This document shows, piece by piece, positions 1-64,000 of a stretch of DNA of 64,000 nt. Each line of letters opens with the position of its first letter. The stretch's first letter is position 1. The stretch comes from Luteitalea sp. (GTDB lineage Bacteria; Acidobacteriota; Vicinamibacteria; Vicinamibacterales; Vicinamibacteraceae). The position numbers were made by a program, and so were the translations under genes. The DNA is taken from the NCBI GenBank assembly GCA_009377605.1, contig WHTT01000004.1, positions 1 through 64,000 on the forward strand. Direction: 5' to 3'. The notes beneath the pieces are model-generated. The model saw nothing but the letters and a program-made list of their open reading frames with translations, was not told the origin of the DNA and made no database searches.

Positions 1-784
1 GGTAGGTATATCCGTACACGACTTTCGTGATCTTTCCGTTCTCCACCTTGGCGGATCGATGCCACGTCTGGACAATGAACTTGTCGGTCGCCTCGACGTC
101 GCCAAACACGATGTGCTCGATGTAGGACTGAGGGGAGAGCTCGATCACGGTGCGGGCGGCTGGCATCCAGCCACCCACCAGACCTGCGGAGCGCTTCTCC
201 TGCTGTTGTTGCCGTTGGCCGGGAACGGGTCGGAGCTCCGGAAAGTGCTGAGACGGTAACCAGGTGCGAGTGGAACCGGCAGCATAGACCGGCGTGACAT
301 CGTGGGCTTCCTTGGTGCCGACAAACGTGGTCCATCTGCCGCGGCCCCGCTCTTGTTGCGGCGCAGACCCTTGGGGCGGCGCCGCCGATCGCACCTGGAC
401 GGGATCCGGATCATTGCCACCCGCCAAGAGCTTGTCGGCGAGCAGGTCTGGACCGGAGAGGCCGATGTCGTCCATGCTCAGTCCGAGGTGTGGCGGTTCC
501 GCTTCGGCGAAGCCGGCCTCGGTGCTCTTCGGCATGACGCGGGTCGTGCCCGTTGACGACACGAACGTCATGACGCCGTCGCGCGTGCGCAGATCCTCAT
601 AGGCCTTCCACGCCCGGTTGTTCTGCTCGAACTCGCAAATCAGTGTGTGGCCCTCGACGCTGACAGGTGCTGATCCACCGCTCGTGTCGCCCGCTGTCGC
701 CTGAGCGGCCGGTGTCACCGGAGTCAAGGCCTTGACCGTTGCCGCCGCCGTCGCCAAATTCTGCAAGAAGCTTCGACGATCCAT
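1..784 (-). CDS. Tat-exported protein of unknown function (C-terminus cut by window edge)
   Basis: The reverse strand is open from an ATG at 784 to the window edge, giving 261 complete codons with no stop. The N-terminus reads MDRRSFLQNLATAAATVKAL, a twin-arginine motif (RRSFLQ) followed by an Ala-rich stretch and an AQA cleavage-like site, so Tat export is likely. The mature part has a glutamine-rich segment (about residues 190-200) and no catalytic motif I recognise. The function is unknown. The upstream 200 bp hold two REP-like hairpins. It could be an Acidobacteria-specific secreted protein; only the coding status and the signal are firm. Confidence 0.7.
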   Translation of the reverse strand, partial: MDRRSFLQNLATAAATVKALTPVTPAAQATAGDTSGGSAPVSVEGHTLICEFEQNNRAWKAYEDLRTRDGVMTFVSSTGTTRVMPKSTEAGFAEAEPPHLGLSMDDIGLSGPDLLADKLLAGGNDPDPVQVRSAAPPQGSAPQQERGRGRWTTFVGTKEAHDVTPVYAAGSTRTWLPSQHFPELRPVPGQRQQQQEKRSAGLVGGWMPAARTVIELSPQSYIEHIVFGDVEATDKFIVQTWHRSAKVENGKITKVVYGYTY

Positions 785-803
785 TGGTCTCTCTCCAGTT
801 TTC

Positions 804-865
804 GCGCGGCCTGAAGGCCGCGCGCTACGTACGAGGAAATGTGGGCCTAAAAGGCCGCGCCCTAC
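804..865. repeat. two REP-like hairpins ending in CTAC
   Basis: Two GC-rich hairpins (804-828 and 843-865) each end in CTAC on the plus strand, i.e. GTAG at the foot on the minus strand. The sequence after each (CGTACGAGGAAATGT / CGTATGAGGAAATGT) is also nearly duplicated. They lie upstream of the Tat protein gene. They belong to the GTAG-footed family seen at many intergenic sites in this window. Confidence 0.7.
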
Positions 866-1058
866 GTATGAGGAAATGTCGAAACTTCACCTCCCGGTCA
901 AGCGAATTGAAGTAATAGGACCATTAGCCCTTTTTCATCCCCTGACGGGCACTCGCGGTCGCCTAAAGAATCTGACAGCGGCGTGTGCCGCGAACACCCG
1001 ATGATCCATGAGTTCACGGGAGCTCCGCGTGCGCCTGCACGATTTCGAAGGGGGAGGT

Positions 1059-2444
1059 ATGCGACAGAGATCTTCGATCCCGTTCGTTTCCGCGGCCCAT
1101 CTCGCGGTCAGGTCGACACCCGCGCGACTGTTCGTAGCGGCCGCAGCGTTGGTGGTTGGCGTTGACTCCGGCGGAAGCTTTGAGGCGTCTGAACAGGAGA
1201 AGCAGACCAACTACGTCGTCAAGAACCTGCCGTCGCTCGGCGGAACGAACAGCCGGGGCAGCAGCATCAACAACCTGGGTTGGATAGGAGGCTACTCCAA
1301 CCTGGCGGAGGACACGAGCCGCCATGCCACGCTGTGGCTATACGGATTCGAATTCGATCTTGATACCCTCGGCGGCCCCAACAGCAGCGTGGCTTGGTCG
1401 TCGGCGATGAACAACCGGGGGCTGATCGCGGGGATCTCGCAGACGACCACACCCGAGCCGCTTGGACAACGGTTCAGCTGCTGGGTATTTTTCCCAGGGC
1501 CTAACAATTTCGGCCCTACCTGTCGTGGAGTCGTCTGGGAATGGGGCGAGATACGGCCGCTTCCGTTGCTCGACGGCGGCTACAACAGCTTTGCCACGGC
1601 GGTCAACAATCGTGGCGAGGTGACTGGATGGTCGGAGAACGGCGTCGTGGATCCAGAATGCGACCCGGAATCAACGCAGGTTTTGCAGTTCCGCCCGGTC
1701 ATTTGGGGCCCTGGCAGAGACCAGATTCGGGAGATGCCGCTCTTCGGCGACGACACCTCAGGGACCGTCAACGCGATCAACGACCGCGGCCAGGCAGTCG
1801 GCATCTCGGGTGTCTGCGACCAGGCCGTGGGCAGGCACAGCGCCAAGCACGCGGTGCTCTGGGAGAACGGCACCGTCCGGGATATCGGCAACATCGGAGG
1901 TGACTGGTGGAACACGCCGACGGCCATCAACCAGCGGGGCGATATCGTCGGATTCCTCGGCCACCCGGACGATCCCGAGGGCGCACTGCAAGCGTTTCTG
2001 TGGACCAAGCATGGAGGCATGCAGCCCCTGGGCGTGCTTCCAGGACAAACGCCGGAGCACGTTCGGAGCGAAGCGTACGGCATCAACGAACGGGGCCAGG
2101 TGGTGGGCTTGTCCTGCGATGCGGAGTTCAATTGCCGCGCCTTCTTGTGGGAAGACGGTGTAATGAAAGACCTCACGATGCTGGCGCCTGGCTATGACGG
2201 TGTTCTCGTGCATGCTAGGGATATCAATGATCTCGGCATGATCTCGGGCATCGCCTTCGATCCCGACACCGAGGAGAGCGTGGCCTACTGGGCAATCCCC
2301 CGCCACCATCGGCGTGGCCACCACGCGACTTCGTCATTCGCATCTGGCCGCAGCCGTGCGACATCGCGTGTCGTCTTGCCGGATGATGTGAAGCGAGAAA
2401 TGCTGCATCCACTGAGCTCTGGTCACGCGACGCCAGCTCGATAG
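1059..2444 (+). CDS. exported HAF-repeat protein
   Basis: Probable extracellular repeat protein of the HAF family. After a hydrophobic signal-like segment (about residues 14-34) the protein is built from repeating blocks of roughly 50 residues with recurring features: 'A..INN.G...G' (INNLGWIGGY, MNNRGLIAGI, VNNRGEVTGW, INDRGQAVGI, INQRGDIVGF, INERGQVVGL) followed by 'A.LW..G...DL'. This is the pattern of HAF repeats, predicted to fold as a beta-propeller-like structure. I chose the ATG at 1059, which follows a GGGGGAGG stretch, over an in-frame start 51 bases upstream. The last 50 residues are basic and low in complexity. Substrate and role are unknown. Confidence 0.75.
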   Translation: MRQRSSIPFVSAAHLAVRSTPARLFVAAAALVVGVDSGGSFEASEQEKQTNYVVKNLPSLGGTNSRGSSINNLGWIGGYSNLAEDTSRHATLWLYGFEFDLDTLGGPNSSVAWSSAMNNRGLIAGISQTTTPEPLGQRFSCWVFFPGPNNFGPTCRGVVWEWGEIRPLPLLDGGYNSFATAVNNRGEVTGWSENGVVDPECDPESTQVLQFRPVIWGPGRDQIREMPLFGDDTSGTVNAINDRGQAVGISGVCDQAVGRHSAKHAVLWENGTVRDIGNIGGDWWNTPTAINQRGDIVGFLGHPDDPEGALQAFLWTKHGGMQPLGVLPGQTPEHVRSEAYGINERGQVVGLSCDAEFNCRAFLWEDGVMKDLTMLAPGYDGVLVHARDINDLGMISGIAFDPDTEESVAYWAIPRHHRRGHHATSSFASGRSRATSRVVLPDDVKREMLHPLSSGHATPAR

Positions 2445-2489
2445 TGCGTCACCGCCTGTAGTTGCGAGGGGCTTTTAGGCCTGGTTTCA

Positions 2490-2614
2490 ACCACGAAGAC
2501 ACGAAGAGTCCACCACGAAGGACACGAAGAAGACCAATTGATTTGCTTCTTCGTGTCCTTCTTTACTTCGTGTCCTTCGTGTTCTTCGTGGTGAGATCTT
2601 CGTGTTCTTCGTCG
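2490..2614. repeat. 9-bp short tandem repeats, inverted arrays (CTTCGTGTC type)
   Basis: The left part has copies of CACGAAGGA/CACGAAGAC and the right part has the reverse complement CTTCGTGTC/CTTCGTGTT/CTTCGTGGT. The two arrays can pair as one long imperfect hairpin. The array fills the convergent gap between the HAF-repeat gene and mqnE and ends just short of the mqnE stop codon. Confidence 0.8.
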
Positions 2615-2621
2615 TTCCGAG

Positions 2622-3719
2622 TCAGCTGGCGCGAAGGACCTTGTACATCGTGTCGCGCTCGCACGGCTCGAAGCCGGCGGCGGTGATGAGGCGGCGGATT
2701 TGGTCGGTCGAGAGGATGAAGGGTGTGTCGGACCCTGCCATGTGATAGATGCGCTCTTCTTGCACTGTGCCGTCGAGATCGTCCGCACCAAACCACAGCG
2801 CCGCCTGCGCCACATCGACGCCCGTCGCCACCCAGAACGCCTTGATGTGATCGATGTTGTCGAGAACGAGGCGCGACACTGCATGCGTACGCAGCGTGTC
2901 GGCGGCAGTCGGCGCGGGCAGCTTGCGCATGCGGTTGCCGTCCGGATGGAACGCAAGCGGAATGAATGCCTGAAAGCCGTTGGTCTCATCCTGCAAGGCA
3001 CGAGCACGGAGCATGTGATCCACACGCTCGTCGTACCGCTCGATGTGCCCGTACAGCATGGTTACATTGCTCTTGATCCCGAGCCGATGCGCCACACGGT
3101 GGATGCTCAAGTATCGCTCACTGCCACATTTGTCCGAGGCGATCTTCCGTCGCACACGCTCGGCAAAGATCTCGGCGCCCCCGCCCGGCAGCGCTTCCAG
3201 ACCAGCTTCCATGAGACGCTGGAGCACCTGCTCGTCGGTCATGCCATAGAGATCTGCGAAGAATGCGATTTCGACCGCGGTGAACGCCTTGAGCGTGACA
3301 TCTGGTCGAATGCGCTTGAAGCCGCGGAGTAGCTCTGTGTAGTAGCTGAACGGCAGGTTCGGGTGCAATCCGTTGACGATGTGAATCTCGGTGATGGGCT
3401 GATCGGCGCGCTCGCGCAGCTTGTTCCACGCCTGATCGAGTGACATCGTGTAGGCGTCAGGATTACCTTCCTCGAGTCGGGCAAACGAACAGAACAAACA
3501 GGACGCAACGCAGACGTTGGTGGCCTCGAGACGGAGGTTGTGATTGAAATAGGTCCGGCGACCGTGACGACGCTGGCGCGCTCGATTCGCCAGCCATCCA
3601 AGCGCAAATAGGTCTCTGCACTCGAACAGCCTGACACCATCCTCCAAACCGAGACGCTCGCCCGCACGCAGCTTGTCGTCGATGTCGTCGATCCCCGCGG
3701 CAACAAGGCGGTCGCGCAT
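2622..3719 (-). CDS. mqnE: aminodeoxyfutalosine synthase MqnE
   Basis: Radical SAM enzyme of the futalosine route to menaquinone; it joins 3-[(1-carboxyvinyl)oxy]benzoate to the SAM-derived adenosyl radical to give aminofutalosine. The [4Fe-4S] ligands are C70, C74 and C77 (NVCVASCLFCSF), preceded by the family-typical YFNHNLRLEATN. Later motifs NGLHPNLPFSYY, KAFTAVEI and LPGGGAEIF also match the MqnE/MqnC/CofH group. The 365-residue length and the first motif favour MqnE over MqnC. mqnD lies at 10.2 kb on the same strand and a MenG/UbiE methyltransferase at 30.3 kb, so the pathway is dispersed. The ATG start is the first codon of a well-aligned N-terminus. Confidence 0.93.
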   Translation of the reverse strand: MRDRLVAAGIDDIDDKLRAGERLGLEDGVRLFECRDLFALGWLANRARQRRHGRRTYFNHNLRLEATNVCVASCLFCSFARLEEGNPDAYTMSLDQAWNKLRERADQPITEIHIVNGLHPNLPFSYYTELLRGFKRIRPDVTLKAFTAVEIAFFADLYGMTDEQVLQRLMEAGLEALPGGGAEIFAERVRRKIASDKCGSERYLSIHRVAHRLGIKSNVTMLYGHIERYDERVDHMLRARALQDETNGFQAFIPLAFHPDGNRMRKLPAPTAADTLRTHAVSRLVLDNIDHIKAFWVATGVDVAQAALWFGADDLDGTVQEERIYHMAGSDTPFILSTDQIRRLITAAGFEPCERDTMYKVLRAS

Positions 3720-3772
3720 AGCTCATTTGGATGGTACGTCATTGGAGAGCGGCGCGGCAACCGAGGCAAGAA

Positions 3773-3807
3773 CAGTGGTCAGTGGTCAGTGGTCAGTGGT
3801 CAGTGAT
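3773..3807. repeat. 7-bp tandem repeat CAGTGGT x5
   Basis: Four exact CAGTGGT heptads and a fifth variant (CAGTGAT) run without spacers between mqnE and the riboswitch. A related partly inverted copy (CAGTGGCCACTG) is at 15.48 kb. Confidence 0.85.
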
Positions 3808-3856
3808 TCCCGGGCAGGTTTTTACCGTGGTGGCCGAAGGCGCCGGCCAGGGGTCC

Positions 3857-3914
3857 GGACGGAGGCGAGGCGTCCCTACCGCCCCTCTGGTAGGGCGCGT
3901 TCGCCGAACGCGCC
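3857..3914. repeat. REP-like pair (inverted GTAG hairpins)
   Basis: 3890-3914 is GTAG followed by a perfect hairpin GGCGCGTTC-gcc-GAACGCGCC. Just upstream, 3857-3879 is a decayed copy in the opposite orientation ending in CCTAC. The pair forms a BIME-like unit 5' of the cobalamin riboswitch. Confidence 0.7.
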
Positions 3915-3927
3915 GTGCTAGAATCCG

Positions 3928-4180
3928 TCTGCCAGTCCCGCTTGCCCGGGGAACGTAGGGAAGCTGGGTGAAAGTCCCACACGGTCCCGCCACTGTGAGC
4001 GGCGTAGGCTCGTCGCAGGACAACGGTCCCGCCACTGTGCTTCTTGCCCGGCCGAAGCTCGCTGCAAGCGAGCGAAGTCCGGCGGTATGGGAAGGCGCGA
4101 TGAGCCGATCCCTGGTGCGGCTGTCCCGCATCCGGTGGATCCGCCGCAAGTCAGGAAACCTTGGCCCCGGTCGGCACTCA
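3928..4180 (+). promoter_or_regulatory. cobalamin (B12) riboswitch
   Basis: The leader of the btu operon contains the conserved blocks of the cobalamin riboswitch in order: AGGGAAGCTGGGTGAAAGTCCC (about 3956-3978), the B12-box core CGGTCCCGCCACTGTGAGCGG (from 3982) and the 3' block AAGTCAGGAAACC (4148-4160). It should bind adenosylcobalamin or a related cobalamin and repress expression of the downstream uptake genes. The 17-nt core ACGGTCCCGCCACTGTG is present twice (3981-3997 and 4023-4039), which is unusual. The exact P1 stem ends are uncertain. Confidence 0.93.
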
Positions 4181-4182
4181 CT

Positions 4183-4207
4183 CTGCGGACGGCTTTCTCG
4201 TCCGCAG
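4183..4207 (+). promoter_or_regulatory. hairpin between riboswitch and btuB ribosome binding site
   Basis: CTGCGGAC (4183-4190) and GTCCGCAG (4200-4207) form a perfect 8-bp stem with a 9-nt loop. It lies after the riboswitch and 25 bases before the btuB Shine-Dalgarno AGGAGG (4232-4237). No T-run follows, so it is more likely part of the expression platform acting on translation than an intrinsic terminator. Confidence 0.5.
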
Positions 4208-4241
4208 TGCTCGGCGCGTGGAGACGCCGACAGGAGGCCAG

Positions 4242-6539
4242 ATGTTCTTCGCGGCTCGCTCGCCTTCGATATCGCTGGTGTTTGCGTGCACGATTGTGGC
4301 AACCGCGCCAAGCGTCGTGCACGGTGCAACGTCACAGGCAGCCAACGACACACATCCAAAAGGCGGAAGCGTCCACGGCGGCGTCGTCGATCCGGACAAT
4401 CGGCCGGTCGGCGGCGTTCGCGTCGTTCTCGACCGCGACGCCGCGCCGAATATCACCGACATGACCGACGCGCGTGGGCATTTTGCCTTCGACGGGCTCG
4501 ACGCGGGCCACTACGAGCTGCGCGCGTTTGCCGACGGCTTCGCAGCACGACCGGTGTCACTCACGCTCCGCGGCGACGAGACGCGTGAGCTGACGGTCCG
4601 ACTTCGCATCAGTCCAATCAACGAGTCGATGATCGTGTCGGCCAGCCAGGTCGAGCAGCCGCGCTCGGAGATCGGCGACAGCGTCAGCAGCTTCACCGAT
4701 CTCGAGCTGCGCGCGCGACAGATCGACAGCGTCGCCGGCGCGCTGCGGCTCGTGCCGGGGGTCACGGTCGCACAGAGCGGCGGTCATGGCAGCGTCACGT
4801 CTCTCTTTCCGCGCGGTGGAGAATCGAACTACACGCTGGTGCTCGTCGACGGCGTACGGGTGAACGACTTCGGCGGGGCCTTTGATTTTGCGCACGTCGG
4901 CGTCACGGCGGTCGAGCGCCTGGAGGTGGTACGTGGGCCGCAGAGCGCATTGTTCGGCAGCGACGCTATCGGGGGTGTCGTACAGATTGTCACCAAGCGC
5001 GGCGGTCCGACGCGCGCGGCCGGAAGCTATGAGCATGGAACCCTCGACACGCGGCGGTTCGCGGCCGACGCGGCCGGCTCCGTAGGCACGTGGCGCTGGG
5101 GCGGCGGCGTGGAGCGGCAGTCGAGCGACGGCTTCACCGGCACGGCGCCGGCGACCGGCGAGCGTGTGAGTAACGATGACTACACGCGCACGATGCTGAC
5201 CGCAAGCGGGAGTTATCACACGCGCCGGGATCAGGTGACGCTCGTGGGACACTGGGGTGAGAACGAGCGCGGCTTTCCGGGACCCTACGGGTCGGATCCG
5301 AATGAGACCTATCCCGGCATCGACCGAATCTCGCGCGGCGACAACGACACGTACGGCGCGGCGGTGGCGGCATCGCGGGCCTGGACGCCGGCGCTCAGAA
5401 CCCGCGGAGAGCTATCGATGAGCGCGCGCGCGAGCGGCTTCGTCAGCCCATTTGGCACTTCCGCTTCGGACAACCGACTCACAAGCGTACGCCTCCAAAG
5501 CGACTATGTGATGAGCGCAGATCTGGCGCTCAGCGCCGGCGCGGAGATGCAGCTCGAGCGCGCCGGTAGCTCCTTCATCACCGGCCGCGCCGGTCAGCCA
5601 GTGGATGTCGATCGGCGCGAGACGGGTCTCTTCGGCGAGCTTCGCTGGACGACTGGTCCCGTCTCGCTCACCGCGGGCGTTCGCGGTGATCACTTCCATC
5701 GCGAACGGCTCGAAGGCAGCAACGACCCGTTCGAGCCGAGGCCAGGCTTTGACACGGACACACTTGTGTCGGTCAATCCCAAGGTTGCGCTCTCGTACCT
5801 GGTCCACGCATCGCCGGATGCCTGGACGCGTCTCCGAGGCAGCGCGGGCACCGGGATTCGGCCGCCCGACGCGTTCGAGATTGCGTTTACCGACAACCCG
5901 GCCCTGCGACCGGAGCGGAGTCGGAGCGCCGATGTCGGGATCGAGCAAGGTCTCGCCGGCGGGCGCCTCGTCATCGATGCCGCACTGTTCGTCAATCGCT
6001 ACGACGACCTCATCATTCCGGTGGGCCGCTCGTTCCAAGACGCGAGCCAATTCCGGACCGATAACATCTCGAACGCCCGGGCCCATGGCGTGGAGCTGTC
6101 GGTGGCAACACGGCCCTCCGCGGGGTTTTCCGTCCGCGCGGGCTACACATGGCTCGACTCCGCTATCCTCGCGTCCGACGGCTCGAGCGGCGAGGCGCCG
6201 TCCCCATTCAACGTCGGTGACCGCCTGCCGCGACGCCCACGGCATCGAGGCTTTCTCGACATGGTGTACTCTGCCGGCCGGGTCGCGGCGTTCGCACGCC
6301 TCGATGCTCGGGGTGAATTGCTGGACGTCGACCCCACGAATGGTGCGTTCGGCGGTACCCTGAGCGCGGCCGGCTACGGTGTGTTCGATACGGGCGCAAG
6401 TTTCACGCTCTGGCGCGGCGTCGACCTGCTGGGGCGGTTCACGAACCTGTTCGATCGAGAGTACGAAGAGATTCTCGGCTTTCCCGCGCTCGGTCGCAGC
6501 TTGACCATGGGCGTGCGTGTCGATATTGGAACACGTTGA
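4242..6539 (+). CDS. btuB: TonB-dependent outer-membrane cobalamin receptor BtuB
   Basis: Outer-membrane receptor for cobalamin, energised by TonB. The 765-residue product has a signal peptide (about residues 1-30), a carboxypeptidase-regulatory-like Ig fold (about 40-120, GGVVDPDNRPVGGVRVVLD), a plug domain (about 140-270: LRLVPGVTV, LVLVDGVRVND, VERLEVVRGPQSALFGSDAI, GGVVQIVTK) and a beta-barrel ending in LFDREYEEILGFPALGRS and a terminal strand. The start at 4242 is set by AGGAGG four bases upstream; a TTG 81 bases upstream lies in the leader. The cobalamin riboswitch immediately upstream and the B12 ABC transporter genes downstream identify the substrate. It overlaps btuD (TGATG). Confidence 0.92.
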   Translation: MFFAARSPSISLVFACTIVATAPSVVHGATSQAANDTHPKGGSVHGGVVDPDNRPVGGVRVVLDRDAAPNITDMTDARGHFAFDGLDAGHYELRAFADGFAARPVSLTLRGDETRELTVRLRISPINESMIVSASQVEQPRSEIGDSVSSFTDLELRARQIDSVAGALRLVPGVTVAQSGGHGSVTSLFPRGGESNYTLVLVDGVRVNDFGGAFDFAHVGVTAVERLEVVRGPQSALFGSDAIGGVVQIVTKRGGPTRAAGSYEHGTLDTRRFAADAAGSVGTWRWGGGVERQSSDGFTGTAPATGERVSNDDYTRTMLTASGSYHTRRDQVTLVGHWGENERGFPGPYGSDPNETYPGIDRISRGDNDTYGAAVAASRAWTPALRTRGELSMSARASGFVSPFGTSASDNRLTSVRLQSDYVMSADLALSAGAEMQLERAGSSFITGRAGQPVDVDRRETGLFGELRWTTGPVSLTAGVRGDHFHRERLEGSNDPFEPRPGFDTDTLVSVNPKVALSYLVHASPDAWTRLRGSAGTGIRPPDAFEIAFTDNPALRPERSRSADVGIEQGLAGGRLVIDAALFVNRYDDLIIPVGRSFQDASQFRTDNISNARAHGVELSVATRPSAGFSVRAGYTWLDSAILASDGSSGEAPSPFNVGDRLPRRPRHRGFLDMVYSAGRVAAFARLDARGELLDVDPTNGAFGGTLSAAGYGVFDTGASFTLWRGVDLLGRFTNLFDREYEEILGFPALGRSLTMGVRVDIGTR

Positions 6540-7354
6540 TGCTGCAAGCTGCAGGCGTCTCATTCGGCTATCGCGAGATTCCCGTGGTCACAGACGTCTC
6601 GCTCACGGTCGAGTCTGGTCGCGTGCTCGGACTGCTTGGTCCAAACGGCGCGGGAAAGAGCACGCTCCTCAAGCTGCTCGCGGGCATTCTGAAACCCACC
6701 TTTGGCGCGGTCACGCTAGACGGGCTGCCGCTTGCCGCTTACTCGCGACGGCGACTGGCACGCCGGCTCGCGGTGGTGCCGCAAGAAACGCATCCGGCGT
6801 TCAGCTTCAGCGTGCTCGAGCTGGCGCTGATGGGTCGCTACCCTCATCTGGATGCATTCGAGCTCGAAGGGCCGGAGGATGTGGCAATGGCGCGCGCGGC
6901 GCTCGAGGCGACCGGCACGGCGCACCTGGAGGCGCGCGCATTCGCCACATTGAGTGGTGGTGAGAAGCAGCGCGTTGTGATCGCCAGCGCGCTCGCGCAG
7001 TTCGGGAATCAGGAGACGGGAAACAGAAGTCGTGTGGGCGAGCTATTGCTGCTCGATGAGCCGACGTCTTCACTCGATCTGCGCTATCAACTCGAAATTG
7101 CCGCCCTTCTGGTGCGTCTGAATCGGGAGCGCGGGACCACCCTCGTCCTGACGACCCACGACCTCGGCTTTGCGGCAAGCGTGTGTCAGGAGCTCTTGTT
7201 GCTGCGCGACGGGCGCCTGCTCGCCAGCGGGCCGACGGCCGCGGTTCTCACGCCAGCCAACGTGCGGGCGCTCTATGGCGTCGAAGTGGACGTTCGGTAT
7301 CACGCAGACGCTGGCCACCTGATGGTAGTGCCGCTTGCCCTGAGCGGACCGTGA
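6539..7354 (+). CDS. btuD: cobalamin ABC transporter ATPase BtuD
   Basis: ATP-binding subunit of the B12 importer. Visible motifs: Walker A GPNGAGKST (about residue 34), signature LSGGEKQR (about 138), Walker B LLLLDEPTSSLD and the switch histidine in TTHDLG. Between the signature helix and Walker B there is an extra segment FGNQETGNRSRVG (about residues 154-166), encoded by a degenerate 7-bp repeat (7005-7031). Most homologues join these two motifs directly. The ATG at 6539 overlaps the btuB stop, and the gene overlaps btuC by four bases, so translation is probably coupled. Confidence 0.93.
   Translation: MLQAAGVSFGYREIPVVTDVSLTVESGRVLGLLGPNGAGKSTLLKLLAGILKPTFGAVTLDGLPLAAYSRRRLARRLAVVPQETHPAFSFSVLELALMGRYPHLDAFELEGPEDVAMARAALEATGTAHLEARAFATLSGGEKQRVVIASALAQFGNQETGNRSRVGELLLLDEPTSSLDLRYQLEIAALLVRLNRERGTTLVLTTHDLGFAASVCQELLLLRDGRLLASGPTAAVLTPANVRALYGVEVDVRYHADAGHLMVVPLALSGP
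7005..7031. repeat. degenerate heptad repeat inside btuD
   Basis: Heptads GGAATCA, GGAGACG, GGAAACA and GAAGTCG follow one another in the coding sequence. They encode the extra surface segment between the ABC signature and Walker B. The reading frame is kept. Confidence 0.5.
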
Positions 7355-8370
7355 CGACCGTCGCCTTCTCTCTTCGTCGACGCGCGCTCCTGGTGTACGG
7401 GGGGTTCGGTGCGCTGGCCCTCGCCGCGCAGCTCTTCGCTCCACTGATTGGATCGACGTCGATCAGCCTCACGCGCGCCCTGGACGGCTCGGTCCCCTTC
7501 GCGAGCAACGTGGATGCTCAGATCTTCTTCATCGCACGCCTGCCGCGGACACTCGCGGCCGGCCTGGTCGGCGCGTCGCTGGCGGGCTCGGGGGTGATGC
7601 TGCAGGCGCTGCTCCGAAACCCGCTGGCCGAGCCGTTCACGCTGGGCGTATCCGCCGGCTCCGCGCTGGGCGCCATGTCGGCGATGCTCCTCGCCCCGCC
7701 CATCCTGGTGCTCGGAGTGTCCGCGGTGCCGCTGGCAAGCTTTGCTGGAGCGGTGGGCGCGGTGGCCATCGTGTATGCGCTGGCCAGCGCCCGGCACCGC
7801 GGCTTCTCGACCGACGTCCTGCTGCTGACCGGCGTCACGCTGAACGCCTTCTTTTCGGCGATCATCCTCTTTCTGCAGTACCGTGCGGACCCGGCCGAGA
7901 CCGTGCAGACGCTCCGTTGGCTCATGGGAGACCTCGACGTCAGCGGCTATGGGCCGATCGTCGTGGCATTACCGCTCATCGCCGCGGCCTTCGTGATCTT
8001 CTTGTGGATGCCGCGAGCGCTGAATCTGCTCACGATGGGATCCGAAAGCGCCGCTGCGCGCGGCGTCGACGTCCTCCGCGTACAACGACTGGCATTCTTC
8101 AGCGCGTCGATTGCCACCGGCGCCGCGGTGTCGCTGGCAGGTCCTATAGGATTCGTTGGCATTGTCGTCCCGCACGTCGTTCGGCTATTCGTGGGGTCTG
8201 ACCATCGGCTGGTGTTGCCAGGCGCTGCGCTCTTCGGTGCGGCGTTTCTCGTCGGCTGCGACCTGGTTGCGCGGACGATCATGGCACCGCTGGAGCTGCC
8301 GGTCGGCATCATCACGGCGGTCATCGGTGGCCCCTTCTTTTTATGGCTCCTGTTCAGACGGGCACGATGA
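7351..8370 (+). CDS. btuC: cobalamin ABC transporter permease BtuC (FecCD family)
   Basis: Membrane subunit of the vitamin B12 importer, 339 residues. It has about ten hydrophobic segments and FecCD landmarks: RLPRTLAAGLVGASLAGSGVMLQALLRNPLAEPFTLGVSAGSALGA (shown here in pieces RLPRTLAAGLVGASLAGSG and NPLAEPFTLGVSAG), LTGVTLNAFFSAI, RWLMGDL and GPIGFVGIVVPHVVR. The GTG at 7351 overlaps the btuD stop; the reading frame stays open upstream, but that stretch is antiparallel in use to the btuD coding sequence and has no membrane character. It is followed by a 167-bp gap with a strong hairpin before btuF. Confidence 0.92.
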   Translation: MTTVAFSLRRRALLVYGGFGALALAAQLFAPLIGSTSISLTRALDGSVPFASNVDAQIFFIARLPRTLAAGLVGASLAGSGVMLQALLRNPLAEPFTLGVSAGSALGAMSAMLLAPPILVLGVSAVPLASFAGAVGAVAIVYALASARHRGFSTDVLLLTGVTLNAFFSAIILFLQYRADPAETVQTLRWLMGDLDVSGYGPIVVALPLIAAAFVIFLWMPRALNLLTMGSESAAARGVDVLRVQRLAFFSASIATGAAVSLAGPIGFVGIVVPHVVRLFVGSDHRLVLPGAALFGAAFLVGCDLVARTIMAPLELPVGIITAVIGGPFFLWLLFRRAR

Positions 8371-8388
8371 TGATGCAGGTACGTGCGC

Positions 8389-8425
8389 AGGCCTTCCGCC
8401 TTCGCTAAAGCTTCGGCGGGCCGCC
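8389..8425. repeat. inverted repeat TTCCGCCTTCGC / GCTTCGGCGG
   Basis: In the btuC-btuF gap the sequence CCTTCCGCCTTCGC-taaa-GCTTCGGCGGGCC forms an imperfect hairpin. Relatives of this motif (GCCGAAGC...GCGAAGGCGGA) occur at 24883-24911 and in the tandem units at 43124-43227, so it is another dispersed family. Confidence 0.55.
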
Positions 8426-8440
8426 AGCCAGCACTGGCTT

Positions 8441-8463
8441 GTCGGGTCCCGACGGGACCCGAC
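8441..8463 (+). promoter_or_regulatory. perfect 10-bp hairpin between btuC and btuF
   Basis: GTCGGGTCCC-GAC-GGGACCCGAC is a perfect inverted repeat with a 3-nt loop. It has no T-run, so it may tune the btuF:btuC ratio by stabilising mRNA or partly stalling transcription. That role is inference. Confidence 0.5.
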
Positions 8464-8537
8464 GGTGGCGGAGGCGGTCAGCCCTGCCAACATCGGTGCC
8501 GTACGACGAGCTTACCAGGGACCTCAGTGAGCACAAC

Positions 8538-9515
8538 GTGGTGGTGAATCGTTCTCAGCGCGGTCGGGTGACGGTCGCGGGCCTTCTCCTCGTTGCCTTC
8601 ATTGCAGCGGTTGCAGGCGGCCTCTGGTGGCTACAAACGAGCAGGCAGCCGGCGCGGCCGGGCCCGTTCTTTGAAGCGAGGCAGGAGGCAAGCCCGCAGT
8701 CGAGCTCGACGACCTCGGCTCGGCCGGCGCAGCGAGTGATCTCGCTCGTCCCAGCCGTGACGGAGATGCTGTTTGCGATCGAGGCGGGCCCGCAGGTCGT
8801 CGGTGTCAGTAGCTTCGACCACTATCCGGGGGCGGTTCAGCAGCTGCCTCGGGTCGGCGCTCTGGTCGATCCCGACCTCGAGCGTGTCCTCTCGCTCGAG
8901 CCCGATCTCGTCGTCACCTACGGCAGTCAGGAACAGTTGCAGCGGCAGCTCCAGCGCGCAGGCATCGACGCCTTGAGCTACCGCCATGGCGGTATTGGCC
9001 ATGCGCTCGACACGATGCGCCTGTTGGGAGTGCGCACTGGCCACGACGAGGCGGCCATGCGAGCGACAGTCCGGATCAGCACCGCTCTTGCTGCCATTGG
9101 TCGGCGAGTCGCGGGCCGTCCGCGGCCGCGCACGCTGCTCGTGATTGCACGGGAGCCCTTCACGCTGCGCGGCATCTATGTCAGCGCCGCCCGGGGCTTC
9201 CTCCACGAGCTCCTCACGCTCGCCGGTGGTGACGATGTGATGGGGGACGTTCCGCGAGAGAGCGTTCAAGCCACGACCGAAGCGATCCTCGCGCGTGCCC
9301 CTGACGTCATTCTCGAGATTCACGGCGGCCCCAAGCCGGACGCCGCAACCATGGATCGCGAGCGACGCGTCTGGTCGAAACTGTCCGGCATACCGGCCGT
9401 GCGCACCGATCGCATTTACCTGCTCTATGACGATGGGCTGGTAGTACCGGGACCGCGCATGCCGTTCGCGGCGGAGCAGTTTGCGCGGGTCCTGCATCCA
9501 GGGGCGTTCCGATGA
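8538..9515 (+). CDS. btuF: membrane-anchored cobalamin-binding protein BtuF
   Basis: Periplasmic binding component of the B12 importer (class III substrate-binding fold). A single N-terminal membrane segment (VTVAGLLLVAFIAAVAGGLWWL) replaces a cleavable signal and a Ser/Gln/Pro linker follows. The binding domain shows VISLVPAVTEMLFAI, VVGVSSFDHYP, VDPDLERVLSLEPDLVV, a middle helix and LARAPDVILEIHGG. The start is uncertain: consecutive GTG codons at 8538, 8541 and 8544 precede the membrane segment, and the frame is open to a TTG at 8439 inside the hairpin. It overlaps the next gene by ATGA, so the DUF71 gene is translationally coupled to it. Confidence 0.85.
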   Translation: MVVNRSQRGRVTVAGLLLVAFIAAVAGGLWWLQTSRQPARPGPFFEARQEASPQSSSTTSARPAQRVISLVPAVTEMLFAIEAGPQVVGVSSFDHYPGAVQQLPRVGALVDPDLERVLSLEPDLVVTYGSQEQLQRQLQRAGIDALSYRHGGIGHALDTMRLLGVRTGHDEAAMRATVRISTALAAIGRRVAGRPRPRTLLVIAREPFTLRGIYVSAARGFLHELLTLAGGDDVMGDVPRESVQATTEAILARAPDVILEIHGGPKPDAATMDRERRVWSKLSGIPAVRTDRIYLLYDDGLVVPGPRMPFAAEQFARVLHPGAFR

Positions 9516-10222
9516 GTCGATCCCGTGTGCTGGTGTCGTGGAGCTCTGGCAAGGACAGCGCGTGGATGCTGCACGTCTTGCGTGAGCAGGGCGGGCTCGA
9601 GATTGGCGGGCTGCTCACGACGTTGAACGAAGCCTTCGAGCGGGTCGCGATGCACGGTGTCCGCCGGGTCCTCGTCGAAGCACAGGCCGCCGCGGCCCGC
9701 CTGCCACTGCGGCTCGTGCCGCTGCCCTGGCCGTGCACGAATGACATGTACGAGGCGCGCATGAGTGAGGCGCTTCGTGCGGCCGTGGCGGACGGCTTCA
9801 CGCACGTCGCGTTTGGCGATCTCTTCTTGGAGGATGTCAAGCAGTATCGCGAGCGGCAACTTGCAGGCAGCGGCCTCTCGCCGATCTTTCCACTGTGGGG
9901 TCGCGACACCACCGAGTTGGCGCGTGAGATGCTCGACTCTGGGCTTCGCGCGCGGATCGTCTGCCTTGATCCGCGGGCCGTGCCGCGATCGCTCGCGGGC
10001 CGAGAGTACGATGACGCATTCCTATCGGCGCTTTCGGATGCGGGGACGATAGACCCATGCGGCGAGCGAGGCGAGTTCCACACCTTCGCCTACGCTGGTC
10101 CGATGTTCCACACTGCGGTGCCGCACGCGGTTGGCGAGACCGCCGAACGAGACGGTTTCGTGTTCTCCGATATCATGGCACCCACTACTCAGCGAACGCG
10201 GTCTCAACCGGACGCGGAATGA
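9512..10222 (+). CDS. DUF71/COG2102 ATP-binding protein (Dph6-like), putative B12 salvage enzyme
   Basis: Member of the PP-loop ATPase family that includes eukaryotic/archaeal diphthine-ammonia ligase. The 236-residue protein has the nucleotide loop WSSGKDSAW (about residues 11-19), the middle motif TNDMYEARM and the C-terminal catalytic block GERGEFHTFAYAGPMF. Bacteria do not make diphthamide. Published comparative genomics of DUF71 predicted a subgroup linked to B12 salvage through clustering with cobalamin transport genes; the position here, overlapping btuF in a riboswitch-controlled operon, is exactly that context. A ligase acting on a cobalamin precursor side chain is a reasonable guess but unproven. 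Its 3' end overlaps the convergent mqnD by 38 bases. Confidence 0.85.
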   Translation: MSRSRVLVSWSSGKDSAWMLHVLREQGGLEIGGLLTTLNEAFERVAMHGVRRVLVEAQAAAARLPLRLVPLPWPCTNDMYEARMSEALRAAVADGFTHVAFGDLFLEDVKQYRERQLAGSGLSPIFPLWGRDTTELAREMLDSGLRARIVCLDPRAVPRSLAGREYDDAFLSALSDAGTIDPCGERGEFHTFAYAGPMFHTAVPHAVGETAERDGFVFSDIMAPTTQRTRSQPDAE

Positions 10223-11012
10223 GCCTGAGCGCCCACGCTTCATCGAAGAAGCGCTGCACCGCGGCGCGCCCACGTTCACCGTAGTCGAGCGTCAGATCGT
10301 TCACATACATCCCGACGAAGGTGTCCGTGCGCTCGCGATCGAGGCCGCGACCAAACTGTTCCGCATACGCGATGGCTTCCGTGCGGTGGTCGAGCGCGTA
10401 CGCAATGCTGTCACGCAGCAGCTTGGATACGCGGAGCATGTTGTCAGGACCGAGATCGCGACGAATGACGTTGCATCCGAGCGGCAGCGGCAAGCCGGCG
10501 GTCTTCTCTCTCCACCAGGCACCGAGATCGATGAGCTGACGCAAGCCGGCCTCCTCGTAGGTCAGCTGTCCCTCGTGGATGAGCAGACCGGCGTCCACCT
10601 TGCCATCGCGAACCGCTTCTAGAATCTGGTCGAAAGGTAGCACGCGATGCCTCAAGCCAGGTTGATACATCTGGAGGACCAGCCAGGCAGAAGTGCGCAT
10701 GCCGGGAATCGCGACTTCCAAATCGTCCAACCGAGACGCTGCCTCCGCGCGAGTCACGACCATCGGTCCGTAGCCATCGCCCATACTGGCGCCATGCGGT
10801 AGCAACGCATACCGATCGCCAAGATAGGCGTAGGCATGAAAGGACACCGCGGTCACCTCGTAGCGTCCCTCGAGCGCCGCCTGATTCAATGATTCGATAT
10901 CGGCAAGGACCTGGGTGACCTCGAGATCACCGGTATCAATCGCACCGGACGCGAGGCCGTAGAACATAAAAGCATCATCGGAATCAGGGCTATGTGCCAC
11001 GGTTATCTTCAT
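10185..11012 (-). CDS. mqnD: 1,4-dihydroxy-6-naphthoate synthase MqnD
   Basis: Futalosine-pathway enzyme that converts cyclic dehypoxanthinyl futalosine to 1,4-dihydroxy-6-naphthoate. Family motifs visible: HSPDSDDAFMFYGL near the N-terminus, EVTQVLADIESLNQAAL, and VSFHAYAYLGDRYALLPHGASMGDGYGPMVV, which distinguishes MqnD from its relative MqnA. The length of 275 residues is normal. It is transcribed away from the CLC gene on the same strand (26-bp gap) and runs tail to tail into the DUF71 gene. Confidence 0.92.
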   Translation of the reverse strand: MKITVAHSPDSDDAFMFYGLASGAIDTGDLEVTQVLADIESLNQAALEGRYEVTAVSFHAYAYLGDRYALLPHGASMGDGYGPMVVTRAEAASRLDDLEVAIPGMRTSAWLVLQMYQPGLRHRVLPFDQILEAVRDGKVDAGLLIHEGQLTYEEAGLRQLIDLGAWWREKTAGLPLPLGCNVIRRDLGPDNMLRVSKLLRDSIAYALDHRTEAIAYAEQFGRGLDRERTDTFVGMYVNDLTLDYGERGRAAVQRFFDEAWALRLIPRPVETAFAE

Positions 11013-11038
11013 TGGGCTATTTTCTCATGAGTGGCCGT

Positions 11039-12799
11039 TCATCTTCGTCGCAACACCCGCTCGTAGATGCGCATGACATCCCGCCGTGAGACCACGCCAA
11101 CAGGCATCGCGTCGGTCTCGCTGCGTACGACGACGAGCGCGTCGGAATCGGATTCGCTCAGCCGCGTGAGGGCCGTGACCAATCGGTCGGAGACCAGGAT
11201 ATTCGCCTCACTGGCGCGCGTCATGATGGCATCCAGCGACGCCGGACGCTTCTCTGCAACCGCGGCGGCCGAGAGCTGGTCCATGCTGACGACGCCGATG
11301 ACACGGTGCTCGGCGTCGACCACTGGTAGCGCCGGTGCGCGTGCCTGCACCGCCACCGACAGGGCGCTCAGCACGCTCGTGCTGGGCGCCACAGCGGGCA
11401 AGTTCTTGCGCATCGCCTGCTCGACCGTGAATGCGTGCACGCGCTCGAGCTCCTGCCCGGCGTAATACGCGATGTTCTGCTGGCGAAGCTTGAGCGTGTA
11501 GATGGACTCGCCCACCAGACGGCGCGTCACGACAATGGCGACCACGGTCGCCAGCATGGAGGGCAGGATGATGCGGTAGTCGTCGGTCATCTCGAAGAGC
11601 AGGATGATCGCGGTGAGCGGCGCCAGCGCGGTGCCGCCGACGACCGCACCAATCCCCACGAGCGCGTATGCGCCGCTCCCGGCGGTGACCGTTGGAAACA
11701 CCAAGTGGACCAGCCAGCCAAAGGCGCCACCCAGCACGGCGCCGATGTACATCGACGGGCCGAACACGCCTCCCGAACCGCCCGAGGCGAGCGTGAGTGA
11801 CGTCGAGACGATCTTGAGCGGGACCAGGAGCGCGAGCAGCCACGCCGGGCCGAGCGTGCCCCATGTCGCACCCTGGATGGTCTCGCTACCGGTCCCGAAG
11901 ATATCCGGCGCGAAGCGGCCAACGATCCCTACCATCAAGCCGCCAAGAGCGGGCTTCGACCACGCTGGCAGCTCCCATCGATCGAAGCGTTCCTCGAGCG
12001 CGTACAGCGTCCGAATGAAGCCGGTCGCGGCGAGCCCGGCCAACAGTCCCAGCAGGGCGTAGAACAGCATCTCCACATCGCTGACGACGTCGTACCGCGG
12101 AACGACGAACGAGGGATAGTTGCCGAACAGGCTGCGCGAGACCACCGTGGCACTGATGGATGACAGAATGACAGCGCCAAACGCCGGGGTCAGCTCGCCG
12201 GTGATGACCTCGAGCGCGAAAATGGCGCCGCCGATCGGTGCGTTGAACACCGCCGCGAGGCCGCCCGCGGCGCCGCAGGCCACGAACGTGCGCATGCGCT
12301 CCGCGGGAATACCGAGGCGATGGCCAAGCGCGGAGGCCAGCGAGGCGCCAATCTGCACCATCGGGCCTTCTTGGCCGGCCGATCCGCCCGAGCCAATCGA
12401 GATCGCCGAGGCCGCCGTCTTGACGACAGCGACGCGGCCCTGAATACGACCACCACGCGTCGCAACCGCCGTCATGACTTCAGGCACACCGTGCCCGCGT
12501 GCTTCCGGTGCAAACCGAGCGATCAAGGGGCCAACAATGAGCCCACCGAGCGCGGGAAGGAGTACGACGGCAGACGGGCCGAGCGCGCCAAGGCGTCCTG
12601 CCAAGGAATCGAAGAACAGGTGGTGGACGCCCCGCAAGGAGTACATGAACGCAGCCGAGCCCAGGCCTGCGAGGATCCCGACACCGATGGCCGCGAGGAG
12701 CAGATAGTTCTCCTCGGCCACGCGTGACAATCCCGTCAGCCGCAGGAAGGCGACCTGTACGCGCCGGCGCCACTGCCGCAGCCGGGCTCTCACCGTCAT
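11039..12799 (-). CDS. CLC-family chloride channel or H+/Cl- antiporter with two CBS domains
   Basis: Membrane chloride transporter of 586 residues. The first 420 residues form the CLC core, with the selectivity-filter motifs GSGGSAGQEGPMVQIGA (the glutamate is the gating Glu position) and GGSGGVFGPSMYIGAVLGG. The C-terminus (about 440-580) carries a CBS pair (MRKNLPAVAPSTSVLSAL..., MTRASEANILVSDRLVTAL...), which usually binds adenine nucleotides and regulates gating. Whether it is a channel or an exchanger cannot be decided from sequence. It overlaps the upstream PDZ gene by ATGA, so the two are co-transcribed. Confidence 0.9.
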   Translation of the reverse strand: MTVRARLRQWRRRVQVAFLRLTGLSRVAEENYLLLAAIGVGILAGLGSAAFMYSLRGVHHLFFDSLAGRLGALGPSAVVLLPALGGLIVGPLIARFAPEARGHGVPEVMTAVATRGGRIQGRVAVVKTAASAISIGSGGSAGQEGPMVQIGASLASALGHRLGIPAERMRTFVACGAAGGLAAVFNAPIGGAIFALEVITGELTPAFGAVILSSISATVVSRSLFGNYPSFVVPRYDVVSDVEMLFYALLGLLAGLAATGFIRTLYALEERFDRWELPAWSKPALGGLMVGIVGRFAPDIFGTGSETIQGATWGTLGPAWLLALLVPLKIVSTSLTLASGGSGGVFGPSMYIGAVLGGAFGWLVHLVFPTVTAGSGAYALVGIGAVVGGTALAPLTAIILLFEMTDDYRIILPSMLATVVAIVVTRRLVGESIYTLKLRQQNIAYYAGQELERVHAFTVEQAMRKNLPAVAPSTSVLSALSVAVQARAPALPVVDAEHRVIGVVSMDQLSAAAVAEKRPASLDAIMTRASEANILVSDRLVTALTRLSESDSDALVVVRSETDAMPVGVVSRRDVMRIYERVLRRR

Positions 12800-14088
12800 C
12801 GCTCGTCCTCCGCCTCGTTCGCGCCTTTCGTTCCCGTCACGCCAGCGGGACCGGAGAGGACGATGAAGTGACGCGTATCGCGCCGACGGACCGTCACCAG
12901 GTGTTGTCCGCCCTCGGCGAGCGCCCGAGCGAGGTCCGCTGCAGTCATGACCGGTTGCTTGTCGACCATTTCAACGATGTCGCCGGTCTCGAGCCCTGCG
13001 GTTGCAGCGTCGCTGCCCGGCAGCACGCGCACGGCCACGCCGACGGTTTCCGTGACGTCAACGCCCGCGTCATCATGCAAGAAAGTCCATGGCACCTGAA
13101 GATCCGCGATTTTGATCTCCACAGCATTCTCGTCGGACCCCGCACGCAGGAGTGTGAGACTGGCTGCGGCCGGCAGCGCATTGGCGACCGCCTCGGCTCG
13201 GTCGAGCGTCGCGTCGCCGACTCTGACCCCTTGCAGCACATCACCCGGCTGCAAACCTGCCTCGGCGGCCGGCGAGCCCGGGTCCACGTGAACGACGACG
13301 ATGCGCCCCAGGGGAAACAGGGGCCGGAGCGCTTCGTCGATGGTTTGAAGGTCGGCACCAATCCAGGGATGACGATGCGAGCCGCCCTCGCCGAGGGCAT
13401 CGAGGATCTCGTGAAGCAGCTCGACATCGAGTGGCTGTGCTTCGTCGACGCCGGAGGCGATGAAGCTCACCAGACCGCCGTCCAGGTCGACGACCGTGGC
13501 ACCTGCCGGCACGCGATCTTGCCGAAGCCGTGTCCCGAGCTGCCATGCCGTGCCGGGCGCGGCAATGACGCGTGTGGAGGCCGTTCCCCCAGTCGGCTGA
13601 ATCGCCAGAAACGGCCCCAGCTCGTCCGGGTCTTGGCGGGCCAACGCCACTCCCGCAACGTCGAACGGCTCGTTCGGCGTGAGCAGGAGCACGCCGTGCA
13701 CGAGGTCGCGTCCTCGGACGGTGGCGCGCGCGACCCTGCCGTCGAGCGTTTGCACGGTCCAGCGCTCGCTCCCGCTCGTCGCGCCGACGAGCACGCCAAG
13801 GCTTTGTGCCAAGACAACGCCGCCGCTGGGCGCTCCGCTTGCGGGCGTCGCCAGAACCAGCGACGGCCGCAGCCCCTCCGCGAGGTGCGCGATGAACTCC
13901 GCTTGGTAAACGAGCGGCGTCTTGTCCAGTCCGCGCCGCGTCTCCGGAGCTTCGATGTTGAACGACTTGGCCGGCAGTGTAGGGAGCAGTGGCGGCGTAT
14001 TGCGGGTCTGGCGCAGCACGTCGACGCCAATGACGATCAACGCACCAAGAGCCAACAGCCCCAGCAGCAGGCGCGTCCGGCGTGACAT
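12796..14088 (-). CDS. membrane-anchored PDZ protein, probable inactive HtrA relative
   Basis: 430-residue protein with an N-terminal membrane anchor (LLLGLLALGALIVIGVDVL), a trypsin-like beta-barrel region (about 70-240) and two PDZ domains (about 245-320, IVVVHVDPGSPAAEAGLQPGDVLQG; about 335-410, VRVLPGSDAATAGLETGDIVEMV). The catalytic triad of HtrA/DegP is not visible: the usual GNSGGPL serine motif is replaced by VVDLDGGLVSF. It is probably a scaffold or regulatory pseudoprotease of the periplasm. It is divergent from a second, similar PDZ gene (14144-15481), with 55 bases between the two chosen start codons, and is translationally coupled to the CLC gene. Confidence 0.8.
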   Translation of the reverse strand: MSRRTRLLLGLLALGALIVIGVDVLRQTRNTPPLLPTLPAKSFNIEAPETRRGLDKTPLVYQAEFIAHLAEGLRPSLVLATPASGAPSGGVVLAQSLGVLVGATSGSERWTVQTLDGRVARATVRGRDLVHGVLLLTPNEPFDVAGVALARQDPDELGPFLAIQPTGGTASTRVIAAPGTAWQLGTRLRQDRVPAGATVVDLDGGLVSFIASGVDEAQPLDVELLHEILDALGEGGSHRHPWIGADLQTIDEALRPLFPLGRIVVVHVDPGSPAAEAGLQPGDVLQGVRVGDATLDRAEAVANALPAAASLTLLRAGSDENAVEIKIADLQVPWTFLHDDAGVDVTETVGVAVRVLPGSDAATAGLETGDIVEMVDKQPVMTAADLARALAEGGQHLVTVRRRDTRHFIVLSGPAGVTGTKGANEAEDER

Positions 14089-14143
14089 GTGACTAAGGGT
14101 ATCGCGGTTGCATGGCGTGTGGAGCGCTGGATATGCTCGGGCG

Positions 14144-15481
14144 ATGTCGCGGCTCTCCTTTCAGCGCGTCACGCGAGAGACCCGTCTGCTCGCCACCACG
14201 CTCGTCGTGTCGATTGTCGTGCTGTTCCTCCTGGCGCGCTTCCGGTATCCAGCGCCGGAACCGACCGGCGATGCCACTACACAACCGCTCGCTCGGCTGG
14301 CCGCCACCGCCTCCTACGAGGAGCTGGCCAACGCCATCGAGCGGCTCGGGCCGCGCGCCCTCCCGTTGCTCGTCACGCTGCGCGTCGATCCGGGTGAGAC
14401 GCGCGACGATTTCGAGCCGTTCGCCTGGCGCGCACCAGCAGTCGATCTGCCCCGCTTCGTGCCTGCGCTGCGCGTTCGTGACGATCGTGCGATCGCCGTT
14501 CTGCCGCCGGGCGCACGCGTCCAGGGCATGATTGGCTCACGCGAGGTGCCAACCATCGTGAGCACCGACGCCATCCGGGGCGTGGTTCTACTCGAGGTAG
14601 CCAAGCAGTCTGCTGCCGTCATTTCGGTGTGGGACAGCGGCGCGCCGCTCGACACACCCCGGTATGTGGCAGCGGCGGAGGGCACGCGCGGTGGCCCGAC
14701 ACTGAGGCCGCTGTTCTTGGGGCGTACGGACCCCGTTCGCGACCTGCGGTGGAACACCGCCCTGCTGGCGCTGGGTGGAGCGGGCGCGGCGCCGATCGGC
14801 TCGTTCGTCTTCGCCCTCGACGGGCGCTTGGCCGGTGCGATCGTCGACACTGAAGGGGGTGCGGCGATTCTTCCCGCGGACGCGCTGATGCGCGTCTCGG
14901 ATCAGCTGGCGGAGGGCGGTTCCCTCACGACAGGCGACCTCGGCCTGACAGCGCAAGTACTGACACCGGCGCTGGCGATGGCGACCGGCGCACGGTCCGG
15001 CGTCGTGATCGCGTTCGTCGATCCGACCGGCCCCACGGCCAAGACCGTTCGGGTTGGCGATGTGGTGTGGGCTATTCGGGGGGAGACCGTTTACTCGGCA
15101 GACGGCTTCGGCACGCGGGTCGCACGCATGCGGCCCGGGACGCCCGTCAAGCTCTCGCTGATGCGGGGAGGTCGGAAATTGGAGGTCGACGCGACGGTTC
15201 GCGCGCACGAAGGCGGAGCCTCCGCCGCCGCCCCAGCCGGTCTCGGTCTCGTGATGCGTCAAGCCGACGGGCTCGGTGCTGAGGTCATGCGCGTGCTCCC
15301 ACGCAGTGCTGCCGCGTACGCAGGGCTCGCGCCAGGCGATCTCATCACCCAGATGGACAGCGAATCTGTGCCCACGCCAAGTACCGTCCAACGTCTCTAC
15401 GGGCAGGCCAAGCCCGGGCGCTTACTCATCGTCGGCGTCGAGCGCCGCGGAAAGTTCATGGTGCTGGCACTCGCAAAGTAG
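14144..15481 (+). CDS. membrane-anchored PDZ protein, second inactive HtrA relative
   Basis: 445-residue protein with the same plan as its divergent neighbour: an N-terminal anchor (LLATTLVVSIVVLFLLARF), a degenerate protease-like domain (about 70-270) and two C-terminal PDZ domains (GVVIAFVDPTGPTAKTVRVGDVVWAI; AEVMRVLPRSAAAYAGLAPGDLITQM, quoted in part). Where HtrA proteins have the catalytic GNSGGP, this one reads PIGSFVFALDGRLAGAIV, keeping the fold but not the motif. I start it at the ATG at 14144 rather than an in-frame ATG at 14108. It may pair with the neighbouring PDZ protein. It ends 26 bases before the antiporter genes. Confidence 0.8.
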   Translation: MSRLSFQRVTRETRLLATTLVVSIVVLFLLARFRYPAPEPTGDATTQPLARLAATASYEELANAIERLGPRALPLLVTLRVDPGETRDDFEPFAWRAPAVDLPRFVPALRVRDDRAIAVLPPGARVQGMIGSREVPTIVSTDAIRGVVLLEVAKQSAAVISVWDSGAPLDTPRYVAAAEGTRGGPTLRPLFLGRTDPVRDLRWNTALLALGGAGAAPIGSFVFALDGRLAGAIVDTEGGAAILPADALMRVSDQLAEGGSLTTGDLGLTAQVLTPALAMATGARSGVVIAFVDPTGPTAKTVRVGDVVWAIRGETVYSADGFGTRVARMRPGTPVKLSLMRGGRKLEVDATVRAHEGGASAAAPAGLGLVMRQADGLGAEVMRVLPRSAAAYAGLAPGDLITQMDSESVPTPSTVQRLYGQAKPGRLLIVGVERRGKFMVLALAK

Positions 15482-15505
15482 TGGCCAGTGGCCACTGACC
15501 ACTGA
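15480..15505. repeat. inverted CAGTGGCC short repeat
   Basis: GTGGCCAGTGGCCACTGACCACTG spans the gap after the PDZ gene; its centre CAGTGGCCACTG is a perfect palindrome. The units match the CAGTGGT heptads at 3773-3807 in inverted arrangement. Confidence 0.65.
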
Positions 15506-15507
15506 AT

Positions 15508-16734
15508 ATGCGTCGCCCCTTCGAAGAATCGCGTGAAATCGGTGGCGCCGACCCAATCGACGTCGGCATCGTGGCGCGCAGGCAGCCGCTGCGGGCGCTG
15601 CTCTCGGGGCTGTTGCGCCGGCGCGGCGCATTGGGACTGGCACCGGCCATCGCGCCAGCGGTCGTGTTCGTGCCGCTCGGTGTGGTGCTGGGGCCGGCGT
15701 TCCTGGGCCTGCTGTCGCGCAACGTGCTGGTTCACCTCGACGTGGTCGTCTCGGTCGGCCTCGCGGCACTTGGTGTCTTCGTCGGAACGGCGCTCAAGCT
15801 GCCGTCGGCGCGCGACCGAGCGCTGCTGGTTGCCGGATGTATCGAGTCATTCATCACGATTGGATTCGTGGCCGCGGCGCTCTGGTTTCTCCTCGTGCAG
15901 TGGGGGATGCCTCTTCTCTTGCCGCCGGCGCTGGTCGCGTTGACGCTGGGCATCTGTGCGGCAGCCTCGTCTGCCGGATCGGTGGAGAGCTCCTCCGACG
16001 AGAAGCATCGCACGGCGACGCGCATCGCGGACCTCGATGATGCCCTGCCCATCCTGATCGGTGGCGTCGCAATCGCCCTGGTCGCTTCGACGGGGGCCGC
16101 ACCTGTCAAAGACGCGTTGATGTCGGCCGGGCGCACCGCTCTCGCGGGCCTGGCGATTGCGGTAGCTGGTTGGTTGCTCTTCGAGCGGGCGCACAGCAAT
16201 ACCGAGCGCGGCGTCTTCATTGTCGGCACACTGGTCCTGCTCGGCGGGAGCGCAGCATCCCTGTCGGGGTCGCCGCTCTTGGCAGGCATGGCCGCCGGAT
16301 TGTTCTGGACCTGGATGCCAGGGCGTGCCGAGCAGATGGTCCGCGAGAGCCTGCGCAAGTTCCAGCATCCGCTCATCGTTTTGATGCTCCTGGTCGCCGG
16401 AGCGAGCTGCCGATTGACCATGGCGGCCATCTGGCTCTTCGCACCGCTGGTGCTCTTCCGGCTCGCGGGCAAGCTCGCTGGCGGCTGGGTAGCCGCGCGG
16501 TTGCGGGAGGAGGTCACACCGGGGGATCTGGGCACGTATCTGATCGCGCCTGGCTTGCTTGGCATTGCCTTTGCCCTCAACGTTCACCAGATGGGTGGAG
16601 CCGTGGGCGGAACCGATATCATCACCGCCACGTCGGCCGCGGCGCTGGCCAGTGAGGCGCTCGCGATTGTGCTGGTACCCACGAAGAGCGAAAGGCCGGA
16701 CGCTCCAATTCGCACGGAGACGACGCCCGCATGA
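15508..16734 (+). CDS. CPA-type cation/proton antiporter-like membrane protein
   Basis: 408-residue integral membrane protein with about eleven hydrophobic segments. Features recall the cation:proton antiporter (CPA) superfamily: a core SLGICAAASSAGSVESSSDEKH-like break between two helices (about residues 150-170) and a conserved-looking loop RIADLDDALPILIGGVAIALV. It overlaps the following Kef-type gene by ATGA, so the two are probably made together. Canonical ion-binding residues are hard to place; it could be a partner or diverged copy of the next gene. Annotation as an antiporter is by fold resemblance and context. Confidence 0.6.
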   Translation: MRRPFEESREIGGADPIDVGIVARRQPLRALLSGLLRRRGALGLAPAIAPAVVFVPLGVVLGPAFLGLLSRNVLVHLDVVVSVGLAALGVFVGTALKLPSARDRALLVAGCIESFITIGFVAAALWFLLVQWGMPLLLPPALVALTLGICAAASSAGSVESSSDEKHRTATRIADLDDALPILIGGVAIALVASTGAAPVKDALMSAGRTALAGLAIAVAGWLLFERAHSNTERGVFIVGTLVLLGGSAASLSGSPLLAGMAAGLFWTWMPGRAEQMVRESLRKFQHPLIVLMLLVAGASCRLTMAAIWLFAPLVLFRLAGKLAGGWVAARLREEVTPGDLGTYLIAPGLLGIAFALNVHQMGGAVGGTDIITATSAAALASEALAIVLVPTKSERPDAPIRTETTPA

Positions 16735-18077
16735 ACCGGCTGCTTGCACTGCTAATCGTGTCGTCGGTCACGTACCTGATCACGAATCGGGTACTGCCGG
16801 CGCAGATGGCTGCCCGAGGCACGGCCCTCGCGCTCGGCTTCACGCTCATCGCCGCCGCGCTCGCCGGTGAAATCTTCGGGCGCCTGCGGCTGCCGCGCAT
16901 CACGGGCTATCTGCTCTTCGGCATCCTCTGCGGGCCCTATCTCGGCGAGGTCATCAACAGTGCGATGGCCCGGGAGCTGCAGGTCGTCAACGGTGTCGCC
17001 GTGGCGCTCATCGCGTTCGTCGCCGGTACCGAACTCAACCTCCACCGCCTGCGCCCCAAGCTCCAGGCGATGCTCAAGATGGGCGGCGTGACCATCCTCG
17101 TCATGTGGACCGGTCTCTGGGTGGCGTATTGGGCGGCATGGCCGTGGCTTCCGCTCGTTCCCGAAGCGGACACGCTACAGCGCCTTGCGCTCTCCGCGCT
17201 CTTGAGCACGGTGACTGTGACCTTCTCGCCAACCGTGACGATCGCGGTCATTGCCGAGGGTCGCGCTCGCGGGCCACTTGCCGAGCTCGTTCTTGCCGTG
17301 GTCATCCTCGGTGACCTGATGCTCATCCTGCTCTTCACACTGTCTTCCGAGGCCGTGAGGTGGTCACTAGGTGGAACGCCCGCCGTCGGAGCCGGGCTCG
17401 TCTCGGGGCTGGCGTGGGAGATCTTTGGCTCGCTCGCGTTCGGCGCGCTGGTCGGATCCGTCTTCGCGTTGTATCTACGATGGGTAGGCCATGAGCTGAC
17501 GGTCGTGCTGCTCGCCGTGTGCGTTCTACTCAGTCAGCTTGGCTCGGCACTGCATTTCGCGCCGTTGCTCGCGGCGCTGGCGACCGGCTTGGTGGTCGAA
17601 AACATCGCACCGCCCCAGGGAGATGCGCTTCGGGACGCCATAGAGCGCGGCGCCCTTCCGGTACTCGTCATCTTCTTTGCTGCCGCGGGGGCAAACCTGC
17701 AACTGGCCGCGCTCGCGCAAATCGGTTATCTGGCGATTGCGGTTTCGCTGCTCCGTCTCGTCTGCATCCGTGGGGGCACCACCCTGGGCTGCCGCGTCGC
17801 TGGCCTCGAGTCACCACAAGCACGGATGGTTTGGATGGGCCTCGTGTCGCAGGCGGGGGTCACACTCGGCCTTGCCGTCCTCGTAGCCTCGGAATTCCCT
17901 GGTTGGGGCGATCGGTTGGCCACTCTTACCGTGGCGCTCATCGCGCTGCACGAGATAGTGGGACCAATTCTCTTCCGCTCGGCCTTGGCATGTGCCGGGG
18001 AGCTCGGGAAGATGGATGAAGAGCGTGAGGGGCCGGATGTCCTCGACGACGTTCACGAAGCTGGGGCACGAGCTTGA
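16731..18077 (+). CDS. Kef/NapA-type sodium(potassium)/proton antiporter
   Basis: 448-residue membrane protein of the CPA2 family, about twelve hydrophobic segments. GRLRLPRITGYLLFGILCGPYL near the N-terminus is the characteristic CPA2 motif and is followed by FVAGTELNLHRLRPKL. The broken-helix region reads STVTVTFSPTVTIAVIAEG, and a late motif MGLVSQAGVTLGLAVLV is also typical. There is no C-terminal RCK/TrkA-N domain; the tail is short and acidic. It probably exchanges Na+ or K+ for H+ at the inner membrane and is coupled to the upstream membrane gene. Confidence 0.82.
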   Translation: MNRLLALLIVSSVTYLITNRVLPAQMAARGTALALGFTLIAAALAGEIFGRLRLPRITGYLLFGILCGPYLGEVINSAMARELQVVNGVAVALIAFVAGTELNLHRLRPKLQAMLKMGGVTILVMWTGLWVAYWAAWPWLPLVPEADTLQRLALSALLSTVTVTFSPTVTIAVIAEGRARGPLAELVLAVVILGDLMLILLFTLSSEAVRWSLGGTPAVGAGLVSGLAWEIFGSLAFGALVGSVFALYLRWVGHELTVVLLAVCVLLSQLGSALHFAPLLAALATGLVVENIAPPQGDALRDAIERGALPVLVIFFAAAGANLQLAALAQIGYLAIAVSLLRLVCIRGGTTLGCRVAGLESPQARMVWMGLVSQAGVTLGLAVLVASEFPGWGDRLATLTVALIALHEIVGPILFRSALACAGELGKMDEEREGPDVLDDVHEAGARA

Positions 18078-18230
18078 AAATGGGGTCAGAGGAAAGGTCC
18101 AGATGGACGAGGTGGGGGAAGAATATAGGGTAAACAGCTCTTGCAACTTTGCCAGTATTCCCGTAGCTTATAAAAGTCCATTGGTGAGCAAAGCGACGTG
18201 CGACGTGTCGCCGAGTCGCGCTCGAAGAGC

Positions 18231-19505
18231 ATGATCAAAGCTTGTAGATCGGCATCGTGCACGTGCGCCATGCTTGCGTCGCTCGGCCTGAATACTGCCG
18301 CTGCGGCCCAACCGGCCAGCGCGGCGCATCCCTCATCGCGCAGCGGCGAATCGAAGACGACGCCCGCCGCCCGGCCAGACGACGGCGGTGACCAGCGCCC
18401 TCAGGATCAGCAGTCCACGACCGCGGCCGCCAGCCGACCAGCGGGGCATGGCCCTTCCTGGCTGAGCCCGCTTCTGTCGCAAGTCAATCAGGCAGGTGAC
18501 GGCTGGACACCCCGAGCGGGGCGAATTGTGAGCGGCGGTGGGTTGGCCTTGGGTCAGGCATACACGAAATCGATCTTCGAAGGCCGTGCCCGGGCCCAGG
18601 CCGAGATGCTCTTCTCGGTGAAGGGCTACCTGCAAGGCGAGCTGAGCCTGAGCTCTCGTCCGCTGGGTGCCGGTGGCCTGACGCTAGGAGGACGTCTTCG
18701 GTACTCGGATCTTCCTCAGGAGGATTTCTTCGGCTTCGGCCAAGCCTCGTCGGCGTCGATGCACACGAGCTATTCACATCGGATGACCGACGTCAGCCTG
18801 GTCGCAGCGTTGGCGCCACGACCCTGGCTGCAGATCGAGGGAACCGCCGGTTTCCTGAATCATGACCTCAGCCGAGGCCGCCAACCGGGCCTGCCGTCCA
18901 TCGAGGAGCGCTTCACCGACGAGGCTGTTCCTGGGCTGGTCGGCACCACGCAGTTCATGCAGACCGGCGTGGCCGCCGTCGTGGACCTTCGAGACGTCGC
19001 CGAGGCGCCGCGGCACGGCGGGTGGTATAGAGCGTCGTTGACCCACTACGAGGGAATTGGTGGTAGCGGCGCGAGGTTCGCCAGCTTCGACGCGGATCTG
19101 CGGCAGTTCATCGCCATTCCGGGGACCACCAGACACGTGCTCGCGCTGCACGGCCAGGTCATGTCGACGGCGGGCGGCACGGACGCAGAGATACCATTTT
19201 TCATGATGCCGCGATTGGGGGGGAAATCCTTACGCGGATACGAGGTCTCGCGTTACACCGATCGCCATCTGCTGGCGTTTTCGGTCGAGCACCGGTGGGA
19301 CGTCCATCCCAAGCTTCAGCTCGTGGGGTTCTTGGATGTCGGACAGGTGGCGCCCGCCTTGGGTGCCTTCGGGCTCGAGCGCTTCCGAAGCTCGGTCGGC
19401 ACGGGCGTACGGTATCGCGTGGGAGGTCACGCTGCCGTTCGCCTCGATTTTGCAACGGGACGCGACGGCTCGCGCTGGCATCTGGGATTCGGGCCGTCCT
19501 TCTGA
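18231..19505 (+). CDS. outer-membrane Omp85/BamA-like beta-barrel protein
   Basis: 424-residue exported protein. A signal peptide is followed by a Ser/Ala/Pro/Gln-rich low-complexity region (about residues 30-85) and then a surface-antigen (D15-type) barrel without visible POTRA domains. Barrel evidence: alternating beta strands throughout, the late motif LGGKSLRGYEVSRYTDRH (the conserved RGY element of the barrel), VEHRWDVHPKLQLVGFLDVGQV, and a C-terminal phenylalanine (GFGPSF) recognised by the BAM machinery. The start at 18231 (MIKACRS) fits a signal peptide better than an in-frame start 33 bases upstream. Likely an accessory barrel of unknown cargo rather than BamA itself. Confidence 0.78.
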   Translation: MIKACRSASCTCAMLASLGLNTAAAAQPASAAHPSSRSGESKTTPAARPDDGGDQRPQDQQSTTAAASRPAGHGPSWLSPLLSQVNQAGDGWTPRAGRIVSGGGLALGQAYTKSIFEGRARAQAEMLFSVKGYLQGELSLSSRPLGAGGLTLGGRLRYSDLPQEDFFGFGQASSASMHTSYSHRMTDVSLVAALAPRPWLQIEGTAGFLNHDLSRGRQPGLPSIEERFTDEAVPGLVGTTQFMQTGVAAVVDLRDVAEAPRHGGWYRASLTHYEGIGGSGARFASFDADLRQFIAIPGTTRHVLALHGQVMSTAGGTDAEIPFFMMPRLGGKSLRGYEVSRYTDRHLLAFSVEHRWDVHPKLQLVGFLDVGQVAPALGAFGLERFRSSVGTGVRYRVGGHAAVRLDFATGRDGSRWHLGFGPSF

Positions 19506-19528
19506 CGCCGCGCCGAGGCGTCCGTCAC

Positions 19529-19553
19529 GGCGCGCTCGGCGAGCGCGCGCTAC
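19529..19553. repeat. REP-like hairpin, CTAC foot
   Basis: GGCGCGCTCGGCGAGCGCGCGCTAC: a hairpin with the CTAC (GTAG on the other strand) foot, in the convergent gap between the barrel gene and the next gene. Confidence 0.65.
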
Positions 19554-19556
19554 CTT

Positions 19557-20054
19557 TCACTGCTCACGCTCGCGGCGCTCCCGCTCCTCTTTCTTCTTCT
19601 TCTCCGCAGCCCTCTTCTTCGCCCAGCTGGTGATGGCGATACCGACGTTCGAGAGGTTGGCTGCCGGGGAGCGGAACTCGCGCGGTGTCACGAGATCCAG
19701 GAACTCGCTGTGAGTCATAGCGCCGTATGGGGCTGGCGTGGTGGTGGACTCACCTTCGTTGAAGAGCCGAATTCGCGGAGCGACGCCATACACCTGAATA
19801 TAGGCGCGGAGCCGCTGGCCGTCGAAGGTCTCGCGGGCGGTGGGGTTTCGTTCGAGGTCGCGCCTGATCCGCCCCAATGACAGGCCGAGCTGGTCCACGT
19901 CGAGCGAGAGAGGTTGAGAATCGTTACGGGTACTGCGAGGTGCTGGCGCACCGTTCGAGCCGGACGACGAGGGATCCGGCTCCTGCTGTGCTTGCGAGAC
20001 CGTGACCGGAACTACCGCTAGCACAGCTGCCAAACCGAGCGCGAAGGGTCGCAT
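19557..20054 (-). CDS. exported protein of unknown function with Lys/Glu-rich tail
   Basis: 165-residue protein with a clear Sec signal peptide (MRPFALGLAAVLAVVPVTVSQAQ), a Ser/Pro-rich linker and a compact middle domain (about 55-130: LSLGRIRRDLERNPTARETF, RLRAYIQVYGVAPRIRLF, MTHSEFLDLVTPREF). The C-terminal 25 residues are almost entirely Lys, Arg and Glu. No catalytic motif is recognised. It lies directly downstream of the A-type Fe-S carrier gene on the same strand (38-bp gap), so it may share its transcript. Confidence 0.65.
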   Translation of the reverse strand: MRPFALGLAAVLAVVPVTVSQAQQEPDPSSSGSNGAPAPRSTRNDSQPLSLDVDQLGLSLGRIRRDLERNPTARETFDGQRLRAYIQVYGVAPRIRLFNEGESTTTPAPYGAMTHSEFLDLVTPREFRSPAANLSNVGIAITSWAKKRAAEKKKKEERERREREQ

Positions 20055-20092
20055 AATCGGTTAGACGCTCGGCGGCGCCTCGTGGATGAAGG

Positions 20093-20419
20093 TTACACGG
20101 AAAACGACGTTCCGCAGCCACAGCTCGCCTTGGCGTTTGGATTCTCGACCACGAACCCCTTGCTGAGCAGGCTCGTATCGTAGTCGAGGACCGTGCCGGC
20201 CAGGAAACGGAGGCTCCTCGGATCGACGAAGACGCGCGTGTCGTGTGGCCCTTCGTACACTTCATCATCGGGCCGCGGCGCCTCTTCCCAAGCGAAGATG
20301 TAGCTCAACCCTGAGCAGCCGCCGGCCTTCACACCGACCCGCAGGGCGCCGTGCAACATTCCCTGTTTCTCGAGGAGCTTACGAATTTGCCTGCCTGCGT
20401 TCTCGCTGATCGCTATCAT
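20093..20419 (-). CDS. A-type iron-sulfur cluster carrier (ErpA/IscA/SufA family)
   Basis: 108-residue A-type carrier that receives Fe-S clusters and passes them to apo-enzymes. The three conserved cysteines are present: one in KAGGCSGLSY (C35) and two in the C-terminal ASCGCGTSF. The family motif VFVDPRSLRFLAGTVLDY is also intact. The cysteine desulfurase and Rrf2 regulator genes lie just beyond on the same strand, separated by one small gene on the opposite strand. Which subfamily (ErpA or IscA) it belongs to cannot be decided here. Confidence 0.92.
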   Translation of the reverse strand: MIAISENAGRQIRKLLEKQGMLHGALRVGVKAGGCSGLSYIFAWEEAPRPDDEVYEGPHDTRVFVDPRSLRFLAGTVLDYDTSLLSKGFVVENPNAKASCGCGTSFSV

Positions 20420-20540
20420 GCTGGTCGTCCAAGTTCGTCCGGCGGGGCCTTCGAGCCTGCGCGAACGACGGTAGTTGTTCCGCAGACTGTTTGGCTCTCC
20501 CGTAAACCTCTAAGTAGAATTGTACCTCAGGTGTCGACCA

Positions 20541-20843
20541 ATGAGCACTGAAGAGGGACCGAAAAGCGCCTACGAGCTTGCAATGGCACGGTTGCGGAAG
20601 AAAGATGCCGAGGCAGGCATGGACGACCGACCGCTGAGCGAGGCTCAGCGCGCCTCGATTCTCGATATCCGCCAGTTCTATGGCGCCAAAACAGCTGAGC
20701 TCGAGATTCTTCATCAATCAGCGCTTGCGCGCGTCTGGGAGTCCTCGGAACGGGCGCGACTCGACGAAGAGTACCGGCGCGACATCCAGCGGCTCCGCGA
20801 CGAGCGCGACGGGAAGATCGCGAAGATCCGAGAGAGCGACTGA
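20541..20843 (+). CDS. small charged protein of unknown function
   Basis: 100-residue, highly charged, predicted all-helical protein (MSTEEGPKSAYELAMARLRK...). The second half (about 45-97: AELEILHQSALARVWESSERARLDEEYRRDIQRL, quoted in part) looks like a coiled coil rich in Glu and Arg. No domain is recognised. It lies on the plus strand inside the otherwise reverse-strand Fe-S locus, ending 6 bases from the iscS stop codon and starting 121 bases from the carrier gene start. I prefer the ATG at 20541 to the upstream TTG. Confidence 0.6.
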   Translation: MSTEEGPKSAYELAMARLRKKDAEAGMDDRPLSEAQRASILDIRQFYGAKTAELEILHQSALARVWESSERARLDEEYRRDIQRLRDERDGKIAKIRESD

Positions 20844-20849
20844 CGACAA

Positions 20850-22019
20850 CTACCGGAGCGCCGCCTGTCGCGCACGCAGATGAGGCACGAGTCCGGCAAG
20901 GCGTGAGATCACGTACTCGATCTCCTCCGCCGTCGTGAAGCGCGTGAGGCCGAATCGAATCGACGCGCGCCCGAGATCTTCGTTCACGCTCAGGGCAGCG
21001 AGCACATGCGACGGCTCGGCGCTTGCGGTCGTGCACGCCGCGCCAGGCGACACGGCAATGTCGTCAAGCGCAAGAAACAGCGCGCTTCCCTCGATACCTG
21101 GGATGCTCACATGGAGATTGTGCGGCAACCGTTTCTCCATCGAGCCGTTCACCTGCAAGTCAGCGATCGCCGCTTCGAGCCCCGCCAGCAACCGATCTCG
21201 CAACAGGCGCAGATGCTCACTCTCCTCCCCCATCTTGCTGCGACTGATCGCACACGCTTTGCCGAAGCCGACGATGCCGGGCACGTTGAGGGTGCCGGAG
21301 CGCAAGCCGCGCTCGTGGCCACCGCCGTGCATCTGCGCTGCGAGTGCCGACTTCGCTTGGCGCCGCACGTACAGCGCGCCGATGCCCTTGGGCCCATAGA
21401 TCTTGTGTGCCGTGCACGAGAGCAAGTCGATCTGCATCCGATCGACGTCGATTGGGATCTTGCCGACGGCTTGTGCCGCATCGGTATGAAAGAGCACGCC
21501 GCGCTCACGACAGACCGCACCAATCTCTGCGAGCGGCTGCAGCACACCGATCTCATTGTTGGCTGCCATGACCGACACCATGACAGTGTCGGACGCGATG
21601 GCTGCCTGCAGATCGTCGAGGACCAATAGCCCATCCGGCTGCACGGGCAAGCGCGTCACACGGACGCCGCGGGCCTCGAGCGCGGCGCACGAATCGAGCA
21701 CGGATCGGTGCTCGGTGGCAACCGACACGATGTGACGACCACCTTCGGCGCGCAGACCGAGTCCTTCGGCGACGCCCTTCAAGGCGAGGTTGTTCGACTC
21801 CGTCGCACCGCTCGTGAAGAGGATGTCCTTGTGGTGGGCGCCTATGAGAGCGGCGATCTCCGCGCGGGCGGCGTCGACCGCCTCTCGTGCCCGCCATCCG
21901 AAGGCGTGGTGGCGGCTGGCGGCGTTGCCGAACGCCTCCGCGAAATACGGCTGCATGGCCTCCACGACCGCCGGATCGCAGGGCGTCGTCGCGTGCGCAT
22001 CGAGGTAGATGAGATTCAA
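20850..22019 (-). CDS. iscS: cysteine desulfurase (IscS/NifS type)
   Basis: PLP-dependent enzyme that takes sulfur from cysteine as a persulfide for Fe-S cluster and thio-cofactor synthesis. Visible: the N-terminus IYLDAHATTPCDP, SGATESNNLALKG, the cofactor histidine region TEHRSVLD, the PLP lysine in SCTAHKIYGPKG (about residue 206), RSGTLNVPGIVGFG, and the active-site cysteine in SPGAACTTASAEPSHVL (about residue 329, as in IscS). No ATG is available; I prefer the TTG at 22019 (MNLIYLDAH), although a TTG at 22037 is in frame but abuts a REP element and would leave no room for a ribosome site. The desulfurase may also feed the E1/rhodanese protein nearby. Confidence 0.92.
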   Translation of the reverse strand: MNLIYLDAHATTPCDPAVVEAMQPYFAEAFGNAASRHHAFGWRAREAVDAARAEIAALIGAHHKDILFTSGATESNNLALKGVAEGLGLRAEGGRHIVSVATEHRSVLDSCAALEARGVRVTRLPVQPDGLLVLDDLQAAIASDTVMVSVMAANNEIGVLQPLAEIGAVCRERGVLFHTDAAQAVGKIPIDVDRMQIDLLSCTAHKIYGPKGIGALYVRRQAKSALAAQMHGGGHERGLRSGTLNVPGIVGFGKACAISRSKMGEESEHLRLLRDRLLAGLEAAIADLQVNGSMEKRLPHNLHVSIPGIEGSALFLALDDIAVSPGAACTTASAEPSHVLAALSVNEDLGRASIRFGLTRFTTAEEIEYVISRLAGLVPHLRARQAALR

Positions 22020-22039
22020 AATGGCGTGCGCTCCCAATG

Positions 22040-22110
22040 GTAGGGCGCGTTCACCGAACGCGCCTACCGGAGCCCCTGAGGTAACGGCCGCCTCGGCGAG
22101 ACGGCCCTAC
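22040..22110. repeat. REP-like inverted pair (BIME)
   Basis: Forward hairpin 22040-22064 (GTAG then GGCGCGTTC-acc-GAACGCGCC) and reverse hairpin 22086-22110 (GGCCGCCTCGGCGAGACGGC ending CCTAC) sit 21 bases apart between iscS and its regulator gene. Confidence 0.8.
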
Positions 22111-22118
22111 CGAGAATC

Positions 22119-22604
22119 CTACTTAGGACTCATGACTGGTGACTTGAGCGCTGTACCGCGGTGAACGACCGTGACAGGGCTCGTCGGCATCAGCGGAATG
22201 GCGTCTTGTGCGATTTCGAGAAGGCTGCAGGTACCCAGCGCCTGGAGGATGCGATCCTTGATGCGCCACAGTGGATCGCGCACGTTGCATTTCGAGTACT
22301 GCTCGCAATCGTGGTCGTCGGTCGAGCACGCGGTCATCGTGACTGGGCCGTCGACAGCCTCGATGATGTCCGCGACAGAGATCCGGCTGGCTGGGCGTGC
22401 AAGCGTGTAGCCCCCGCGAGTGCCCTGGTGGCTGACGAGCAGATCACGACGCGCCAGCCGCTGGAGAACCTTCGCCATGAGCTCGACAGGAATGTCGTAC
22501 TGCCCTGCAATCTCACGCGCGCTCGCCGAGGCGTGCTCGTCACTGAGCGCGAGGTGCTTCATCGCAATCAGTGCGTAATCGGCCTTCTTCGATAGCCTGA
22601 ACAT
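22119..22604 (-). CDS. iscR: Rrf2-family Fe-S cluster regulator (IscR-like)
   Basis: 161-residue transcription factor. The winged-helix N-terminus reads MFRLSKKADYALIAMKHLAL, with SAREIAGQYDIPVELMAKVLQRLARRDLLVSHQG (quoted in part) as the recognition region and GTRGGYTLARP as the wing. Three cysteines follow in the cluster-binding arrangement (ACSTDDHDCEQYSKC), as in IscR. By analogy it senses Fe-S status and controls the adjacent cysteine desulfurase gene, which follows on the same strand. A REP-like pair separates the two genes, so differential mRNA stability is possible. Confidence 0.88.
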   Translation of the reverse strand: MFRLSKKADYALIAMKHLALSDEHASASAREIAGQYDIPVELMAKVLQRLARRDLLVSHQGTRGGYTLARPASRISVADIIEAVDGPVTMTACSTDDHDCEQYSKCNVRDPLWRIKDRILQALGTCSLLEIAQDAIPLMPTSPVTVVHRGTALKSPVMSPK

Positions 22605-22680
22605 GGTGCCAGCCCGGCTATCCGAGCTATAGAAGCATGGTACGCCCTGGTACCGGGCGGGTCAAGTAACCGGTGGAAAG

Positions 22681-22829
22681 TTCGAGGTTTGAGGTTCGAG
22701 GTTCGAGGTTGGGGGGGTTGAGGTGTTCGAAGGCGAAGCTCGAAGAGCCCCGGAGCAACGAAGGAAACCTCCAGCATTGGCCCTTTCACCGTAAACCTTG
22801 AACCTCGAACCTCGAACCTTGAACCTTTA
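22681..22829. repeat. 7-bp tandem repeats, inverted arrays (GAGGTTC type)
   Basis: 22681-22710 has GAGGTTY heptads and 22792-22828 the complementary GAACCTC/GAACCTT heptads, around an 80-bp core. The stop codon of the adjoining E1 gene (22827-22829) lies inside the right array. Confidence 0.85.
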
Positions 22830-24290
22830 GTACTTCGGCTGTGAAGGGTCGACTTTGTCGATCCAGGCGAGAATGCCGCCCTTGAGGTTGACCGCCTTGT
22901 CGAAGCCTTGCCGCTGCAGAAGCGTCACAGCCTGCGCGCTGCGCGCACCTGATCGGCAGTGAACGACGAGATCTCGGCCTCGGTCGAGCTCCTGCGCGCG
23001 GCCTGGAAGCTGGCCTAGCGGGATGACAACCGAGCCGTCGATACGGCAGATCTGCACCTCATGCGGCTCCCGCACGTCGAGAATCACGAAGTCATCCCCC
23101 CGATCGAGCTTCTCCTTCACCGCTTCCGGGGTGATCTCTGGAACCGTTGACGTCGTAGGCGACGGTGCGGCAGACGCCGCCGGTCGCAAGCCGCAAAACT
23201 GCTCGTAGTCGATGAGCGCTTTCACGGTTGGATTGTCGCCGCAGACGGGGCACTCCGGATCGCGCCGCAGCTTCAGCTCGCGAAAGCGCATCCCGAGGGC
23301 GTCGTAGATCAAGAACCGGCCAACGAGCGGCTCACCGACGCCGAGCATCAGCTTGATGGCCTCGGTCGCCTGAACGAGACCCACGAGGCCCGGGAGCACG
23401 CCGAGCACGCCACCCTCCGCACAGCTCGGCACGAGACCCGGCGGCGGCGGCTCGGGGTAGAGGCAGCGGTAGCAGGGGCCGCCCTTCACCGCGAACACAG
23501 ATGCCTGCCCTTCGAAGCGAAAGATGCTGCCGTAGGCATTCGGCTTCCCCAGCAGCACGCAGGCGTCGTTCACGAGATAGCGAGTGGGGAAGTTGTCCGT
23601 TCCGTCCACGATGACGTCGTACGGCTCGAAGAGGTCCAGCGCGTTTGCGGATGACAGCTGCGTCTGGTGCAAATCAACCTGAATATGTGGATTGATCGCT
23701 TGGATCTTCTCTCTGGCGGATTGGAGCTTTGGCCGACCCACGTCCGGCGTGCCGTGGATGATCTGCCGCTGTAGATTGCTGTGATCGACCACGTCGAAGT
23801 CCACGAGACCGATCCGACCAACACCTGCAGCCGCGAGATAGAGCGCTACCGGTGAGCCGAGACCACCCGCGCCGATGCACAGCACACTAGCGGCTTTCAG
23901 CTTTCGCTGGCCGTCCATGCCGACCTCCGGCATGATCAGGTGCCGGTTGTAGCGCTGGATCTCTTCCGACGAGAGGGCGGGCAGCTCCACGGGCGGCGAT
24001 GCCGTCACAGCCTCGACGCCGCCTGCCACCGACGGGATGATGCTCAGCGAGTCACCGGCGCGAACCGGTGTCTCCTCCTTCTGCAAATACCGGATGTCAT
24101 CATCATTGAGATAGACGTTGACGAAGCTCCGCAGCTTTCCTTCCTCCGTATAGAGGTGCCGGCGGAGATCGCCATACGTCGTGGCGAGATTCGCGAGCAC
24201 CTCGCCAACCGTGGTGCCCTCGACTTCGACGATGTCGCGTTGGTCCGTGTAGGACCTGAGTGGGGTCGGAATATGAACTTTGTGTGCCAC
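22827..24290 (-). CDS. fusion of ubiquitin-like (MoaD/ThiS/CysO) domain, MoeB/ThiF-type E1 and rhodanese
   Basis: 487-residue three-domain protein. Residues 1-91 are a MoaD/ThiS/CysO-like beta-grasp domain that ends in SIIPSVAGG, i.e. with the diglycine expected at the C-terminus of a free sulfur carrier. Residues about 105-360 are an adenylyltransferase of the MoeB/ThiF type (IGAGGLGSPVALYLAAAGVG, VDFDVVDHSNLQRQ, zinc cysteines CYRCLYP and CPVCG, and PSCAEGGVLGVLPG). Residues about 385-485 are a rhodanese with the persulfide cysteine in VHCRSGARSA. It should activate the carrier's diglycine and load it with sulfur for molybdopterin, thiamin or cysteine synthesis. GTG 24290 gives MAHKVHIP; the further open frame upstream is encoded by heptad repeats. 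A JAMM peptidase gene is next upstream. Confidence 0.9.
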   Translation of the reverse strand: MAHKVHIPTPLRSYTDQRDIVEVEGTTVGEVLANLATTYGDLRRHLYTEEGKLRSFVNVYLNDDDIRYLQKEETPVRAGDSLSIIPSVAGGVEAVTASPPVELPALSSEEIQRYNRHLIMPEVGMDGQRKLKAASVLCIGAGGLGSPVALYLAAAGVGRIGLVDFDVVDHSNLQRQIIHGTPDVGRPKLQSAREKIQAINPHIQVDLHQTQLSSANALDLFEPYDVIVDGTDNFPTRYLVNDACVLLGKPNAYGSIFRFEGQASVFAVKGGPCYRCLYPEPPPPGLVPSCAEGGVLGVLPGLVGLVQATEAIKLMLGVGEPLVGRFLIYDALGMRFRELKLRRDPECPVCGDNPTVKALIDYEQFCGLRPAASAAPSPTTSTVPEITPEAVKEKLDRGDDFVILDVREPHEVQICRIDGSVVIPLGQLPGRAQELDRGRDLVVHCRSGARSAQAVTLLQRQGFDKAVNLKGGILAWIDKVDPSQPKY

Positions 24291-24305
24291 GTTCTGCCTC
24301 GTTAG

Positions 24306-24417
24306 CGGTCCTTGGTTCTTGGTCCTTGGTCCTTGGTGCGGCTGAGCAACCAGGCCATAGGCGCACCAAGAACTAAGGACCAAGAACTAAGGACTAAGGA
24401 CTAAGGACTAAGGACTC
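24306..24417. repeat. 7-bp tandem repeats, inverted arrays (GGTCCTT / AAGGACT)
   Basis: 24306-24339 carries GGTCCTT/GGTTCTT heptads, 24366-24417 the inverted AAGGACC/AAGAACT/AAGGACT heptads (about seven), around a 26-bp core. The right array runs over the stop codon (24408-24410) of the JAMM gene; the left array lies just upstream of the E1 fusion start. Confidence 0.88.
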
Positions 24418-24851
24418 TCAACAACTACCTCGTCGAATCGGGAACGGTCGTCCCGCAGCTGCCAGCCCGTCAGCTCCGCCGGCGCCCCGTCACGGACCGA
24501 GAGGATCACGTACACGAAACCAGGCCATGCCGCCGCAAGATCGTGCACCGAGGGCTGCGCTGGATGATCCGGGTGCGAGTGGTAGAAGCCGAGCAACTCT
24601 CGACCGGCTTCACGGACTCTCTGTTCGAGAGCACGATATTCGGCCGGGCTGACCAGGAAGCGACGCTGCTGGTTCTCGCCGCTCGTGTTGGGCAGCGGCC
24701 ATGCCTCCTCCAACGCATCACCGTGGCCCACCAGCGCGCCGCAGCACTCGAGGGGGTAGGTCGTCTGGCCATGCGCGCGGATACTCGCCAGCGCCGCCGA
24801 GGACGCTGCAAGCCGCCGTGTTTGCACCTGCTGTCCTGCAGTCGTATTCAT
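24408..24851 (-). CDS. JAMM/MPN+ metallopeptidase (Mec+-like)
   Basis: 147-residue zinc isopeptidase of the JAB1/MPN/Mov34 family. The JAMM residues are intact: E35 in YPLECCGALVG, and H91, H93, S101 and D104 in GFYHSHPDHPAQPSVHD. The short, single-domain form resembles Mec+ of actinobacteria, which releases cysteine from the sulfur carrier CysO after the carrier's C-terminus has been loaded. It lies 117 bases upstream of the ubiquitin-like/E1/rhodanese fusion on the same strand. A likely role is to act on that carrier, either removing cysteine from it or cutting after its diglycine. The start at 24851 (MNTTAG) is chosen because further upstream the open frame is only the antisense of the TonB receptor. 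Confidence 0.85.
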   Translation of the reverse strand: MNTTAGQQVQTRRLAASSAALASIRAHGQTTYPLECCGALVGHGDALEEAWPLPNTSGENQQRRFLVSPAEYRALEQRVREAGRELLGFYHSHPDHPAQPSVHDLAAAWPGFVYVILSVRDGAPAELTGWQLRDDRSRFDEVVVESP

Positions 24852-24882
24852 CGCTCGATCGTGGATCGGCCTGGCTGACTCG

Positions 24883-24911
24883 TCCGCCGAAGCGCGAAGC
24901 GCGAAGGCGGA
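24883..24911. repeat. dispersed motif TCCGCCGAAGC...GCGAAGGCGGA
   Basis: Inverted ends TCCGCC/GGCGGA flank two GCGAAGC units in the divergent gap between the JAMM gene and the TonB receptor. Relatives are at 8389-8425 and 43124-43227. Confidence 0.5.
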
Positions 24912-24963
24912 AGGCCAGCCCTGTCGGTAGAATACCCGAACGTTCGAAACGGCCGAAAACCCC

Positions 24964-27600
24964 ATGACACAGTTCCTCGTCCTTCTCGTGCTCGGTCTCG
25001 GCCCGCAAGATGCCGCGTCTCCCCCCGCCGCACGCGCGCTGGCGGGCATCGTCGAAGACCCGTCTGGAGGTACCGTCGCCGGAGCCGTTGTCACCGTCAC
25101 CTGCGCGGATGTGAGCCGCAGGGCTCGAACCGACGCGATTGGCCAGTTCCGCCTGGAGCGCCTCCCGGCAGCGCGCTGCAGCGTCGACGCGACCGCCGAG
25201 CTGCTGCGTGCAGGCCGCGTGGAGGTCGATCTGACCAACCGCGGCTCCGGCTTCGTACGCCTGGTTCTGTCCCTGGCCGACCTGACCAGTGAAGTCACGG
25301 TGACGCCCGCCCGGGGCGAGCAGGAGCGAACCTTCGACGTCCCCGACGCGGTCTCCGTTGCCACACGCGAAGAGCTCGACACGCGGCCGCTACAGATTCT
25401 TCCACAGGCCTTACGAGAGGAGACCAGCATCCTGGTGCAGCAGACCACAACGGCCCAGGGCTCCCCGTTCATCCGCGGGTTCAGCGCGCAGCGTATTGTG
25501 TACCTCCTCGATGGTGTGCGCTTCAACACCTCGACGTTCCGCGCCGGCGCCACGCAATACCTTGGCTGGATCAATCCGTCGCTCGTCCAACGCATCGAGG
25601 TCGTCCGGGGGCCCGCCTCCGTGCAGTACGGCAGCGACGCCCTCGGGGGCACGGTGAACGTCCTGAGCCTGCGCCCCGAAATCTCGCCCTCCGGCACGCG
25701 CACCGCCGGCAGCCTGCAGCTCTTCGGCGGCTCGGCCGACCGCAGCATCGGCGCCGATCTGCTTGCCAATCTTCGCACGCCGTCGCTGGCGCTGCGCGGC
25801 GGCATCTCAACCCGCCGCGTCGGAGACCTGCGCCCCGGCCGCGGCGAGGACTCCCATTCAGCTTTGACGCGCTTTCTGGGCGTGTCGTCCCAGGAGCTCT
25901 ATACGCGCCTGCCGGACACCGGTTTCGATCAGTCGGGCGGACACATCGCGGGCACGTTCCCCATCGGCAGCGGCGCGCACCTCGAGCTCCAGTATGGTCA
26001 CGAGACGCAGTCGAACGTGAGCCGCTATGACCGGATCATTGGAGGGGACGGCCTTTTCCGCAGCCAATTCGACCCGCAGCGGCTCGATTTCGGATACGTC
26101 CGTCTGCAGCGTAGTCAAACGGGCCCATTCGATGCGGTGCAGGCGACGATTTCCGTCAATCGGCAACAGGACGACCGCCTCGAGCAACGCGACCCTGACA
26201 CGGACATCGAGCGGGAGACCGGCAGGGTCACGGCGCTCGGCTATCAGGCTCAAGGCACCTGGCTGGTGAGAGGACGTCACGGCGTCACCGTCGGCGGCGA
26301 GCTGTTCGATGAGTTCATCGGGGCCAGCCGGATCATCGAAGATCCTGGAACCGCGAGCCGCCGCCCTGAGCGTCCCGAGATTCCGGATGGCTCGCGGTAC
26401 ACGAGCGCTGGCTTCTTCCTGCAGGACAGTGTTGATCTCCTGGACGGGCGCCTTGGCCTCCGCGGTGGCGTGCGAGCCGGTTATTTCTCGTTTCGCGTCC
26501 CCGAGGATCCCTCGCTCGGTGTCACGGCAGACTCGGTCACGATGAGCGACGTGACCTTTCAGACAGGCGCCGTGTGGCGCGTGACCGAGGCGCTCAACGC
26601 CACGCTGTCCATTGGACGAGGCTTCCGCGCAGCGAACGCCTACGACCTGGGAGCGATTGGCATCAGCGGCGGTGGGTTCGAGATTGCGCCAACCGCCGCC
26701 GCGCGTGTCGGCGCGCTCATCGGCTCCGACGACGGCACGGATGCGGTGGCCACGAACGCTCAGGTCGAACCACTCGGACCGGAATCGAGCTATGCGTTCG
26801 AGGGTGGCATGAAGGTGCGCACCTCACGCCTCACCGCGTCGGTCCTCGTGTTCGATCTCGAGCTCGTCGACATCATCCAGCGTCGCACGGCGATCTTCCC
26901 GACGAGCGTCGTGGGCGAAACGTTCGCCGGTTACACGGTCATTCGGCAAGACGAGGCTGGTCGTGCGATCATCGCTCAGGATCCGCGACCGCTCGTGACA
27001 CGCGTCAACGTCGATCGGGCACGCGTCGTGGGCGTGGAGGCAGACCTGCAGGTACGACTCGCGCCCGCCTGGCTCGCCGGCGGATGGTGGTCGCTGGCCA
27101 ACGGCCGAGAGATCGAGACGGACAACGTCCTTCGCCGGATGCCGCCACCCATGGGCGGGCTCAGGCTCAAGTGGGAACCTACCAACCGTGGCCTCTGGGC
27201 GGAGGGCACGCTCACCTTCGCGCGGTCACAGACGCGTCTGAGCGGCGGCGACCTCGGCGACGCTCGCATTGGCGCCCGCCGCACCGCCGATGACATCGCC
27301 GCCTTCTTCACCGGTACGGCGACCGATTTGGGCCTGGTTCGCGACGACCGCCTCGTCGCGACTGGCGAAACGCTGGCGGCAGTGCAAGCGCGCCTGCTCG
27401 GCAACGCAACAGCGGTGCCGCTCTACACGACGACGCCCGGCTTTGCGGTGCTCGGCCTGCGCGCCGGCGTGCGCCTCACGTCGCGCCTCGACCTCACGGT
27501 CATTGCCGAGAACGTGACGGACCGCAACTACCGCTGGCACGGATCAGGCGTCGACGCCCCCGGCGTGAACGTGCAGATCAGAACACAGTGGCGATTCTGA
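24964..27600 (+). CDS. TonB-dependent outer-membrane receptor, substrate unknown
   Basis: 878-residue receptor. A short signal peptide is followed by a carboxypeptidase-regulatory-like domain (about 27-110: LAGIVEDPSGGTVAGAVVTVTC), a plug (about 125-240: QALREETSILVQQTTTAQGSPFIRGFS, YLLDGVRFN, VQRIEVVRGPASVQYGSDALGG, quoted in part) and a beta-barrel ending in QIRTQWRF with a terminal phenylalanine. Unlike btuB it has no riboswitch in front. The barrel includes YLGWINPS, a plug variant of a large clade of receptors of unknown specificity in Acidobacteria. It stands alone: its neighbours are a divergent peptidase gene and convergent rmuC. Confidence 0.85.
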   Translation: MTQFLVLLVLGLGPQDAASPPAARALAGIVEDPSGGTVAGAVVTVTCADVSRRARTDAIGQFRLERLPAARCSVDATAELLRAGRVEVDLTNRGSGFVRLVLSLADLTSEVTVTPARGEQERTFDVPDAVSVATREELDTRPLQILPQALREETSILVQQTTTAQGSPFIRGFSAQRIVYLLDGVRFNTSTFRAGATQYLGWINPSLVQRIEVVRGPASVQYGSDALGGTVNVLSLRPEISPSGTRTAGSLQLFGGSADRSIGADLLANLRTPSLALRGGISTRRVGDLRPGRGEDSHSALTRFLGVSSQELYTRLPDTGFDQSGGHIAGTFPIGSGAHLELQYGHETQSNVSRYDRIIGGDGLFRSQFDPQRLDFGYVRLQRSQTGPFDAVQATISVNRQQDDRLEQRDPDTDIERETGRVTALGYQAQGTWLVRGRHGVTVGGELFDEFIGASRIIEDPGTASRRPERPEIPDGSRYTSAGFFLQDSVDLLDGRLGLRGGVRAGYFSFRVPEDPSLGVTADSVTMSDVTFQTGAVWRVTEALNATLSIGRGFRAANAYDLGAIGISGGGFEIAPTAAARVGALIGSDDGTDAVATNAQVEPLGPESSYAFEGGMKVRTSRLTASVLVFDLELVDIIQRRTAIFPTSVVGETFAGYTVIRQDEAGRAIIAQDPRPLVTRVNVDRARVVGVEADLQVRLAPAWLAGGWWSLANGREIETDNVLRRMPPPMGGLRLKWEPTNRGLWAEGTLTFARSQTRLSGGDLGDARIGARRTADDIAAFFTGTATDLGLVRDDRLVATGETLAAVQARLLGNATAVPLYTTTPGFAVLGLRAGVRLTSRLDLTVIAENVTDRNYRWHGSGVDAPGVNVQIRTQWRF

Positions 27601-27607
27601 GAAAGAC

Positions 27608-27638
27608 AGTGACGAGTCACTCGTCACTCGTCACTCGC
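27608..27638. repeat. 7-bp tandem repeat GTCACTC
   Basis: Three exact GTCACTC heptads (27616-27636) follow an inverted GAGTCAC start. The array encodes the last residues and the stop codon of rmuC on the reverse strand. Confidence 0.75.
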
Positions 27639-29002
27639 GTTTCCGGCTCTGGCGGCTCGAGATCGAGCTCGGGCGGTGCCATCGTCCGCACGGCCGACTC
27701 GATTGGCTCGAGCTCGGCTACCGACCGCCTGCCGCCCGAGCCCAGCTCCTCGAACTTCCGTGCCGACGGCAGCACGCGAGACTCGAGGGAGCCCACGGCC
27801 CGGTTGTAGGCATCCACCGCCTTGCCAAGCGCGCCACCCACGCTGCCCAGATGCTCCACGAGGACGCTCATGCGTTCTGACAGCTCGCGTCCGAGCTCGC
27901 TCACACGTGCGGCGTTCTCTGCCATCTTCTCCTGCCGCCAGCCATAGGCGACCGCTCTCAGCAATGCAATGAACGTCGTCGGCGTCGCGATCACCACTTT
28001 CTGCCCGAGCGCCCATTCGATGACGTCCGGATCTTGTTCCGCCGCCGCAGCGAGGAAGGAGTCATTCGGAATGAAGAGCACGACGAACTCGAGGCCGTTC
28101 AGCGCATCGGCGTACTCCTTGGCCGCAAGGCGTGTGACATGTTGGCGGATCTGCTGCGCGTGGCGCCGCAAGGCCTCTCGCCGCGCGTCTTCGCTCGGCG
28201 CCTCCAGCGCCTCGAGATACGCCGTGAGGGGCACTTTCGAATCGACGACGATCTGCCGGCCGGCGGGCAAGGTGACGACCATGTCCGGTCTGATGCGGCC
28301 GTTCTCGTGGAAGAGGGATTCCTGCTCGGTGAAGTCGCAGTGCTCGATCATGCCGGCGAGCTCTGCCGTCCGTCGTAGCGCAATCTCACCCCAGCGCCCC
28401 CGCACGTGCGGCTGCCTGAGCGCGTTGACGAGGCGTGAGGTCTCCTGCGACAGCCGGCCCGTCGTCGTCATCACCTGTTGAAGCTGCTGATCGACGCTGC
28501 CAAATCGCGTTGCGCTGCGCTCGGCCAGCTCGCGCGCCTCCTTCTGATAGGCGCCGACGGCTTCTTGAAGCGGCGCGATGATGGCGGCGATGGTATCCGT
28601 CCGCTGCGTGAGGTCGCCCGCCGCCTGCTCCCTGAGCGACTTGAACTTCTCCTCGGCAAGCTGCAGCAAGCCCTGCGTGCTGCGGTCTAGCGCGTCCGCG
28701 GCCAGCGACTTGAACACGTCTCCCAGGCGCGCCTTCGCTTCTTCGAGCAACCGCTCCTGCTGCTGCATCTGCCGCGCGGCTTCCTGGACCCGCGTTTCCG
28801 CCACCGCCCGGTGATGCTCTGCGGTACGGAGTCGCTCGCGCAAGTCCGCGACCTCCGCTTCGAGCGCCTGGAGCTCTCGGTCGATCGTCTCGGCACGCGC
28901 CTCGGCCGCCGCCGCCCGGCGCAGAAAGAGTGCGGCGGCAACTGCTCCCGAGAGCAGGCCAACGAGCAGGGTAATCAGGGCCAGTAAGATCGGATCGCTC
29001 AT
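27617..29002 (-). CDS. rmuC: RmuC-family DNA recombination protein
   Basis: 461-residue RmuC protein, thought to limit DNA rearrangement and containing a nuclease-like fold. An N-terminal membrane segment (LLALITLLVGLLSGAVAAALFL) is followed by a long coiled coil (about 35-190) and the RmuC core: HVRGRWGEIALRRTAELAGM, RPDMVVTLPAGRQIVVDSKVPLTAYLEAL (quoted in part), FIPNDSFLAAA and ALLRAVAYGWRQEKMAENA. The ATG at 29002 gives MSDPILLAL; an upstream in-frame ATG at 29026 would add eight residues. The C-terminal residues RVTSDE are encoded by a GTCACTC repeat array. Confidence 0.9.
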   Translation of the reverse strand: MSDPILLALITLLVGLLSGAVAAALFLRRAAAAEARAETIDRELQALEAEVADLRERLRTAEHHRAVAETRVQEAARQMQQQERLLEEAKARLGDVFKSLAADALDRSTQGLLQLAEEKFKSLREQAAGDLTQRTDTIAAIIAPLQEAVGAYQKEARELAERSATRFGSVDQQLQQVMTTTGRLSQETSRLVNALRQPHVRGRWGEIALRRTAELAGMIEHCDFTEQESLFHENGRIRPDMVVTLPAGRQIVVDSKVPLTAYLEALEAPSEDARREALRRHAQQIRQHVTRLAAKEYADALNGLEFVVLFIPNDSFLAAAAEQDPDVIEWALGQKVVIATPTTFIALLRAVAYGWRQEKMAENAARVSELGRELSERMSVLVEHLGSVGGALGKAVDAYNRAVGSLESRVLPSARKFEELGSGGRRSVAELEPIESAVRTMAPPELDLEPPEPETRVTSDE

Positions 29003-29026
29003 GCGTTCCAAATCGGGCTTCTTCAC

Positions 29027-29051
29027 GCCCGACCTAAAAGGTCGGGCCTAC
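29027..29051. repeat. REP-like hairpin, CTAC foot, carrying a stop codon
   Basis: GCCCGACCT-aaa-AGGTCGGGC followed by CTAC. The stop codon of the SIMPL gene (reverse strand, 29048-29050) is the TAG of the GTAG foot. Confidence 0.75.
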
Positions 29052-29815
29052 TTGAGCGTCGCGGTCAGCGAGACCCTGGCTTGAATCTCCATGACGCCCG
29101 GCGCGACGGGCGTTGGCGGCGCGGCCGCCACGGCATCTTCGCGCGCCCGAGCCGCAAATGGCATCGGCGGGGGCGTGGCCGGCCGGACCTGGTCGTCTAT
29201 CCGAACGATGCGATCGAGAGTGCGGGCAGCGGCAGCAGCCATGGCTTCGGCGCGCGCGCGCGCATCGGCCACCGCCTGTGTCAAGGCCTCCCGCTCCAGC
29301 GCGTCTCGCTGCTTGAGCTCGAACTGAATACTGCTCACCTCCGTGGCGCCGGATGTCACGGCGGCGTCGATGATCTCACCGAGTCGCGCGATGTCGTCCA
29401 CGCGCACCTCGATCGAGTTACGAGCCGCGTAGTCTCGAAGCCGTTGCTTGCCGTCAGCATAGTCGTACTGCGGTTGTAGGTCGATGCTCGTCGTTCGAAC
29501 GGCGTCCGACGGAATGCCGAGCTCCTCGAGGCGCGCCTGCAACGCAGTCATCGCCTGCGCGTTCTTCTCTTGCGCGGCACGAGGAACGCGGTCCCGCGCC
29601 TCAGCGGTCACCGTGACCCGTGCTCGATCTGGTGCCGCCCGCACGATGCCCTCACCGGTCGCGGAGACGACGTCGCGGTCGAGCTGTCGCACCACGCCGC
29701 CTTCGGCCTCCTCGCTCGAGCCGCCGGGCGGCGGCTCCTGTGTCCAACCGGGCTGAGGGATGCCGACGATCATCGCTCCACAGAGAATCGCCCCTTGTGC
29801 CAGTTTTGCGCGCAC
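29048..29815 (-). CDS. SIMPL-domain (DUF541) exported protein
   Basis: 255-residue exported protein. Signal peptide (about 1-25), a Gly/Glu linker, then a SIMPL domain (about 48-250): VVSATGEGIVRAAPDRARVTVTAEA, quoted in part, the characteristic first strand; IDLQPQYDYADGKQRLRDYAARNSIEVRV, and the helix ALTQAVADARARAEAMAAAA. Homologues include YggE, linked to oxidative-stress tolerance, and periplasmic oligomers of unclear function. Start is GTG. The gene ends in a REP-like element 45 bases from the start of rmuC on the same strand. Confidence 0.85.
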   Translation of the reverse strand: MRAKLAQGAILCGAMIVGIPQPGWTQEPPPGGSSEEAEGGVVRQLDRDVVSATGEGIVRAAPDRARVTVTAEARDRVPRAAQEKNAQAMTALQARLEELGIPSDAVRTTSIDLQPQYDYADGKQRLRDYAARNSIEVRVDDIARLGEIIDAAVTSGATEVSSIQFELKQRDALEREALTQAVADARARAEAMAAAAARTLDRIVRIDDQVRPATPPPMPFAARAREDAVAAAPPTPVAPGVMEIQARVSLTATLK

Positions 29816-29842
29816 GTGATCACTCCTTTGTGGTCTTGGTCA

Positions 29843-30265
29843 TCACTCCACGAACGGTACGACAGCTTCCAGCAGAAAAGCCAGAACCTGCTCCTCGGTG
29901 ATCGCCGCAATGGCGGCGCCCTCTGCGACGACGCGCTCGCTCACGACGACGTGCTGACCGCGTGTGTAGCTGATCTGGCCGACGACCGCTGCCGGGCGGC
30001 GCGCCGTATCGAGCGACAGCGCGATGTAGTCGGAGGGCCTTCGATCCGCGTCGAGCCGGAGCGCGCCAACCGGCGTCCCCAGCGTGAACGCGACGCGTTC
30101 GGCACGCAGCGCCTGCACGAACTGTCGAACGAGTGGCGTCGCCTGCTCGAGCACGCCCTCCCAGTCGCGCCGCGCGTCATCAATCGCCTGGCGACGCGAC
30201 ACGGACTCCCGGCGCACACGATCAACCGTCTGTCGTAACCGCTTCTTGATCTCACCAGAATCCAT
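29843..30265 (-). CDS. protein of unknown function
   Basis: 140-residue protein. The N-terminal third is helical and very basic (MDSGEIKKRLRQTVDRVRRE), the rest an alpha/beta domain with strands ALRLDADRRPSDYIALSLDT (about 68-88) and AVVGQISYTRGQHVVVSERVV and a C-terminal helix. No family is recognised. It follows menG by about 80 bases on the same strand and precedes the SIMPL gene by 27 bases, so it may be part of one transcript. Confidence 0.6.
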   Translation of the reverse strand: MDSGEIKKRLRQTVDRVRRESVSRRQAIDDARRDWEGVLEQATPLVRQFVQALRAERVAFTLGTPVGALRLDADRRPSDYIALSLDTARRPAAVVGQISYTRGQHVVVSERVVAEGAAIAAITEEQVLAFLLEAVVPFVE

Positions 30266-30347
30266 ATCTCCCTACCTGCTGCCGGGGCCGGCCTCTCAAG
30301 GCCCAGGCTCATGGAATTGACACTCGTAGCGAAGGCCTCGGGACTCG

Positions 30348-31178
30348 TCATGGCGCCTTACGTCCCATATTGATGGCCATCAACCCTCCGAGGAGGGGCC
30401 GCCACTCAGTATCGACGAAACCGAGTGCCGCCATGCGCGCCGCCACGTCCGCGGCACCCGGATAGCGCGCGAGGCTCGCAGGAATATAGCGGTACGTATC
30501 GGCGTCACGGTGTAGCGCGAGACCCACGACCGAGCCGACAATCGTGAGGTACGCCAAATACACAGCGCGTACAACAGCGTTGGCTGGCTGGTTGAAGTCG
30601 AGGGCGAGCATCCGGCCGCCGGGCGCCAGCACCCGATAGATCTCGGCCAGGGCGGTGTCCAAGACTGCTGCATTCCGCAGCCCGTAACCGGCGGTGACGA
30701 GCGTCACACTGGCGTCGGGCAGCGGCAGCTTCAGCATATCGCCGACCACGAACGTGACGCTCGAAGCCCCGAGCGAGCGACGCGAGTCGACGGTTCGACT
30801 TCGCTCACCGTCGACCCTGAGCGCGGTCGAAGGGTCGAGGGGCGACCGGCGCGCCTTGGACCGCGCCAATCGCGTCATTTCCGGTGCGAAGTCGAGGCCA
30901 GCCACCCGCGCGCCGCGCGCCGCCAGGCCATAGGCAAGGTCGCCCGTCCCGCAGGCGAGATCGACCGCTCTCTCCCCAGGTCGAACGTTGGCAAGATCGA
31001 CGAGCTCGGCCTTCCACCGGCGATCGCGCCCATATGACAGCAAGACCGTGATGAGGTCGTAGCGGTGCGCGATCCGTTGGAAAAGGGCCGATACATATCG
31101 TTGCTTGCGATCGGGAGTGGACAACGCATCGCGGAGCGAGGGGCGCCGTGCTGGCGTGCTAGTGGAGGGAGGGGTCAT
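30348..31178 (-). CDS. menG: demethylmenaquinone methyltransferase (MenG/UbiE)
   Basis: SAM-dependent methyltransferase of the last step of menaquinone synthesis. Motifs: RYVSALFQRIAHRYDLITVLLSYGRDRRWK, quoted in part, the SAM site VDLACGTGDLAYGL, GLDFAPEMTRLARSKA, VTAGYGLRN and ALDFNQPAN. The 276-residue protein carries an extra segment of about 25 residues (around 108-135, SPLDPSTALRVDGERSRTVD) after the acidic SAM-ribose motif; it is encoded by a palindromic repeat (30785-30842). Start ATG 31178 follows a GGAG motif; longer forms would run into the regulator gene promoter. It serves the futalosine pathway encoded by mqnE and mqnD in this window. Confidence 0.9.
   Translation of the reverse strand: MTPPSTSTPARRPSLRDALSTPDRKQRYVSALFQRIAHRYDLITVLLSYGRDRRWKAELVDLANVRPGERAVDLACGTGDLAYGLAARGARVAGLDFAPEMTRLARSKARRSPLDPSTALRVDGERSRTVDSRRSLGASSVTFVVGDMLKLPLPDASVTLVTAGYGLRNAAVLDTALAEIYRVLAPGGRMLALDFNQPANAVVRAVYLAYLTIVGSVVGLALHRDADTYRYIPASLARYPGAADVAARMAALGFVDTEWRPLLGGLMAINMGRKAP
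30785..30842. repeat. palindromic repeat inserted in frame in menG
   Basis: TCGACGGTTCGACTTCGCTCA and the partner TGAGCGCGGTCGAAGGGTCGA form an imperfect inverted repeat (17 of 23 bases paired). The sequence type (GTTCGACTTCGCTCA...) resembles intergenic repeats found in many bacterial genomes. Here it lies within coding sequence and keeps the frame. Confidence 0.65.
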
Positions 31179-31245
31179 CTTTTCGCTAGGATAAAGGGGC
31201 CGCTGACAGACCGCTCGGCGGCCCGCTGTGACCGCGTCAACCGTC

Positions 31246-31917
31246 ATGCTGCCATCGAGCACGGTCGAAAACTACCTCAAGGCGATCCACCACGGACAGA
31301 GTGATCTGCCCGATGGGCGGGATCTGGTGCCCATGGGTCAGCTCGCCGCAGCGCTGAACGTCGTGCCAGGGACGGCCACAACGATGGTCAAGGCGCTGGC
31401 AGAGGCGGGCCTGGTGGTCTACGAGCCGTACACCGGCGTGCGGCTGACGCAGGCAGGCGCTCGGCTCGCCGCGATGGTACTCAGGCGGCATCGCCTCATC
31501 GAGCTCTTCCTGGTCCAGGTGATGCGCATGAGCTGGACCGACGTGCACGACGAAGCAGAGCAGCTCGAGCATGTGGTGTCGGACCAGCTCATCGAGCGGA
31601 TGGACAAAATGCTCGGCCGGCCATCGGTCGACCCGCATGGCGACCCGATTCCAAGCGCCGAGGGTGCGCTCGACCATCGCGAATATCACACGCTGCTCGA
31701 TTGCCCGCTGGGCCGGCGGGCGACCGTGATCCGCGTTCTCGATCAGGATCCAGATTTCCTTCGTTTCGTCGAGCAGAGCGACCTCAAACCTGGTCAGCAC
31801 CTCCAGGTGGAAGCGCGTGACAACGCTTCGGACAGCGTGCGGGTGAGCGTCAAGGAGCGTCGAGAGATCACGCTCGGTACGCGCGCCGCGTCGAAGCTGC
31901 TCGTCGAAGTCTCGTAG
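31246..31917 (+). CDS. DtxR/MntR-family metal-dependent repressor
   Basis: 223-residue regulator. N-terminal winged helix (about 5-70: VENYLKAIHHGQ, VPMGQLAAALNVVPGTATTMVKALAEAGLV, YTGVRLTQAG, quoted in part), a dimerisation and metal-binding domain (about 75-145) with RRHRLIELFLV, HDEAEQLEHVVSDQLIERM and HGDPIP, then a C-terminal SH3-like domain (about 160-220) with CPLGRRATVIRVL. The three-domain form is that of iron-sensing IdeR/DtxR more than short MntR. It is divergent from menG. It may control the feo genes at 56.8 kb, but no binding site can be assigned with confidence. Start chosen at ATG 31246; an ATG/GTG 18 bases upstream is possible. Confidence 0.85.
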   Translation: MLPSSTVENYLKAIHHGQSDLPDGRDLVPMGQLAAALNVVPGTATTMVKALAEAGLVVYEPYTGVRLTQAGARLAAMVLRRHRLIELFLVQVMRMSWTDVHDEAEQLEHVVSDQLIERMDKMLGRPSVDPHGDPIPSAEGALDHREYHTLLDCPLGRRATVIRVLDQDPDFLRFVEQSDLKPGQHLQVEARDNASDSVRVSVKERREITLGTRAASKLLVEVS

Positions 31918-31931
31918 CCGCGCCCCGGCAG

Positions 31932-32146
31932 GGTGACCAGGTGACACGGTGACCGGGTGACACGGTGAGGGGGTTGCTTGGAGATCGGGGTGAGCGCCAC
32001 CAGTCAGCCGGCTCTTCAGGCAAGCACATCGAACAACGTGGGTCGCGCCGTTTCGACCCCGATGTATCGACGCGCCCCTCACCCTGTCACCCCCTCACCC
32101 CGTCACCCCCTCACCCGCCACCCCCTGACCCTGTCACCACCCGCAG
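31932..32146. repeat. 8-bp tandem repeats, inverted arrays (GGTGACA / CACCCTGT)
   Basis: Left array of GGTGAC-type units (31932-31972), unique core of about 110 bp, then right array of CACCCYGT-type units (32083-32146). The right array overlaps the 3' end of the HAD phosphatase gene and encodes its terminal glycines. Similar elements with unrelated cores are at 44.7 and 59.7 kb. Confidence 0.85.
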
Positions 32147-32794
32147 GAGATCCCCCGGCCGGTCGATCGTGGGCACACCGATGCGTTCGTCCGCTGGAAT
32201 GTTTGCGAACCCAAAACCGTACCGCGCCAGGCACACGGCCGTTCCCGCCGCCCGCGCCGTGTGTAGATCGACCCACGAGTCACCGACCAGCAACGTCTCG
32301 GCGGCCGTGACACCGGCGCACTCGAGGAGATGTCGCAAGCCGTCTGGTGCCGGCTTTCGCGGAAACCGATGATCGGCTGCCACCACGAACCGAACGTACG
32401 GCGCCAAAGCGAGCATCTCGAGAAGGCGTTCGGTGGCTCGGTGCGGCTTGTTGGTCAGCACGGAAATGCATCGATTCGCGCCAAGGCGCTCGAGCGTGGG
32501 CACCATGCCGTCGTAAGGGCGAGTATGTATGGCGAGACGCTCCTCGTACAGCTCCAGAAACATCTCGAGCGCTTGGTCGGTCGAGACCGAGATTGCCGCG
32601 GCGTCGACGACTCGCTCGACCAGCTTCCGCGCGCCCTCCCCAACCATGCTGATAACGGCGTCGAGCGTCAGTGGCCGGCCACCGCAACGGCTGACGAGCG
32701 CGTTCGCCGCGTCCGCCAGATCTCGCTGCGAATCCACCAGCGTGCCGTCCAGATCGAAGACAATGTGTGGATAATGACCTTCTGAAAGTGGCAT
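32111..32794 (-). CDS. HAD-superfamily phosphatase (phosphoglycolate phosphatase-like)
   Basis: 227-residue haloacid dehalogenase-type phosphatase. The four HAD motifs are clear: I, VFDLDGTLVDSQ (nucleophile and acid/base Asp, residues about 14-16); II, SVLTNKP (Thr); III, the lysine in FPRKPAPDGL; IV, VGDSWVDLHTA (acidic pair). The helical cap (about 25-90) is of the C1 type used by phosphoglycolate phosphatases, but the substrate cannot be assigned. The last residues (TGSGGGG) are encoded by the tandem repeat array at its 3' end. Confidence 0.83.
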   Translation of the reverse strand: MPLSEGHYPHIVFDLDGTLVDSQRDLADAANALVSRCGGRPLTLDAVISMVGEGARKLVERVVDAAAISVSTDQALEMFLELYEERLAIHTRPYDGMVPTLERLGANRCISVLTNKPHRATERLLEMLALAPYVRFVVAADHRFPRKPAPDGLRHLLECAGVTAAETLLVGDSWVDLHTARAAGTAVCLARYGFGFANIPADERIGVPTIDRPGDLLRVVTGSGGGG

Positions 32795-32798
32795 TGTG

Positions 32799-32830
32799 GA
32801 GTTCAGTTGTGAGTTTTGAGTTGTGAGTCC
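32799..32830. repeat. 7-bp tandem repeat GAGTTNT
   Basis: GAGTTCAGTTGTGAGTTTTGAGTTGTGAGTCC has heptad spacing of GAGT. It lies in the divergent gap between the HAD phosphatase and the QueC-like gene. Confidence 0.5.
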
Positions 32831-32842
32831 GATTCCTGATCC

Positions 32843-33505
32843 ATGCCTATCGCCGTACTTTGCTCAGGCGGTCTCGATAGTGTCGTATTGCTCGCGCACC
32901 AGGCGCAGAGAGGCGAGGTCCAACCGATCTACGTCTCCGTTGGGCTCGCGTGGGAAGCGGAAGAGCGCCGTCGTCTGAACGATGTCATGGCCGCATTGAC
33001 CGACCATGGTCAAATCCGGTCGCCGCGCGTGCTCGACATGGGCATGCGAGACGTGTATGCGCCCACCCACTGGGCGATTCAAGGCAACCCGCCCGGCTAT
33101 CACACGCCCGATGATCATGTGTACATTATCGGCCGCAATGTGACGCTGTTGACCAAGGCCGCCATCTTCTGTGCGCACGCATCGATCCACGAGCTCGCGC
33201 TTGGACCGCTCGCCGGCAACCCGTTCCCGGATGCGACGCCGCAGTTCTTTCGCGCGCTCGAGCGAGCACTGTCGATCGGTCTCGCCCACGACATCACCAT
33301 CTCGACACCATTTCGCGATCTTCACAAAGCGGACGTCCTGCGGCTTGGGCTTGCGCTCGGCGTGCCACTCCATCTCACGTTGTCGTGTATGAAGTCGGTG
33401 GGTGGGCTTCACTGCGGCCGCTGCAGCAAATGTCGAGAGCGGCAGGAGGCATTCGGACACGCGGGGCTCACCGACCCCACAGAATACGCTTCGAGGTCGG
33501 GGTGA
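32843..33505 (+). CDS. 7-cyano-7-deazaguanine synthase-like protein (QueC/ExsB family)
   Basis: 220-residue PP-loop ATPase. The ATP loop is VLCSGGLDSVVLLAH (residues about 5-19). A zinc site of four cysteines is present near the C-terminus (SCMKSVGGLHCGRCSKCRERQEAF, quoted in part: C184, C193, C196, C199), as in QueC. QueC makes preQ0, precursor of queuosine and of some DNA modifications, from 7-carboxy-7-deazaguanine. No queD, queE, queF or DNA-modification gene is nearby, and the spacing of motifs is shorter than in canonical QueC, so a related amide- or nitrile-forming role is possible. The ATG at 32843 begins the first beta strand. Confidence 0.75.
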   Translation: MPIAVLCSGGLDSVVLLAHQAQRGEVQPIYVSVGLAWEAEERRRLNDVMAALTDHGQIRSPRVLDMGMRDVYAPTHWAIQGNPPGYHTPDDHVYIIGRNVTLLTKAAIFCAHASIHELALGPLAGNPFPDATPQFFRALERALSIGLAHDITISTPFRDLHKADVLRLGLALGVPLHLTLSCMKSVGGLHCGRCSKCRERQEAFGHAGLTDPTEYASRSG

Positions 33506-33532
33506 TCGATCGGCTCACGTGACGAGCGACTA

Positions 33533-34456
33533 TCAGTCGACCGACTTGAGCGCAATCGAGCCGTCAGAGGTACGGATCTTCAGCAGATGTCCTCCGTCAC
33601 CCAAACGCGTTCGCAGTGATTGACGAGATCGATCGCGGCCCTCGGCGTCCCGGTCGAAGCGCAGCTCCGGAACCAAGCCGGCGATACGGACACGGCCGTC
33701 GCCGGTAAACGCGTCGAGCTCCGCGTCGAACGACGCAGGAAGTATCAACACGACAGCGCCATCGCCGGTCTCGACATTCCAATTGGTTCTCATGCTGCTC
33801 CCCGGCAAGGCCCGCACGGTCACGGAGCCGTCGCCGGTGCGAACGTTCAGATCCATGATCCGCCCCCTCACGGACACGTTCCCATCGCCGGTGGTCAGGT
33901 CGCAGCGCCCCTCCACATCCTCGATCTTAATCCGGCCGTCCCCGGTGTGCGCCCGCACGTCTCCCTTGACCTTCAGGGCGGTCAGACTGCCATCGGCGGT
34001 GCGCAGCTCGATGGGTCCCTCGACCCCCTCCACGCTGATCGATCCGTCATCGCTGCGCACCACCAAGCGGCACCGTGCTGGCACCCAGGCGGTCACTCTT
34101 GCGCTCTGAGGGGCGCCCACGAAGTCCCATGTCCCCTGCGGCGACCGCTGAACTTGGACGTGAATGCGAGAGCCGTCCTGGTCGCTCACGACCTGGATGC
34201 CGTCGAGCAGCTCGGACGTGGCGCCCCGCTTTTCGACATCGACTGCCACCTCGGGCCGATCCCACGCGCGCACGTCGATTCTGCCGTTGAACGTGGAGAG
34301 CGTGACCTCCGGAATCCCGTCGACCTCGAAGCGCGCCTGCTCAGTGGCGACCTGACCTTCCGAGTCGACCTGAACCACGCAGCCGACGAGAAGCCAGGAG
34401 ACCGCAAGCGTCGCCACGAGCGGCAGGCGGGAGAAGTCAAACCGTACAGATCCCAT
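33533..34456 (-). CDS. DUF4097-type beta-helix lipoprotein
   Basis: 307-residue protein, lipobox WLLVGC at residues 21-26 (lipidation at the cysteine). From residue 45 it is a series of short beta strands with repeated 'DG..' turns: STFNGRIDVRAW, SDDGSISVEGVEGPIELRTADGSLTALKV, TGDGRIKIEDVEG, TTGDGNVSVRG, RTGDGSVTVRAL, TGDGAVVLIL, RTSDGSIALKSVD (quoted separately). This is the pattern of the DUF4097/putative adhesin parallel beta-helix. It is membrane-attached and faces the periplasm or surface. The role is unknown. It is convergent with the QueC-like gene (27-bp gap). Confidence 0.78.
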   Translation of the reverse strand: MGSVRFDFSRLPLVATLAVSWLLVGCVVQVDSEGQVATEQARFEVDGIPEVTLSTFNGRIDVRAWDRPEVAVDVEKRGATSELLDGIQVVSDQDGSRIHVQVQRSPQGTWDFVGAPQSARVTAWVPARCRLVVRSDDGSISVEGVEGPIELRTADGSLTALKVKGDVRAHTGDGRIKIEDVEGRCDLTTGDGNVSVRGRIMDLNVRTGDGSVTVRALPGSSMRTNWNVETGDGAVVLILPASFDAELDAFTGDGRVRIAGLVPELRFDRDAEGRDRSRQSLRTRLGDGGHLLKIRTSDGSIALKSVD

Positions 34457-34538
34457 CTCGAATACGTAGACGGTCGAACGCAGCCCAAGGTTCTTGCGGG
34501 CCGCGCCCTAGCGAGGCGTCCTTTTCGGCCTCAAGGGT

Positions 34539-35735
34539 TCAGCTGGCGACAGTATTAGCAGCGTAGGCGAGCTGGCCTCCCACGTAGGTGCTGCGAACCT
34601 GCAAGTCGGCCCCGAGCACGGTGAGATCGGCAACCGCACCGGCGCGGATCGCACCGACATCGGCAAGTCCGAGCTGTTCCGCCTGATTGGTGGCGCACAG
34701 CCGGGCCGCGTCCACCACCGAAAGGCCTAGTATCTGTACCACGAAGCGAAACGCTCCATCCATGGTCAGCCGGCTCCCGGCGAGTGTCCCATCGTCCAGG
34801 AAGCAGGCCGTTTCACGGACGGTCACGCGCCGGCCACCGAGCTCGACGCGCGAGCCGACCGGGAGCCCCGCTCCGGCGGTGCCATCGGTGATGACCATCA
34901 CGCGCGGCACACGCTTGGCGGCAATGGCTGTCCGCACCATGATCGGATGCACGTGATAGCCATCACACACGATCTCAGCCGCAACATCCTCGGATTCCAA
35001 CACGGCACCAACGAGGCCCGGCTCCCGGTGATTGAGCGGCGGCATTCGGTTGAAGAGGTGCGTGGCCTGCCGCGCGCCCGCTTCGATGCCTGCACGCCCC
35101 TGCTCGAGCGTCGCACCGGAGTGCCCGAGCGAGACGTGGATGCCGCGGGAGACGAGCCTGTCGAGCAACGGCAGCGCATGCGGCAGCTCCGGCGCCAGCG
35201 TCACGATACCAACCTCGGGCTGGTAGGCATCTATTACTCGAAGAATCTCGTCACCGGCGGTATCCTCGCGCCGCTCCGTCGGCGACGGCGGCTCGCAGAG
35301 GTGCTCGAGCGGCTGTGCGCCACGATAGTCCGGGTTGATGAAGTTGCTCTCCAAGTGCGCCGGCAAGACGCGCGCTCCCTGCATCTCGGGTTGCCGCCGA
35401 CGAGCCGCGCGCGTGGCACTCAAGGCGCGCTCGAGATCCTGCGGGCCGCATGCGATCGTGGTGGGGCAAAACGCGGTTACACCGTACTTCACGAGACGCG
35501 CCGCAATCTCCCCAATCGATTCGAGCGGCCCGAGAGCGTCGAGCCCTTCCACGCCGTGTACGTGGACGTCGATGAAACCAGGCACCACGAGATGTCCGCG
35601 AAGATCACGGCGGGTGGGGTCGGCCGGTATACCGCCTTCGCGGATCTCGACGATGCGCCCTTCGTCGATGACAAGGCTGCCATTCCGAACGATTCGATCT
35701 GGTAGGACGATATCCGGACCTGCGAGGATGATCAT
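34539..35735 (-). CDS. nagA: N-acetylglucosamine-6-phosphate deacetylase
   Basis: 398-residue amidohydrolase that deacetylates GlcNAc-6-phosphate in amino-sugar recycling. Metal-binding motif VPGFIDVHVHGVEG (HxH, about residues 57-59), the glutamate of LPAHLESNFINPDYRGA, HSGATLEQG, ATHLFNRMPPLNHREPG, the histidine of CDGYHVHP, and the catalytic Asp in VMVITDGTAGAGLP. All elements of NagA are present. It overlaps the upstream small PIN-like gene by ATGA. No NagB or PTS gene is seen nearby. Confidence 0.92.
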   Translation of the reverse strand: MIILAGPDIVLPDRIVRNGSLVIDEGRIVEIREGGIPADPTRRDLRGHLVVPGFIDVHVHGVEGLDALGPLESIGEIAARLVKYGVTAFCPTTIACGPQDLERALSATRAARRRQPEMQGARVLPAHLESNFINPDYRGAQPLEHLCEPPSPTERREDTAGDEILRVIDAYQPEVGIVTLAPELPHALPLLDRLVSRGIHVSLGHSGATLEQGRAGIEAGARQATHLFNRMPPLNHREPGLVGAVLESEDVAAEIVCDGYHVHPIMVRTAIAAKRVPRVMVITDGTAGAGLPVGSRVELGGRRVTVRETACFLDDGTLAGSRLTMDGAFRFVVQILGLSVVDAARLCATNQAEQLGLADVGAIRAGAVADLTVLGADLQVRSTYVGGQLAYAANTVAS

Positions 35736-36193
35736 CGATCAGCGTCTGCCGTCAAACGGCTACCTGGGTACACGAGCAGCTTACGGCCTACCAGCGGTAG
35801 GTCGCGCGCCGTCAGGACATCACCGTCCGTGTTGCCTCGCTCGCACCGAAAGAGCCGGCGATCGAGGTTTCGGAGCAACAACGAGAGCGCACGCTCGTCG
35901 GGTGCCGACAGCACGATCACACCGCCACACTCGAGGGGTGGGAAACGGCGATCGTCGAAGTAGTCGCGGTCGAGCGTCAAGAGCGTGCGCCGCATCTCGC
36001 GGGCACGACGAAAGTGCTCGCTGTCACGTGCACGACGGAGATCGGCGTGCTCCATGACGAAGAACACATCCCAGCCCAGACGTTCACGCATGAACCCGAC
36101 AAGGCCTGCCGGAAGATTGGCGTCCGCGTAGACGAGCGGGTTGCGCGACACACGTGTCTGCCAATGCCCAAGCTCTGATGTCAGGGTGCCCAT
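35732..36193 (-). CDS. DUF5615/Mut7-C-like PIN-type protein
   Basis: 153-residue protein with the hallmarks of DUF5615 PIN-like proteins: VYADANLPAGLVGFMRERLGWDV (first Asp of the acidic centre), a helix LRRARDSEHFRRARE and TLDRDYFDDRRFPPLECGGVIVL (second acidic cluster; quoted in part). Relatives are often toxin-like nucleases next to small antitoxins, but the adjoining gene here is nagA, with which it overlaps by four bases, and no antitoxin-like gene is seen. A role in RNA cleavage is inferred only from the fold. Confidence 0.7.
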   Translation of the reverse strand: MGTLTSELGHWQTRVSRNPLVYADANLPAGLVGFMRERLGWDVFFVMEHADLRRARDSEHFRRAREMRRTLLTLDRDYFDDRRFPPLECGGVIVLSAPDERALSLLLRNLDRRLFRCERGNTDGDVLTARDLPLVGRKLLVYPGSRLTADADR

Positions 36194-36235
36194 ATGGCTG
36201 GTAGTAGCTTACCAGACCTGATAGCGTTAAGTTGG

Positions 36236-36275
36236 CAGGGGATCAAGGGATCAAGGGATACAGGTCAGGGGTCGC
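36236..36275. repeat. 7-bp repeat GGATCAA / GGGTCAG
   Basis: GGGGATCAAGGGATCAAGGG and following AGGTCAGGGGTC show heptad spacing of GGGATCA/GGGTCAG. The array lies between the divergent PIN-like gene and the membrane gene. The 63.7 kb array uses the same unit. Confidence 0.6.
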
Positions 36276-36289
36276 TCGCGAGAGATACC

Positions 36290-36730
36290 ATGGTCGATTC
36301 GACTTCGTTACCGCTGATATTGGTCGGGGTGTACATCGTCAGCGGCGGTCTGCTCATGTTGTGGCTGTTCCTGTATATCAAGGGTCGCCCGGTGAACGAA
36401 GGACAGGTATTTCGAGCAAGCCGTCTGAGCGCGGGCAACCGACTGCTTCCCACGCAGGTGGTCATCACGCCACAGAGCGTGGTGCGCTACACACCGCGCT
36501 GGGTTGGCCGCCACGAACACTCGATCCACATGGCCCACGTCGCTTCGGTGCGTATCGACACGAGACTGCTCTTCTCCGATGTCTACATCGAGACAACCGG
36601 CGGCACGAGCGCTATCGTGTGCACGGGTCACACGAAAGGTGCCGCGAAACGCATGAAGGCGCTCATCGAGGAGCACCAGTCCGACTACTACAAGAAGCAC
36701 GAAGGCCCCACCAGCGCGACCCGTGTCTGA
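36290..36730 (+). CDS. membrane-anchored bacterial PH-like domain protein
   Basis: 146-residue protein with one N-terminal membrane helix (LPLILVGVYIVSGGLLMLWLFLY, quoted without its ends) and a cytoplasmic or periplasmic beta-rich domain (about 50-135: TQVVITPQSVVRYTPRWVGRHEHSIHM, SVRIDTRLLFSDVYIETTGG, then a C-terminal helix AAKRMKALIEEHQ; quoted in part). The strand-strand-helix order is that of bacterial PH (bPH/DUF304-like) domains. The function is unknown. I start at ATG 36290, ahead of the hydrophobic segment; longer frames run through the repeat array. It overlaps the reductase gene that follows. Confidence 0.65.
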   Translation: MVDSTSLPLILVGVYIVSGGLLMLWLFLYIKGRPVNEGQVFRASRLSAGNRLLPTQVVITPQSVVRYTPRWVGRHEHSIHMAHVASVRIDTRLLFSDVYIETTGGTSAIVCTGHTKGAAKRMKALIEEHQSDYYKKHEGPTSATRV

Positions 36731-37451
36731 TGTCCTGACCTTGACGCTCCGGAGCATCCGCGTCGCCACCTCCGCCACCCGTATCCTGGAAGCGGATCTC
36801 GGTAACACGCCCTTCCATTTCCGGGCGGGACAGGCTGTCGTCATGGGGCTGCACGGGGACCCGGTCAGGCAGCCGTATTCGATCGCGTGCGCGCCGGCCG
36901 ATGTGCGGCGCACCCGGCGTCTCGAGTTCCTGGTGGCGGTGAATGGATCTGGACGCGAGGGCACGCCGCTCGCGGGCCTTCGGCCGGGTGCGAAGCTGGA
37001 CGTCGAGGGCCCTTCCGGATCGTTCGTGCTGCCCGATGCACTGGATGCGCGCCCGCTCCTCTTCATCGGCGGCGGAACCGGCATTGCACCGCTCCGCTCG
37101 ATGATCCGTGAGGCGCTGGCCCGACACCACCCGGCCCCCGTGACACTCATCTATAGTGCCCGGCGCACGGCGGAGTTCTCATACCTCGACGAGCTCCGTC
37201 GTCTCGTACGGCAAGGTCGTCTGCAGCTCTTGCTCACCGTGACGCGGCTCGCAGGTCCACGCTGGCGCGGTGAGCGCGGCCGGATCACGCGCACGCTTCT
37301 CGAGCACCGCGTCCAGCACTTAGGGGCGAGCGCACGAGACCTCGAAGCGTTTCTGTGCGGTTCGCCGACGTTTGTGAGCGACCTCGCACGGCTGGTCAGC
37401 CAGATCGGCATCCCCGTGGCGCGTATTCACACGGAGCGTTGGCACGACTAA
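36723..37451 (+). CDS. FNR-type flavin/NAD(P)H oxidoreductase
   Basis: 242-residue single-chain ferredoxin-NADP reductase-like protein. FAD site RQPYSIACAP (RxYS motif, about residues 50-59), a beta-barrel N-terminal domain, and the NAD(P)-binding domain with LLFIGGGTGIAPLRSMIREAL and FLCGSPTFVSDLARLV (CGxP motif). There is no fused [2Fe-2S] ferredoxin domain, so it would need a separate electron carrier. Start is GTG at 36723, eight bases inside the upstream gene, so the two are coupled. Substrate unknown. Confidence 0.82.
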   Translation: MSDVLTLTLRSIRVATSATRILEADLGNTPFHFRAGQAVVMGLHGDPVRQPYSIACAPADVRRTRRLEFLVAVNGSGREGTPLAGLRPGAKLDVEGPSGSFVLPDALDARPLLFIGGGTGIAPLRSMIREALARHHPAPVTLIYSARRTAEFSYLDELRRLVRQGRLQLLLTVTRLAGPRWRGERGRITRTLLEHRVQHLGASARDLEAFLCGSPTFVSDLARLVSQIGIPVARIHTERWHD

Positions 37452-37462
37452 CCACAGAGGAC

Positions 37463-37765
37463 CTACTTCACGGCCAGCTTCGACTCCACGTTCTTGACCC
37501 CGGAGATGGAGCGGGCCACCGTGAGCGCCTTCTGTGCTTCCGTTTTGGAACCGACCGGCCCCGACAGGGTCACGACACCATTGGTGACGGCGACCTTGAT
37601 GGCGGACCCTTTCACCTCGGGATCGTTGAGCAGCGCCGTCGTCACTCGCACTTGAATCGTGGTGTCGTCGGCCGGCCGGCTCACGCGCTGCGCGCATCCA
37701 GCGGCAAGTGATGCGGTAATCGCGATCGCGAACAATCCCAGCACCAAACGATGGCTTAGATTCAT
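37463..37765 (-). CDS. BON-domain lipoprotein
   Basis: 100-residue lipoprotein: signal with lipobox SLAAGC at residues 19-24, then one BON domain (about 35-98: TTIQVRVTTALLNDPEVKGSAIKVAVTNGVVTLSGPVGS, quoted in part, then AQKALTVARSISGVKNVESKLAV). BON domains bind phospholipids or other membrane components and are common in OsmY-like envelope stress proteins. It is convergent with the reductase gene and follows the fabI gene on the same strand. Confidence 0.85.
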   Translation of the reverse strand: MNLSHRLVLGLFAIAITASLAAGCAQRVSRPADDTTIQVRVTTALLNDPEVKGSAIKVAVTNGVVTLSGPVGSKTEAQKALTVARSISGVKNVESKLAVK

Positions 37766-37810
37766 CGATACCCCTCGTGCTAAGTACGCGTCTGGCCCAG
37801 GTTGTCGTTT

Positions 37811-38587
37811 CTACATGCCCATTGCGTGCAATCCGGCGTCCACGAAGAGGACCTCCCCGGTGATAGCGCGCGACTCGTGACCGAGCAAGAACAGCGCCGT
37901 GTCGGCCACCTCTGCGCCCACGATGTTGCGCTTGAGCGGCGCGCGATCGCGGGCCACCTGCAACATGCTGGAGAAGCCGGCGACCCCCGCAGAGGCGAGC
38001 GTCTTCACCGGGCCAGCAGAGACGGCATTCACACGAATGTTCTCAGCGCCGAGATCTGCCGCCAGGTACCGGACCGAGGCCTCGAGCGCAGCCTTCGCCA
38101 CGCCCATGACATTGTAGTTCGGGATCACCCGCTCGCTACCGAGATAGGTCAGTGTGACGATGCTGCCGCCGCCACGCTTGGTCATGAGCGGTGCCGCACC
38201 GGCCGCCAAGGTGACCAAGGAGTACGCGCTCACGTCGAGCGCGATTCGGAATGCCTCGCGTGACGTCTGGACGAACGGTTCCGCCAACGCCTCGCGTGGG
38301 GCGAACGCCGCACCGTGGACCAAGAAATCGAGGCTCCCAAGCTCTTGTTCAATGGTCGCGAACAGCGCGCCCACCTGCTCGTCGCTCGCCACGTCGCACG
38401 GCAGCAGCAGCGGCGCCCGTGGCAAGGTCGCGGCAAGCTCGCGCACGTTCTCCTCGAGTCGCGCGTTCTGGAACGTCAGCACGAGATGCGCGCCAGCCTG
38501 AGCCGCCGCTTGCGCAATCGCCCAGGCGAGCGACCGTTTGTTGGCCACACCCACAACCAGACCTGTTCGACCGGACAAGTCACTCAT
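37811..38587 (-). CDS. fabI: enoyl-[acyl-carrier-protein] reductase FabI
   Basis: 258-residue NADH-dependent enoyl-ACP reductase for the last step of fatty-acid elongation. FabI-type short-chain dehydrogenase features: GLVVGVANKRSLAWAIAQA (glycine-rich cofactor site), FLVHGAAFAPREAL, LTYLGSERVIPNYNVMGVAKAALE (active-site Tyr-x6-Lys, quoted in part) and the C-terminal ITGEVLFVDAGLHAMGM. The NVMG between Tyr and Lys and SAYS instead of Arg-rich FabG features distinguish it from FabG. ATG 38587 gives MSDLSGR; a start three codons upstream is possible. Confidence 0.92.
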   Translation of the reverse strand: MSDLSGRTGLVVGVANKRSLAWAIAQAAAQAGAHLVLTFQNARLEENVRELAATLPRAPLLLPCDVASDEQVGALFATIEQELGSLDFLVHGAAFAPREALAEPFVQTSREAFRIALDVSAYSLVTLAAGAAPLMTKRGGGSIVTLTYLGSERVIPNYNVMGVAKAALEASVRYLAADLGAENIRVNAVSAGPVKTLASAGVAGFSSMLQVARDRAPLKRNIVGAEVADTALFLLGHESRAITGEVLFVDAGLHAMGM

Positions 38588-38617
38588 GCAACACACTTAT
38601 ATACGAAAAGGGCTCCG

Positions 38618-38700
38618 TGAAAGGGGACAGCCCTTGTTTTCGGACACTGCTATTTTGGACAGCGCGTTTTTGGATACCGCGTTTTTGGATACTGCGCTGA
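38618..38700. repeat. GGGGACAGCCC motif plus three 15-bp tandem repeats
   Basis: AAGGGGACAGCCCTTGTTTTCG is followed by three tandem units: ATTTTGGACAGCGCG (38652-38666), TTTTTGGATACCGCG (38667-38681) and TTTTTGGATACTGCG (38682-38696). Upstream of fabI, in the gap to the zinc-ribbon gene. The GGGGACAG core also occurs in the hairpins at 53563-53632 and 54313-54340. Confidence 0.65.
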
Positions 38701-38734
38701 CGAAATCGAGGACAGCCTTCGCTCCCTCGTCCAC

Positions 38735-39454
38735 CTAACGGGAGCGTCTCGGCCCTGGGGAGCGGCGGCCGTCGCGGTCAGGTCGCGATGAGCCCCGCGG
38801 CCGGGACGGTCGCGCGTTGAATCCGCCCTTACCGCCAGGCTTGGGGTCACCGGACCAGCCGCTGCCCTTGCCTCCGCCACGCACCCGGCGCCCGCCCTGC
38901 TTGGTGGGGCCGTTCCGCATGCGGTGCATCGTGAACTCGGGCGGCTGGCGGGTGCCTGTCTGCCCTTCGGGACGAGGCAGCGTGGCGCGAATGAGGGTCA
39001 CGCGGTGATGGGGATGGGGGCCCTCGTCGGCCGCTTCCTCTCGAGGGACGGCGTCCAACGACTCTTCGGCGGCGCTCGTTTCGTCGCTCTCAGGCGAGAG
39101 CGCCGCCGCGGCGACGGCATCCGAGGCACGCTCGGCAGAGTCGACAGCACTGACGCTATCTGCGAGCTCGGTCACCGGTTCTTGCGACGACTCGGCTGGA
39201 GCAGGGAGCGCAGGCGGCTGCTCGGTCAGTCCCTCGAGCACCTCCTTGTAGAGCGCCTTTGGCTCCTCCTTCTTGCGACGGCGGGCCGGCACCCGTGCAT
39301 GCTTGTACGGGTGCTCAGTGTCACACGTCGTGCACCGAGTCTTGATGATGTCGTCGCCGACCATGGCGACAATCACGTGATTACTCAAGCGGCGCTCGTG
39401 CGGACAGTAATCGTCCAGCACGTCACCGAGCCGAAGCCGGCGCTGTTCCATCAA
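38735..39454 (-). CDS. zinc-ribbon-like protein with disordered acidic middle and basic Gly/Arg tail
   Basis: 239-residue protein of unusual composition. The N-terminal 50 residues hold possible metal ligands (DDYCPHERRLSNHVIV, RCTTCDTEHPYKHARV), suggesting a zinc-ribbon fold. The middle (about 70-150) is acidic and rich in Ala, Ser and Glu. After a short motif (HHRVTLIRATLPRPEGQTGT) the tail (about 185-239) is very basic and rich in Gly, Arg, Pro and Ser, e.g. GGRRVRGGGKGSG. The layout suggests nucleic-acid binding. No family is recognised. It stands alone between fabI and the VPS10 gene on the same strand. Confidence 0.68.
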   Translation of the reverse strand: MMEQRRLRLGDVLDDYCPHERRLSNHVIVAMVGDDIIKTRCTTCDTEHPYKHARVPARRRKKEEPKALYKEVLEGLTEQPPALPAPAESSQEPVTELADSVSAVDSAERASDAVAAAALSPESDETSAAEESLDAVPREEAADEGPHPHHRVTLIRATLPRPEGQTGTRQPPEFTMHRMRNGPTKQGGRRVRGGGKGSGWSGDPKPGGKGGFNARPSRPRGSSRPDRDGRRSPGPRRSR

Positions 39455-39494
39455 GTCCCCCGGTTAGACAACGGCAGGCGGGAAAAGCCTAGAT

Positions 39495-39522
39495 GCAAAA
39501 AGCGGGACACTCCGTTTTTTGC
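39495..39522. terminator. hairpin with A/T-rich flanks
   Basis: GCAAAAAGCGGGACACTCCGTTTTTTGC: stem of A-rich 5' arm with T-rich 3' arm and inner GGA/TCC. It could end transcription from either side. It sits in the gap upstream of the zinc-ribbon gene and downstream of the VPS10 gene. Confidence 0.5.
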
Positions 39523-39670
39523 ACGCTGTACTCAGGTTGAGGTTTTCTGAGCGAGCCTGTGAACGTCGTTTCAGCAGGCGACTTGTAACCTCAGAAGTAG
39601 GGCACGCTAAGTTTAGCAACATGTGAGCACAATTGCAATGCAAATTGCTCATCCAAAAGCGCTCATCCGC

Positions 39671-42600
39671 CTACGGCCGTTTCTCCGAGCCCTCGTCCGC
39701 CGGTGCCACGGCCGCAATAGCGTCGAGATCGTGTCGCTCGAGCGCCTGATTGAAAGCTGTCAGATCACGATCGATGAGTGTCTGTAGCTGCCGAAGCTCG
39801 GTATCCAGGCTGGCGCTGAGCTGCTCGAACAGCGCCTCGCTCTGGGCCGTTGGCCGCCCGTCGGCGCTCTCCACCACACCTTGCAGCGCGGCAAGCTTGT
39901 TGTTCAACCGAATACCGTAGTTGAGCGCATCCTGATTGCTCTTCAAGCGGTACTGGTAGATCGCGCCCTCGACCTCCGTCAGCTTCTGCGCGAGCGCCTT
40001 CGCGTCCGCCGTCAGATTCGCGTCGCCCGCCTGCTTCGTGCGATCGTCGATCTGCGCTCTAACATGGCGGATGTTGACGACGGCGTCGTGCGCTTCGCTC
40101 ACCCGCTGATTGATCCGCTGAGCCAGCTCGAATTGCGCCGTCAGGTCGTCCGCCGTCATGTTTGCCCGGGGATCTGCCGCTGTCGAGAACGATGCTTCCT
40201 TCGTCTGGCCGTCTGCCGTGACGCGCACTCGATAGGTGCCCGGCAGCGCGAGCGGACCGCGTACGTTCCCCGCCCACATAATGAGGCCTTCGAACTTGCG
40301 AGCATCTTCATGCCGCATGTCCCAAGAAAGGCGGTTGACGACCGCCTTCGTTCCCACGCGAACGGGTGGTGCTCCGGGCCCACGCTCTTCTTCTTCCTCT
40401 TCCTCTTCTTCCTCTTCCTCCTCGCCCTCTTTCTGTTTCTCTTTCTCGCCTTCATCCGAGTCGCCCGACCTGGAGGTCGCGCCCGCACCTGATTGTTCGT
40501 CTTGTGCCTGTCCGGTCTTGTCTGTCTCCGATCCCGACGGCTCCTCTGCAGCCTCTTCGTCCGTATCCGATTCGTCGGTGCTCTCTTGTTTCGCCGTCGT
40601 GCTGCTGTATCGGCGTATCACCTGACCACTCTCGTCGAGGATCTCGACACTCACCTCTTTCGCATCTTCCGCAAGGTAGTAGTCGATGGTCACTCCGTTG
40701 TCGACTCGGCGAATCGCCTCGCGCGGCGTGAAGAGATGAAAGCTGCTCGTCGCCAGCTCGGGTCGCAGCTGCCGCAACACCTCGATGTCGTCGAGCACGT
40801 AGAACGACCGGCCATGCGTGCCGATCACGAGATCCTGCGCGGTCGACACGATGCCGTGCACCGGTGTCACGGGCAGCTTCAGACGCAGCCCCTGCCACGA
40901 TCCGCCGTCGTCGAACGACACGTAGATCCCGTGCTCAGTGCCGAGGTACAGCAAGCCGGGACGCTCGATGTCCTCGCGGACGACGCGTGCGAAATCATCG
41001 GGTGGTAAGCCACCGACAATCGTCGTCCAGGTCTGACCATAGTCGTCCGTTTTGTAGACGTACGGCGCCCGATCGGCGCGTTGATACCGGTTGGCGGCGA
41101 GGTACGCGGTTCCGGCCTTGTGCGGCGATGCCTCAATCAGGCTGATCCGCGCGAACTCGGACAGGTCGGGCGGTGTGATCTCCTGCCAGCTCTTGGCGCC
41201 GTCGCGTGTGATGTGCACGACACCGTCGTCGGAGCCGACCCAGATGACGTCTGGCTCGTGCTTGGAGGGGGCGATGGTGAAGATCGTTGCATACGTTTCG
41301 ACGCCGGTTTGGTCGAGCGTGATCGGCCCGCCCGACGGCTCCATCGTCGACGGGTCATGGCGTGTGAGATCCGAGCTGATGCGCTGCCAGCTCTGTCCCT
41401 CATCCGTGCTCCGCCAGAGATGCTGCGACCCCGTATAGAGCACATTGGCGTCCAATGGCGAGAAGACGATCGGATACGTCCACTGGAATCGCTCCGTAAT
41501 CTCCCCGGAGCTGTGGCCCATCGGATTGTCGGGCCAAACCGTGACGGTGCGTGATAGGCGGGTGCGCCGGTCATAGCGCGTCATCGTGCCGCCGTAGCAC
41601 CCGGCAAAGAAGACGTCCGAATCCTTCGGTGACTGCGCGATGTACCCGCTCTCGCAGCCACCGACCGGATAGAGCGCAGCCTCGCCGCCCCCACTGCCGC
41701 CTGGGCCGCGGCCCGGTGGCGCGCTCGACACGCACGCCGTCGAGTTGTCCTGCTGTGCGCCGCAGATGTGGTACGGGACGTCGTCCGTGACGAACGCGTT
41801 ATAGAACTGTGCCGTCGGGAAATCCTGTTCCGTCCAACTCTCACCGCCGGTGACGGAGACGTTCGCCCCGCCGTCGTTGGCCTCGACCATGCGCTTTGGA
41901 TCATCCGGGGCAATCCACAGGTCGTGGTTGTCGCCGTGCGGAACGCGAATCGTCTTGTAGGTCTTGCCCCCGTTGGTCGAACGGTAGAAGCCAGTGTTGA
42001 GCACGTAGACCGTGTCCTCGGCCTTGGGATCGGCGTAGATGCGCGTGTAGTAGAACGCGCGCTGCCGAAGCTTCCGATCGTCACTCATCAGCGTCCACGT
42101 ATCTCCGCCGTCGTCCGACTTGAGCACACCGCCGTCCTCGGCCTCCACGATTGCGTAGACGCGGTTGCTGTCGGCGCCGGACACCGACAGGCCGATCTTG
42201 CCGATGACGCCCTTCGGCAATCCAGGGTTGCGCGTGAGCTCCGTCCAGGTCGCACCCTCGTCTGTCGACTTGAACAGACCACTGCCAGATCCGCCGCTGG
42301 AGAGCGAGTGCGGTGTGCGGAACACCTCCCACAGCGCTGCATAGACGATGTTGGCGTTCTGTGGATCGAGCACGAGATCGACCGCGCCGCTTTTGTCATC
42401 ACGGAAGAGGACCTTCTCCCACGTCTGACCTCCGTCCGTGGATCGGTAGACGCCTCGATCGGGCGTGGCACGATACGGGTCCCCGAGCGCCGCGACGTAG
42501 ACGATCTCTGGGTTCGTGGGATGCACCCGGACGCGCGCCACCGCCATCGTCTTTTCGAGCCCAACGGGCGTCCAGGTCTTGCCGGCATCGGTCGACTTAT

Positions 42601-42982
42601 AGACGCCGTCTCCTTGGATGATGTTGCCGCGCAACTGTGTCTCTCCCATACCGACGTAGACGATGTCTGGGTTGGAGGGAGCGACGGCGACAGCGCCCAC
42701 CGACGAGGTCTTGAACGCCTCATCGGACACGGGTTCCCAGGTCACACCACCGTCGGTGGTTTTCCAGAGGCCGCCTCCGGTAGCACCGAAGTAATACTCG
42801 AGCGTGCGCGAGCTCCCCGCGACTGCCGTCGAGCGCCCACCCCGATGCGGACCGACGCTTCGCCATTCGAGTGCCGAGAAGAACGCCGCCGGATACTTCG
42901 AGTTGCCGGCCTCTTGACCGGCAAGGATGGTCGTGGCACACACTACTATCAGAGCCGAGCTCAAGCTCAGGACTCGACGCAT
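39671..42982 (-). CDS. VPS10/sortilin-like exported beta-propeller protein
   Basis: 1103-residue exported protein with a signal peptide (MRRVLSLSSALIVVCATTIL) and a propeller made of many Asp-box/BNR repeats: LWKTTDGGVTWEPVSD, YKSTDAGKTWTPVG, YRSTDGGQTWEKV, FKSTDEGATWTEL, LKSDDGGDTWTLM, FYRSTNGGKTY, WRSTDEGQSWQRI, YKTDDYGQTW and VSFDDGGSWQGL. The C-terminal region (about 790-1100) has an acidic low-complexity tract with a run of glutamates (about residues 850-865), a fibronectin-like segment and helical coiled coil. Similar proteins are called sortilin-type glycosyl hydrolases and are common in Acidobacteria and Gemmatimonadota. No catalytic residues are assignable. Confidence 0.8.
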   Translation of the reverse strand: MRRVLSLSSALIVVCATTILAGQEAGNSKYPAAFFSALEWRSVGPHRGGRSTAVAGSSRTLEYYFGATGGGLWKTTDGGVTWEPVSDEAFKTSSVGAVAVAPSNPDIVYVGMGETQLRGNIIQGDGVYKSTDAGKTWTPVGLEKTMAVARVRVHPTNPEIVYVAALGDPYRATPDRGVYRSTDGGQTWEKVLFRDDKSGAVDLVLDPQNANIVYAALWEVFRTPHSLSSGGSGSGLFKSTDEGATWTELTRNPGLPKGVIGKIGLSVSGADSNRVYAIVEAEDGGVLKSDDGGDTWTLMSDDRKLRQRAFYYTRIYADPKAEDTVYVLNTGFYRSTNGGKTYKTIRVPHGDNHDLWIAPDDPKRMVEANDGGANVSVTGGESWTEQDFPTAQFYNAFVTDDVPYHICGAQQDNSTACVSSAPPGRGPGGSGGGEAALYPVGGCESGYIAQSPKDSDVFFAGCYGGTMTRYDRRTRLSRTVTVWPDNPMGHSSGEITERFQWTYPIVFSPLDANVLYTGSQHLWRSTDEGQSWQRISSDLTRHDPSTMEPSGGPITLDQTGVETYATIFTIAPSKHEPDVIWVGSDDGVVHITRDGAKSWQEITPPDLSEFARISLIEASPHKAGTAYLAANRYQRADRAPYVYKTDDYGQTWTTIVGGLPPDDFARVVREDIERPGLLYLGTEHGIYVSFDDGGSWQGLRLKLPVTPVHGIVSTAQDLVIGTHGRSFYVLDDIEVLRQLRPELATSSFHLFTPREAIRRVDNGVTIDYYLAEDAKEVSVEILDESGQVIRRYSSTTAKQESTDESDTDEEAAEEPSGSETDKTGQAQDEQSGAGATSRSGDSDEGEKEKQKEGEEEEEEEEEEEEERGPGAPPVRVGTKAVVNRLSWDMRHEDARKFEGLIMWAGNVRGPLALPGTYRVRVTADGQTKEASFSTAADPRANMTADDLTAQFELAQRINQRVSEAHDAVVNIRHVRAQIDDRTKQAGDANLTADAKALAQKLTEVEGAIYQYRLKSNQDALNYGIRLNNKLAALQGVVESADGRPTAQSEALFEQLSASLDTELRQLQTLIDRDLTAFNQALERHDLDAIAAVAPADEGSEKRP

Positions 42983-43123
42983 CGCTGTAGCCTCCTCCAT
43001 CGACCCGGCCCGGGCAGAAGCGCAGAAGGTTCACTTGCTTCCATCAGGCCGGCCTCGTGGGAAACCCCGCAAGAAAGAGAACACACACCGGCGTGCCAGA
43101 ACCCAGGCTGGCTGACACGCCTG

Positions 43124-43227
43124 ACTTGCCCCGCCGAGGCGCTGAGCGCGACAGCGGACTTGTCTCGCCGAGGCACTGAGCGCGACAGCGGACTTGTCTC
43201 GCCGAAGCGGCGCAGCCGCGAAGGCGG
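43124..43227. repeat. 34-bp tandem repeat, 3 units
   Basis: Unit 1 (43124-43157) and unit 2 (43158-43191) match in 31 of 34 bases (ACTTGYCYCGCCGAGGCRCT then GAGCGCGACAGCGG). Unit 3 (43192-43227) starts alike and then diverges to GCGGCGCAGCCGCGAAGGCGG. Between the VPS10 gene and argH. Confidence 0.75.
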
Positions 43228-43250
43228 ACCGGTGGGGTGAGACGGGTATG

Positions 43251-44639
43251 CTAATGCGGCACCGACTCGTTGGCAAGCCAGGCACGAACGTCGGCTAGCT
43301 GAGCTGCGACCGCCTGTGGCGCAGTCGATTGCGGTGTTGTGCGCGCCGCAATCGAGGTCTGCGGCGAAACGACCTGGCCAATGTCGGCGCCGAACAACCC
43401 ACTGAAGCGTTGCCAGTCGTCGATGCCGAGCATGTCGAAGCTGCGGCCATCGGCCACCAACTCGCGCACCATGTTGCCGACCGTCTCGTGCGCCTCCCGA
43501 AACGACATCCCTTTCTTGACGAGATAATCTGCGACGTCGGTGGCAAGAAGAAGCCCGGAAGCCGCCGTGCCCGTGACCTGGCGGTTCACACGGAGGGTCG
43601 AGACGACGGCACGCGCCGCGAGCAGACAGCCCAACAGCGTGTCCTCGGCGTCGAAGAGCGCTTCTTTGTCCTCTTGCAAGTCTTTGTTGTACCCGGACGG
43701 CAAGCCCTTCATCGTCGTGAGCCACCCGACCAACCGACCAATCACGCGGCCCGCCTTGCCGCGCGCCAGCTCCATCGGGTCAGGATTCTTCTTTTGAGGC
43801 ATGAGGCTGCTGCCCGTGCAAATGCGATCGTCCAGATCGAAGAACGCGAATTCCTCGGAGCTGAAGAGAATCACATCCTCGGCCAGTCGGCTCACGTGCA
43901 GCATGGCGAGGGCGCACGCATGGAGGAAAGCAGCGACAAAGTCACGGTCTGCCGTGGCGTCCAGGCTGTTGGCGACGATGCGTGAGAAGCCGAGGCGGGA
44001 GGCCAACCGTGCCGGATCGACGCCGTAGGAGTTGCCGGCCACGGCACCGGAGCCCAGGGGCATGGCGTCTGCCTCGTCGCGAGCCACGTCGAACCGCGAA
44101 CACGCGCGGCGAAGCGCCGCGGCATGCGCGAGCCAATAGTGGGCCTCGAGTATCGGCTGCGCCCGACGCAAGTGCGTGTAGGCCGGCATGAGCGCCATAC
44201 CAGCGTCCTCGGCGCGTTCCGCAAAGCTCGCCACCAAGGCGCGCATCGCGTCCTGGACGACAGGAATCCTGCGCTTGACGTACATTCGGAGGTCCAGCGC
44301 GACCTGTTCATTACGGGATCGGCCCGTGTGCAGGCGCTTCCCACGCTCGCCGACGCGCGAGACGAGCTGCCGTTCCACGAACGAGTGCACGTCTTCGTCC
44401 GCGCCGCTGACAAACGACACGTCGCGCTGGCCATCTTCAAGCATGGCCTGAAGCGCATCGTCAATCGCCTGGTGCTCCTCGACGCTCAGCACACCGACGC
44501 GAGCCAGCTCCTCGGCCCACGCGAGGCTGCCTCGCACATCGTCTTCGAAAAGGCGGCGGTCGAAGCGGAATGATGCCCCCCATTCGAGAACTGCAGCGTC
44601 AGGTTCGCCGGCAAACCGGCCGGACCAGAGAGTAGGCAT
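43251..44639 (-). CDS. argH: argininosuccinate lyase
   Basis: 462-residue lyase that cleaves argininosuccinate to arginine and fumarate. All signature regions of the fumarase/lyase family are visible: LWSGRFAGEPD at the N-terminus, DEDVHSFVE, TGRSRNEQVALDLRMYV, AYTHLRRAQPI (catalytic His region), and the flexible loop GSSLMPQKKNPDPMELARGKAGRV (catalytic Ser, quoted in part). It is intact and looks functional, which matters because the co-clustered argininosuccinate synthase homologue does not. It follows that gene on the same strand with a 262-bp gap filled by a repeat element. Confidence 0.95.
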   Translation of the reverse strand: MPTLWSGRFAGEPDAAVLEWGASFRFDRRLFEDDVRGSLAWAEELARVGVLSVEEHQAIDDALQAMLEDGQRDVSFVSGADEDVHSFVERQLVSRVGERGKRLHTGRSRNEQVALDLRMYVKRRIPVVQDAMRALVASFAERAEDAGMALMPAYTHLRRAQPILEAHYWLAHAAALRRACSRFDVARDEADAMPLGSGAVAGNSYGVDPARLASRLGFSRIVANSLDATADRDFVAAFLHACALAMLHVSRLAEDVILFSSEEFAFFDLDDRICTGSSLMPQKKNPDPMELARGKAGRVIGRLVGWLTTMKGLPSGYNKDLQEDKEALFDAEDTLLGCLLAARAVVSTLRVNRQVTGTAASGLLLATDVADYLVKKGMSFREAHETVGNMVRELVADGRSFDMLGIDDWQRFSGLFGADIGQVVSPQTSIAARTTPQSTAPQAVAAQLADVRAWLANESVPH

Positions 44640-44672
44640 AGAAAGGTCTCTGCTTCAGCGACAGGTTCAGCG

Positions 44673-44929
44673 GGGTGACAAGGTGATGGGTGACAAGGTG
44701 ACCCGGTGACAAGGTGACCGGGTAATTTGGTGCGCTGGCGGTTGGGCTCGGACGGTGTCTTGCATCGTTATCCCCGGCACTCATTGGGGTTGTCAATCGC
44801 ACCGGCTGTAGCTGTCAGCCCGTCACCCCGTCACCCTGTCACCCCGTCACCCTGTCACCCCTTCACCCTGTCACCCCTCACCCGGTCACCCCCTCACCCG
44901 GTCACCCTGTCACACCCTCCATCACCCCT
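44673..44929. repeat. 8-bp tandem repeats, inverted arrays (GGTGACAA / CACCCTGT)
   Basis: Left array 44673-44727 (GGTGACAA, GGTGACCC etc.), a 90-bp core, right array 44818-44929 with about twelve CACCC(T/C)(G/C)T units. The right array runs into the 3' end of the argG-like gene and encodes its last ten or so residues. Confidence 0.88.
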
Positions 44930-45933
44930 TCACCCCGGCTCGCCACCCTCGGTCGCGCCTCCTGGAGGAGAAGGTCGCCGCTCGACAGCTCGAAGCGCAG
45001 GGAGCCACTGACCGTTGCCAGCGCACGCGCGGTGAAGGCGTCGATCGCCTCTCGCTCGGGCGAGAACCACGCGCCGTCATGCAGAAGATCGATATAGGCA
45101 CGTGCGAGCGACCGCCGCAATTCGAGGAGGCGCGGCGACAAGCACAGGGACTCGAGCGCTTTGAACGCACGGCTGAGGACCGTGGCCGCCGGCGCGTGCC
45201 AGCCGAATGCATCGACAGGCATGGCGCTCAGGATTGCGTCGAGGCTCCCAATGAGCTCGAGAAACGCCATCGACACGCCGTTGACCGCATCCGGCACGCC
45301 GTTCTGCACGCTGATCTCCACCACAGCGCGCTCGGTCGGCACGTGTACTACCGCCCCTTCCGCGCCGGGCGGGCGGCCCGTTTGGTCGCTACCGGCGGTC
45401 GCGAACACTGGTCGCCCCCACAGCGTGGACGCACTCCGCGGCCAATCAGCCTCACCCGCGTCTGCCAGACCGAGCTCGGCTGCCGCGCGCGCCCGCTCTT
45501 CGGGTGACATCGCGTCGGCGAGCGACGGCAGCACCGGCGTGGCCGTACGCGAAGCGAGAAGTCGTGGCACCCGCTCGGCCGTGCCGCCATGCGCGATCGC
45601 GGAGGCCTGCTCCATGGCCGCCACGTCGGCGACGAGCCACGCGACGAGCGGCGACGTGAGTGGCCTCACGAGCGGATCCTCGTGGTCGAGAGAGATCGCG
45701 CCAGCGCGAAGCGCCGGCAACACCAGCTGCTCCGCCAATCGGTCGCGGGCATCAATCACGTGCGCGCGCGCCGCGCCCGCGGCCAGTGCTTGTTCTCGCA
45801 CGTCCGCGAGATTGGCCGGCTGACCGAGGTCCAGCGTGACGGTCACGACCTCAGCACTGTACCGGGTCGCGAGCCAAGGAATCGCGACGAGCGTCGGCGA
45901 GTCGCCATCGTGCGCAAGCAGAATACGGTTCAC
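44902..45933 (-). CDS. argininosuccinate synthase homologue lacking the PP-loop and substrate motifs
   Basis: 343-residue protein, colinear with argininosuccinate synthase (usually about 400 residues). Matches: VVTVTLDLGQPANLADVREQAL, AHVIDARDRL, PLTSPLVAWLVADVA, AIAHGGT, STLWGRPVFATAG, VEISVQNGVPDAVNG, FGWHAPAATVLSRAFKALE, LCLSPRLLELRRSLARAYI, DGAWFSPEREAIDAFTARAL and VSGSLRFEL. However, the ATP-binding SGGLDTS loop is DGDSPTL, the TGKGNDQVR substrate block is absent after AHGGT, and the C-terminus is replaced by residues encoded in a repeat array. No stop codon or frameshift interrupts it. It sits between argR and argH where a working argG would be expected, so it is either a pseudoenzyme or a strongly diverged enzyme. 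Confidence 0.8.
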   Translation of the reverse strand: MNRILLAHDGDSPTLVAIPWLATRYSAEVVTVTLDLGQPANLADVREQALAAGAARAHVIDARDRLAEQLVLPALRAGAISLDHEDPLVRPLTSPLVAWLVADVAAMEQASAIAHGGTAERVPRLLASRTATPVLPSLADAMSPEERARAAAELGLADAGEADWPRSASTLWGRPVFATAGSDQTGRPPGAEGAVVHVPTERAVVEISVQNGVPDAVNGVSMAFLELIGSLDAILSAMPVDAFGWHAPAATVLSRAFKALESLCLSPRLLELRRSLARAYIDLLHDGAWFSPEREAIDAFTARALATVSGSLRFELSSGDLLLQEARPRVASRGEGVMEGVTG

Positions 45934-45966
45934 TGTTCAGACCTAAGGACTCGTCTGGAAATACGG

Positions 45967-46485
45967 TTACTCAGGGGTTGCTCCATCCACTTCCGCGACC
46001 GACCCACCTGCGGTCCAGCGCTTCATGCGTGCGACACAGAGATCCGCCTGGCGCGCATCGCGGGCAATGACCAGAATCGTATCGTCGCCGGCGATCGTGC
46101 CAACGACTTCCGGCAGCTCGGCGTGGTCGATTGCAAGGGCGAGCGGCTGCGCCTGTCCGGGATCCGTCCGCAGCACGATGAGCTGCTCCACGCGATCGAG
46201 CCGACGCAGGTACGACAGGACAGTCCGACGCAACGTCGCCTCCGCCGCGTCGGGCCTTCCGACCAGGTTCGGCCCAGGGCGCTTGTACGCGCCGTCGGAA
46301 GCCCGTTTGACGAGGCCGAGGTCCTTTATATCGCGTGAGAGCGTCGCCTGCGTGACGTCAATTCCCTGACGCAGCAATCGCATCCTGAGCTGTTCCTGGC
46401 TCGCAACGACCTCTCGGTCGACGACGTCCAGGATGACGGCCTGGCGAAAGGCCTTCGTGGCTCCGATGGCCGAGACTTCGGTCAT
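45967..46485 (-). CDS. argR: arginine repressor ArgR
   Basis: 172-residue arginine-responsive regulator. The winged-helix domain contains [35 protein letters not shown] (quoted in part; [16 protein letters not shown] is the recognition helix), and the C-terminal oligomerisation domain carries [15 protein letters not shown], the arginine-binding Asp pair. It is divergent from argC with 220 bp between, containing two REP-like hairpins, a perfect palindrome and a good promoter. It is expected to repress the flanking arginine genes when arginine is abundant. Confidence 0.93.
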
Positions 46486-46513
46486 GTCTGTAGGTCACGC
46501 AACGACATCGAAC

Positions 46514-46580
46514 GGCCGCCTCGGCGAGGCGGCCCTACCGCCGCGTCCACATGCGGTGTAGGCCGCTCGCCGAGCGCGCC
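46514..46580. repeat. REP-like pair (reverse then forward)
   Basis: 46514-46538: GGCCGCCTCGGCGAGGCGGC ending CCTAC (reverse orientation). 46558-46580: GTAG followed by GCCGCTCGCCGAGCGCGCC (forward). They lie in the divergent argR-argC region. Confidence 0.78.
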
Positions 46581-46587
46581 GTTGCCT

Positions 46588-46603
46588 GCATGTTTATACA
46601 TGC
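46588..46603. promoter_or_regulatory. palindrome resembling an ARG box
   Basis: GCATGTTTATACATGC: perfect 6-bp arms around TTAT in the argR-argC intergenic region. ARG boxes are 18-bp AT-rich imperfect palindromes bound by ArgR, so this is a candidate ArgR operator. The half-sites do not match the E. coli consensus exactly. Confidence 0.5.
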
Positions 46604-46649
46604 CAACGCATAGTCTACACGAACGGCCCATTTGATACCTGAATATTTC

Positions 46650-46679
46650 TTGACACTGTCAACGGGGCGTGCGTATTAT
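46650..46679 (+). promoter_or_regulatory. sigma-70-type promoter of argC
   Basis: TTGACA at 46650-46655 and TATTAT at 46674-46679, 18 bases apart, 27 bases before the argC start codon. The start region TGTATGAGTATTCCATGA (46692-46709) is palindrome-like and could be a second operator half for ArgR. Confidence 0.65.
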
Positions 46680-46705
46680 TGGGGTTCGTCCTGTATGAGT
46701 ATTCC

Positions 46706-47707
46706 ATGACAGAGCGCTCTTCGGTCAGTGTCGGCATCGTCGGTGCGACAGGCTACGCCGGTCAGGAGCTGGTGCGTCTCCTGGCAAGGCACCCGCAGAC
46801 GGCGCTGCTGGCGGTGAGCGCGTCCGGTGAAACGAATGGCCCGCGCCGCCTCCCGGCGCTTGCGCGGATCTGGGACGGTGAGGTGACCCCGTACGGCTCG
46901 ACCAGCTTCGACGGAATCGATGCCGTCTTTCTCGCCCTGCCAGAAGCCTTGGCTGCTGAGCTCGCGCCGACGCATCTCGACGCCGGTCGTCGCGTCTTCG
47001 ATCTCTCCGGCGCTTATCGACTTCGGGACGCCGTCGTCCGGCAGCGCTTCTATCCGAGCACACCGGATCCGCTTCCCGAGGGCACGCTGTACGCGCTGCC
47101 CGAGCTGGCGCGCGACGGGCTGCCTGAGGCGCGCCTCGTGTCCTGCCCTGGCTGCTATCCGACCGCGGCGCTGCTCGGGATTGGTCCGCTCGCAAAGGGC
47201 GGCCTCCTGGAGGGCGACGTCATTGTCGACGCCAAATCGGGCATCTCGGGCGCAGGCAAGGCACCCAGCGAACGCACCCACTTCTCCGAGAATCACGGCA
47301 GCGTTGCCGCATACGGGCTCTTCACGCACCGACATGCGCCCGAGATGGAGCAGGCGCTGGGGCTGCCCGTGACGTTCGTGCCGCACCTGGTTCCACTCGA
47401 CCGCGGCCTGCTCGCGACGATCTACGCGCGCGTCGCGCCCGGCGTCGAGGGTGCGGATCTTACGGTGTGCTACGAGGCGGCATACCGCGACGCTGCCTTC
47501 GTGCGTTTGACGGGAGACCAGCGTCTGCCCGAGATCAAGCACGTCGCGCACACGAATTTCTGCGACATCGGCTGGCGGCTGGACCGAGCGACACGACGCC
47601 TGACGGTCGTCGCTTGTATCGACAACCTGCTGAAGGGCGCCGCCGGTCAGGCGGTGCAGAACTTCAACCTCGCGTATGGGTTTTCGGAGTGCGACGGCCT
47701 GTTGTGA
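46706..47707 (+). CDS. argC: N-acetyl-gamma-glutamyl-phosphate reductase
   Basis: 333-residue NADPH-dependent reductase of the third step of arginine synthesis. Visible: cofactor site VGIVGATGYAGQELVRLL, the catalytic cysteine in VSCPGCYPTAALLG, KSGISGAGKAPSERTHFSE, HRHAPEMEQ and VPLDRGLLATIYA. The ATG at 46706 (MTERSSV) follows the promoter by 27 bases; the in-frame start at 46679 overlaps the -10 element. It opens the argC-B-D-A-J-F operon. Confidence 0.95.
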   Translation: MTERSSVSVGIVGATGYAGQELVRLLARHPQTALLAVSASGETNGPRRLPALARIWDGEVTPYGSTSFDGIDAVFLALPEALAAELAPTHLDAGRRVFDLSGAYRLRDAVVRQRFYPSTPDPLPEGTLYALPELARDGLPEARLVSCPGCYPTAALLGIGPLAKGGLLEGDVIVDAKSGISGAGKAPSERTHFSENHGSVAAYGLFTHRHAPEMEQALGLPVTFVPHLVPLDRGLLATIYARVAPGVEGADLTVCYEAAYRDAAFVRLTGDQRLPEIKHVAHTNFCDIGWRLDRATRRLTVVACIDNLLKGAAGQAVQNFNLAYGFSECDGLL

Positions 47708-47726
47708 GACGTCGCCGGAGACCGAA

Positions 47727-48566
47727 GTGGAGACTGCAGTGCAGGTCGTGAAGCTTGGCGGCGAGCTCCTCGAGGAGCCGGCGCGTGTCGCCGCGCTCGC
47801 GGGGCGCTTGGCGCGGCTCGCACAATCTGCGCCGCTTGCGGTGGTGCACGGCGGCGGTCGTGAGATCGACGCCGAGCTCAGTCGCCGCGGCCTCGCGAAA
47901 CGCGCGGTGGACGGGCTGCGCGTGACCGATCGGGCAACGCTCGACGCTGTGGTGGCGGTGCTCGGCGGTCTGGTGAACACGCGCCTTGTGTCGGCGCTGG
48001 TTGCTGAGGGCGCGCGTGCGGTGGGCTTGACCGGAGTCGATGGGGCATGGGGCCTCGCCGAGAAGGCCCCGCCGCACCAAGCAACCGATGGGCGCCTGAT
48101 CGACCTTGGCCTCGTGGGGATGCCGATTGGCCAGTCGCGGACATCGTTATTGTCCGATCTCATCGGCCTGGGCTATGTGCCAGTCGTGGCGAGCCTCGGC
48201 GTGGACGCCGGTGGCCAGGTGTTGAACATCAACGCCGATACGCTGGCTGCACACGTGGCCTCGATCCTGTGCGCAAAGACGCTCTGGGTGGCAGGCAGCA
48301 CGCCGGGCGTGCTCGACTCGACCGGCGAGACCATCGCGACGCTCACCGGCGACGAGGCGCACGCCATGATGGCGGACGGCTCGGCCTCGGCCGGCATGGT
48401 GGCGAAGCTCACGGCATGTCTCTCGGCGCTTGATTCAGGCGTGAGTGACGTTCGCATCATCGACGGCCGCGATGAAGAGCTCGATACGGCGCCAGGCACA
48501 CGTGTCATGAGTGCCGATGGTGAGACGGGGCCAGAGCCCCGCCCTTCCTACTACCTACGTCGCTGA
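47727..48566 (+). CDS. argB: acetylglutamate kinase
   Basis: 279-residue amino acid kinase phosphorylating N-acetylglutamate. Motifs: VVKLGGELLEE (ATP-binding Lys and glycine loop), VVHGGGREIDAELSRRGL, DGLRVTDRATLDAV, GLTGVDGAW, VLNINADTLAAHVA and STPGVLDSTGETIATLTGDEA. The start is GTG 47727, preceded by GGAG six bases upstream; other GTG codons 15 bases downstream are possible. It follows argC by 19 bases. The C-terminal stretch of about 20 residues beyond the kinase fold is Pro/Glu-rich. Confidence 0.93.
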   Translation: METAVQVVKLGGELLEEPARVAALAGRLARLAQSAPLAVVHGGGREIDAELSRRGLAKRAVDGLRVTDRATLDAVVAVLGGLVNTRLVSALVAEGARAVGLTGVDGAWGLAEKAPPHQATDGRLIDLGLVGMPIGQSRTSLLSDLIGLGYVPVVASLGVDAGGQVLNINADTLAAHVASILCAKTLWVAGSTPGVLDSTGETIATLTGDEAHAMMADGSASAGMVAKLTACLSALDSGVSDVRIIDGRDEELDTAPGTRVMSADGETGPEPRPSYYLRR

Positions 48567-48568
48567 AG

Positions 48569-48623
48569 GTAGGGCGCGTCAGCCTCCCGCGCCGTCACGG
48601 CCGCCTCGGCGAGGCGGCCCTAC
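48569..48623. repeat. REP-like inverted pair
   Basis: Forward element GTAGGGCGCG...CGCGCC at 48569-48593 and reverse element GGCCGCCTCGGCGAGGCGGC with CCTAC foot at 48599-48623, in the argB-argD gap. This may alter mRNA stability within the operon. Confidence 0.78.
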
Positions 48624-48659
48624 CTAGATGTTTTCAGGCGGATCAGAAAGCGGACAGGA

Positions 48660-50000
48660 ATGGCTTCAGTAACCCAACAGCATTCGACGTCACCAGTCGC
48701 GGCGAGCGACGTCCGGGCACTGGAAGCACGCCACATCGTGCAGACCTATCGCCGTGTGCCCGTCGTCTTCGTGCGTGGCGAGGGAGTGCGGCTCTACGAC
48801 AGCGAGGGAAACGAGTATCTCGATCTGCTGTCCGGTATTGGAGTCGCCGCCGTGGGCCACGGCAACGCCCAGCTCGCAGACGCGCTATCGGAACAGGCGC
48901 GGACGCTGGCGCACACGTCCAACCTGTACTTCCATCCGCTCCAGGGTCAGGTGGCCGCCCGGCTTGCAGCTCTTTCTGGCTTGCCGCGTGCGTTCTTTTG
49001 CAATAGCGGCACCGAGGCGGTCGAGGCGTGTCTGAAGTTCGCGCGTCGCTATTGGCACACCGCCGGCACACCTCGTCACGAGATCGTCGCGCTCGAGCAT
49101 GGCTTTGCGGGGCGCACGTTTGGATCTTTGTCCGTGACCTGGGACGAGCACTATCGCACGCCGTTCGAGCCTCTCCTCCCGGGTGTGCGCTTCGTGCCGG
49201 TTGGAGACGAGCAGGCGCTCGGCGCCGCCGTGACGGAGCGAACGGCCGCCATCATCGCAGAGCCGATACAAGGTGAAGGGGGCGTGCGCCCGCTGTCGAG
49301 CGCCTTCGCGGCCCTCATGACCGACGTCTGCAAGCAAACCGGCGCCCTGCTCATCGCAGACGAGATCCAGTGCGGCCTGGGTCGTACCGCGAGCCCGTTT
49401 TACTTTCAGGCGCTCGGCTTGCAACCGGATCTCGTCTCGGTCGGCAAGGCGCTGGGCGGGGGCATGCCCGTCGGAGCGGCCCTGCTCTCGGAGCGGGTAG
49501 CTTCGGCGGTGTCGTATGGCGATCACGGTACGACGTATGGCGGCAACCTATTGGCGTGTCGCGCCGCGCTCTTCGTCCTCGACGCGCTGACCGGAGCTTC
49601 GGACACGGCCACGCCGGCGGGAGGCTTGCTCGCACATCTCCAGCGACTAGCGCCGCGGGTAGAAACGCGCCTCCGGGAGATCGCGGCACGCCATCCAATG
49701 GTCGTTGATGTGCGTGGGGCTGGCCTCATGTGGGGTCTAGAGCTCGATCGTGACGCCGCACCCGTCGTGGAAGCCGCCTTCGCGCGCGGCCTGCTCGTCA
49801 ACCGGACCGCAGAACGCGTCGTCCGATTGCTGCCTCCGTACGTCATCACGGAGGGCGACCTCGGAGTGGCGCTGACGCGCCTCGACGCCGCGTTCACGGC
49901 CGTAGAGTCGAGCTCGTCGCCGGGCGCTGTCGATTCGACACCGCAAGCCAGCCCGCAAGCCAGCCCGCGAGCCAGCACAGAGACGGAGGCGCAGAACTGA
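48660..50000 (+). CDS. argD: acetylornithine aminotransferase
   Basis: 446-residue class-III PLP aminotransferase (N-acetylornithine step). Visible: EYLDLLSGIGVAAVGHGN, FCNSGTEAVEACLKFARRYW, EHGFAGRTFGSLSVTW, PIQGEGGVRPLS, LLIADEIQCGLGRTASPFYFQ (PLP aspartate), SVGKALGGGMPVGAAL (PLP lysine) and GDHGTTYGGNLLACRAAL. The C-terminal 25 residues are an added Ser/Ala/Gln/Pro tail with QASP repeats. An AGGA motif precedes ATG 48660. The stop overlaps the next gene (TGATG). Confidence 0.93.
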   Translation: MASVTQQHSTSPVAASDVRALEARHIVQTYRRVPVVFVRGEGVRLYDSEGNEYLDLLSGIGVAAVGHGNAQLADALSEQARTLAHTSNLYFHPLQGQVAARLAALSGLPRAFFCNSGTEAVEACLKFARRYWHTAGTPRHEIVALEHGFAGRTFGSLSVTWDEHYRTPFEPLLPGVRFVPVGDEQALGAAVTERTAAIIAEPIQGEGGVRPLSSAFAALMTDVCKQTGALLIADEIQCGLGRTASPFYFQALGLQPDLVSVGKALGGGMPVGAALLSERVASAVSYGDHGTTYGGNLLACRAALFVLDALTGASDTATPAGGLLAHLQRLAPRVETRLREIAARHPMVVDVRGAGLMWGLELDRDAAPVVEAAFARGLLVNRTAERVVRLLPPYVITEGDLGVALTRLDAAFTAVESSSSPGAVDSTPQASPQASPRASTETEAQN

Positions 50001-50713
50001 TGGCTGTTGCCGCATCTGTGGCCCTGGAGGGTCTCCGGCCGGTTCGGGACAACGCAGCCGGTCTGGCGGTCTCACCGTCGAGCGGCAGCCTCGCGGCACC
50101 CCGTGTGTCGCGGCAGCTGGCGAACGGCTGCACGATTCGCACAGGAATGCCGGCGGACGCTCCCTTCGTGCATGCCCTCATTGGTTCCAACCTGGAGCTC
50201 GGCCACCTCCTGCCCCGCACGCTTGGCGAGTTGGAAATTCACGCCACGCGCTTCTCGGTCATCGAGCGAGAGGGGCGCGTGGTGGGCTGCGCAGAGCTGG
50301 CCTCATTGAGCTCCTCGGTCGCGGAGGTGCGGTCCCTCGTCGTAGCCCAGGCGGCGCGCGGTCAAGGGCTCGGCACGGCGCTCGTCGAGGAGCTGTCGGC
50401 GCGCGCACGACGCGAGGGCGTCTCGACTCTGTGCGCGTTCACGCACCACCCGGCGCACTTCGTGCGGCTCGGATTCTCCATCGTCCCGCACGTGTGGCTG
50501 CCGGAAAAGATCGCGCGCGACTGCACTGCCTGCGCGAAGTTCCGTACGTGCGGTCAGTATGCTGTCGTGTTGCACCCGGCGAGGACGCGTGCCGCGGGAG
50601 CGCACGCCACGCGGTCCAGCCGCGGGGAGACGAGCGTGCCCCGCGTAGGGCGCGCAATCGGCGCACGACCGCTGCGCATGGCGCGGGCGGCTGTGCGGGT
50701 CCCAGCGCGATGA
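50000..50713 (+). CDS. argA: N-acetylglutamate synthase, short GNAT type (ArgA-like)
   Basis: 237-residue GNAT acetyltransferase. An N-terminal Ala/Ser-rich stretch precedes the core (about 45-195) with the acetyl-CoA motif VVAQAARGQGLGTALVEELSARARREG (quoted in part) and FVRLGFSIVPHVWLPEKIARDCTACAKFRTCGQYAVVL, whose cysteine-containing end is typical of short N-acetylglutamate synthases such as mycobacterial Rv2747. It lies between argD and argJ and overlaps both by four bases, which fits the first step of arginine synthesis. The last 45 residues are basic and low in complexity. Confidence 0.85.
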   Translation: MAVAASVALEGLRPVRDNAAGLAVSPSSGSLAAPRVSRQLANGCTIRTGMPADAPFVHALIGSNLELGHLLPRTLGELEIHATRFSVIEREGRVVGCAELASLSSSVAEVRSLVVAQAARGQGLGTALVEELSARARREGVSTLCAFTHHPAHFVRLGFSIVPHVWLPEKIARDCTACAKFRTCGQYAVVLHPARTRAAGAHATRSSRGETSVPRVGRAIGARPLRMARAAVRVPAR

Positions 50714-51912
50714 CCGTTGGTCTCGGACGCGGCGTCACCGCCTCGCGGGGGTTTCGGGCCGCGGGCGTCCCCTGTGGCATCAAGGCGGGCGGGCGTGATC
50801 TTGCCTTGGTGGTGTCGGAGGAGGTGGCAAGCGCGGCAGCACTGTTCACGACGAATCTGGCCGTTGCTGCCCCGGTGCTCATCTCGCGCGAGCATCTGCA
50901 CGCCACCGGTGGTCGTGCGCGCGCCCTCGTCACGAACAGCGGCTGTGCCAACGCGTGCACTGGCGACGCAGGGCTCAAGGCCGCGGCGCTCATGGCGTCG
51001 GCGGTCGCCCGTGCGATTGGCTGCGAGGCCGAAGAGGTCCTCGTCGCCTCAACCGGCGTCATCGGCGTGCCGCTCGACGTGCACAAGGTCGCCGCGGGGA
51101 TCAGCGCAGCGGCGGAGCAGCTCGATGTGGCCGGCGGCGGCGATGCCGCCGAAGCGATCATGACGACGGATGCCTTTCCGAAGACGCATGCGTTGGAGGT
51201 GTCGATTGGCTCGGGCAGGTTCCGCGTCGGCGGCATGGCGAAAGGCGCCGGCATGATCGAGCCGAATCTGGCCACGATGCTGGCCTTCTTGACGACCGAT
51301 GCGGGCGTGGAGCCGGGGTTGCTACGAAGCGCGCTGATCGATGCCTGCGAGAGCACGTTCAACGCCATCACCGTCGATGGTGAATGCTCGACCAATGACT
51401 CGGTGTTCCTGCTTGCGAACGGGGCAAGCGGCGTCACGGTCGAGCGAGAGAACTACGATGCGCTCGTGGAGGGCCTCCGGGCCGTCTGCCGGCAGTTGGC
51501 GACCGAGATCGTGCGTGGGGCCGAAGGTGCGACCAAGCTCGTGACCGTGCGGGTGACGGGTGCACGCACGTACGAGGAGGCGAAACGCGCCGCCCGTGCG
51601 CTGGCCAATTCGCTGCTCGTGAAGACGGCGCTGCATGGCGGCGATCCCAACTGGGGACGTCTGCTGGCGGTGGCTGGGCGGGCCGGCGTGGCGTTCTCAC
51701 TGCCCGCGGCTCGCGCTGCGCTCGGTCCGGTCGTCTTGTTCGAGCACGGGCGCTCGTACGACGAGCGGTCGCCGGAAGCGGCCCGCTATCTGCAGGGTCG
51801 TGAGGTGACGGTGACCGTCGATCTCGGCGCCGGCGGACACGAAGAGGCCACGCTGTGGACGTGTGACCTCAGCGCGGAGTACGTGCGAATCAACTCTGAG
51901 TATCGAACGTGA
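50710..51912 (+). CDS. argJ: glutamate N-acetyltransferase ArgJ
   Basis: 400-residue ornithine acetyltransferase that recycles the acetyl group from acetylornithine to glutamate. It is an Ntn hydrolase-like self-cleaving enzyme; the cleavage site and Thr nucleophile lie in EPNLATMLAFLTTDA. Other motifs: GFRAAGVPCGIK, LVTNSGCANACTGDAGLKAA, STGVIGVPLD, AITVDGECSTNDSVFLLANG and HGGDPNWGRLLAVAGRAG. The start ATG 50710 overlaps the argA stop codon. Since argA is also present, ArgJ may act mainly as the transferase. Confidence 0.94.
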   Translation: MTVGLGRGVTASRGFRAAGVPCGIKAGGRDLALVVSEEVASAAALFTTNLAVAAPVLISREHLHATGGRARALVTNSGCANACTGDAGLKAAALMASAVARAIGCEAEEVLVASTGVIGVPLDVHKVAAGISAAAEQLDVAGGGDAAEAIMTTDAFPKTHALEVSIGSGRFRVGGMAKGAGMIEPNLATMLAFLTTDAGVEPGLLRSALIDACESTFNAITVDGECSTNDSVFLLANGASGVTVERENYDALVEGLRAVCRQLATEIVRGAEGATKLVTVRVTGARTYEEAKRAARALANSLLVKTALHGGDPNWGRLLAVAGRAGVAFSLPAARAALGPVVLFEHGRSYDERSPEAARYLQGREVTVTVDLGAGGHEEATLWTCDLSAEYVRINSEYRT

Positions 51913-51923
51913 GGAGCGTCATC

Positions 51924-52940
51924 ATGCGTCCTGGATCAGTGCCTACATCACGCACCGTTCCCTTCCGCACACGGGTGGCGAAGGCATCAGCGCGACCGCC
52001 GGTCGTGCGGCTGGCGCGGAAGGACTTCATCTCGGTGCTCGATCTCGACCCTGATTCGCTCGAGGCGTGCTTGCGCCTGGCGACCCACTTGAAGCAGGAG
52101 CGCCAGATGGCGCGCCGTGTGGCCTCCACGCAGGGACTCGCTGGTCATCACGTCGCGCTCCTGTTCGAAAAGCCATCCCTTCGTACCCGGTCGACGTTCG
52201 AGATCGCGGTGCGGGAGCTTGGCGGCGAGGCGATCTGCCTGGGCCAGGAGGTTGCCTTCGGCGGGCGCGAAGACGAGGCGGATGTCGCGCGGAATCTCGA
52301 GCGCTGGGTCTCGGCCCTCGTCTTGCGGACCTTCGCGCAGGCGCGGCTCGTCTCCTTTGCAGCGGCCGCGCCGCGCCTTCACGTTGTCAACGCACTGACC
52401 GACGAGGAACATCCTTGCCAGGCCCTTGCGGACGTGCTGACGCTCCGCGAGCATCTCGGCGACGTGCGCGGTCGCACGATTGCGTTCGTCGGCGATGGTA
52501 ACAACGTCGCCACCTCGCTTGCGCACGCAGCCGTCATGCTTGGGGCACACGTTCATGTGGCCTCCCCGGAAGGATACGAGCTGCCCGAGCGAGTGCTCGC
52601 CGAAGCCGCGGGCGTTGCGCGCTTCGGCGCCGAGGTGCGGCGCTTTCGTGAGCCTCAGGAGGCAGTACGTGGCGCGTCGGCACTCTACACCGACACCTGG
52701 ACGTCCATGGGCCAAGAGGCGGAGGCAGAGCGGCGCGCCCGCATCTTCGCGCCCTATCAAGTCAATGCGGCATTGATGGCCGAGGCCGGCCCGGATGCGC
52801 TGTTCATGCACTGCCTGCCGGCGCACCGGGGCGAGGAGGTGACCGACGAAGTCATGGACGGACCCGCTTCGGTGGTCTTCGACCAGGCCGAGAATCGCCT
52901 GCACGTGCAGAAGGCCTTGCTCCTGATGCTGCTGTCATAG
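51924..52940 (+). CDS. argF: ornithine carbamoyltransferase
   Basis: 338-residue carbamoyltransferase. The carbamoyl-phosphate loop reads FEKPSLRTRSTFE, with HPCQALADVLTL and FVGDGNNVATSL. The ornithine-binding motif YTDTWTSMGQE and C-terminal HCLPAHRGEEV are of the ornithine, not the N-acetylornithine, type. A basic N-terminal extension of about 30 residues precedes the domain. GAGGAG seven bases before ATG 51924 decides this start over a GTG at 51909 that overlaps argJ. Citrulline made here would need argininosuccinate synthase, whose only homologue in this cluster is degenerate. Confidence 0.93.
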   Translation: MRPGSVPTSRTVPFRTRVAKASARPPVVRLARKDFISVLDLDPDSLEACLRLATHLKQERQMARRVASTQGLAGHHVALLFEKPSLRTRSTFEIAVRELGGEAICLGQEVAFGGREDEADVARNLERWVSALVLRTFAQARLVSFAAAAPRLHVVNALTDEEHPCQALADVLTLREHLGDVRGRTIAFVGDGNNVATSLAHAAVMLGAHVHVASPEGYELPERVLAEAAGVARFGAEVRRFREPQEAVRGASALYTDTWTSMGQEAEAERRARIFAPYQVNAALMAEAGPDALFMHCLPAHRGEEVTDEVMDGPASVVFDQAENRLHVQKALLLMLLS

Positions 52941-52952
52941 AGACGCGCGCGC

Positions 52953-54245
52953 TCACGTGAGCTCACGGCCGCGGGTCTCTGGAATGATGAACCAGAAGAG
53001 CGATGCGGCCACGAACGCCGTCGCGGTCAACAGGAACGCGAAGGCGAATCCGCGCGTCTGAGAAAGCGACCCCACGGCGAACGGTGCAAACGCCGATGCG
53101 ACCCGCCCGAGGTTGTAAGTGAAGCCCAATGCCGTGGCCCGTAGCGACGTCGGATAGATCTCGGCCGCCACGGCACCAAAGCCACTGAAGTAGCCGGTGC
53201 CGAAGAAAGCAACAAACGGACCGAGCAAGAACAACAGCGGCGGGGCCCCTGTAATCGCGTAGAGCGACATGAGCACTGCCGCCGTGAGCAAGTACGTCAC
53301 ATAGGTACGCTTGCGCCCGACACGGTCGCTGACGTACCCAAACGTGACATAGCCAAACCACATCCCCACCTGCATCACTACGACGAAGAGGCTCATCGTC
53401 TCGGTCGCCAGTCCTACCCCGCCGTCGGCCGACGGCAGCGACAGATACGCGGGGATCCAGAGGTTGAAGCCCCACCAGGCAAACAGGGTGCAGGCATTCA
53501 TGAGCGTAAGGGCGAGCGTCAGACGAAGGAGTGGAGGGCGGAGGAAGGAAAAGGAACCGGGCGGGGAAAAGGGGACTGCCCCGTTTTTCGACGGCGTGAG
53601 TTCCCGAAAAAGGGGGCTGTCCCCTTTTCCCCGCGTGCCTTTTTCTCGCCAGATGGCGGGCTCGGGGATATTGCGACGGACCCAGAGCGTCAGGAGCGCT
53701 GGCAGGATGCCGACGAAGAAGACAGCGCGCCAACCCCATCGAGGCAGGACGACCGCCGTGACAAGGGCAGCCAGGGCAAAGCCAATGGCCCACGCGCTCT
53801 GCACCAGCGCGAGCGCCTTGCCGCGGTGCTTTGCAGGCCAGGTCTCCGACACCAGCGCCGCCCCGCACGCCCATTCTCCTCCCATGCCCAATCCGAGAAA
53901 GGCGCGGAATACGGCAAGCTGCCAGACCGACGTGGCGAGCCCGCAGAGCGCCGTGAACACCGAGTAGATGAGGACGCTCAGCGTGAGCGCACGGACGCGG
54001 CCCACACGGTCGGCCATCAGGCCAAACAGCGCGCCGCCAATCGCGGAGGCCACAAGCGTGATCGAGCCGAGCCAGCCGGCAGTCACATGGCTCAAGCCCA
54101 GGTCCTCGATGAGCGACGCCAGGACGAGCGCGTAGAGCATCACGTCGAACGCGTCGAGCATCCAACCCAGCGCTGCAGCGATGAGCGCACGCCGGGCGAC
54201 TGCGCTCCCGCTACGCCACCAGTCGAGCATCGGTCGTGGTGCCAA
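52953..54245 (-). CDS. major facilitator superfamily transporter
   Basis: 430-residue MFS carrier with twelve predicted membrane segments, of the sugar/aromatic-acid:proton symporter type. Motifs: GWMLDAFDVMLYALVL (TM1, Asp), GLMADRVGRVRAL (loop 2-3 motif) and GLGMGGEWACGAALVSETWPAKHRG (quoted in part). The central loop between TM6 and TM7 has an unusual stretch (about residues 200-228) whose codons lie in a near-perfect 70-bp hairpin (53563-53632). Substrate unknown. It is convergent with argF (12 bases apart). Confidence 0.85.
   Translation of the reverse strand: MAPRPMLDWWRSGSAVARRALIAAALGWMLDAFDVMLYALVLASLIEDLGLSHVTAGWLGSITLVASAIGGALFGLMADRVGRVRALTLSVLIYSVFTALCGLATSVWQLAVFRAFLGLGMGGEWACGAALVSETWPAKHRGKALALVQSAWAIGFALAALVTAVVLPRWGWRAVFFVGILPALLTLWVRRNIPEPAIWREKGTRGKGDSPLFRELTPSKNGAVPFSPPGSFSFLRPPLLRLTLALTLMNACTLFAWWGFNLWIPAYLSLPSADGGVGLATETMSLFVVVMQVGMWFGYVTFGYVSDRVGRKRTYVTYLLTAAVLMSLYAITGAPPLLFLLGPFVAFFGTGYFSGFGAVAAEIYPTSLRATALGFTYNLGRVASAFAPFAVGSLSQTRGFAFAFLLTATAFVAASLFWFIIPETRGRELT
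53563..53632. repeat. 28-bp-arm hairpin repeat in frame inside the MFS gene
   Basis: Left arm 53563-53590 and right arm 53605-53632 match in 26 of 28 positions with a 14-base loop. The arms begin GGGGAAAAGGGGACTGCCCC and end GGGGGCTGTCCCCTTTTCCC. The core GGGGACAG/CTGTCCCC recurs at 38.6 and 54.3 kb, so it is a mobile or dispersed motif that entered a coding region without shifting the frame. Confidence 0.85.
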
Positions 54246-54312
54246 TCAAGGAGGCGAGGACCTTTCGGAAGGGAGTCTAGCCGAGCCGGAGTCGCAGGGC
54301 CAAAAAACAAAA

Positions 54313-54340
54313 GGGACACGGCCTGATGGCTGTGTCCCTC
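54313..54340. terminator. strong hairpin (AGGGACAC...GTGTCCCT)
   Basis: AGGGACACGGCC-tgat-GGCTGTGTCCCT pairs 11 of 12 bases. CAAAAAACAAA precedes it and CTGTTT follows. It may terminate transcription from the DGQHR side and is related to the GGGACA repeat family. It lies in the 291-bp gap between the MFS gene start and the DGQHR gene stop. Confidence 0.5.
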
Positions 54341-54462
54341 TGTTTGCCGCCGCCGGTCTCCCCAGCGAGTTGCGGCCCCACACCGCAGTGCCGGCCGACG
54401 ACGAGTAGAAGAGACGCAACTCGCGTGCCAGCACTAAATTGGCCTAAGACCTTGAATCAGGT

Positions 54463-54497
54463 GTAATAACAGTATTACTCCCTTACAGTACTGTAAG
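54463..54497. other. two adjacent perfect palindromes in a low-GC patch
   Basis: GTAATA-acag-TATTAC (54463-54478) and CTTACAGTACTGTAAG (54482-54497) are both perfect and lie three bases apart in an AT-rich stretch, unlike the GC-rich surroundings. They are 40 bases beyond the DGQHR gene stop codon. They could be protein-binding sites, a bidirectional terminator, or the remains of an inserted element. Confidence 0.6.
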
Positions 54498-54536
54498 ATG
54501 CCGTCAAAAATGGGACAGCTTCTCGACCGCTCGACC

Positions 54537-55670
54537 TTAGAACGCGCCTTCTGGATACTGGAGGGCGAGGCGAAGCTCCTTGGCGAGCTGGTCGACGCCG
54601 GAGCCGTTCCGCGTCCAGGCACCCTCGGTCTCGAAGCGGAGGTCGCCAATGCGCCGGCCCCAAGGGGCGATGACGCGTCCAATGGCGCGGGAATCGGTCC
54701 GGTCTGCGCGCTCCTGGTCGAGCCGGCGAACGACGTCCGGTGCGACGCGGATGAATGCGCGGAGCGCCGGTGCGGTTCTAATGCTGTACTTGCGGCCGTT
54801 CCATGCGCCGTGGAAAATCTGGGCAATCTGCCGAAAGTAGTTGACGAAGAACCGCTTGGATTCGTCCCTGAACTCGCTCGCCTTTTGGCCGCCTCCGAAT
54901 GCCTCTGCCTCGAGGAGCTTCTTGAGCTCTTGCGCGAGCGGGGCCTGTGCCACCTTGCCCGTACCCACGCCTAGGAGCTTGATCTGCCCGCGCAGCGCGG
55001 ACTCCTCTCGCTCGCTCAGAGCGCGGATGACGTCGTGCCCGGCGGCCAGATTGTGGTCTGCGTAGAGCTGGCGGCCCGCCAGCGAGACCAGATGCGATGG
55101 ATTGAGCCGCGTGTGCTTCGCGTTGATTGTGACGAACATCTGGACCACGTGGTCCTCGGGAAGACGATCGAAGATCACGGCTGGCACGGCGAACTGCTCA
55201 TGGCCGAACTGCTCCAGATCGCTGTGCAAAGCCAGGAGCCGATGCTGGCCATCGATGGCACGTAGGATGCCTTCGCGCTCCGGCACTTTCAGGACGCCCA
55301 GGGAAGGCCAGTCTCCATCCATTGCCTCGAATTTGAGAGGCTCGTCGGACGAGATAATGACGGCCCCTGGAATGGAGGGGAGGTTACGAGCTTCGCGGCA
55401 CTGCTCGTAGTACTGCACCAATTCCTCGATCTTCTTGCGGATGATCTGTCGCTGGTAGGCTTTCTCGTTTGCGCCGAGCCGCCGCTCCAGTAGATCCCAC
55501 CGCACTTTCGACCGCGCTGGGCTCGTGCGGCCGCGCACCGCCGGGCCGGGCTGGTCACCATAGCTCAGCACTTCGAAGCGCACGAGCCGGCTCACATCCC
55601 GGGCGGTGAGAGATGCTTGGTAGAAGTGAACCCCGAACTGCTCCATCCGAATGGCGGCGACGTTGATCAA
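54537..55670 (-). CDS. DGQHR-domain protein
   Basis: 377-residue protein with the DGQHR motif at residues 140-144 (RAIDGQHRLLAL), preceded by KVPEREGILR and followed by PEDHVVQMFVTINAKHTRLNPSHLVSLAG (quoted in part). The motif defines a ParB/DndB-like family; DndB regulates the DNA phosphorothioate modification genes, and other members occur in defence islands. Here it is alone: no dnd, restriction or nuclease gene is adjacent. The upstream neighbour is an acyltransferase relic. The DGQHR protein may therefore be a stray defence gene or a standalone regulator. Confidence 0.82.
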   Translation of the reverse strand: MINVAAIRMEQFGVHFYQASLTARDVSRLVRFEVLSYGDQPGPAVRGRTSPARSKVRWDLLERRLGANEKAYQRQIIRKKIEELVQYYEQCREARNLPSIPGAVIISSDEPLKFEAMDGDWPSLGVLKVPEREGILRAIDGQHRLLALHSDLEQFGHEQFAVPAVIFDRLPEDHVVQMFVTINAKHTRLNPSHLVSLAGRQLYADHNLAAGHDVIRALSEREESALRGQIKLLGVGTGKVAQAPLAQELKKLLEAEAFGGGQKASEFRDESKRFFVNYFRQIAQIFHGAWNGRKYSIRTAPALRAFIRVAPDVVRRLDQERADRTDSRAIGRVIAPWGRRIGDLRFETEGAWTRNGSGVDQLAKELRLALQYPEGAF

Positions 55671-55739
55671 CGTGACCCCCCCCTATATGTGTGTCGCGCG
55701 CGCATTGTATATCGAGGCGCGCGCTTCGTCTCACACCCG

Positions 55740-56174
55740 TTACCAGACGCCGCTAGCGGCTGCCCTGAGGCAGCCGAATTTCTGCTGCGTCTCGACCGGG
55801 TAGGTTCCATCGGGCTCTCGAGGGTCCCGGTGTCCCGGACCGACCTGTACCATGCCGCTACCCAGGTCTTGAGCATCGAGAGCCCCAGTACGAACAGGGC
55901 GAAGATGACGAAGCCCCCAGCGAGCCCGGCAAACACGAAGCCTGCCCAGGGAAATAGGGTGAAGTTCGTTCCCCTGGGTGAGGGACGAAGATACCACTCA
56001 GCGGCGTCTGGCAAGAAGCTGAGCATCTCCGAGCTGGACGACGGGCGGCCGGCCGCGTCCAGGCACCAAGCACGTGCGCCCCAATCATGATGACCACCGC
56101 CATGCCGCGCATCCAGTCGAGGTCGACACGCCGGGCGGAAAAGGGAACGCTTGATTCCTGGAACGTTGACGTCA
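55740..56174 (-). pseudogene. relic of a DUF1624/heparan-alpha-glucosaminide N-acetyltransferase-like gene
   Basis: From an ATG at 56174 the frame reads MTSTFQESS...RRVDLDWMRGMAVVIMIGAHVLGAWT, the typical first membrane helix of DUF1624 acyltransferases. The frame then runs into unrelated residues, while the neighbouring frame (from about 56026) continues as FPWAGFVFAGLAGGFVIFALFVLGLSMLKTWVAAWYRS (quoted in part), which looks like a late membrane helix of the same family. The middle of the gene (several hundred residues) is missing. So it is a deleted and frameshifted remnant, lying on the same strand as, and upstream of, the DGQHR gene. Its coordinates are approximate. Confidence 0.65.
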
Positions 56175-56188
56175 TCTGAGTCTCGAGG

Positions 56189-56608
56189 TCACGCTCCAAC
56201 GACCTCGAAGGTCGTCTCGAGATCGATGTCCCGGCGCAGCGAGTGCCACACCGAGCAGTACTTGTCGCGCGAAAGCTGAAGCGCGCGCTCGACCGCCTCG
56301 TCAGGCACATCGCCCTTCAGGACGAAGTGCAGCCTCATCCGCGTGTAGTAGGCTGGTGGCCCTTGGGCGCGGTCGGCAGCCAGGCGAACTCCAAGCCCCG
56401 CGACGGCCTGTCGGCCGCGGGCGAGAATATGAACCACGTCAATTGCCATACAGCCCGCAAGCCCACAGGCGACCAGCTGCATGGGCGCCATGCCCACCGC
56501 GCCGTCACCGTCGATTACGAGCTGATGCCCGTCCGTCCGCGCACCGAAGCGGAGGTCCGATTCCCAGATAAGCTCTACATTGATTGGAGGTTTCTGTTCA
56601 TCGGCCAT
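56189..56608 (-). CDS. OsmC-family peroxiredoxin-like protein
   Basis: 139-residue OsmC/Ohr-type protein. The two reactive cysteines of the family are present: one in LVACGLAGCMAIDVV (about residues 50-60) and one in SRDKYCSVWHSL (about residue 123). It may reduce organic hydroperoxides or act in thiol defence. The start at ATG 56608 (MADEQKPP) follows from the domain start and excludes a longer form that would read through a REP element (56641-56665). Confidence 0.83.
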   Translation of the reverse strand: MADEQKPPINVELIWESDLRFGARTDGHQLVIDGDGAVGMAPMQLVACGLAGCMAIDVVHILARGRQAVAGLGVRLAADRAQGPPAYYTRMRLHFVLKGDVPDEAVERALQLSRDKYCSVWHSLRRDIDLETTFEVVGA

Positions 56609-56640
56609 ACGGCCCCCCATTCTAGCGGGACGACGCTTGC

Positions 56641-56697
56641 GGCGCGTTCGGCGAACGCGCCCTACCATCGGTGGCAGGCCGCCTCGCCGAGGCGTCC
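56641..56697. repeat. REP-like hairpins
   Basis: 56641-56665: GGCGCGTTCGGCGAACGCGC with CCTAC foot. 56678-56694: a second hairpin GCCGCCTCGCCGAGGCG without a clear foot. They lie in the divergent gap between the OsmC gene and feoA. Confidence 0.7.
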
Positions 56698-56799
56698 GTT
56701 TCGGGGGTCTCGAGCGTTCTAGTGCGAGGCGTAAATGATCAAAGGGCCAGCTAGGTAGAGACCGGGAAGCCTTCGACGCGGTGTGATATGATCGCGAAA

Positions 56800-56818
56800 A
56801 ATGAGACTGGATCTCATT
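56800..56818. promoter_or_regulatory. Fur/DtxR-box-like palindrome upstream of feoA
   Basis: AATGAGA-ctgga-TCTCATT: perfect 7-bp arms, 26 bases before the feoA start. The half-site (TGAGA) matches the core of known iron boxes (TGAGAAT/ATTCTCA). A possible -10 TATGAT lies just upstream. It would let an iron-sensing repressor (for example the DtxR-family protein at 31.2 kb) shut off the feo genes. Confidence 0.6.
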
Positions 56819-56843
56819 CTCAGAGGTTCGTTACCGGCGTGAC

Positions 56844-57152
56844 GTGCCGGTGAAATCACGCGCATCCTCGACGAAGAACAGCTCCGTGCCGACTTCTCCG
56901 GCGATCACTGTTTCTCCCGCGCAACCGGTCCGCCTGTCAGAGCTTCGCGCTGGCGCACGCGCACGGGTGCACGCGGCGGACCTCGCTTCTGAAGACTCTG
57001 CGCTGCTGCGGGCGATTGGCTTGGCCGAACGCTGCCTCGTGCGCGTCTGCAAGGCAGGGGAGCCGTGTATCGTGCAGGTTGGGGCGACACGGATTGGCCT
57101 GTCTGGCATAGTCGCAGGTGGCATCTTCGTCGTTCCCGAGCGGCTCGACTGA
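56844..57152 (+). CDS. feoA: ferrous iron transport protein FeoA
   Basis: 102-residue protein with a C-terminal SH3-like FeoA domain (about 28-102: QPVRLSELRAGARARVHAADL, then LLRAIGLAERCLVRVCKAGEPCIVQV and ATRIGLSGIVAGGIFV, quoted in part). It helps FeoB in ferrous iron uptake. GTG start at 56844; a further N-terminal stretch is Ser/Thr-rich. It begins 26 bases after an iron-box-like palindrome. The gap to feoB is 73 bases. Confidence 0.85.
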   Translation: MPVKSRASSTKNSSVPTSPAITVSPAQPVRLSELRAGARARVHAADLASEDSALLRAIGLAERCLVRVCKAGEPCIVQVGATRIGLSGIVAGGIFVVPERLD

Positions 57153-57225
57153 GCTGCGGTAGCTACCCGAGGCGCGCGCCTGGACGATCGATGCTGCAGT
57201 GTGGTGACCGAGCCACAACACGCCC

Positions 57226-59379
57226 ATGCCGACCGCTGTGAATCCAGTACCCGCCCGCAACGAGTCCGACGGAGGGATGGCACCCCCCGCGGCCGTAGCG
57301 CTGTCACCCGAGCCGGCACGGGTCGCGGTGACGAATGCGCGCGTCGCGCTCATCGGAAACCCGAACACAGGCAAGACGACCCTCTTCAATCGCTTGTGCG
57401 GTGCACGAGCCAAGACAGCCAACTTCCCTGGCACGACTACCGGTGCGCGGGTAGGACGTCGACAACAGGATTCAGATCGCTTCGAGATTGTCGATCTGCC
57501 TGGCCTCTACCAGCTCAGCCTCGATGTGCCGGAAGCGCGCGTCTGCCGCGCCGTCCTGAAGGGTGAGGGCAGCTATCGGCAGCCGGACGCGGTGGTCGTC
57601 GTCGTTGACGCGTGCAACCTGTCGCGGAATCTCGTGCTGGTCGGGGAGCTCCTCTCCGACGGTGTTCCGGTCGTGGTAGCCCTCAACATGGTGGACCTGG
57701 CTCAGCGTCGGGGGCTCAGCCTCGATGCCGGGCGGCTGGCGGCCATGCTCGGTTGTCCTGTGGTTCCCATGGTTGCGCGACGCGGCAGCGGTATCGACGC
57801 GCTGCTGGACGCGCTGAAGCGCGTCGTGACAGAAGCGGACACGCCCGAACCGACGGCCGTGTCGCCGCGGCCCATACGGGCGGCGGTTCAAACTGCGACG
57901 GCTCTCGACAGCTCGAAGATCGCACGGGTGATGCCTTCCTGGGCCCCGGTACCCCGGAATGGCTCTGTCGAAGCGCTCGCCGCGTGGGCGGATGATGTCG
58001 CGATGGAGAGCGTTGGTGGAACCGACGCGGTTGGCTCCGACACCGACACGTTGACCGAGCGGCTCGACAAGGCGCTCACACATCCGGTCGCCGGCATGTT
58101 GGTCTTTCTGGCGGTGATGGGTGGGCTGTTCTGGATACTGTTTGCCTTGGCAACCGTCCCCATGGACTTAATCGGGGGGACTTTTGCCTATCTGGGCGAG
58201 CTGGTGGGCCGCTACCTCCCACCGGGGCCCGTGCACGACCTCCTGGCCGAGGGCATCATTGGCGGCATTGCTGGCACGGTGGTCTTCTTACCCCAGATCT
58301 GCCTCCTTTTCTTCCTGATCAGCCTCCTCGAAGACACGGGGTATCTGGCTCGAGCCGCGTTCGTGATGGACCGCGTGCTCTCTCGTTTTGGCCTCCCCGG
58401 TCATGCGTTCGTGCCCTTGTTGACGTCACACGCCTGCGCGATACCTGGCATCATGGCCGCACGCTTGATCCCGGATCGCCGAGATCGCCTGGCGACGATC
58501 TTCATCGCGCCGTTCATGAGTTGCTCGGCTAGGCTACCGGTATACGTACTCCTGACCAGCCTGTTGTTCGCCGAGCGGCCGGCGCTCGCGGGCCTTGCCT
58601 TCGCGGGCTGCTATCTGCTCGGCGGCACGGCGGCGATGGGAAGCGCGCTCCTGGCTCGCGGGACGCTGCTGAAGGGACGGGCACGGCCGATGGTGCTGGA
58701 GCTGCCCTCCTACAAGGTGCCCTCGTTGCTGAACGCCCTCGTCTCCGCCAAGGATCAGGGTGTTGCCTTCCTCAAAACTGCAGGCACGGTCATCGTGGCA
58801 ATCTGCATCGTGATGTGGTGGCTCAGCGCCTACCCGGCTGTGGATCCGCCCGCGGAAGCGGTCGCCTTACGGGCGCAGGCGGCCCAACCGGGTGTCTCCG
58901 GCGAGCAGGCCGCAGCCCTCTCCCAGGAGGCCGATTTCCTGACGGCGCGAGCCGAGCAGGCCGGCAGCTTTGCGGGCCAGATGGGGCAGTTCGTGCAACC
59001 TGTATTTGCCCCCCTTGGCTACGATTGGCAATTGACCGTTGGTGTGCTCACGAGCTTTCTCGCGCGGGAGGTTTTCGTCTCGACGATGTCAGTTCTGGTA
59101 GGCGGCTCGCCGGATATGGACGTGGAGGACCAAGGGGTCATCGCCCGCATCCGGACCGCGCCACGTGCCGACGGCAGGCCGGTCTTCACGCCGGCGACGT
59201 CGGTGAGCGTGCTCCTGTTCTTCGTCCTGGCGATGCAGTGCCTACCGACATTGGCGGTCACCCGCCGCGAAACAGGCTCGCTCAAGTGGGCCGGTCTGCA
59301 GCTCGGTTACATGTCCGGTCTGGCGTATGTCACGGCGTTGGTGGCCTACCAAAGCTTGAGACTACTCGGGATATCGTGA
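57226..59379 (+). CDS. feoB: ferrous iron transporter FeoB
   Basis: 717-residue inner-membrane Fe2+ transporter with an N-terminal G domain: G1 GNPNTGKTT (residues 44-52), G2 region ANFPGTTTG, G3 VDLPGLYQL and G4 NMVD, so GTP binding is intact. The membrane part carries the two Gate motifs of FeoB: SHACAIPGIMAARLI and PFMSCSARLPVYVLLTS. A linker (about 210-275) between G and membrane domains is Ala/Pro-rich. A loop near residues 540-590 is also rich in Ala, Gln and Glu. It is followed by a small FeoB-associated protein. Confidence 0.93.
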   Translation: MPTAVNPVPARNESDGGMAPPAAVALSPEPARVAVTNARVALIGNPNTGKTTLFNRLCGARAKTANFPGTTTGARVGRRQQDSDRFEIVDLPGLYQLSLDVPEARVCRAVLKGEGSYRQPDAVVVVVDACNLSRNLVLVGELLSDGVPVVVALNMVDLAQRRGLSLDAGRLAAMLGCPVVPMVARRGSGIDALLDALKRVVTEADTPEPTAVSPRPIRAAVQTATALDSSKIARVMPSWAPVPRNGSVEALAAWADDVAMESVGGTDAVGSDTDTLTERLDKALTHPVAGMLVFLAVMGGLFWILFALATVPMDLIGGTFAYLGELVGRYLPPGPVHDLLAEGIIGGIAGTVVFLPQICLLFFLISLLEDTGYLARAAFVMDRVLSRFGLPGHAFVPLLTSHACAIPGIMAARLIPDRRDRLATIFIAPFMSCSARLPVYVLLTSLLFAERPALAGLAFAGCYLLGGTAAMGSALLARGTLLKGRARPMVLELPSYKVPSLLNALVSAKDQGVAFLKTAGTVIVAICIVMWWLSAYPAVDPPAEAVALRAQAAQPGVSGEQAAALSQEADFLTARAEQAGSFAGQMGQFVQPVFAPLGYDWQLTVGVLTSFLAREVFVSTMSVLVGGSPDMDVEDQGVIARIRTAPRADGRPVFTPATSVSVLLFFVLAMQCLPTLAVTRRETGSLKWAGLQLGYMSGLAYVTALVAYQSLRLLGIS

Positions 59380-59402
59380 TGCGAGAGAGGTAGCGCTCTG
59401 AG

Positions 59403-59636
59403 ATGTTCGGTTACGACTGGCAGACCATCGTGGTCACGCTCGCTGCGCTGGGAGCGCTGGCGGTTGTGGTACGCCGCATCCTTGATCTGAAAGGGGTCAG
59501 GGGTCAGGGGTCGGCGAGCAGGCCGTCCTGTCCATCATGTGCGTCGGGCGCAGCAGCATGCGCGACCCCCTCGCGAAAGCCGCCACCGGCGGCGCAGCCG
59601 GTTCAGTTGATGCGAAAGCGCGCGGGAAGGGCGTAA
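59403..59636 (+). CDS. FeoB-associated Cys-rich membrane protein
   Basis: 77-residue protein: one membrane helix (TIVVTLAALGALAVVVRRIL) and a cysteine-rich tail with CPSCASGAAAC, typical of the FeoB-associated cysteine-rich family (FeoC-like). Residues about 31-37 (GVRGQGS) are encoded by a GGGGTCA heptad repeat (59493-59512), so a tandem repeat lies within the coding sequence. It is 23 bases after feoB and very probably part of the feo operon. Confidence 0.78.
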   Translation: MFGYDWQTIVVTLAALGALAVVVRRILDLKGVRGQGSASRPSCPSCASGAAACATPSRKPPPAAQPVQLMRKRAGRA

Positions 59637-59639
59637 CAG

Positions 59640-59806
59640 GGTGATGGCGTGATGGGGTGACAAGGTGAGCGGGTGGTTCGATTGCTCGAGGCGCACGTCA
59701 AGCGACGTAGAAACGTCACCCGACTTCCAACCTCGAATTCTCGAATGACCCCCTCACCTTGTCACCCGATCACCCAGTCACTTTGTCACCCCCTCACCTT
59801 GTCACC
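59640..59806. repeat. 8-bp tandem repeats, inverted arrays (GGTGACAA / CACCTTGT)
   Basis: Left array 59640-59667 (GGTGATGG, GGTGACAA), core of 80 bp, right array 59752-59806 (CACCTTGT, CACCCGAT, CACCCAGT, CACTTTGT). It fills the convergent gap of the FeoB-associated gene and the protease gene and touches the stop codon of the latter. Confidence 0.85.
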
Positions 59807-60440
59807 TAATAATTGCCCTGCCCACGGGCACGCGGACGCGTTGTCTGATGCGGGAGCCTCCGCCGGTTGTCCGCGCTGCTTTGTTGGCCACCGGTGACGA
59901 GGTGATGGGGCGCAATCCGAGTACTTGATGGAGCGCCTCGAGGGTGTCGATTTCGGTGATCCGATTGTCGTCAGCGTCGTAGCGCACCTGTTTCACGACA
60001 CCAATCAGGCGCCCTTCCAGATCGACGACAGCGCCGCCGCTCATTCCCTTCAACAGCTCGAGATCGAGCCAGACACGATCGCTATGGACGGCCGCAATGA
60101 TGCCCCGCCGCAGTGTTGGCTCCACCTCTCCGAGGGCGTGGCCGAGCACGAAGACTTCCTCACCCACGCGCAGTGGCGTCCGCCTCAGCACGAGGCCACG
60201 CTCTGGCATCTCGACATACATCAACGTCAGGTCTCGCACCTGACGGCTTGCCGGCCAGACCTCACCTCCAATTCGAACCTTGCCGTGTGCAATGCGGAGG
60301 CAGTGTGACGCGGTCAGCAAGCGGTGCTCGACGACGACCGCGGAACAGTAGATGGGATCGATATCATCCCCAAGCGGCAGCACCGCGGGTCGCACGAGAC
60401 CGTAGACGCTAATGGCAGCAATGGCGAGCAAGCTAATCAT
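59802..60440 (-). CDS. exported trypsin-like serine protease
   Basis: 212-residue S1-type protease with intact triad: His in RLLTASHCLRIA, Asp in RQVRDLTLMYVEM and Ser in LKGMSGGAVVDLEGRLIGVV. A signal or anchor segment (MISLLAIAAISVYGLV) opens the protein. There is no PDZ domain, so it is a free-standing minimal protease rather than an HtrA. The ATG at 60440 is chosen because it begins the hydrophobic segment; the frame is open further upstream without domain evidence. The tail past residue 185 is basic. Confidence 0.78.
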   Translation of the reverse strand: MISLLAIAAISVYGLVRPAVLPLGDDIDPIYCSAVVVEHRLLTASHCLRIAHGKVRIGGEVWPASRQVRDLTLMYVEMPERGLVLRRTPLRVGEEVFVLGHALGEVEPTLRRGIIAAVHSDRVWLDLELLKGMSGGAVVDLEGRLIGVVKQVRYDADDNRITEIDTLEALHQVLGLRPITSSPVANKAARTTGGGSRIRQRVRVPVGRAIIR

Positions 60441-61037
60441 GGCGGCTGTACTTCCTTTGAACGTGCGCCGACACGGACACCGAACGGTCGAACCGCTTCT
60501 GCCGCAATCAGATACACACCCCGACCACCTTCGCACGAATCCCGCGTGCGGCCTCGCCATGGCGGTCGCGTGGCCGATCGTCTACGAACGGCCGCCGACA
60601 AGTAGACATCCACGCCAACGCGGCGCCGCGCCTACCAACGGTTACTTCGAAAGCTGTGAGAGGGTTCCGGGGTCCGGGCAAGCCAGCGCCAACGGAGCAC
60701 GCGGCATGCTTCTAACCCGGTAGCCGTATTATCCAACACCTTGGTGTCGGATCGCTAGTGTCCTGTCTCAGTAATTCGCGACATAATTCTCGGGCGGGCA
60801 TCCCGCCTGGCGTCGTTGCTCGTCGGTCGAATACGGCCTGTATGCTTCCTCCTCGCGCCTCGCCAGCCGGGCGCCGCGCTCCGGGACTTATGCCACGAAT
60901 CACTGAGACAGGACACTAGCGAAAAATCGCGGCAGGCCGCCGCCCGTCCCCAGGGCTGCAGAAACCGACGATCTTTCTCTCGCATAGCTTGAGACGCGCG
61001 GCGTCGCAATTTGGTCGGGTCGATGCGGGAATCTCGG
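60441..61037. other. 600-bp gap between protease and M20 peptidase genes
   Basis: No convincing gene is seen. It holds the 159-bp MITE-like element (60758-60916). The rest (60441-60752) is likely the promoter region of the protease gene, with no motif I could assign. The final 100 bases lie downstream of the M20 gene, which is read on the reverse strand. Confidence 0.6.
60758..60916. mobile_element. MITE-like element with TA target duplication
   Basis: 26-base ends, CGCTAGTGTCCTGTCTCAGT (60753 onward) and its inverted copy (60896-60921), match in 25 of 26 positions. TA flanks both ends (60756-60757 and 60917-60918), as made by Tc1/mariner-type (IS630 family) transposases. The target before insertion would have been CGCTAGCG, itself a palindrome. 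The 159-bp interior has no transposase and is rich in GC hairpins, so it must be moved by an enzyme elsewhere. Confidence 0.85.
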
Positions 61038-62345
61038 TCACTGCCGGAAGAGAAAGTCGAGGAGGAGCGTGCTCATGGCCCGGACGCCAATCGGCAGGGC
61101 CTCCTCGTCCAAGTCGAACTGCTCGGTGTGAATCATGGCCGTGATGTTCCGGGCCTCATTCCGGACGCCCAGAAAGTAATAGAAGCCGGGCGTCTCTTGC
61201 TGGTAGAAGGCGAAGTCTTCGGCACCCATCTGGGGAGGCGGCACCACCAGAGCATCCTTGCCCACGATGGCTTCCAGGACGGGGAGCGAGGCTGTCGTGA
61301 GATCGGGATCGTTGTATGTCACGGGTGCCTTCTGCTCGTACTCGAATTCGTACTGGGCGCCATAGCCACTCGTCATGCCCTTCACGAGACTCTCCATCAG
61401 GGCCTTGACCTGCCCCGACCCTTCCTTCGTCAGCGTGCGCACCGTTCCTTCGAGCTCGACACGGTCGGCAATGATGTTGAACCGATTCCCCCCGTGGATA
61501 GCGCCCACGGACACCACCGTCGGTGTCGTCGCGTTGACGAGCCGGCTCGGGATTGTTTGGAGCGCGAGGATGACCTCGGCGGCAATCGGCACCGGATCGA
61601 GGCCTGTATGTGGGTAGGCGGCGTGGGTCTTCTGACCAACGATGCTGATCTTGAATCGGTCGCTGCTTGCCATTGCCGAGCCAACGTTGTACCCGATGGT
61701 GCCGACGTCGAGCGTCGGCATCACGTGCAGGCCAAACACCGCCTCCGGTTTCGTCTCTGCGAACAGGCCGTCCTGCAGCATACGCAGCGCGCCGGTGTCG
61801 CCACCGTCTGGATCGCCTTCCTCCGCCGGCTGGAAGAACACCATCACGGTGCCAGGAATCTCTGCGCGCATGCCACTCAGCAGCTCCGCCACGCCGAGCG
61901 CGATGGCGACATGGGCATCATGGCCACAGGCGTGCTTCACGTTTTCAACCGTTGATTTGTAGGGCACGTCATTGAGCTCGGGAATGGGCAGGGCGTCCAT
62001 ATCCGCGCGCAGCGCAACCACCTTCCCCGGTTTCCCACCTTTCAGGATGCCGACGACGCCGGTCACGCCGATGCCGGTGCGAACCTCGTCGAAGCCCAGC
62101 TCCTGCAGCCGTCGCGCCACGAGATCCGCCGTGCGCTTCTCGCGAAACCCGAGCTCCGGGTGCCGATGGATGTCCCGCCGCGTTTCGACGAGCCTGGACA
62201 CCATCGCGGCGGCCCCCTCGTCGACTTGGTGGCCGAGCGACGCCGGAACGCTCAGCGTCTGGGCGCTCAGATCTGGACACGAAAGCAGTGCGGCTACGCC
62301 CACGAGCGCGACTCCCAAGGTGACAGTGACAAAGCTACGGTGCAT
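61038..62345 (-). CDS. exported M20 amidohydrolase/peptidase
   Basis: 435-residue metal-dependent amidohydrolase. An N-terminal signal with a possible lipobox (ALLSC, residues 19-23) is followed by the M20 catalytic domain: DIHRHPELGFRE, VALRADMDALPI, ACGHDAHVA (metal His and Asp), FFQPAEEGDPDGG (catalytic and metal Glu), the dimerisation domain and GAEDFAFYQQ at the end. The M20D pattern points to hippurate hydrolase or amidase-type activity on N-acyl amino acids. It is divergent from the M19 dipeptidase gene across 39 bases with a perfect palindrome. Confidence 0.88.
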   Translation of the reverse strand: MHRSFVTVTLGVALVGVAALLSCPDLSAQTLSVPASLGHQVDEGAAAMVSRLVETRRDIHRHPELGFREKRTADLVARRLQELGFDEVRTGIGVTGVVGILKGGKPGKVVALRADMDALPIPELNDVPYKSTVENVKHACGHDAHVAIALGVAELLSGMRAEIPGTVMVFFQPAEEGDPDGGDTGALRMLQDGLFAETKPEAVFGLHVMPTLDVGTIGYNVGSAMASSDRFKISIVGQKTHAAYPHTGLDPVPIAAEVILALQTIPSRLVNATTPTVVSVGAIHGGNRFNIIADRVELEGTVRTLTKEGSGQVKALMESLVKGMTSGYGAQYEFEYEQKAPVTYNDPDLTTASLPVLEAIVGKDALVVPPPQMGAEDFAFYQQETPGFYYFLGVRNEARNITAMIHTEQFDLDEEALPIGVRAMSTLLLDFLFRQ

Positions 62346-62364
62346 TCGACTCCCTCCCGTCGCA

Positions 62365-62380
62365 AGATCCTATAGGATCT
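62365..62380. promoter_or_regulatory. 16-bp perfect palindrome between two divergent peptidase genes
   Basis: AGATCCTATAGGATCT is a perfect 16-bp palindrome in the 39-base region between the M20 and M19 starts. It ends four bases before the M19 start codon. It is a good candidate operator controlling both genes. Confidence 0.6.
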
Positions 62381-62384
62381 GCCC

Positions 62385-63689
62385 ATGCGGATTCCTTCGT
62401 TGCCAGTGATCGTGATCAGTGGGAGCCTTGTCGCTGCAGCCACGCTCGCCGCGAGCGGCCCAATCCTGCCGGGTCCCCAGGCGTCGCCGGCGCCGGTGGC
62501 CGAGGCTGCCCAGATCGAGCGGGCGCGCGCGCTGCTCGGCCGTGTGCCCCTCATCGATGGACACAACGACCTGCCATGGGCCCTGCGCGAGAAGGTGCAC
62601 TACGATCTCACCAAGATGGACGTTCGCCGTTCTCAGCCCGGCCTCATGACCGACATCCCTCGGCTCCGTGAGGGCCGCTTGGGTGGCCAGTTCTGGTCGG
62701 TGTACGTGCCCGCGAGCTTACAGGGTGAAGCGGCAGTGACCGCAACATTGGAGCAGATAGACGCTGTCTACCTCCTCGCCCAGAAATACGCCGACACGTT
62801 CGAGATCGCGGCGACGGCAGACGAAGTGGAGCGGATCTTCAAGGGTGGCAAGATTGCATCGTTCGCGGGCGTGGAAGGCGGCCACTCGATCGATAGCTCA
62901 CTCGGGACGCTTCGCATGATGTACCGCATGGGTGCGCGCTACATGACGCTGACTCATAGCAGCAATACGCCGTGGGCCGACTCCGCCACTGACGACCCGC
63001 GCCACGATGGCCTCACGCGCTTCGGCGAGGAGGTGGTCCGCGAGATGAACCGACTGGGCATGCTCGTAGATCTCAGCCATGTGTCGCCAGAGACGATGGC
63101 AGACGCTCTACGTGTGACTGAAGCTCCGGTCATCTTTTCGCACTCGTCTGCGCGCGCCCTCACCGACCATCCGCGCAATGTGCCGGACGACATCCTCCGT
63201 CAGCTGCCAAAGAACGGCGGCGTCGTGATGGTGACGTTCGTCCCGGACTTCGTCTCACCAAAGGGTGGCGCGCACTACACCGCCCAGCAAGCCGAGCGCG
63301 AACGCCTCGAACGCCTTCACCCAAGCGACGAAGAGGCGCGAGAAGCCGGCCTCCGGGCTTGGCGAAAGGCGCATCCGTCACCAACGGCGGCACTGACGGA
63401 CGTGGCCAACCACATCGACCACATCCGTGAGCGCGCCGGGGTCGACCACATCGGGATTGGTAGCGATTTCGATGGGATTGAATCGACGCCAGTAGGTTTG
63501 GAAGACGTGTCCACATACCCGGCGCTCTTCGCCGAGCTGCTCACGCGCGGGTACAGCGAGGGCGACCTCGAGAAGATTGCCGGTCGCAATGTGCTGCGCG
63601 TCATGCGGCAGGCTGAGTCGGTGGCTGCCAGGCTGCAGTCGGCACGACCGCCCTCTGTGGCCACACTCGACGAGCTCGATGGGAAATAA
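62385..63689 (+). CDS. exported membrane dipeptidase (renal dipeptidase, M19)
   Basis: 434-residue zinc dipeptidase. Signal segment (about 1-25), then the catalytic barrel: [11 protein letters not shown] (HxD metal ligands), [11 protein letters not shown] (Glu), [25 protein letters not shown] (His pair, quoted in part) and [16 protein letters not shown] (Asp). All metal ligands are intact. Substrates are dipeptides, which the neighbouring M20 enzyme may also help process. Divergent from the M20 gene. Confidence 0.88.
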
Positions 63690-63752
63690 GGGGTCAGGGG
63701 TCAGGGATCAGTAGGGATCAGGTCTGACGCCTGCTGATCCCTGACGCCTGTT
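63690..63752. repeat. 7-bp tandem repeat GGGTCAG and inverted copies
   Basis: GGGGTCAGGGGTCAGGGATCAG is followed after a few bases by the inverted TGATCCCTGACGCCTG. The array lies between the M19 gene and the adenosyltransferase gene, ending just before its start codon. Confidence 0.75.
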
Positions 63753-63755
63753 GTT

Positions 63756-64000
63756 ATGCCGCGGCTGACTCGACTCTACACGCGAAAAGGCGATGACGGT
63801 GCGACCGGCCTTGGCGGAGGGCAGCGGGTCGGTAAGGACTCCGCGCGGGTTGCGGCATACGGCACGATCGACGAGCTGAGCTCCACCATCGGCGTGGCGC
63901 TCGCGATCGGTCTCTCCCCACACCTCGCGGAAGTCCTTCCGGCGATCCAGAATGAGCTACTCAATCTCGGTGCTGATCTGTGCTTCGTCGAGGAGGACAA
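63756..64000 (+). CDS. PduO-type cob(I)alamin adenosyltransferase (C-terminus cut by window edge)
   Basis: From ATG 63756 the frame is open to the window end (81 codons): [20 protein letters not shown], then [20 protein letters not shown] and [15 protein letters not shown]. These match the N-terminal half of PduO/MMAB ATP:cob(I)alamin adenosyltransferases: TRKGDDGxTGL for ATP binding and the helix VxAYGxxDEL. It makes adenosylcobalamin, so it completes the B12 uptake genes at 4-10 kb. The preceding region is a short tandem repeat array. Confidence 0.9.

Follow-up and report, generated by a model that had tools for sequence, protein, structure and literature searches.

A predicted pseudoenzyme derived from argininosuccinate synthase in the arginine cluster of Luteitalea, a conversion that probably recurred at one operon position

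In the 64,000-nucleotide stretch of Luteitalea sp. DNA analysed here (the window), the arginine genes lie on both strands, with argR, an argG-like gene that we call argGx, and argH on one, and argC, argB, argD, a GNAT acetyltransferase gene, argJ and argF on the other (Table 1). argGx is a single open frame of 343 codons with a GTG start, located between argR and argH and separated from the latter by 262 bp. In profile searches, argH, argF, argC, argB, argD, argJ and argR reach family-level scores and are untruncated. The initial annotation, which described a frame without frameshift in the company of intact argH, argF and argR, is thus borne out on both counts. A sequencing error or frameshift as the cause of the aberrant argGx sequence is ruled out, since the sister genome (L032/L082) and four other family members (L033–L036) share the degenerate state, and selection on the frame is purifying. 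Between argGx and argH, a 16-bp unit (GTCACCCTGTCACCCC) is repeated in tandem 6.3 times, and its complement forms a shorter array (window positions 44673–44723 and 44814–44913).

Table 1. Arginine-cluster genes of the window and the two replaced loops of the argGx product.
Feature	Positions	Strand	Basis
argGx, argG-like, putative pseudoenzyme gene, 343 aa, GTG start	44902..45933	-	Pfam, alignment, AlphaFold2, structure matches
argGx codons 7-15, AHDGDSPTL, replacing PP-loop AYSGGLDTS	45889..45915	-	alignment and contact table
argGx codons 116-126, GGTAERVPRLL, replacing G(C/A)TGKGNDQVR	45556..45588	-	alignment
argR, arginine repressor, upstream neighbour of argGx, same strand	45967..46485	-	both ArgR domains above Pfam cut-off
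argH, argininosuccinate lyase, downstream neighbour of argGx, same strand	43251..44639	-	TIGR00838, 517.6 bits (cut-off 279.5)
argC	46679..47707	+	TIGR01850
argB	47676..48566	+	TIGR00761
argD	48660..50000	+	TIGR00707
GNAT acetyltransferase, N-acetylglutamate synthase-like	50000..50713	+	PRK07757-like, below PRK07757 cut-off
argJ, ORF probably extends upstream of the true start	50431..51912	+	PRK05388
argF, ornithine carbamoyltransferase	51909..52940	+	TIGR00658, 331.7 bits (cut-off 280.85)

The argGx product is homologous to type 1 ArgG (PF00764 plus PF20979) over nearly its full length, with both domains above the Pfam cut-offs (1.3e-21 and 5e-16, respectively), and its gene occupies the operon position of the order's intact orthologues. 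Sequence and fold homology across both domains place it by descent in the ArgG superfamily, yet its 154 bits against the NCBIfam argG models (PRK00509/TIGR00032) fall far below the cut-off of 334. Nor does it belong to NF038212 argG_rel (argininosuccinate synthase-related protein), likewise a distant ArgG relative, against which it reaches 78.9 bits with a cut-off of 425. What sets it apart from type 1 ArgG is the loss of the PP-loop, the KGND loop, the citrulline-binding Ser, Glu and Tyr, and the C-terminal arm. The replacement of SGGLDTS by DGDSPTL, read initially from the sequence, is confirmed by alignment, in which the ATP pyrophosphatase loop AYSGGLDTS is AHDGDSPTL. The TGKGNDQVR block had been called missing; this aspartate/citrulline loop is indeed gone in its canonical form, with N120, D121 and R124 all substituted, but it is replaced by GGTAERVPRLL rather than deleted. 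Similarly, the near-full colinearity with ArgG holds across both domains but not to the end, as the alignment stops before the C-terminal tetramer arm (about 50 residues, absent here), and alignment with intact orthologues shows a deletion of the VENRLVGIKSREIYE loop, which bears the Glu and Tyr that contact citrulline.

Substrate contacts were scored at 20 positions, which we take to be the ATP, citrulline and aspartate contacts of the T. thermophilus ArgG structure. Their numbering was checked on an alignment with 1j1z. The argGx product keeps the ArgG residue at just 5 of the 20, compared with 17–20 in canonical copies, and at none of the six citrulline contacts (Y84, S89, S173, S182, E258 and Y270 in T. 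thermophilus numbering), so the loss concerns the whole active site, beyond the PP-loop. The ArgG fold is predicted to persist: the AlphaFold2 model (pLDDT 84, pTM 0.83) matches ArgG structures with Z scores of 32–35, and 7k5z with 35.5, over 329 residues.

With the N-domain profile, the window copy was the sole match in this genome, and a genome without ArgG was at first suggested; this was rejected when the C-domain profile, together with the sister's canonical protein as query, revealed a second ArgG on contig C176. Bases 1–798 of C176 encode residues 173–438 of canonical ArgG, with 91% identity to the intact sister copy. The contig begins inside the gene, which is open from the first base, so that the last two thirds are assembled and the rest falls in an assembly gap; the missing N-terminal part was sought on C122, which carries the upstream neighbour, and is absent there. 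Canonical orthologues in the sister genome and in related species of the family have all 20 contact residues. Because the C176 fragment is canonical and its orthologues keep every contact, we conclude from these sequences that the Luteitalea genome presumably encodes a working ArgG, the unassembled N-terminal part being supplied by inference. In the ArgG tree, the canonical enzyme falls outside the clade that holds all cluster copies, and it is therefore no recent duplicate of the cluster gene. Two of the options raised in the initial annotation can thereby be assessed: a functional argG elsewhere was right as to presence, and another chemistry for making argininosuccinate is left without support and is not called for, given the ordinary ArgG on C176. 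The sister genome also carries a second canonical argG (L038, G001:C25, about 6054–6947) that stops after ~215 ArgG residues, its intact copy lying on C19.

In a survey of 60 relatives, many genera have a canonical argG between argR and argH, and others a degenerate one. The contact scores have a bimodal distribution, with 17–20 in canonical cluster copies and 2–12 in degenerate ones, referred to as dead hereafter; the single score of 2 (L092) is due in part to an ORF cut at its start. Dead copies occur at the same place in 28 sampled clusters of one order, apparently Vicinamibacterales, and share the gene order argR-argGx-argH. A scan of 84,980 species genomes yielded further dead copies, all in acidobacterial-type arg clusters, from records titled Luteitalea, Vicinamibacterales and Acidobacteria, and profile scores gave no sign of dead copies outside the order in 80 genomes drawn across the phylum. 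Two acidobacterial-type arg clusters, L108 and L148, come from records titled Bifidobacterium breve and Acidimicrobiia, which are probably mislabelled or misbinned metagenome assemblies.

Neighbouring states were also found. Three cluster copies with a shortened end (L031, L069 and L030) are possible early stages. In G013, G031, G032 and G056, argR adjoins argH with no argG between them, and in G039 an 80-codon ArgG remnant (L172, 6759–6998, minus strand) overlaps the argR stop and the argH start. This remnant consists of the first strand joined to the hairpin-helix of the second domain. A further possible early stage is L024 (G042), where a cluster ArgG with SGGLHTS, the PP-loop Asp being changed to His, stands beside a type 2 ArgG; in L027 (G022), a cluster ArgG with N120I is the sole ArgG found in the genome.

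Of the 28 genomes whose cluster copy is dead, 24 have a second intact ArgG, compared with 7 of the 33 whose cluster copy is intact (Fisher p 5e-7). This association is not significant when phylogeny is counted, as only 6 independent pairs are available. The type of this second enzyme differs by family, being type 1b in family f1 and an E. coli-like type 2 in others. Domain profiles detected no second ArgG in four drafts, G010 (L064), G014 (L054), G023 (L052) and G064 (L105), all having a degenerate cluster ArgG with argH beside it; their count exceeds the expectation from draft completeness.

On a tree built from the neighbouring arg proteins, no fewer than 9 changes are required to explain the dead state, and branches with at least 95% support force at least 6 of these. 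Since a return from dead to active is implausible, the changes are most simply separate losses. No cluster with both a dead and an intact copy was seen among those sampled. The ArgG tree built from all columns joins the dead copies at support 94, on long branches; without the trait columns, neither topology is rejected, whether the dead copies form a single clade (p-AU 0.30) or separate clades by family (p-AU 0.38). Owing to the long branches, the ArgG tree fits one origin or several, and the case for several therefore rests on the neighbour-gene tree and the absence of two-form clusters. Taken together, these results make it quite probable that the dead cluster ArgG arose several times.

The argGx protein sequence is under constraint. 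Comparison with the sister copy gives a dN/dS of 0.26 [0.19–0.35], and comparisons among four related species of the family give 0.12–0.20; dead copies in other lineages range over 0.11–0.38, with upper bounds of at most 0.52 in 15 pairs, the exact values being rough because dS is about 1. When the sense frame of these alignments is shifted, the values are 1.3–4.2, and most differences lie at third positions. One antisense frame also gives a low value, as expected when third positions coincide. In the same pairs, argH and argR have dN/dS of 0.03–0.26, except in the pair L050/L103, and the dead-copy value is about 1.5–4 times that of argH. The original claim that the gene is selected as an open frame is thus strengthened, in that the amino-acid sequence itself is selected. 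Catalytic residues have been lost in a conserved, selected protein, and the same genome holds a presumably active homologue, of which the C-terminal two thirds are on C176 and the N-terminal part is unassembled. Of the regulatory pseudoenzyme envisaged at the outset, the pseudoenzyme part is made plausible by the dead active site and the dN/dS of 0.12–0.26.

Dead copies retain columns conserved in intact copies at 0.75–0.87 over residues 26–75 (0.87 at 51–75) and 0.80–0.84 over 201–250 (0.84 at 226–250), with retention of 0.14 at 151–175 and about 0.05 at 351–400. Twelve positions, including R46, R56 and H58, hardly vary among the intact and dead copies of the order, yet have these residues in only 0–25% of ArgG from other Acidobacteriota. 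The dead copies have lost 27 positions that are universal in ArgG. Retention in dead copies bears no relation to universal ArgG conservation (Spearman -0.03, p 0.61). A mere need for the fold or for an open frame is not expected to favour order-specific over universal residues, and this is the main ground for proposing a non-catalytic role, although the order-specific retention may be due in part simply to descent.

The explanation that we favour, tentatively and as something just short of an even prospect, is that argGx encodes a dead ArgG paralogue, the order's original cluster-borne enzyme turned pseudoenzyme, with a non-catalytic partner role towards ArgH or, less likely, ArgR. The ancestral ArgG of the order would have combined catalysis with a non-catalytic job. 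Catalysis would then have passed to a second ArgG, a distinct type 1 enzyme in the window's family, and selection on the cluster copy would from then on have concerned its non-catalytic job alone. The job proposed is a protein–protein role in the arginine cluster, structural or regulatory, for which the candidate contact parts are half of the first domain (residues about 26–75) and the hairpin-helix of the second (about 201–250). A cluster protein, ArgH first, is the more likely partner because the type of the second ArgG varies while argR and argH are constant neighbours. Several observations weigh against this reading. The role would be dispensable, given that four genomes lack the gene and G039 has just the remnant; dead copies have a higher dN/dS than argH; four drafts with a dead copy yielded no second ArgG; the link with a second ArgG loses significance once phylogeny is considered; and the N-terminal part of the canonical copy falls in an assembly gap. 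The broader proposition, that the order's ArgG has a second function and that at least six lineages separately made the cluster copy a pure partner while keeping the same order-specific residues, is one that we advance with more reserve.

Passive decay of a redundant ArgG, with the frame kept open merely to spare argH translation (through polarity or coupling) and the protein functionless, would account for the graded series of sizes (400, about 380, 340, 314, 250 and 80 codons, then full loss), for the in-frame deletions, for the G039 remnant spanning the argR stop and argH start, and for the faster change of dead copies relative to neighbour genes. Polarity alone would not, however, conserve amino acids, and dN/dS is low in the true frame and above 1.3 in the other sense frames; such decay thus fits the progressive shortening but leaves the amino-acid constraint unexplained, and for the window's family it is strongly disfavoured by dN/dS. 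The spacing of argGx and argH in the window also speaks against it, as does the clean deletion of the gene in some lineages, from which it follows that the operon needs no argG spacer. We regard this account as unlikely.

A mixed oligomer in which ArgGx activates or regulates active ArgG as a prozyme-like subunit is a design known for dead paralogues elsewhere, such as the trypanosomal AdoMetDC prozyme (PMC5201418), and the co-occurrence of dead copy and active ArgG in most genomes with a dead copy agrees with it. But active ArgG is of distantly related types across families, and the C-terminal arm (about residues 351–400) is lost in dead copies, so that we consider this arrangement improbable. 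More improbable again is that ArgGx is a sensor or enzyme whose remodelled pocket still takes up a small ligand such as an arginine-pathway metabolite: a folded ArgG-like pocket is predicted, and the nitrile synthetase ArtA has the ArgG fold with changed chemistry, yet in the dead copies the loops lining the pocket rank with the least conserved regions and no new invariant pocket motif was seen in place of the lost loops. That the argGx product is an active argininosuccinate synthase lacking the PP-loop, and the genome's only one, is hardly credible, for although homology across both domains, cluster position and the first N-domain search pointed that way, the canonical ArgG on C176 and the near-complete loss of ATP, citrulline and aspartate contacts contradict it.

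There is ample precedent for dead paralogues that regulate active enzymes or support them (PMC10211241, PMC5201418, PMC3663545). The argGx product resembles the trypanosomal AdoMetDC prozyme (PMC5201418) and trypanosomatid deoxyhypusine synthase (PMC3663545) in its dead site and its retained, here predicted, fold, and it shares with acting dead paralogues (PMC5201418, PMC3663545, PMC10211241) purifying selection and a presumed active paralogue in the same cell. It differs from prozyme-type systems in that its partner is putative, the active paralogue varies by lineage, and it probably arose repeatedly at one locus. ArtA (9leh, 9lei) has the same ArgG fold and matches argGx in sequence (5.5e-11), but is an enzyme by its depositors' name, whereas the argGx product is predicted to be non-catalytic. 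We found no report of an ArgG-derived pseudoenzyme or of this locus in the open-licence literature. Repeated dead conversion at one operon position is unusual, and the novelty lies in this likely repetition and in the use of the replicates to locate a second function.

If the two-function reading of the order's ArgG is true, these lineages amount to a natural replicate experiment in which one enzyme's functions were separated. Provided that the origins are indeed independent, the dead copies show which parts of ArgG have a task other than catalysis, and a hidden second role of this central arginine enzyme becomes directly testable. For the genomes themselves, annotating argGx as argG misjudges their arginine synthesis.
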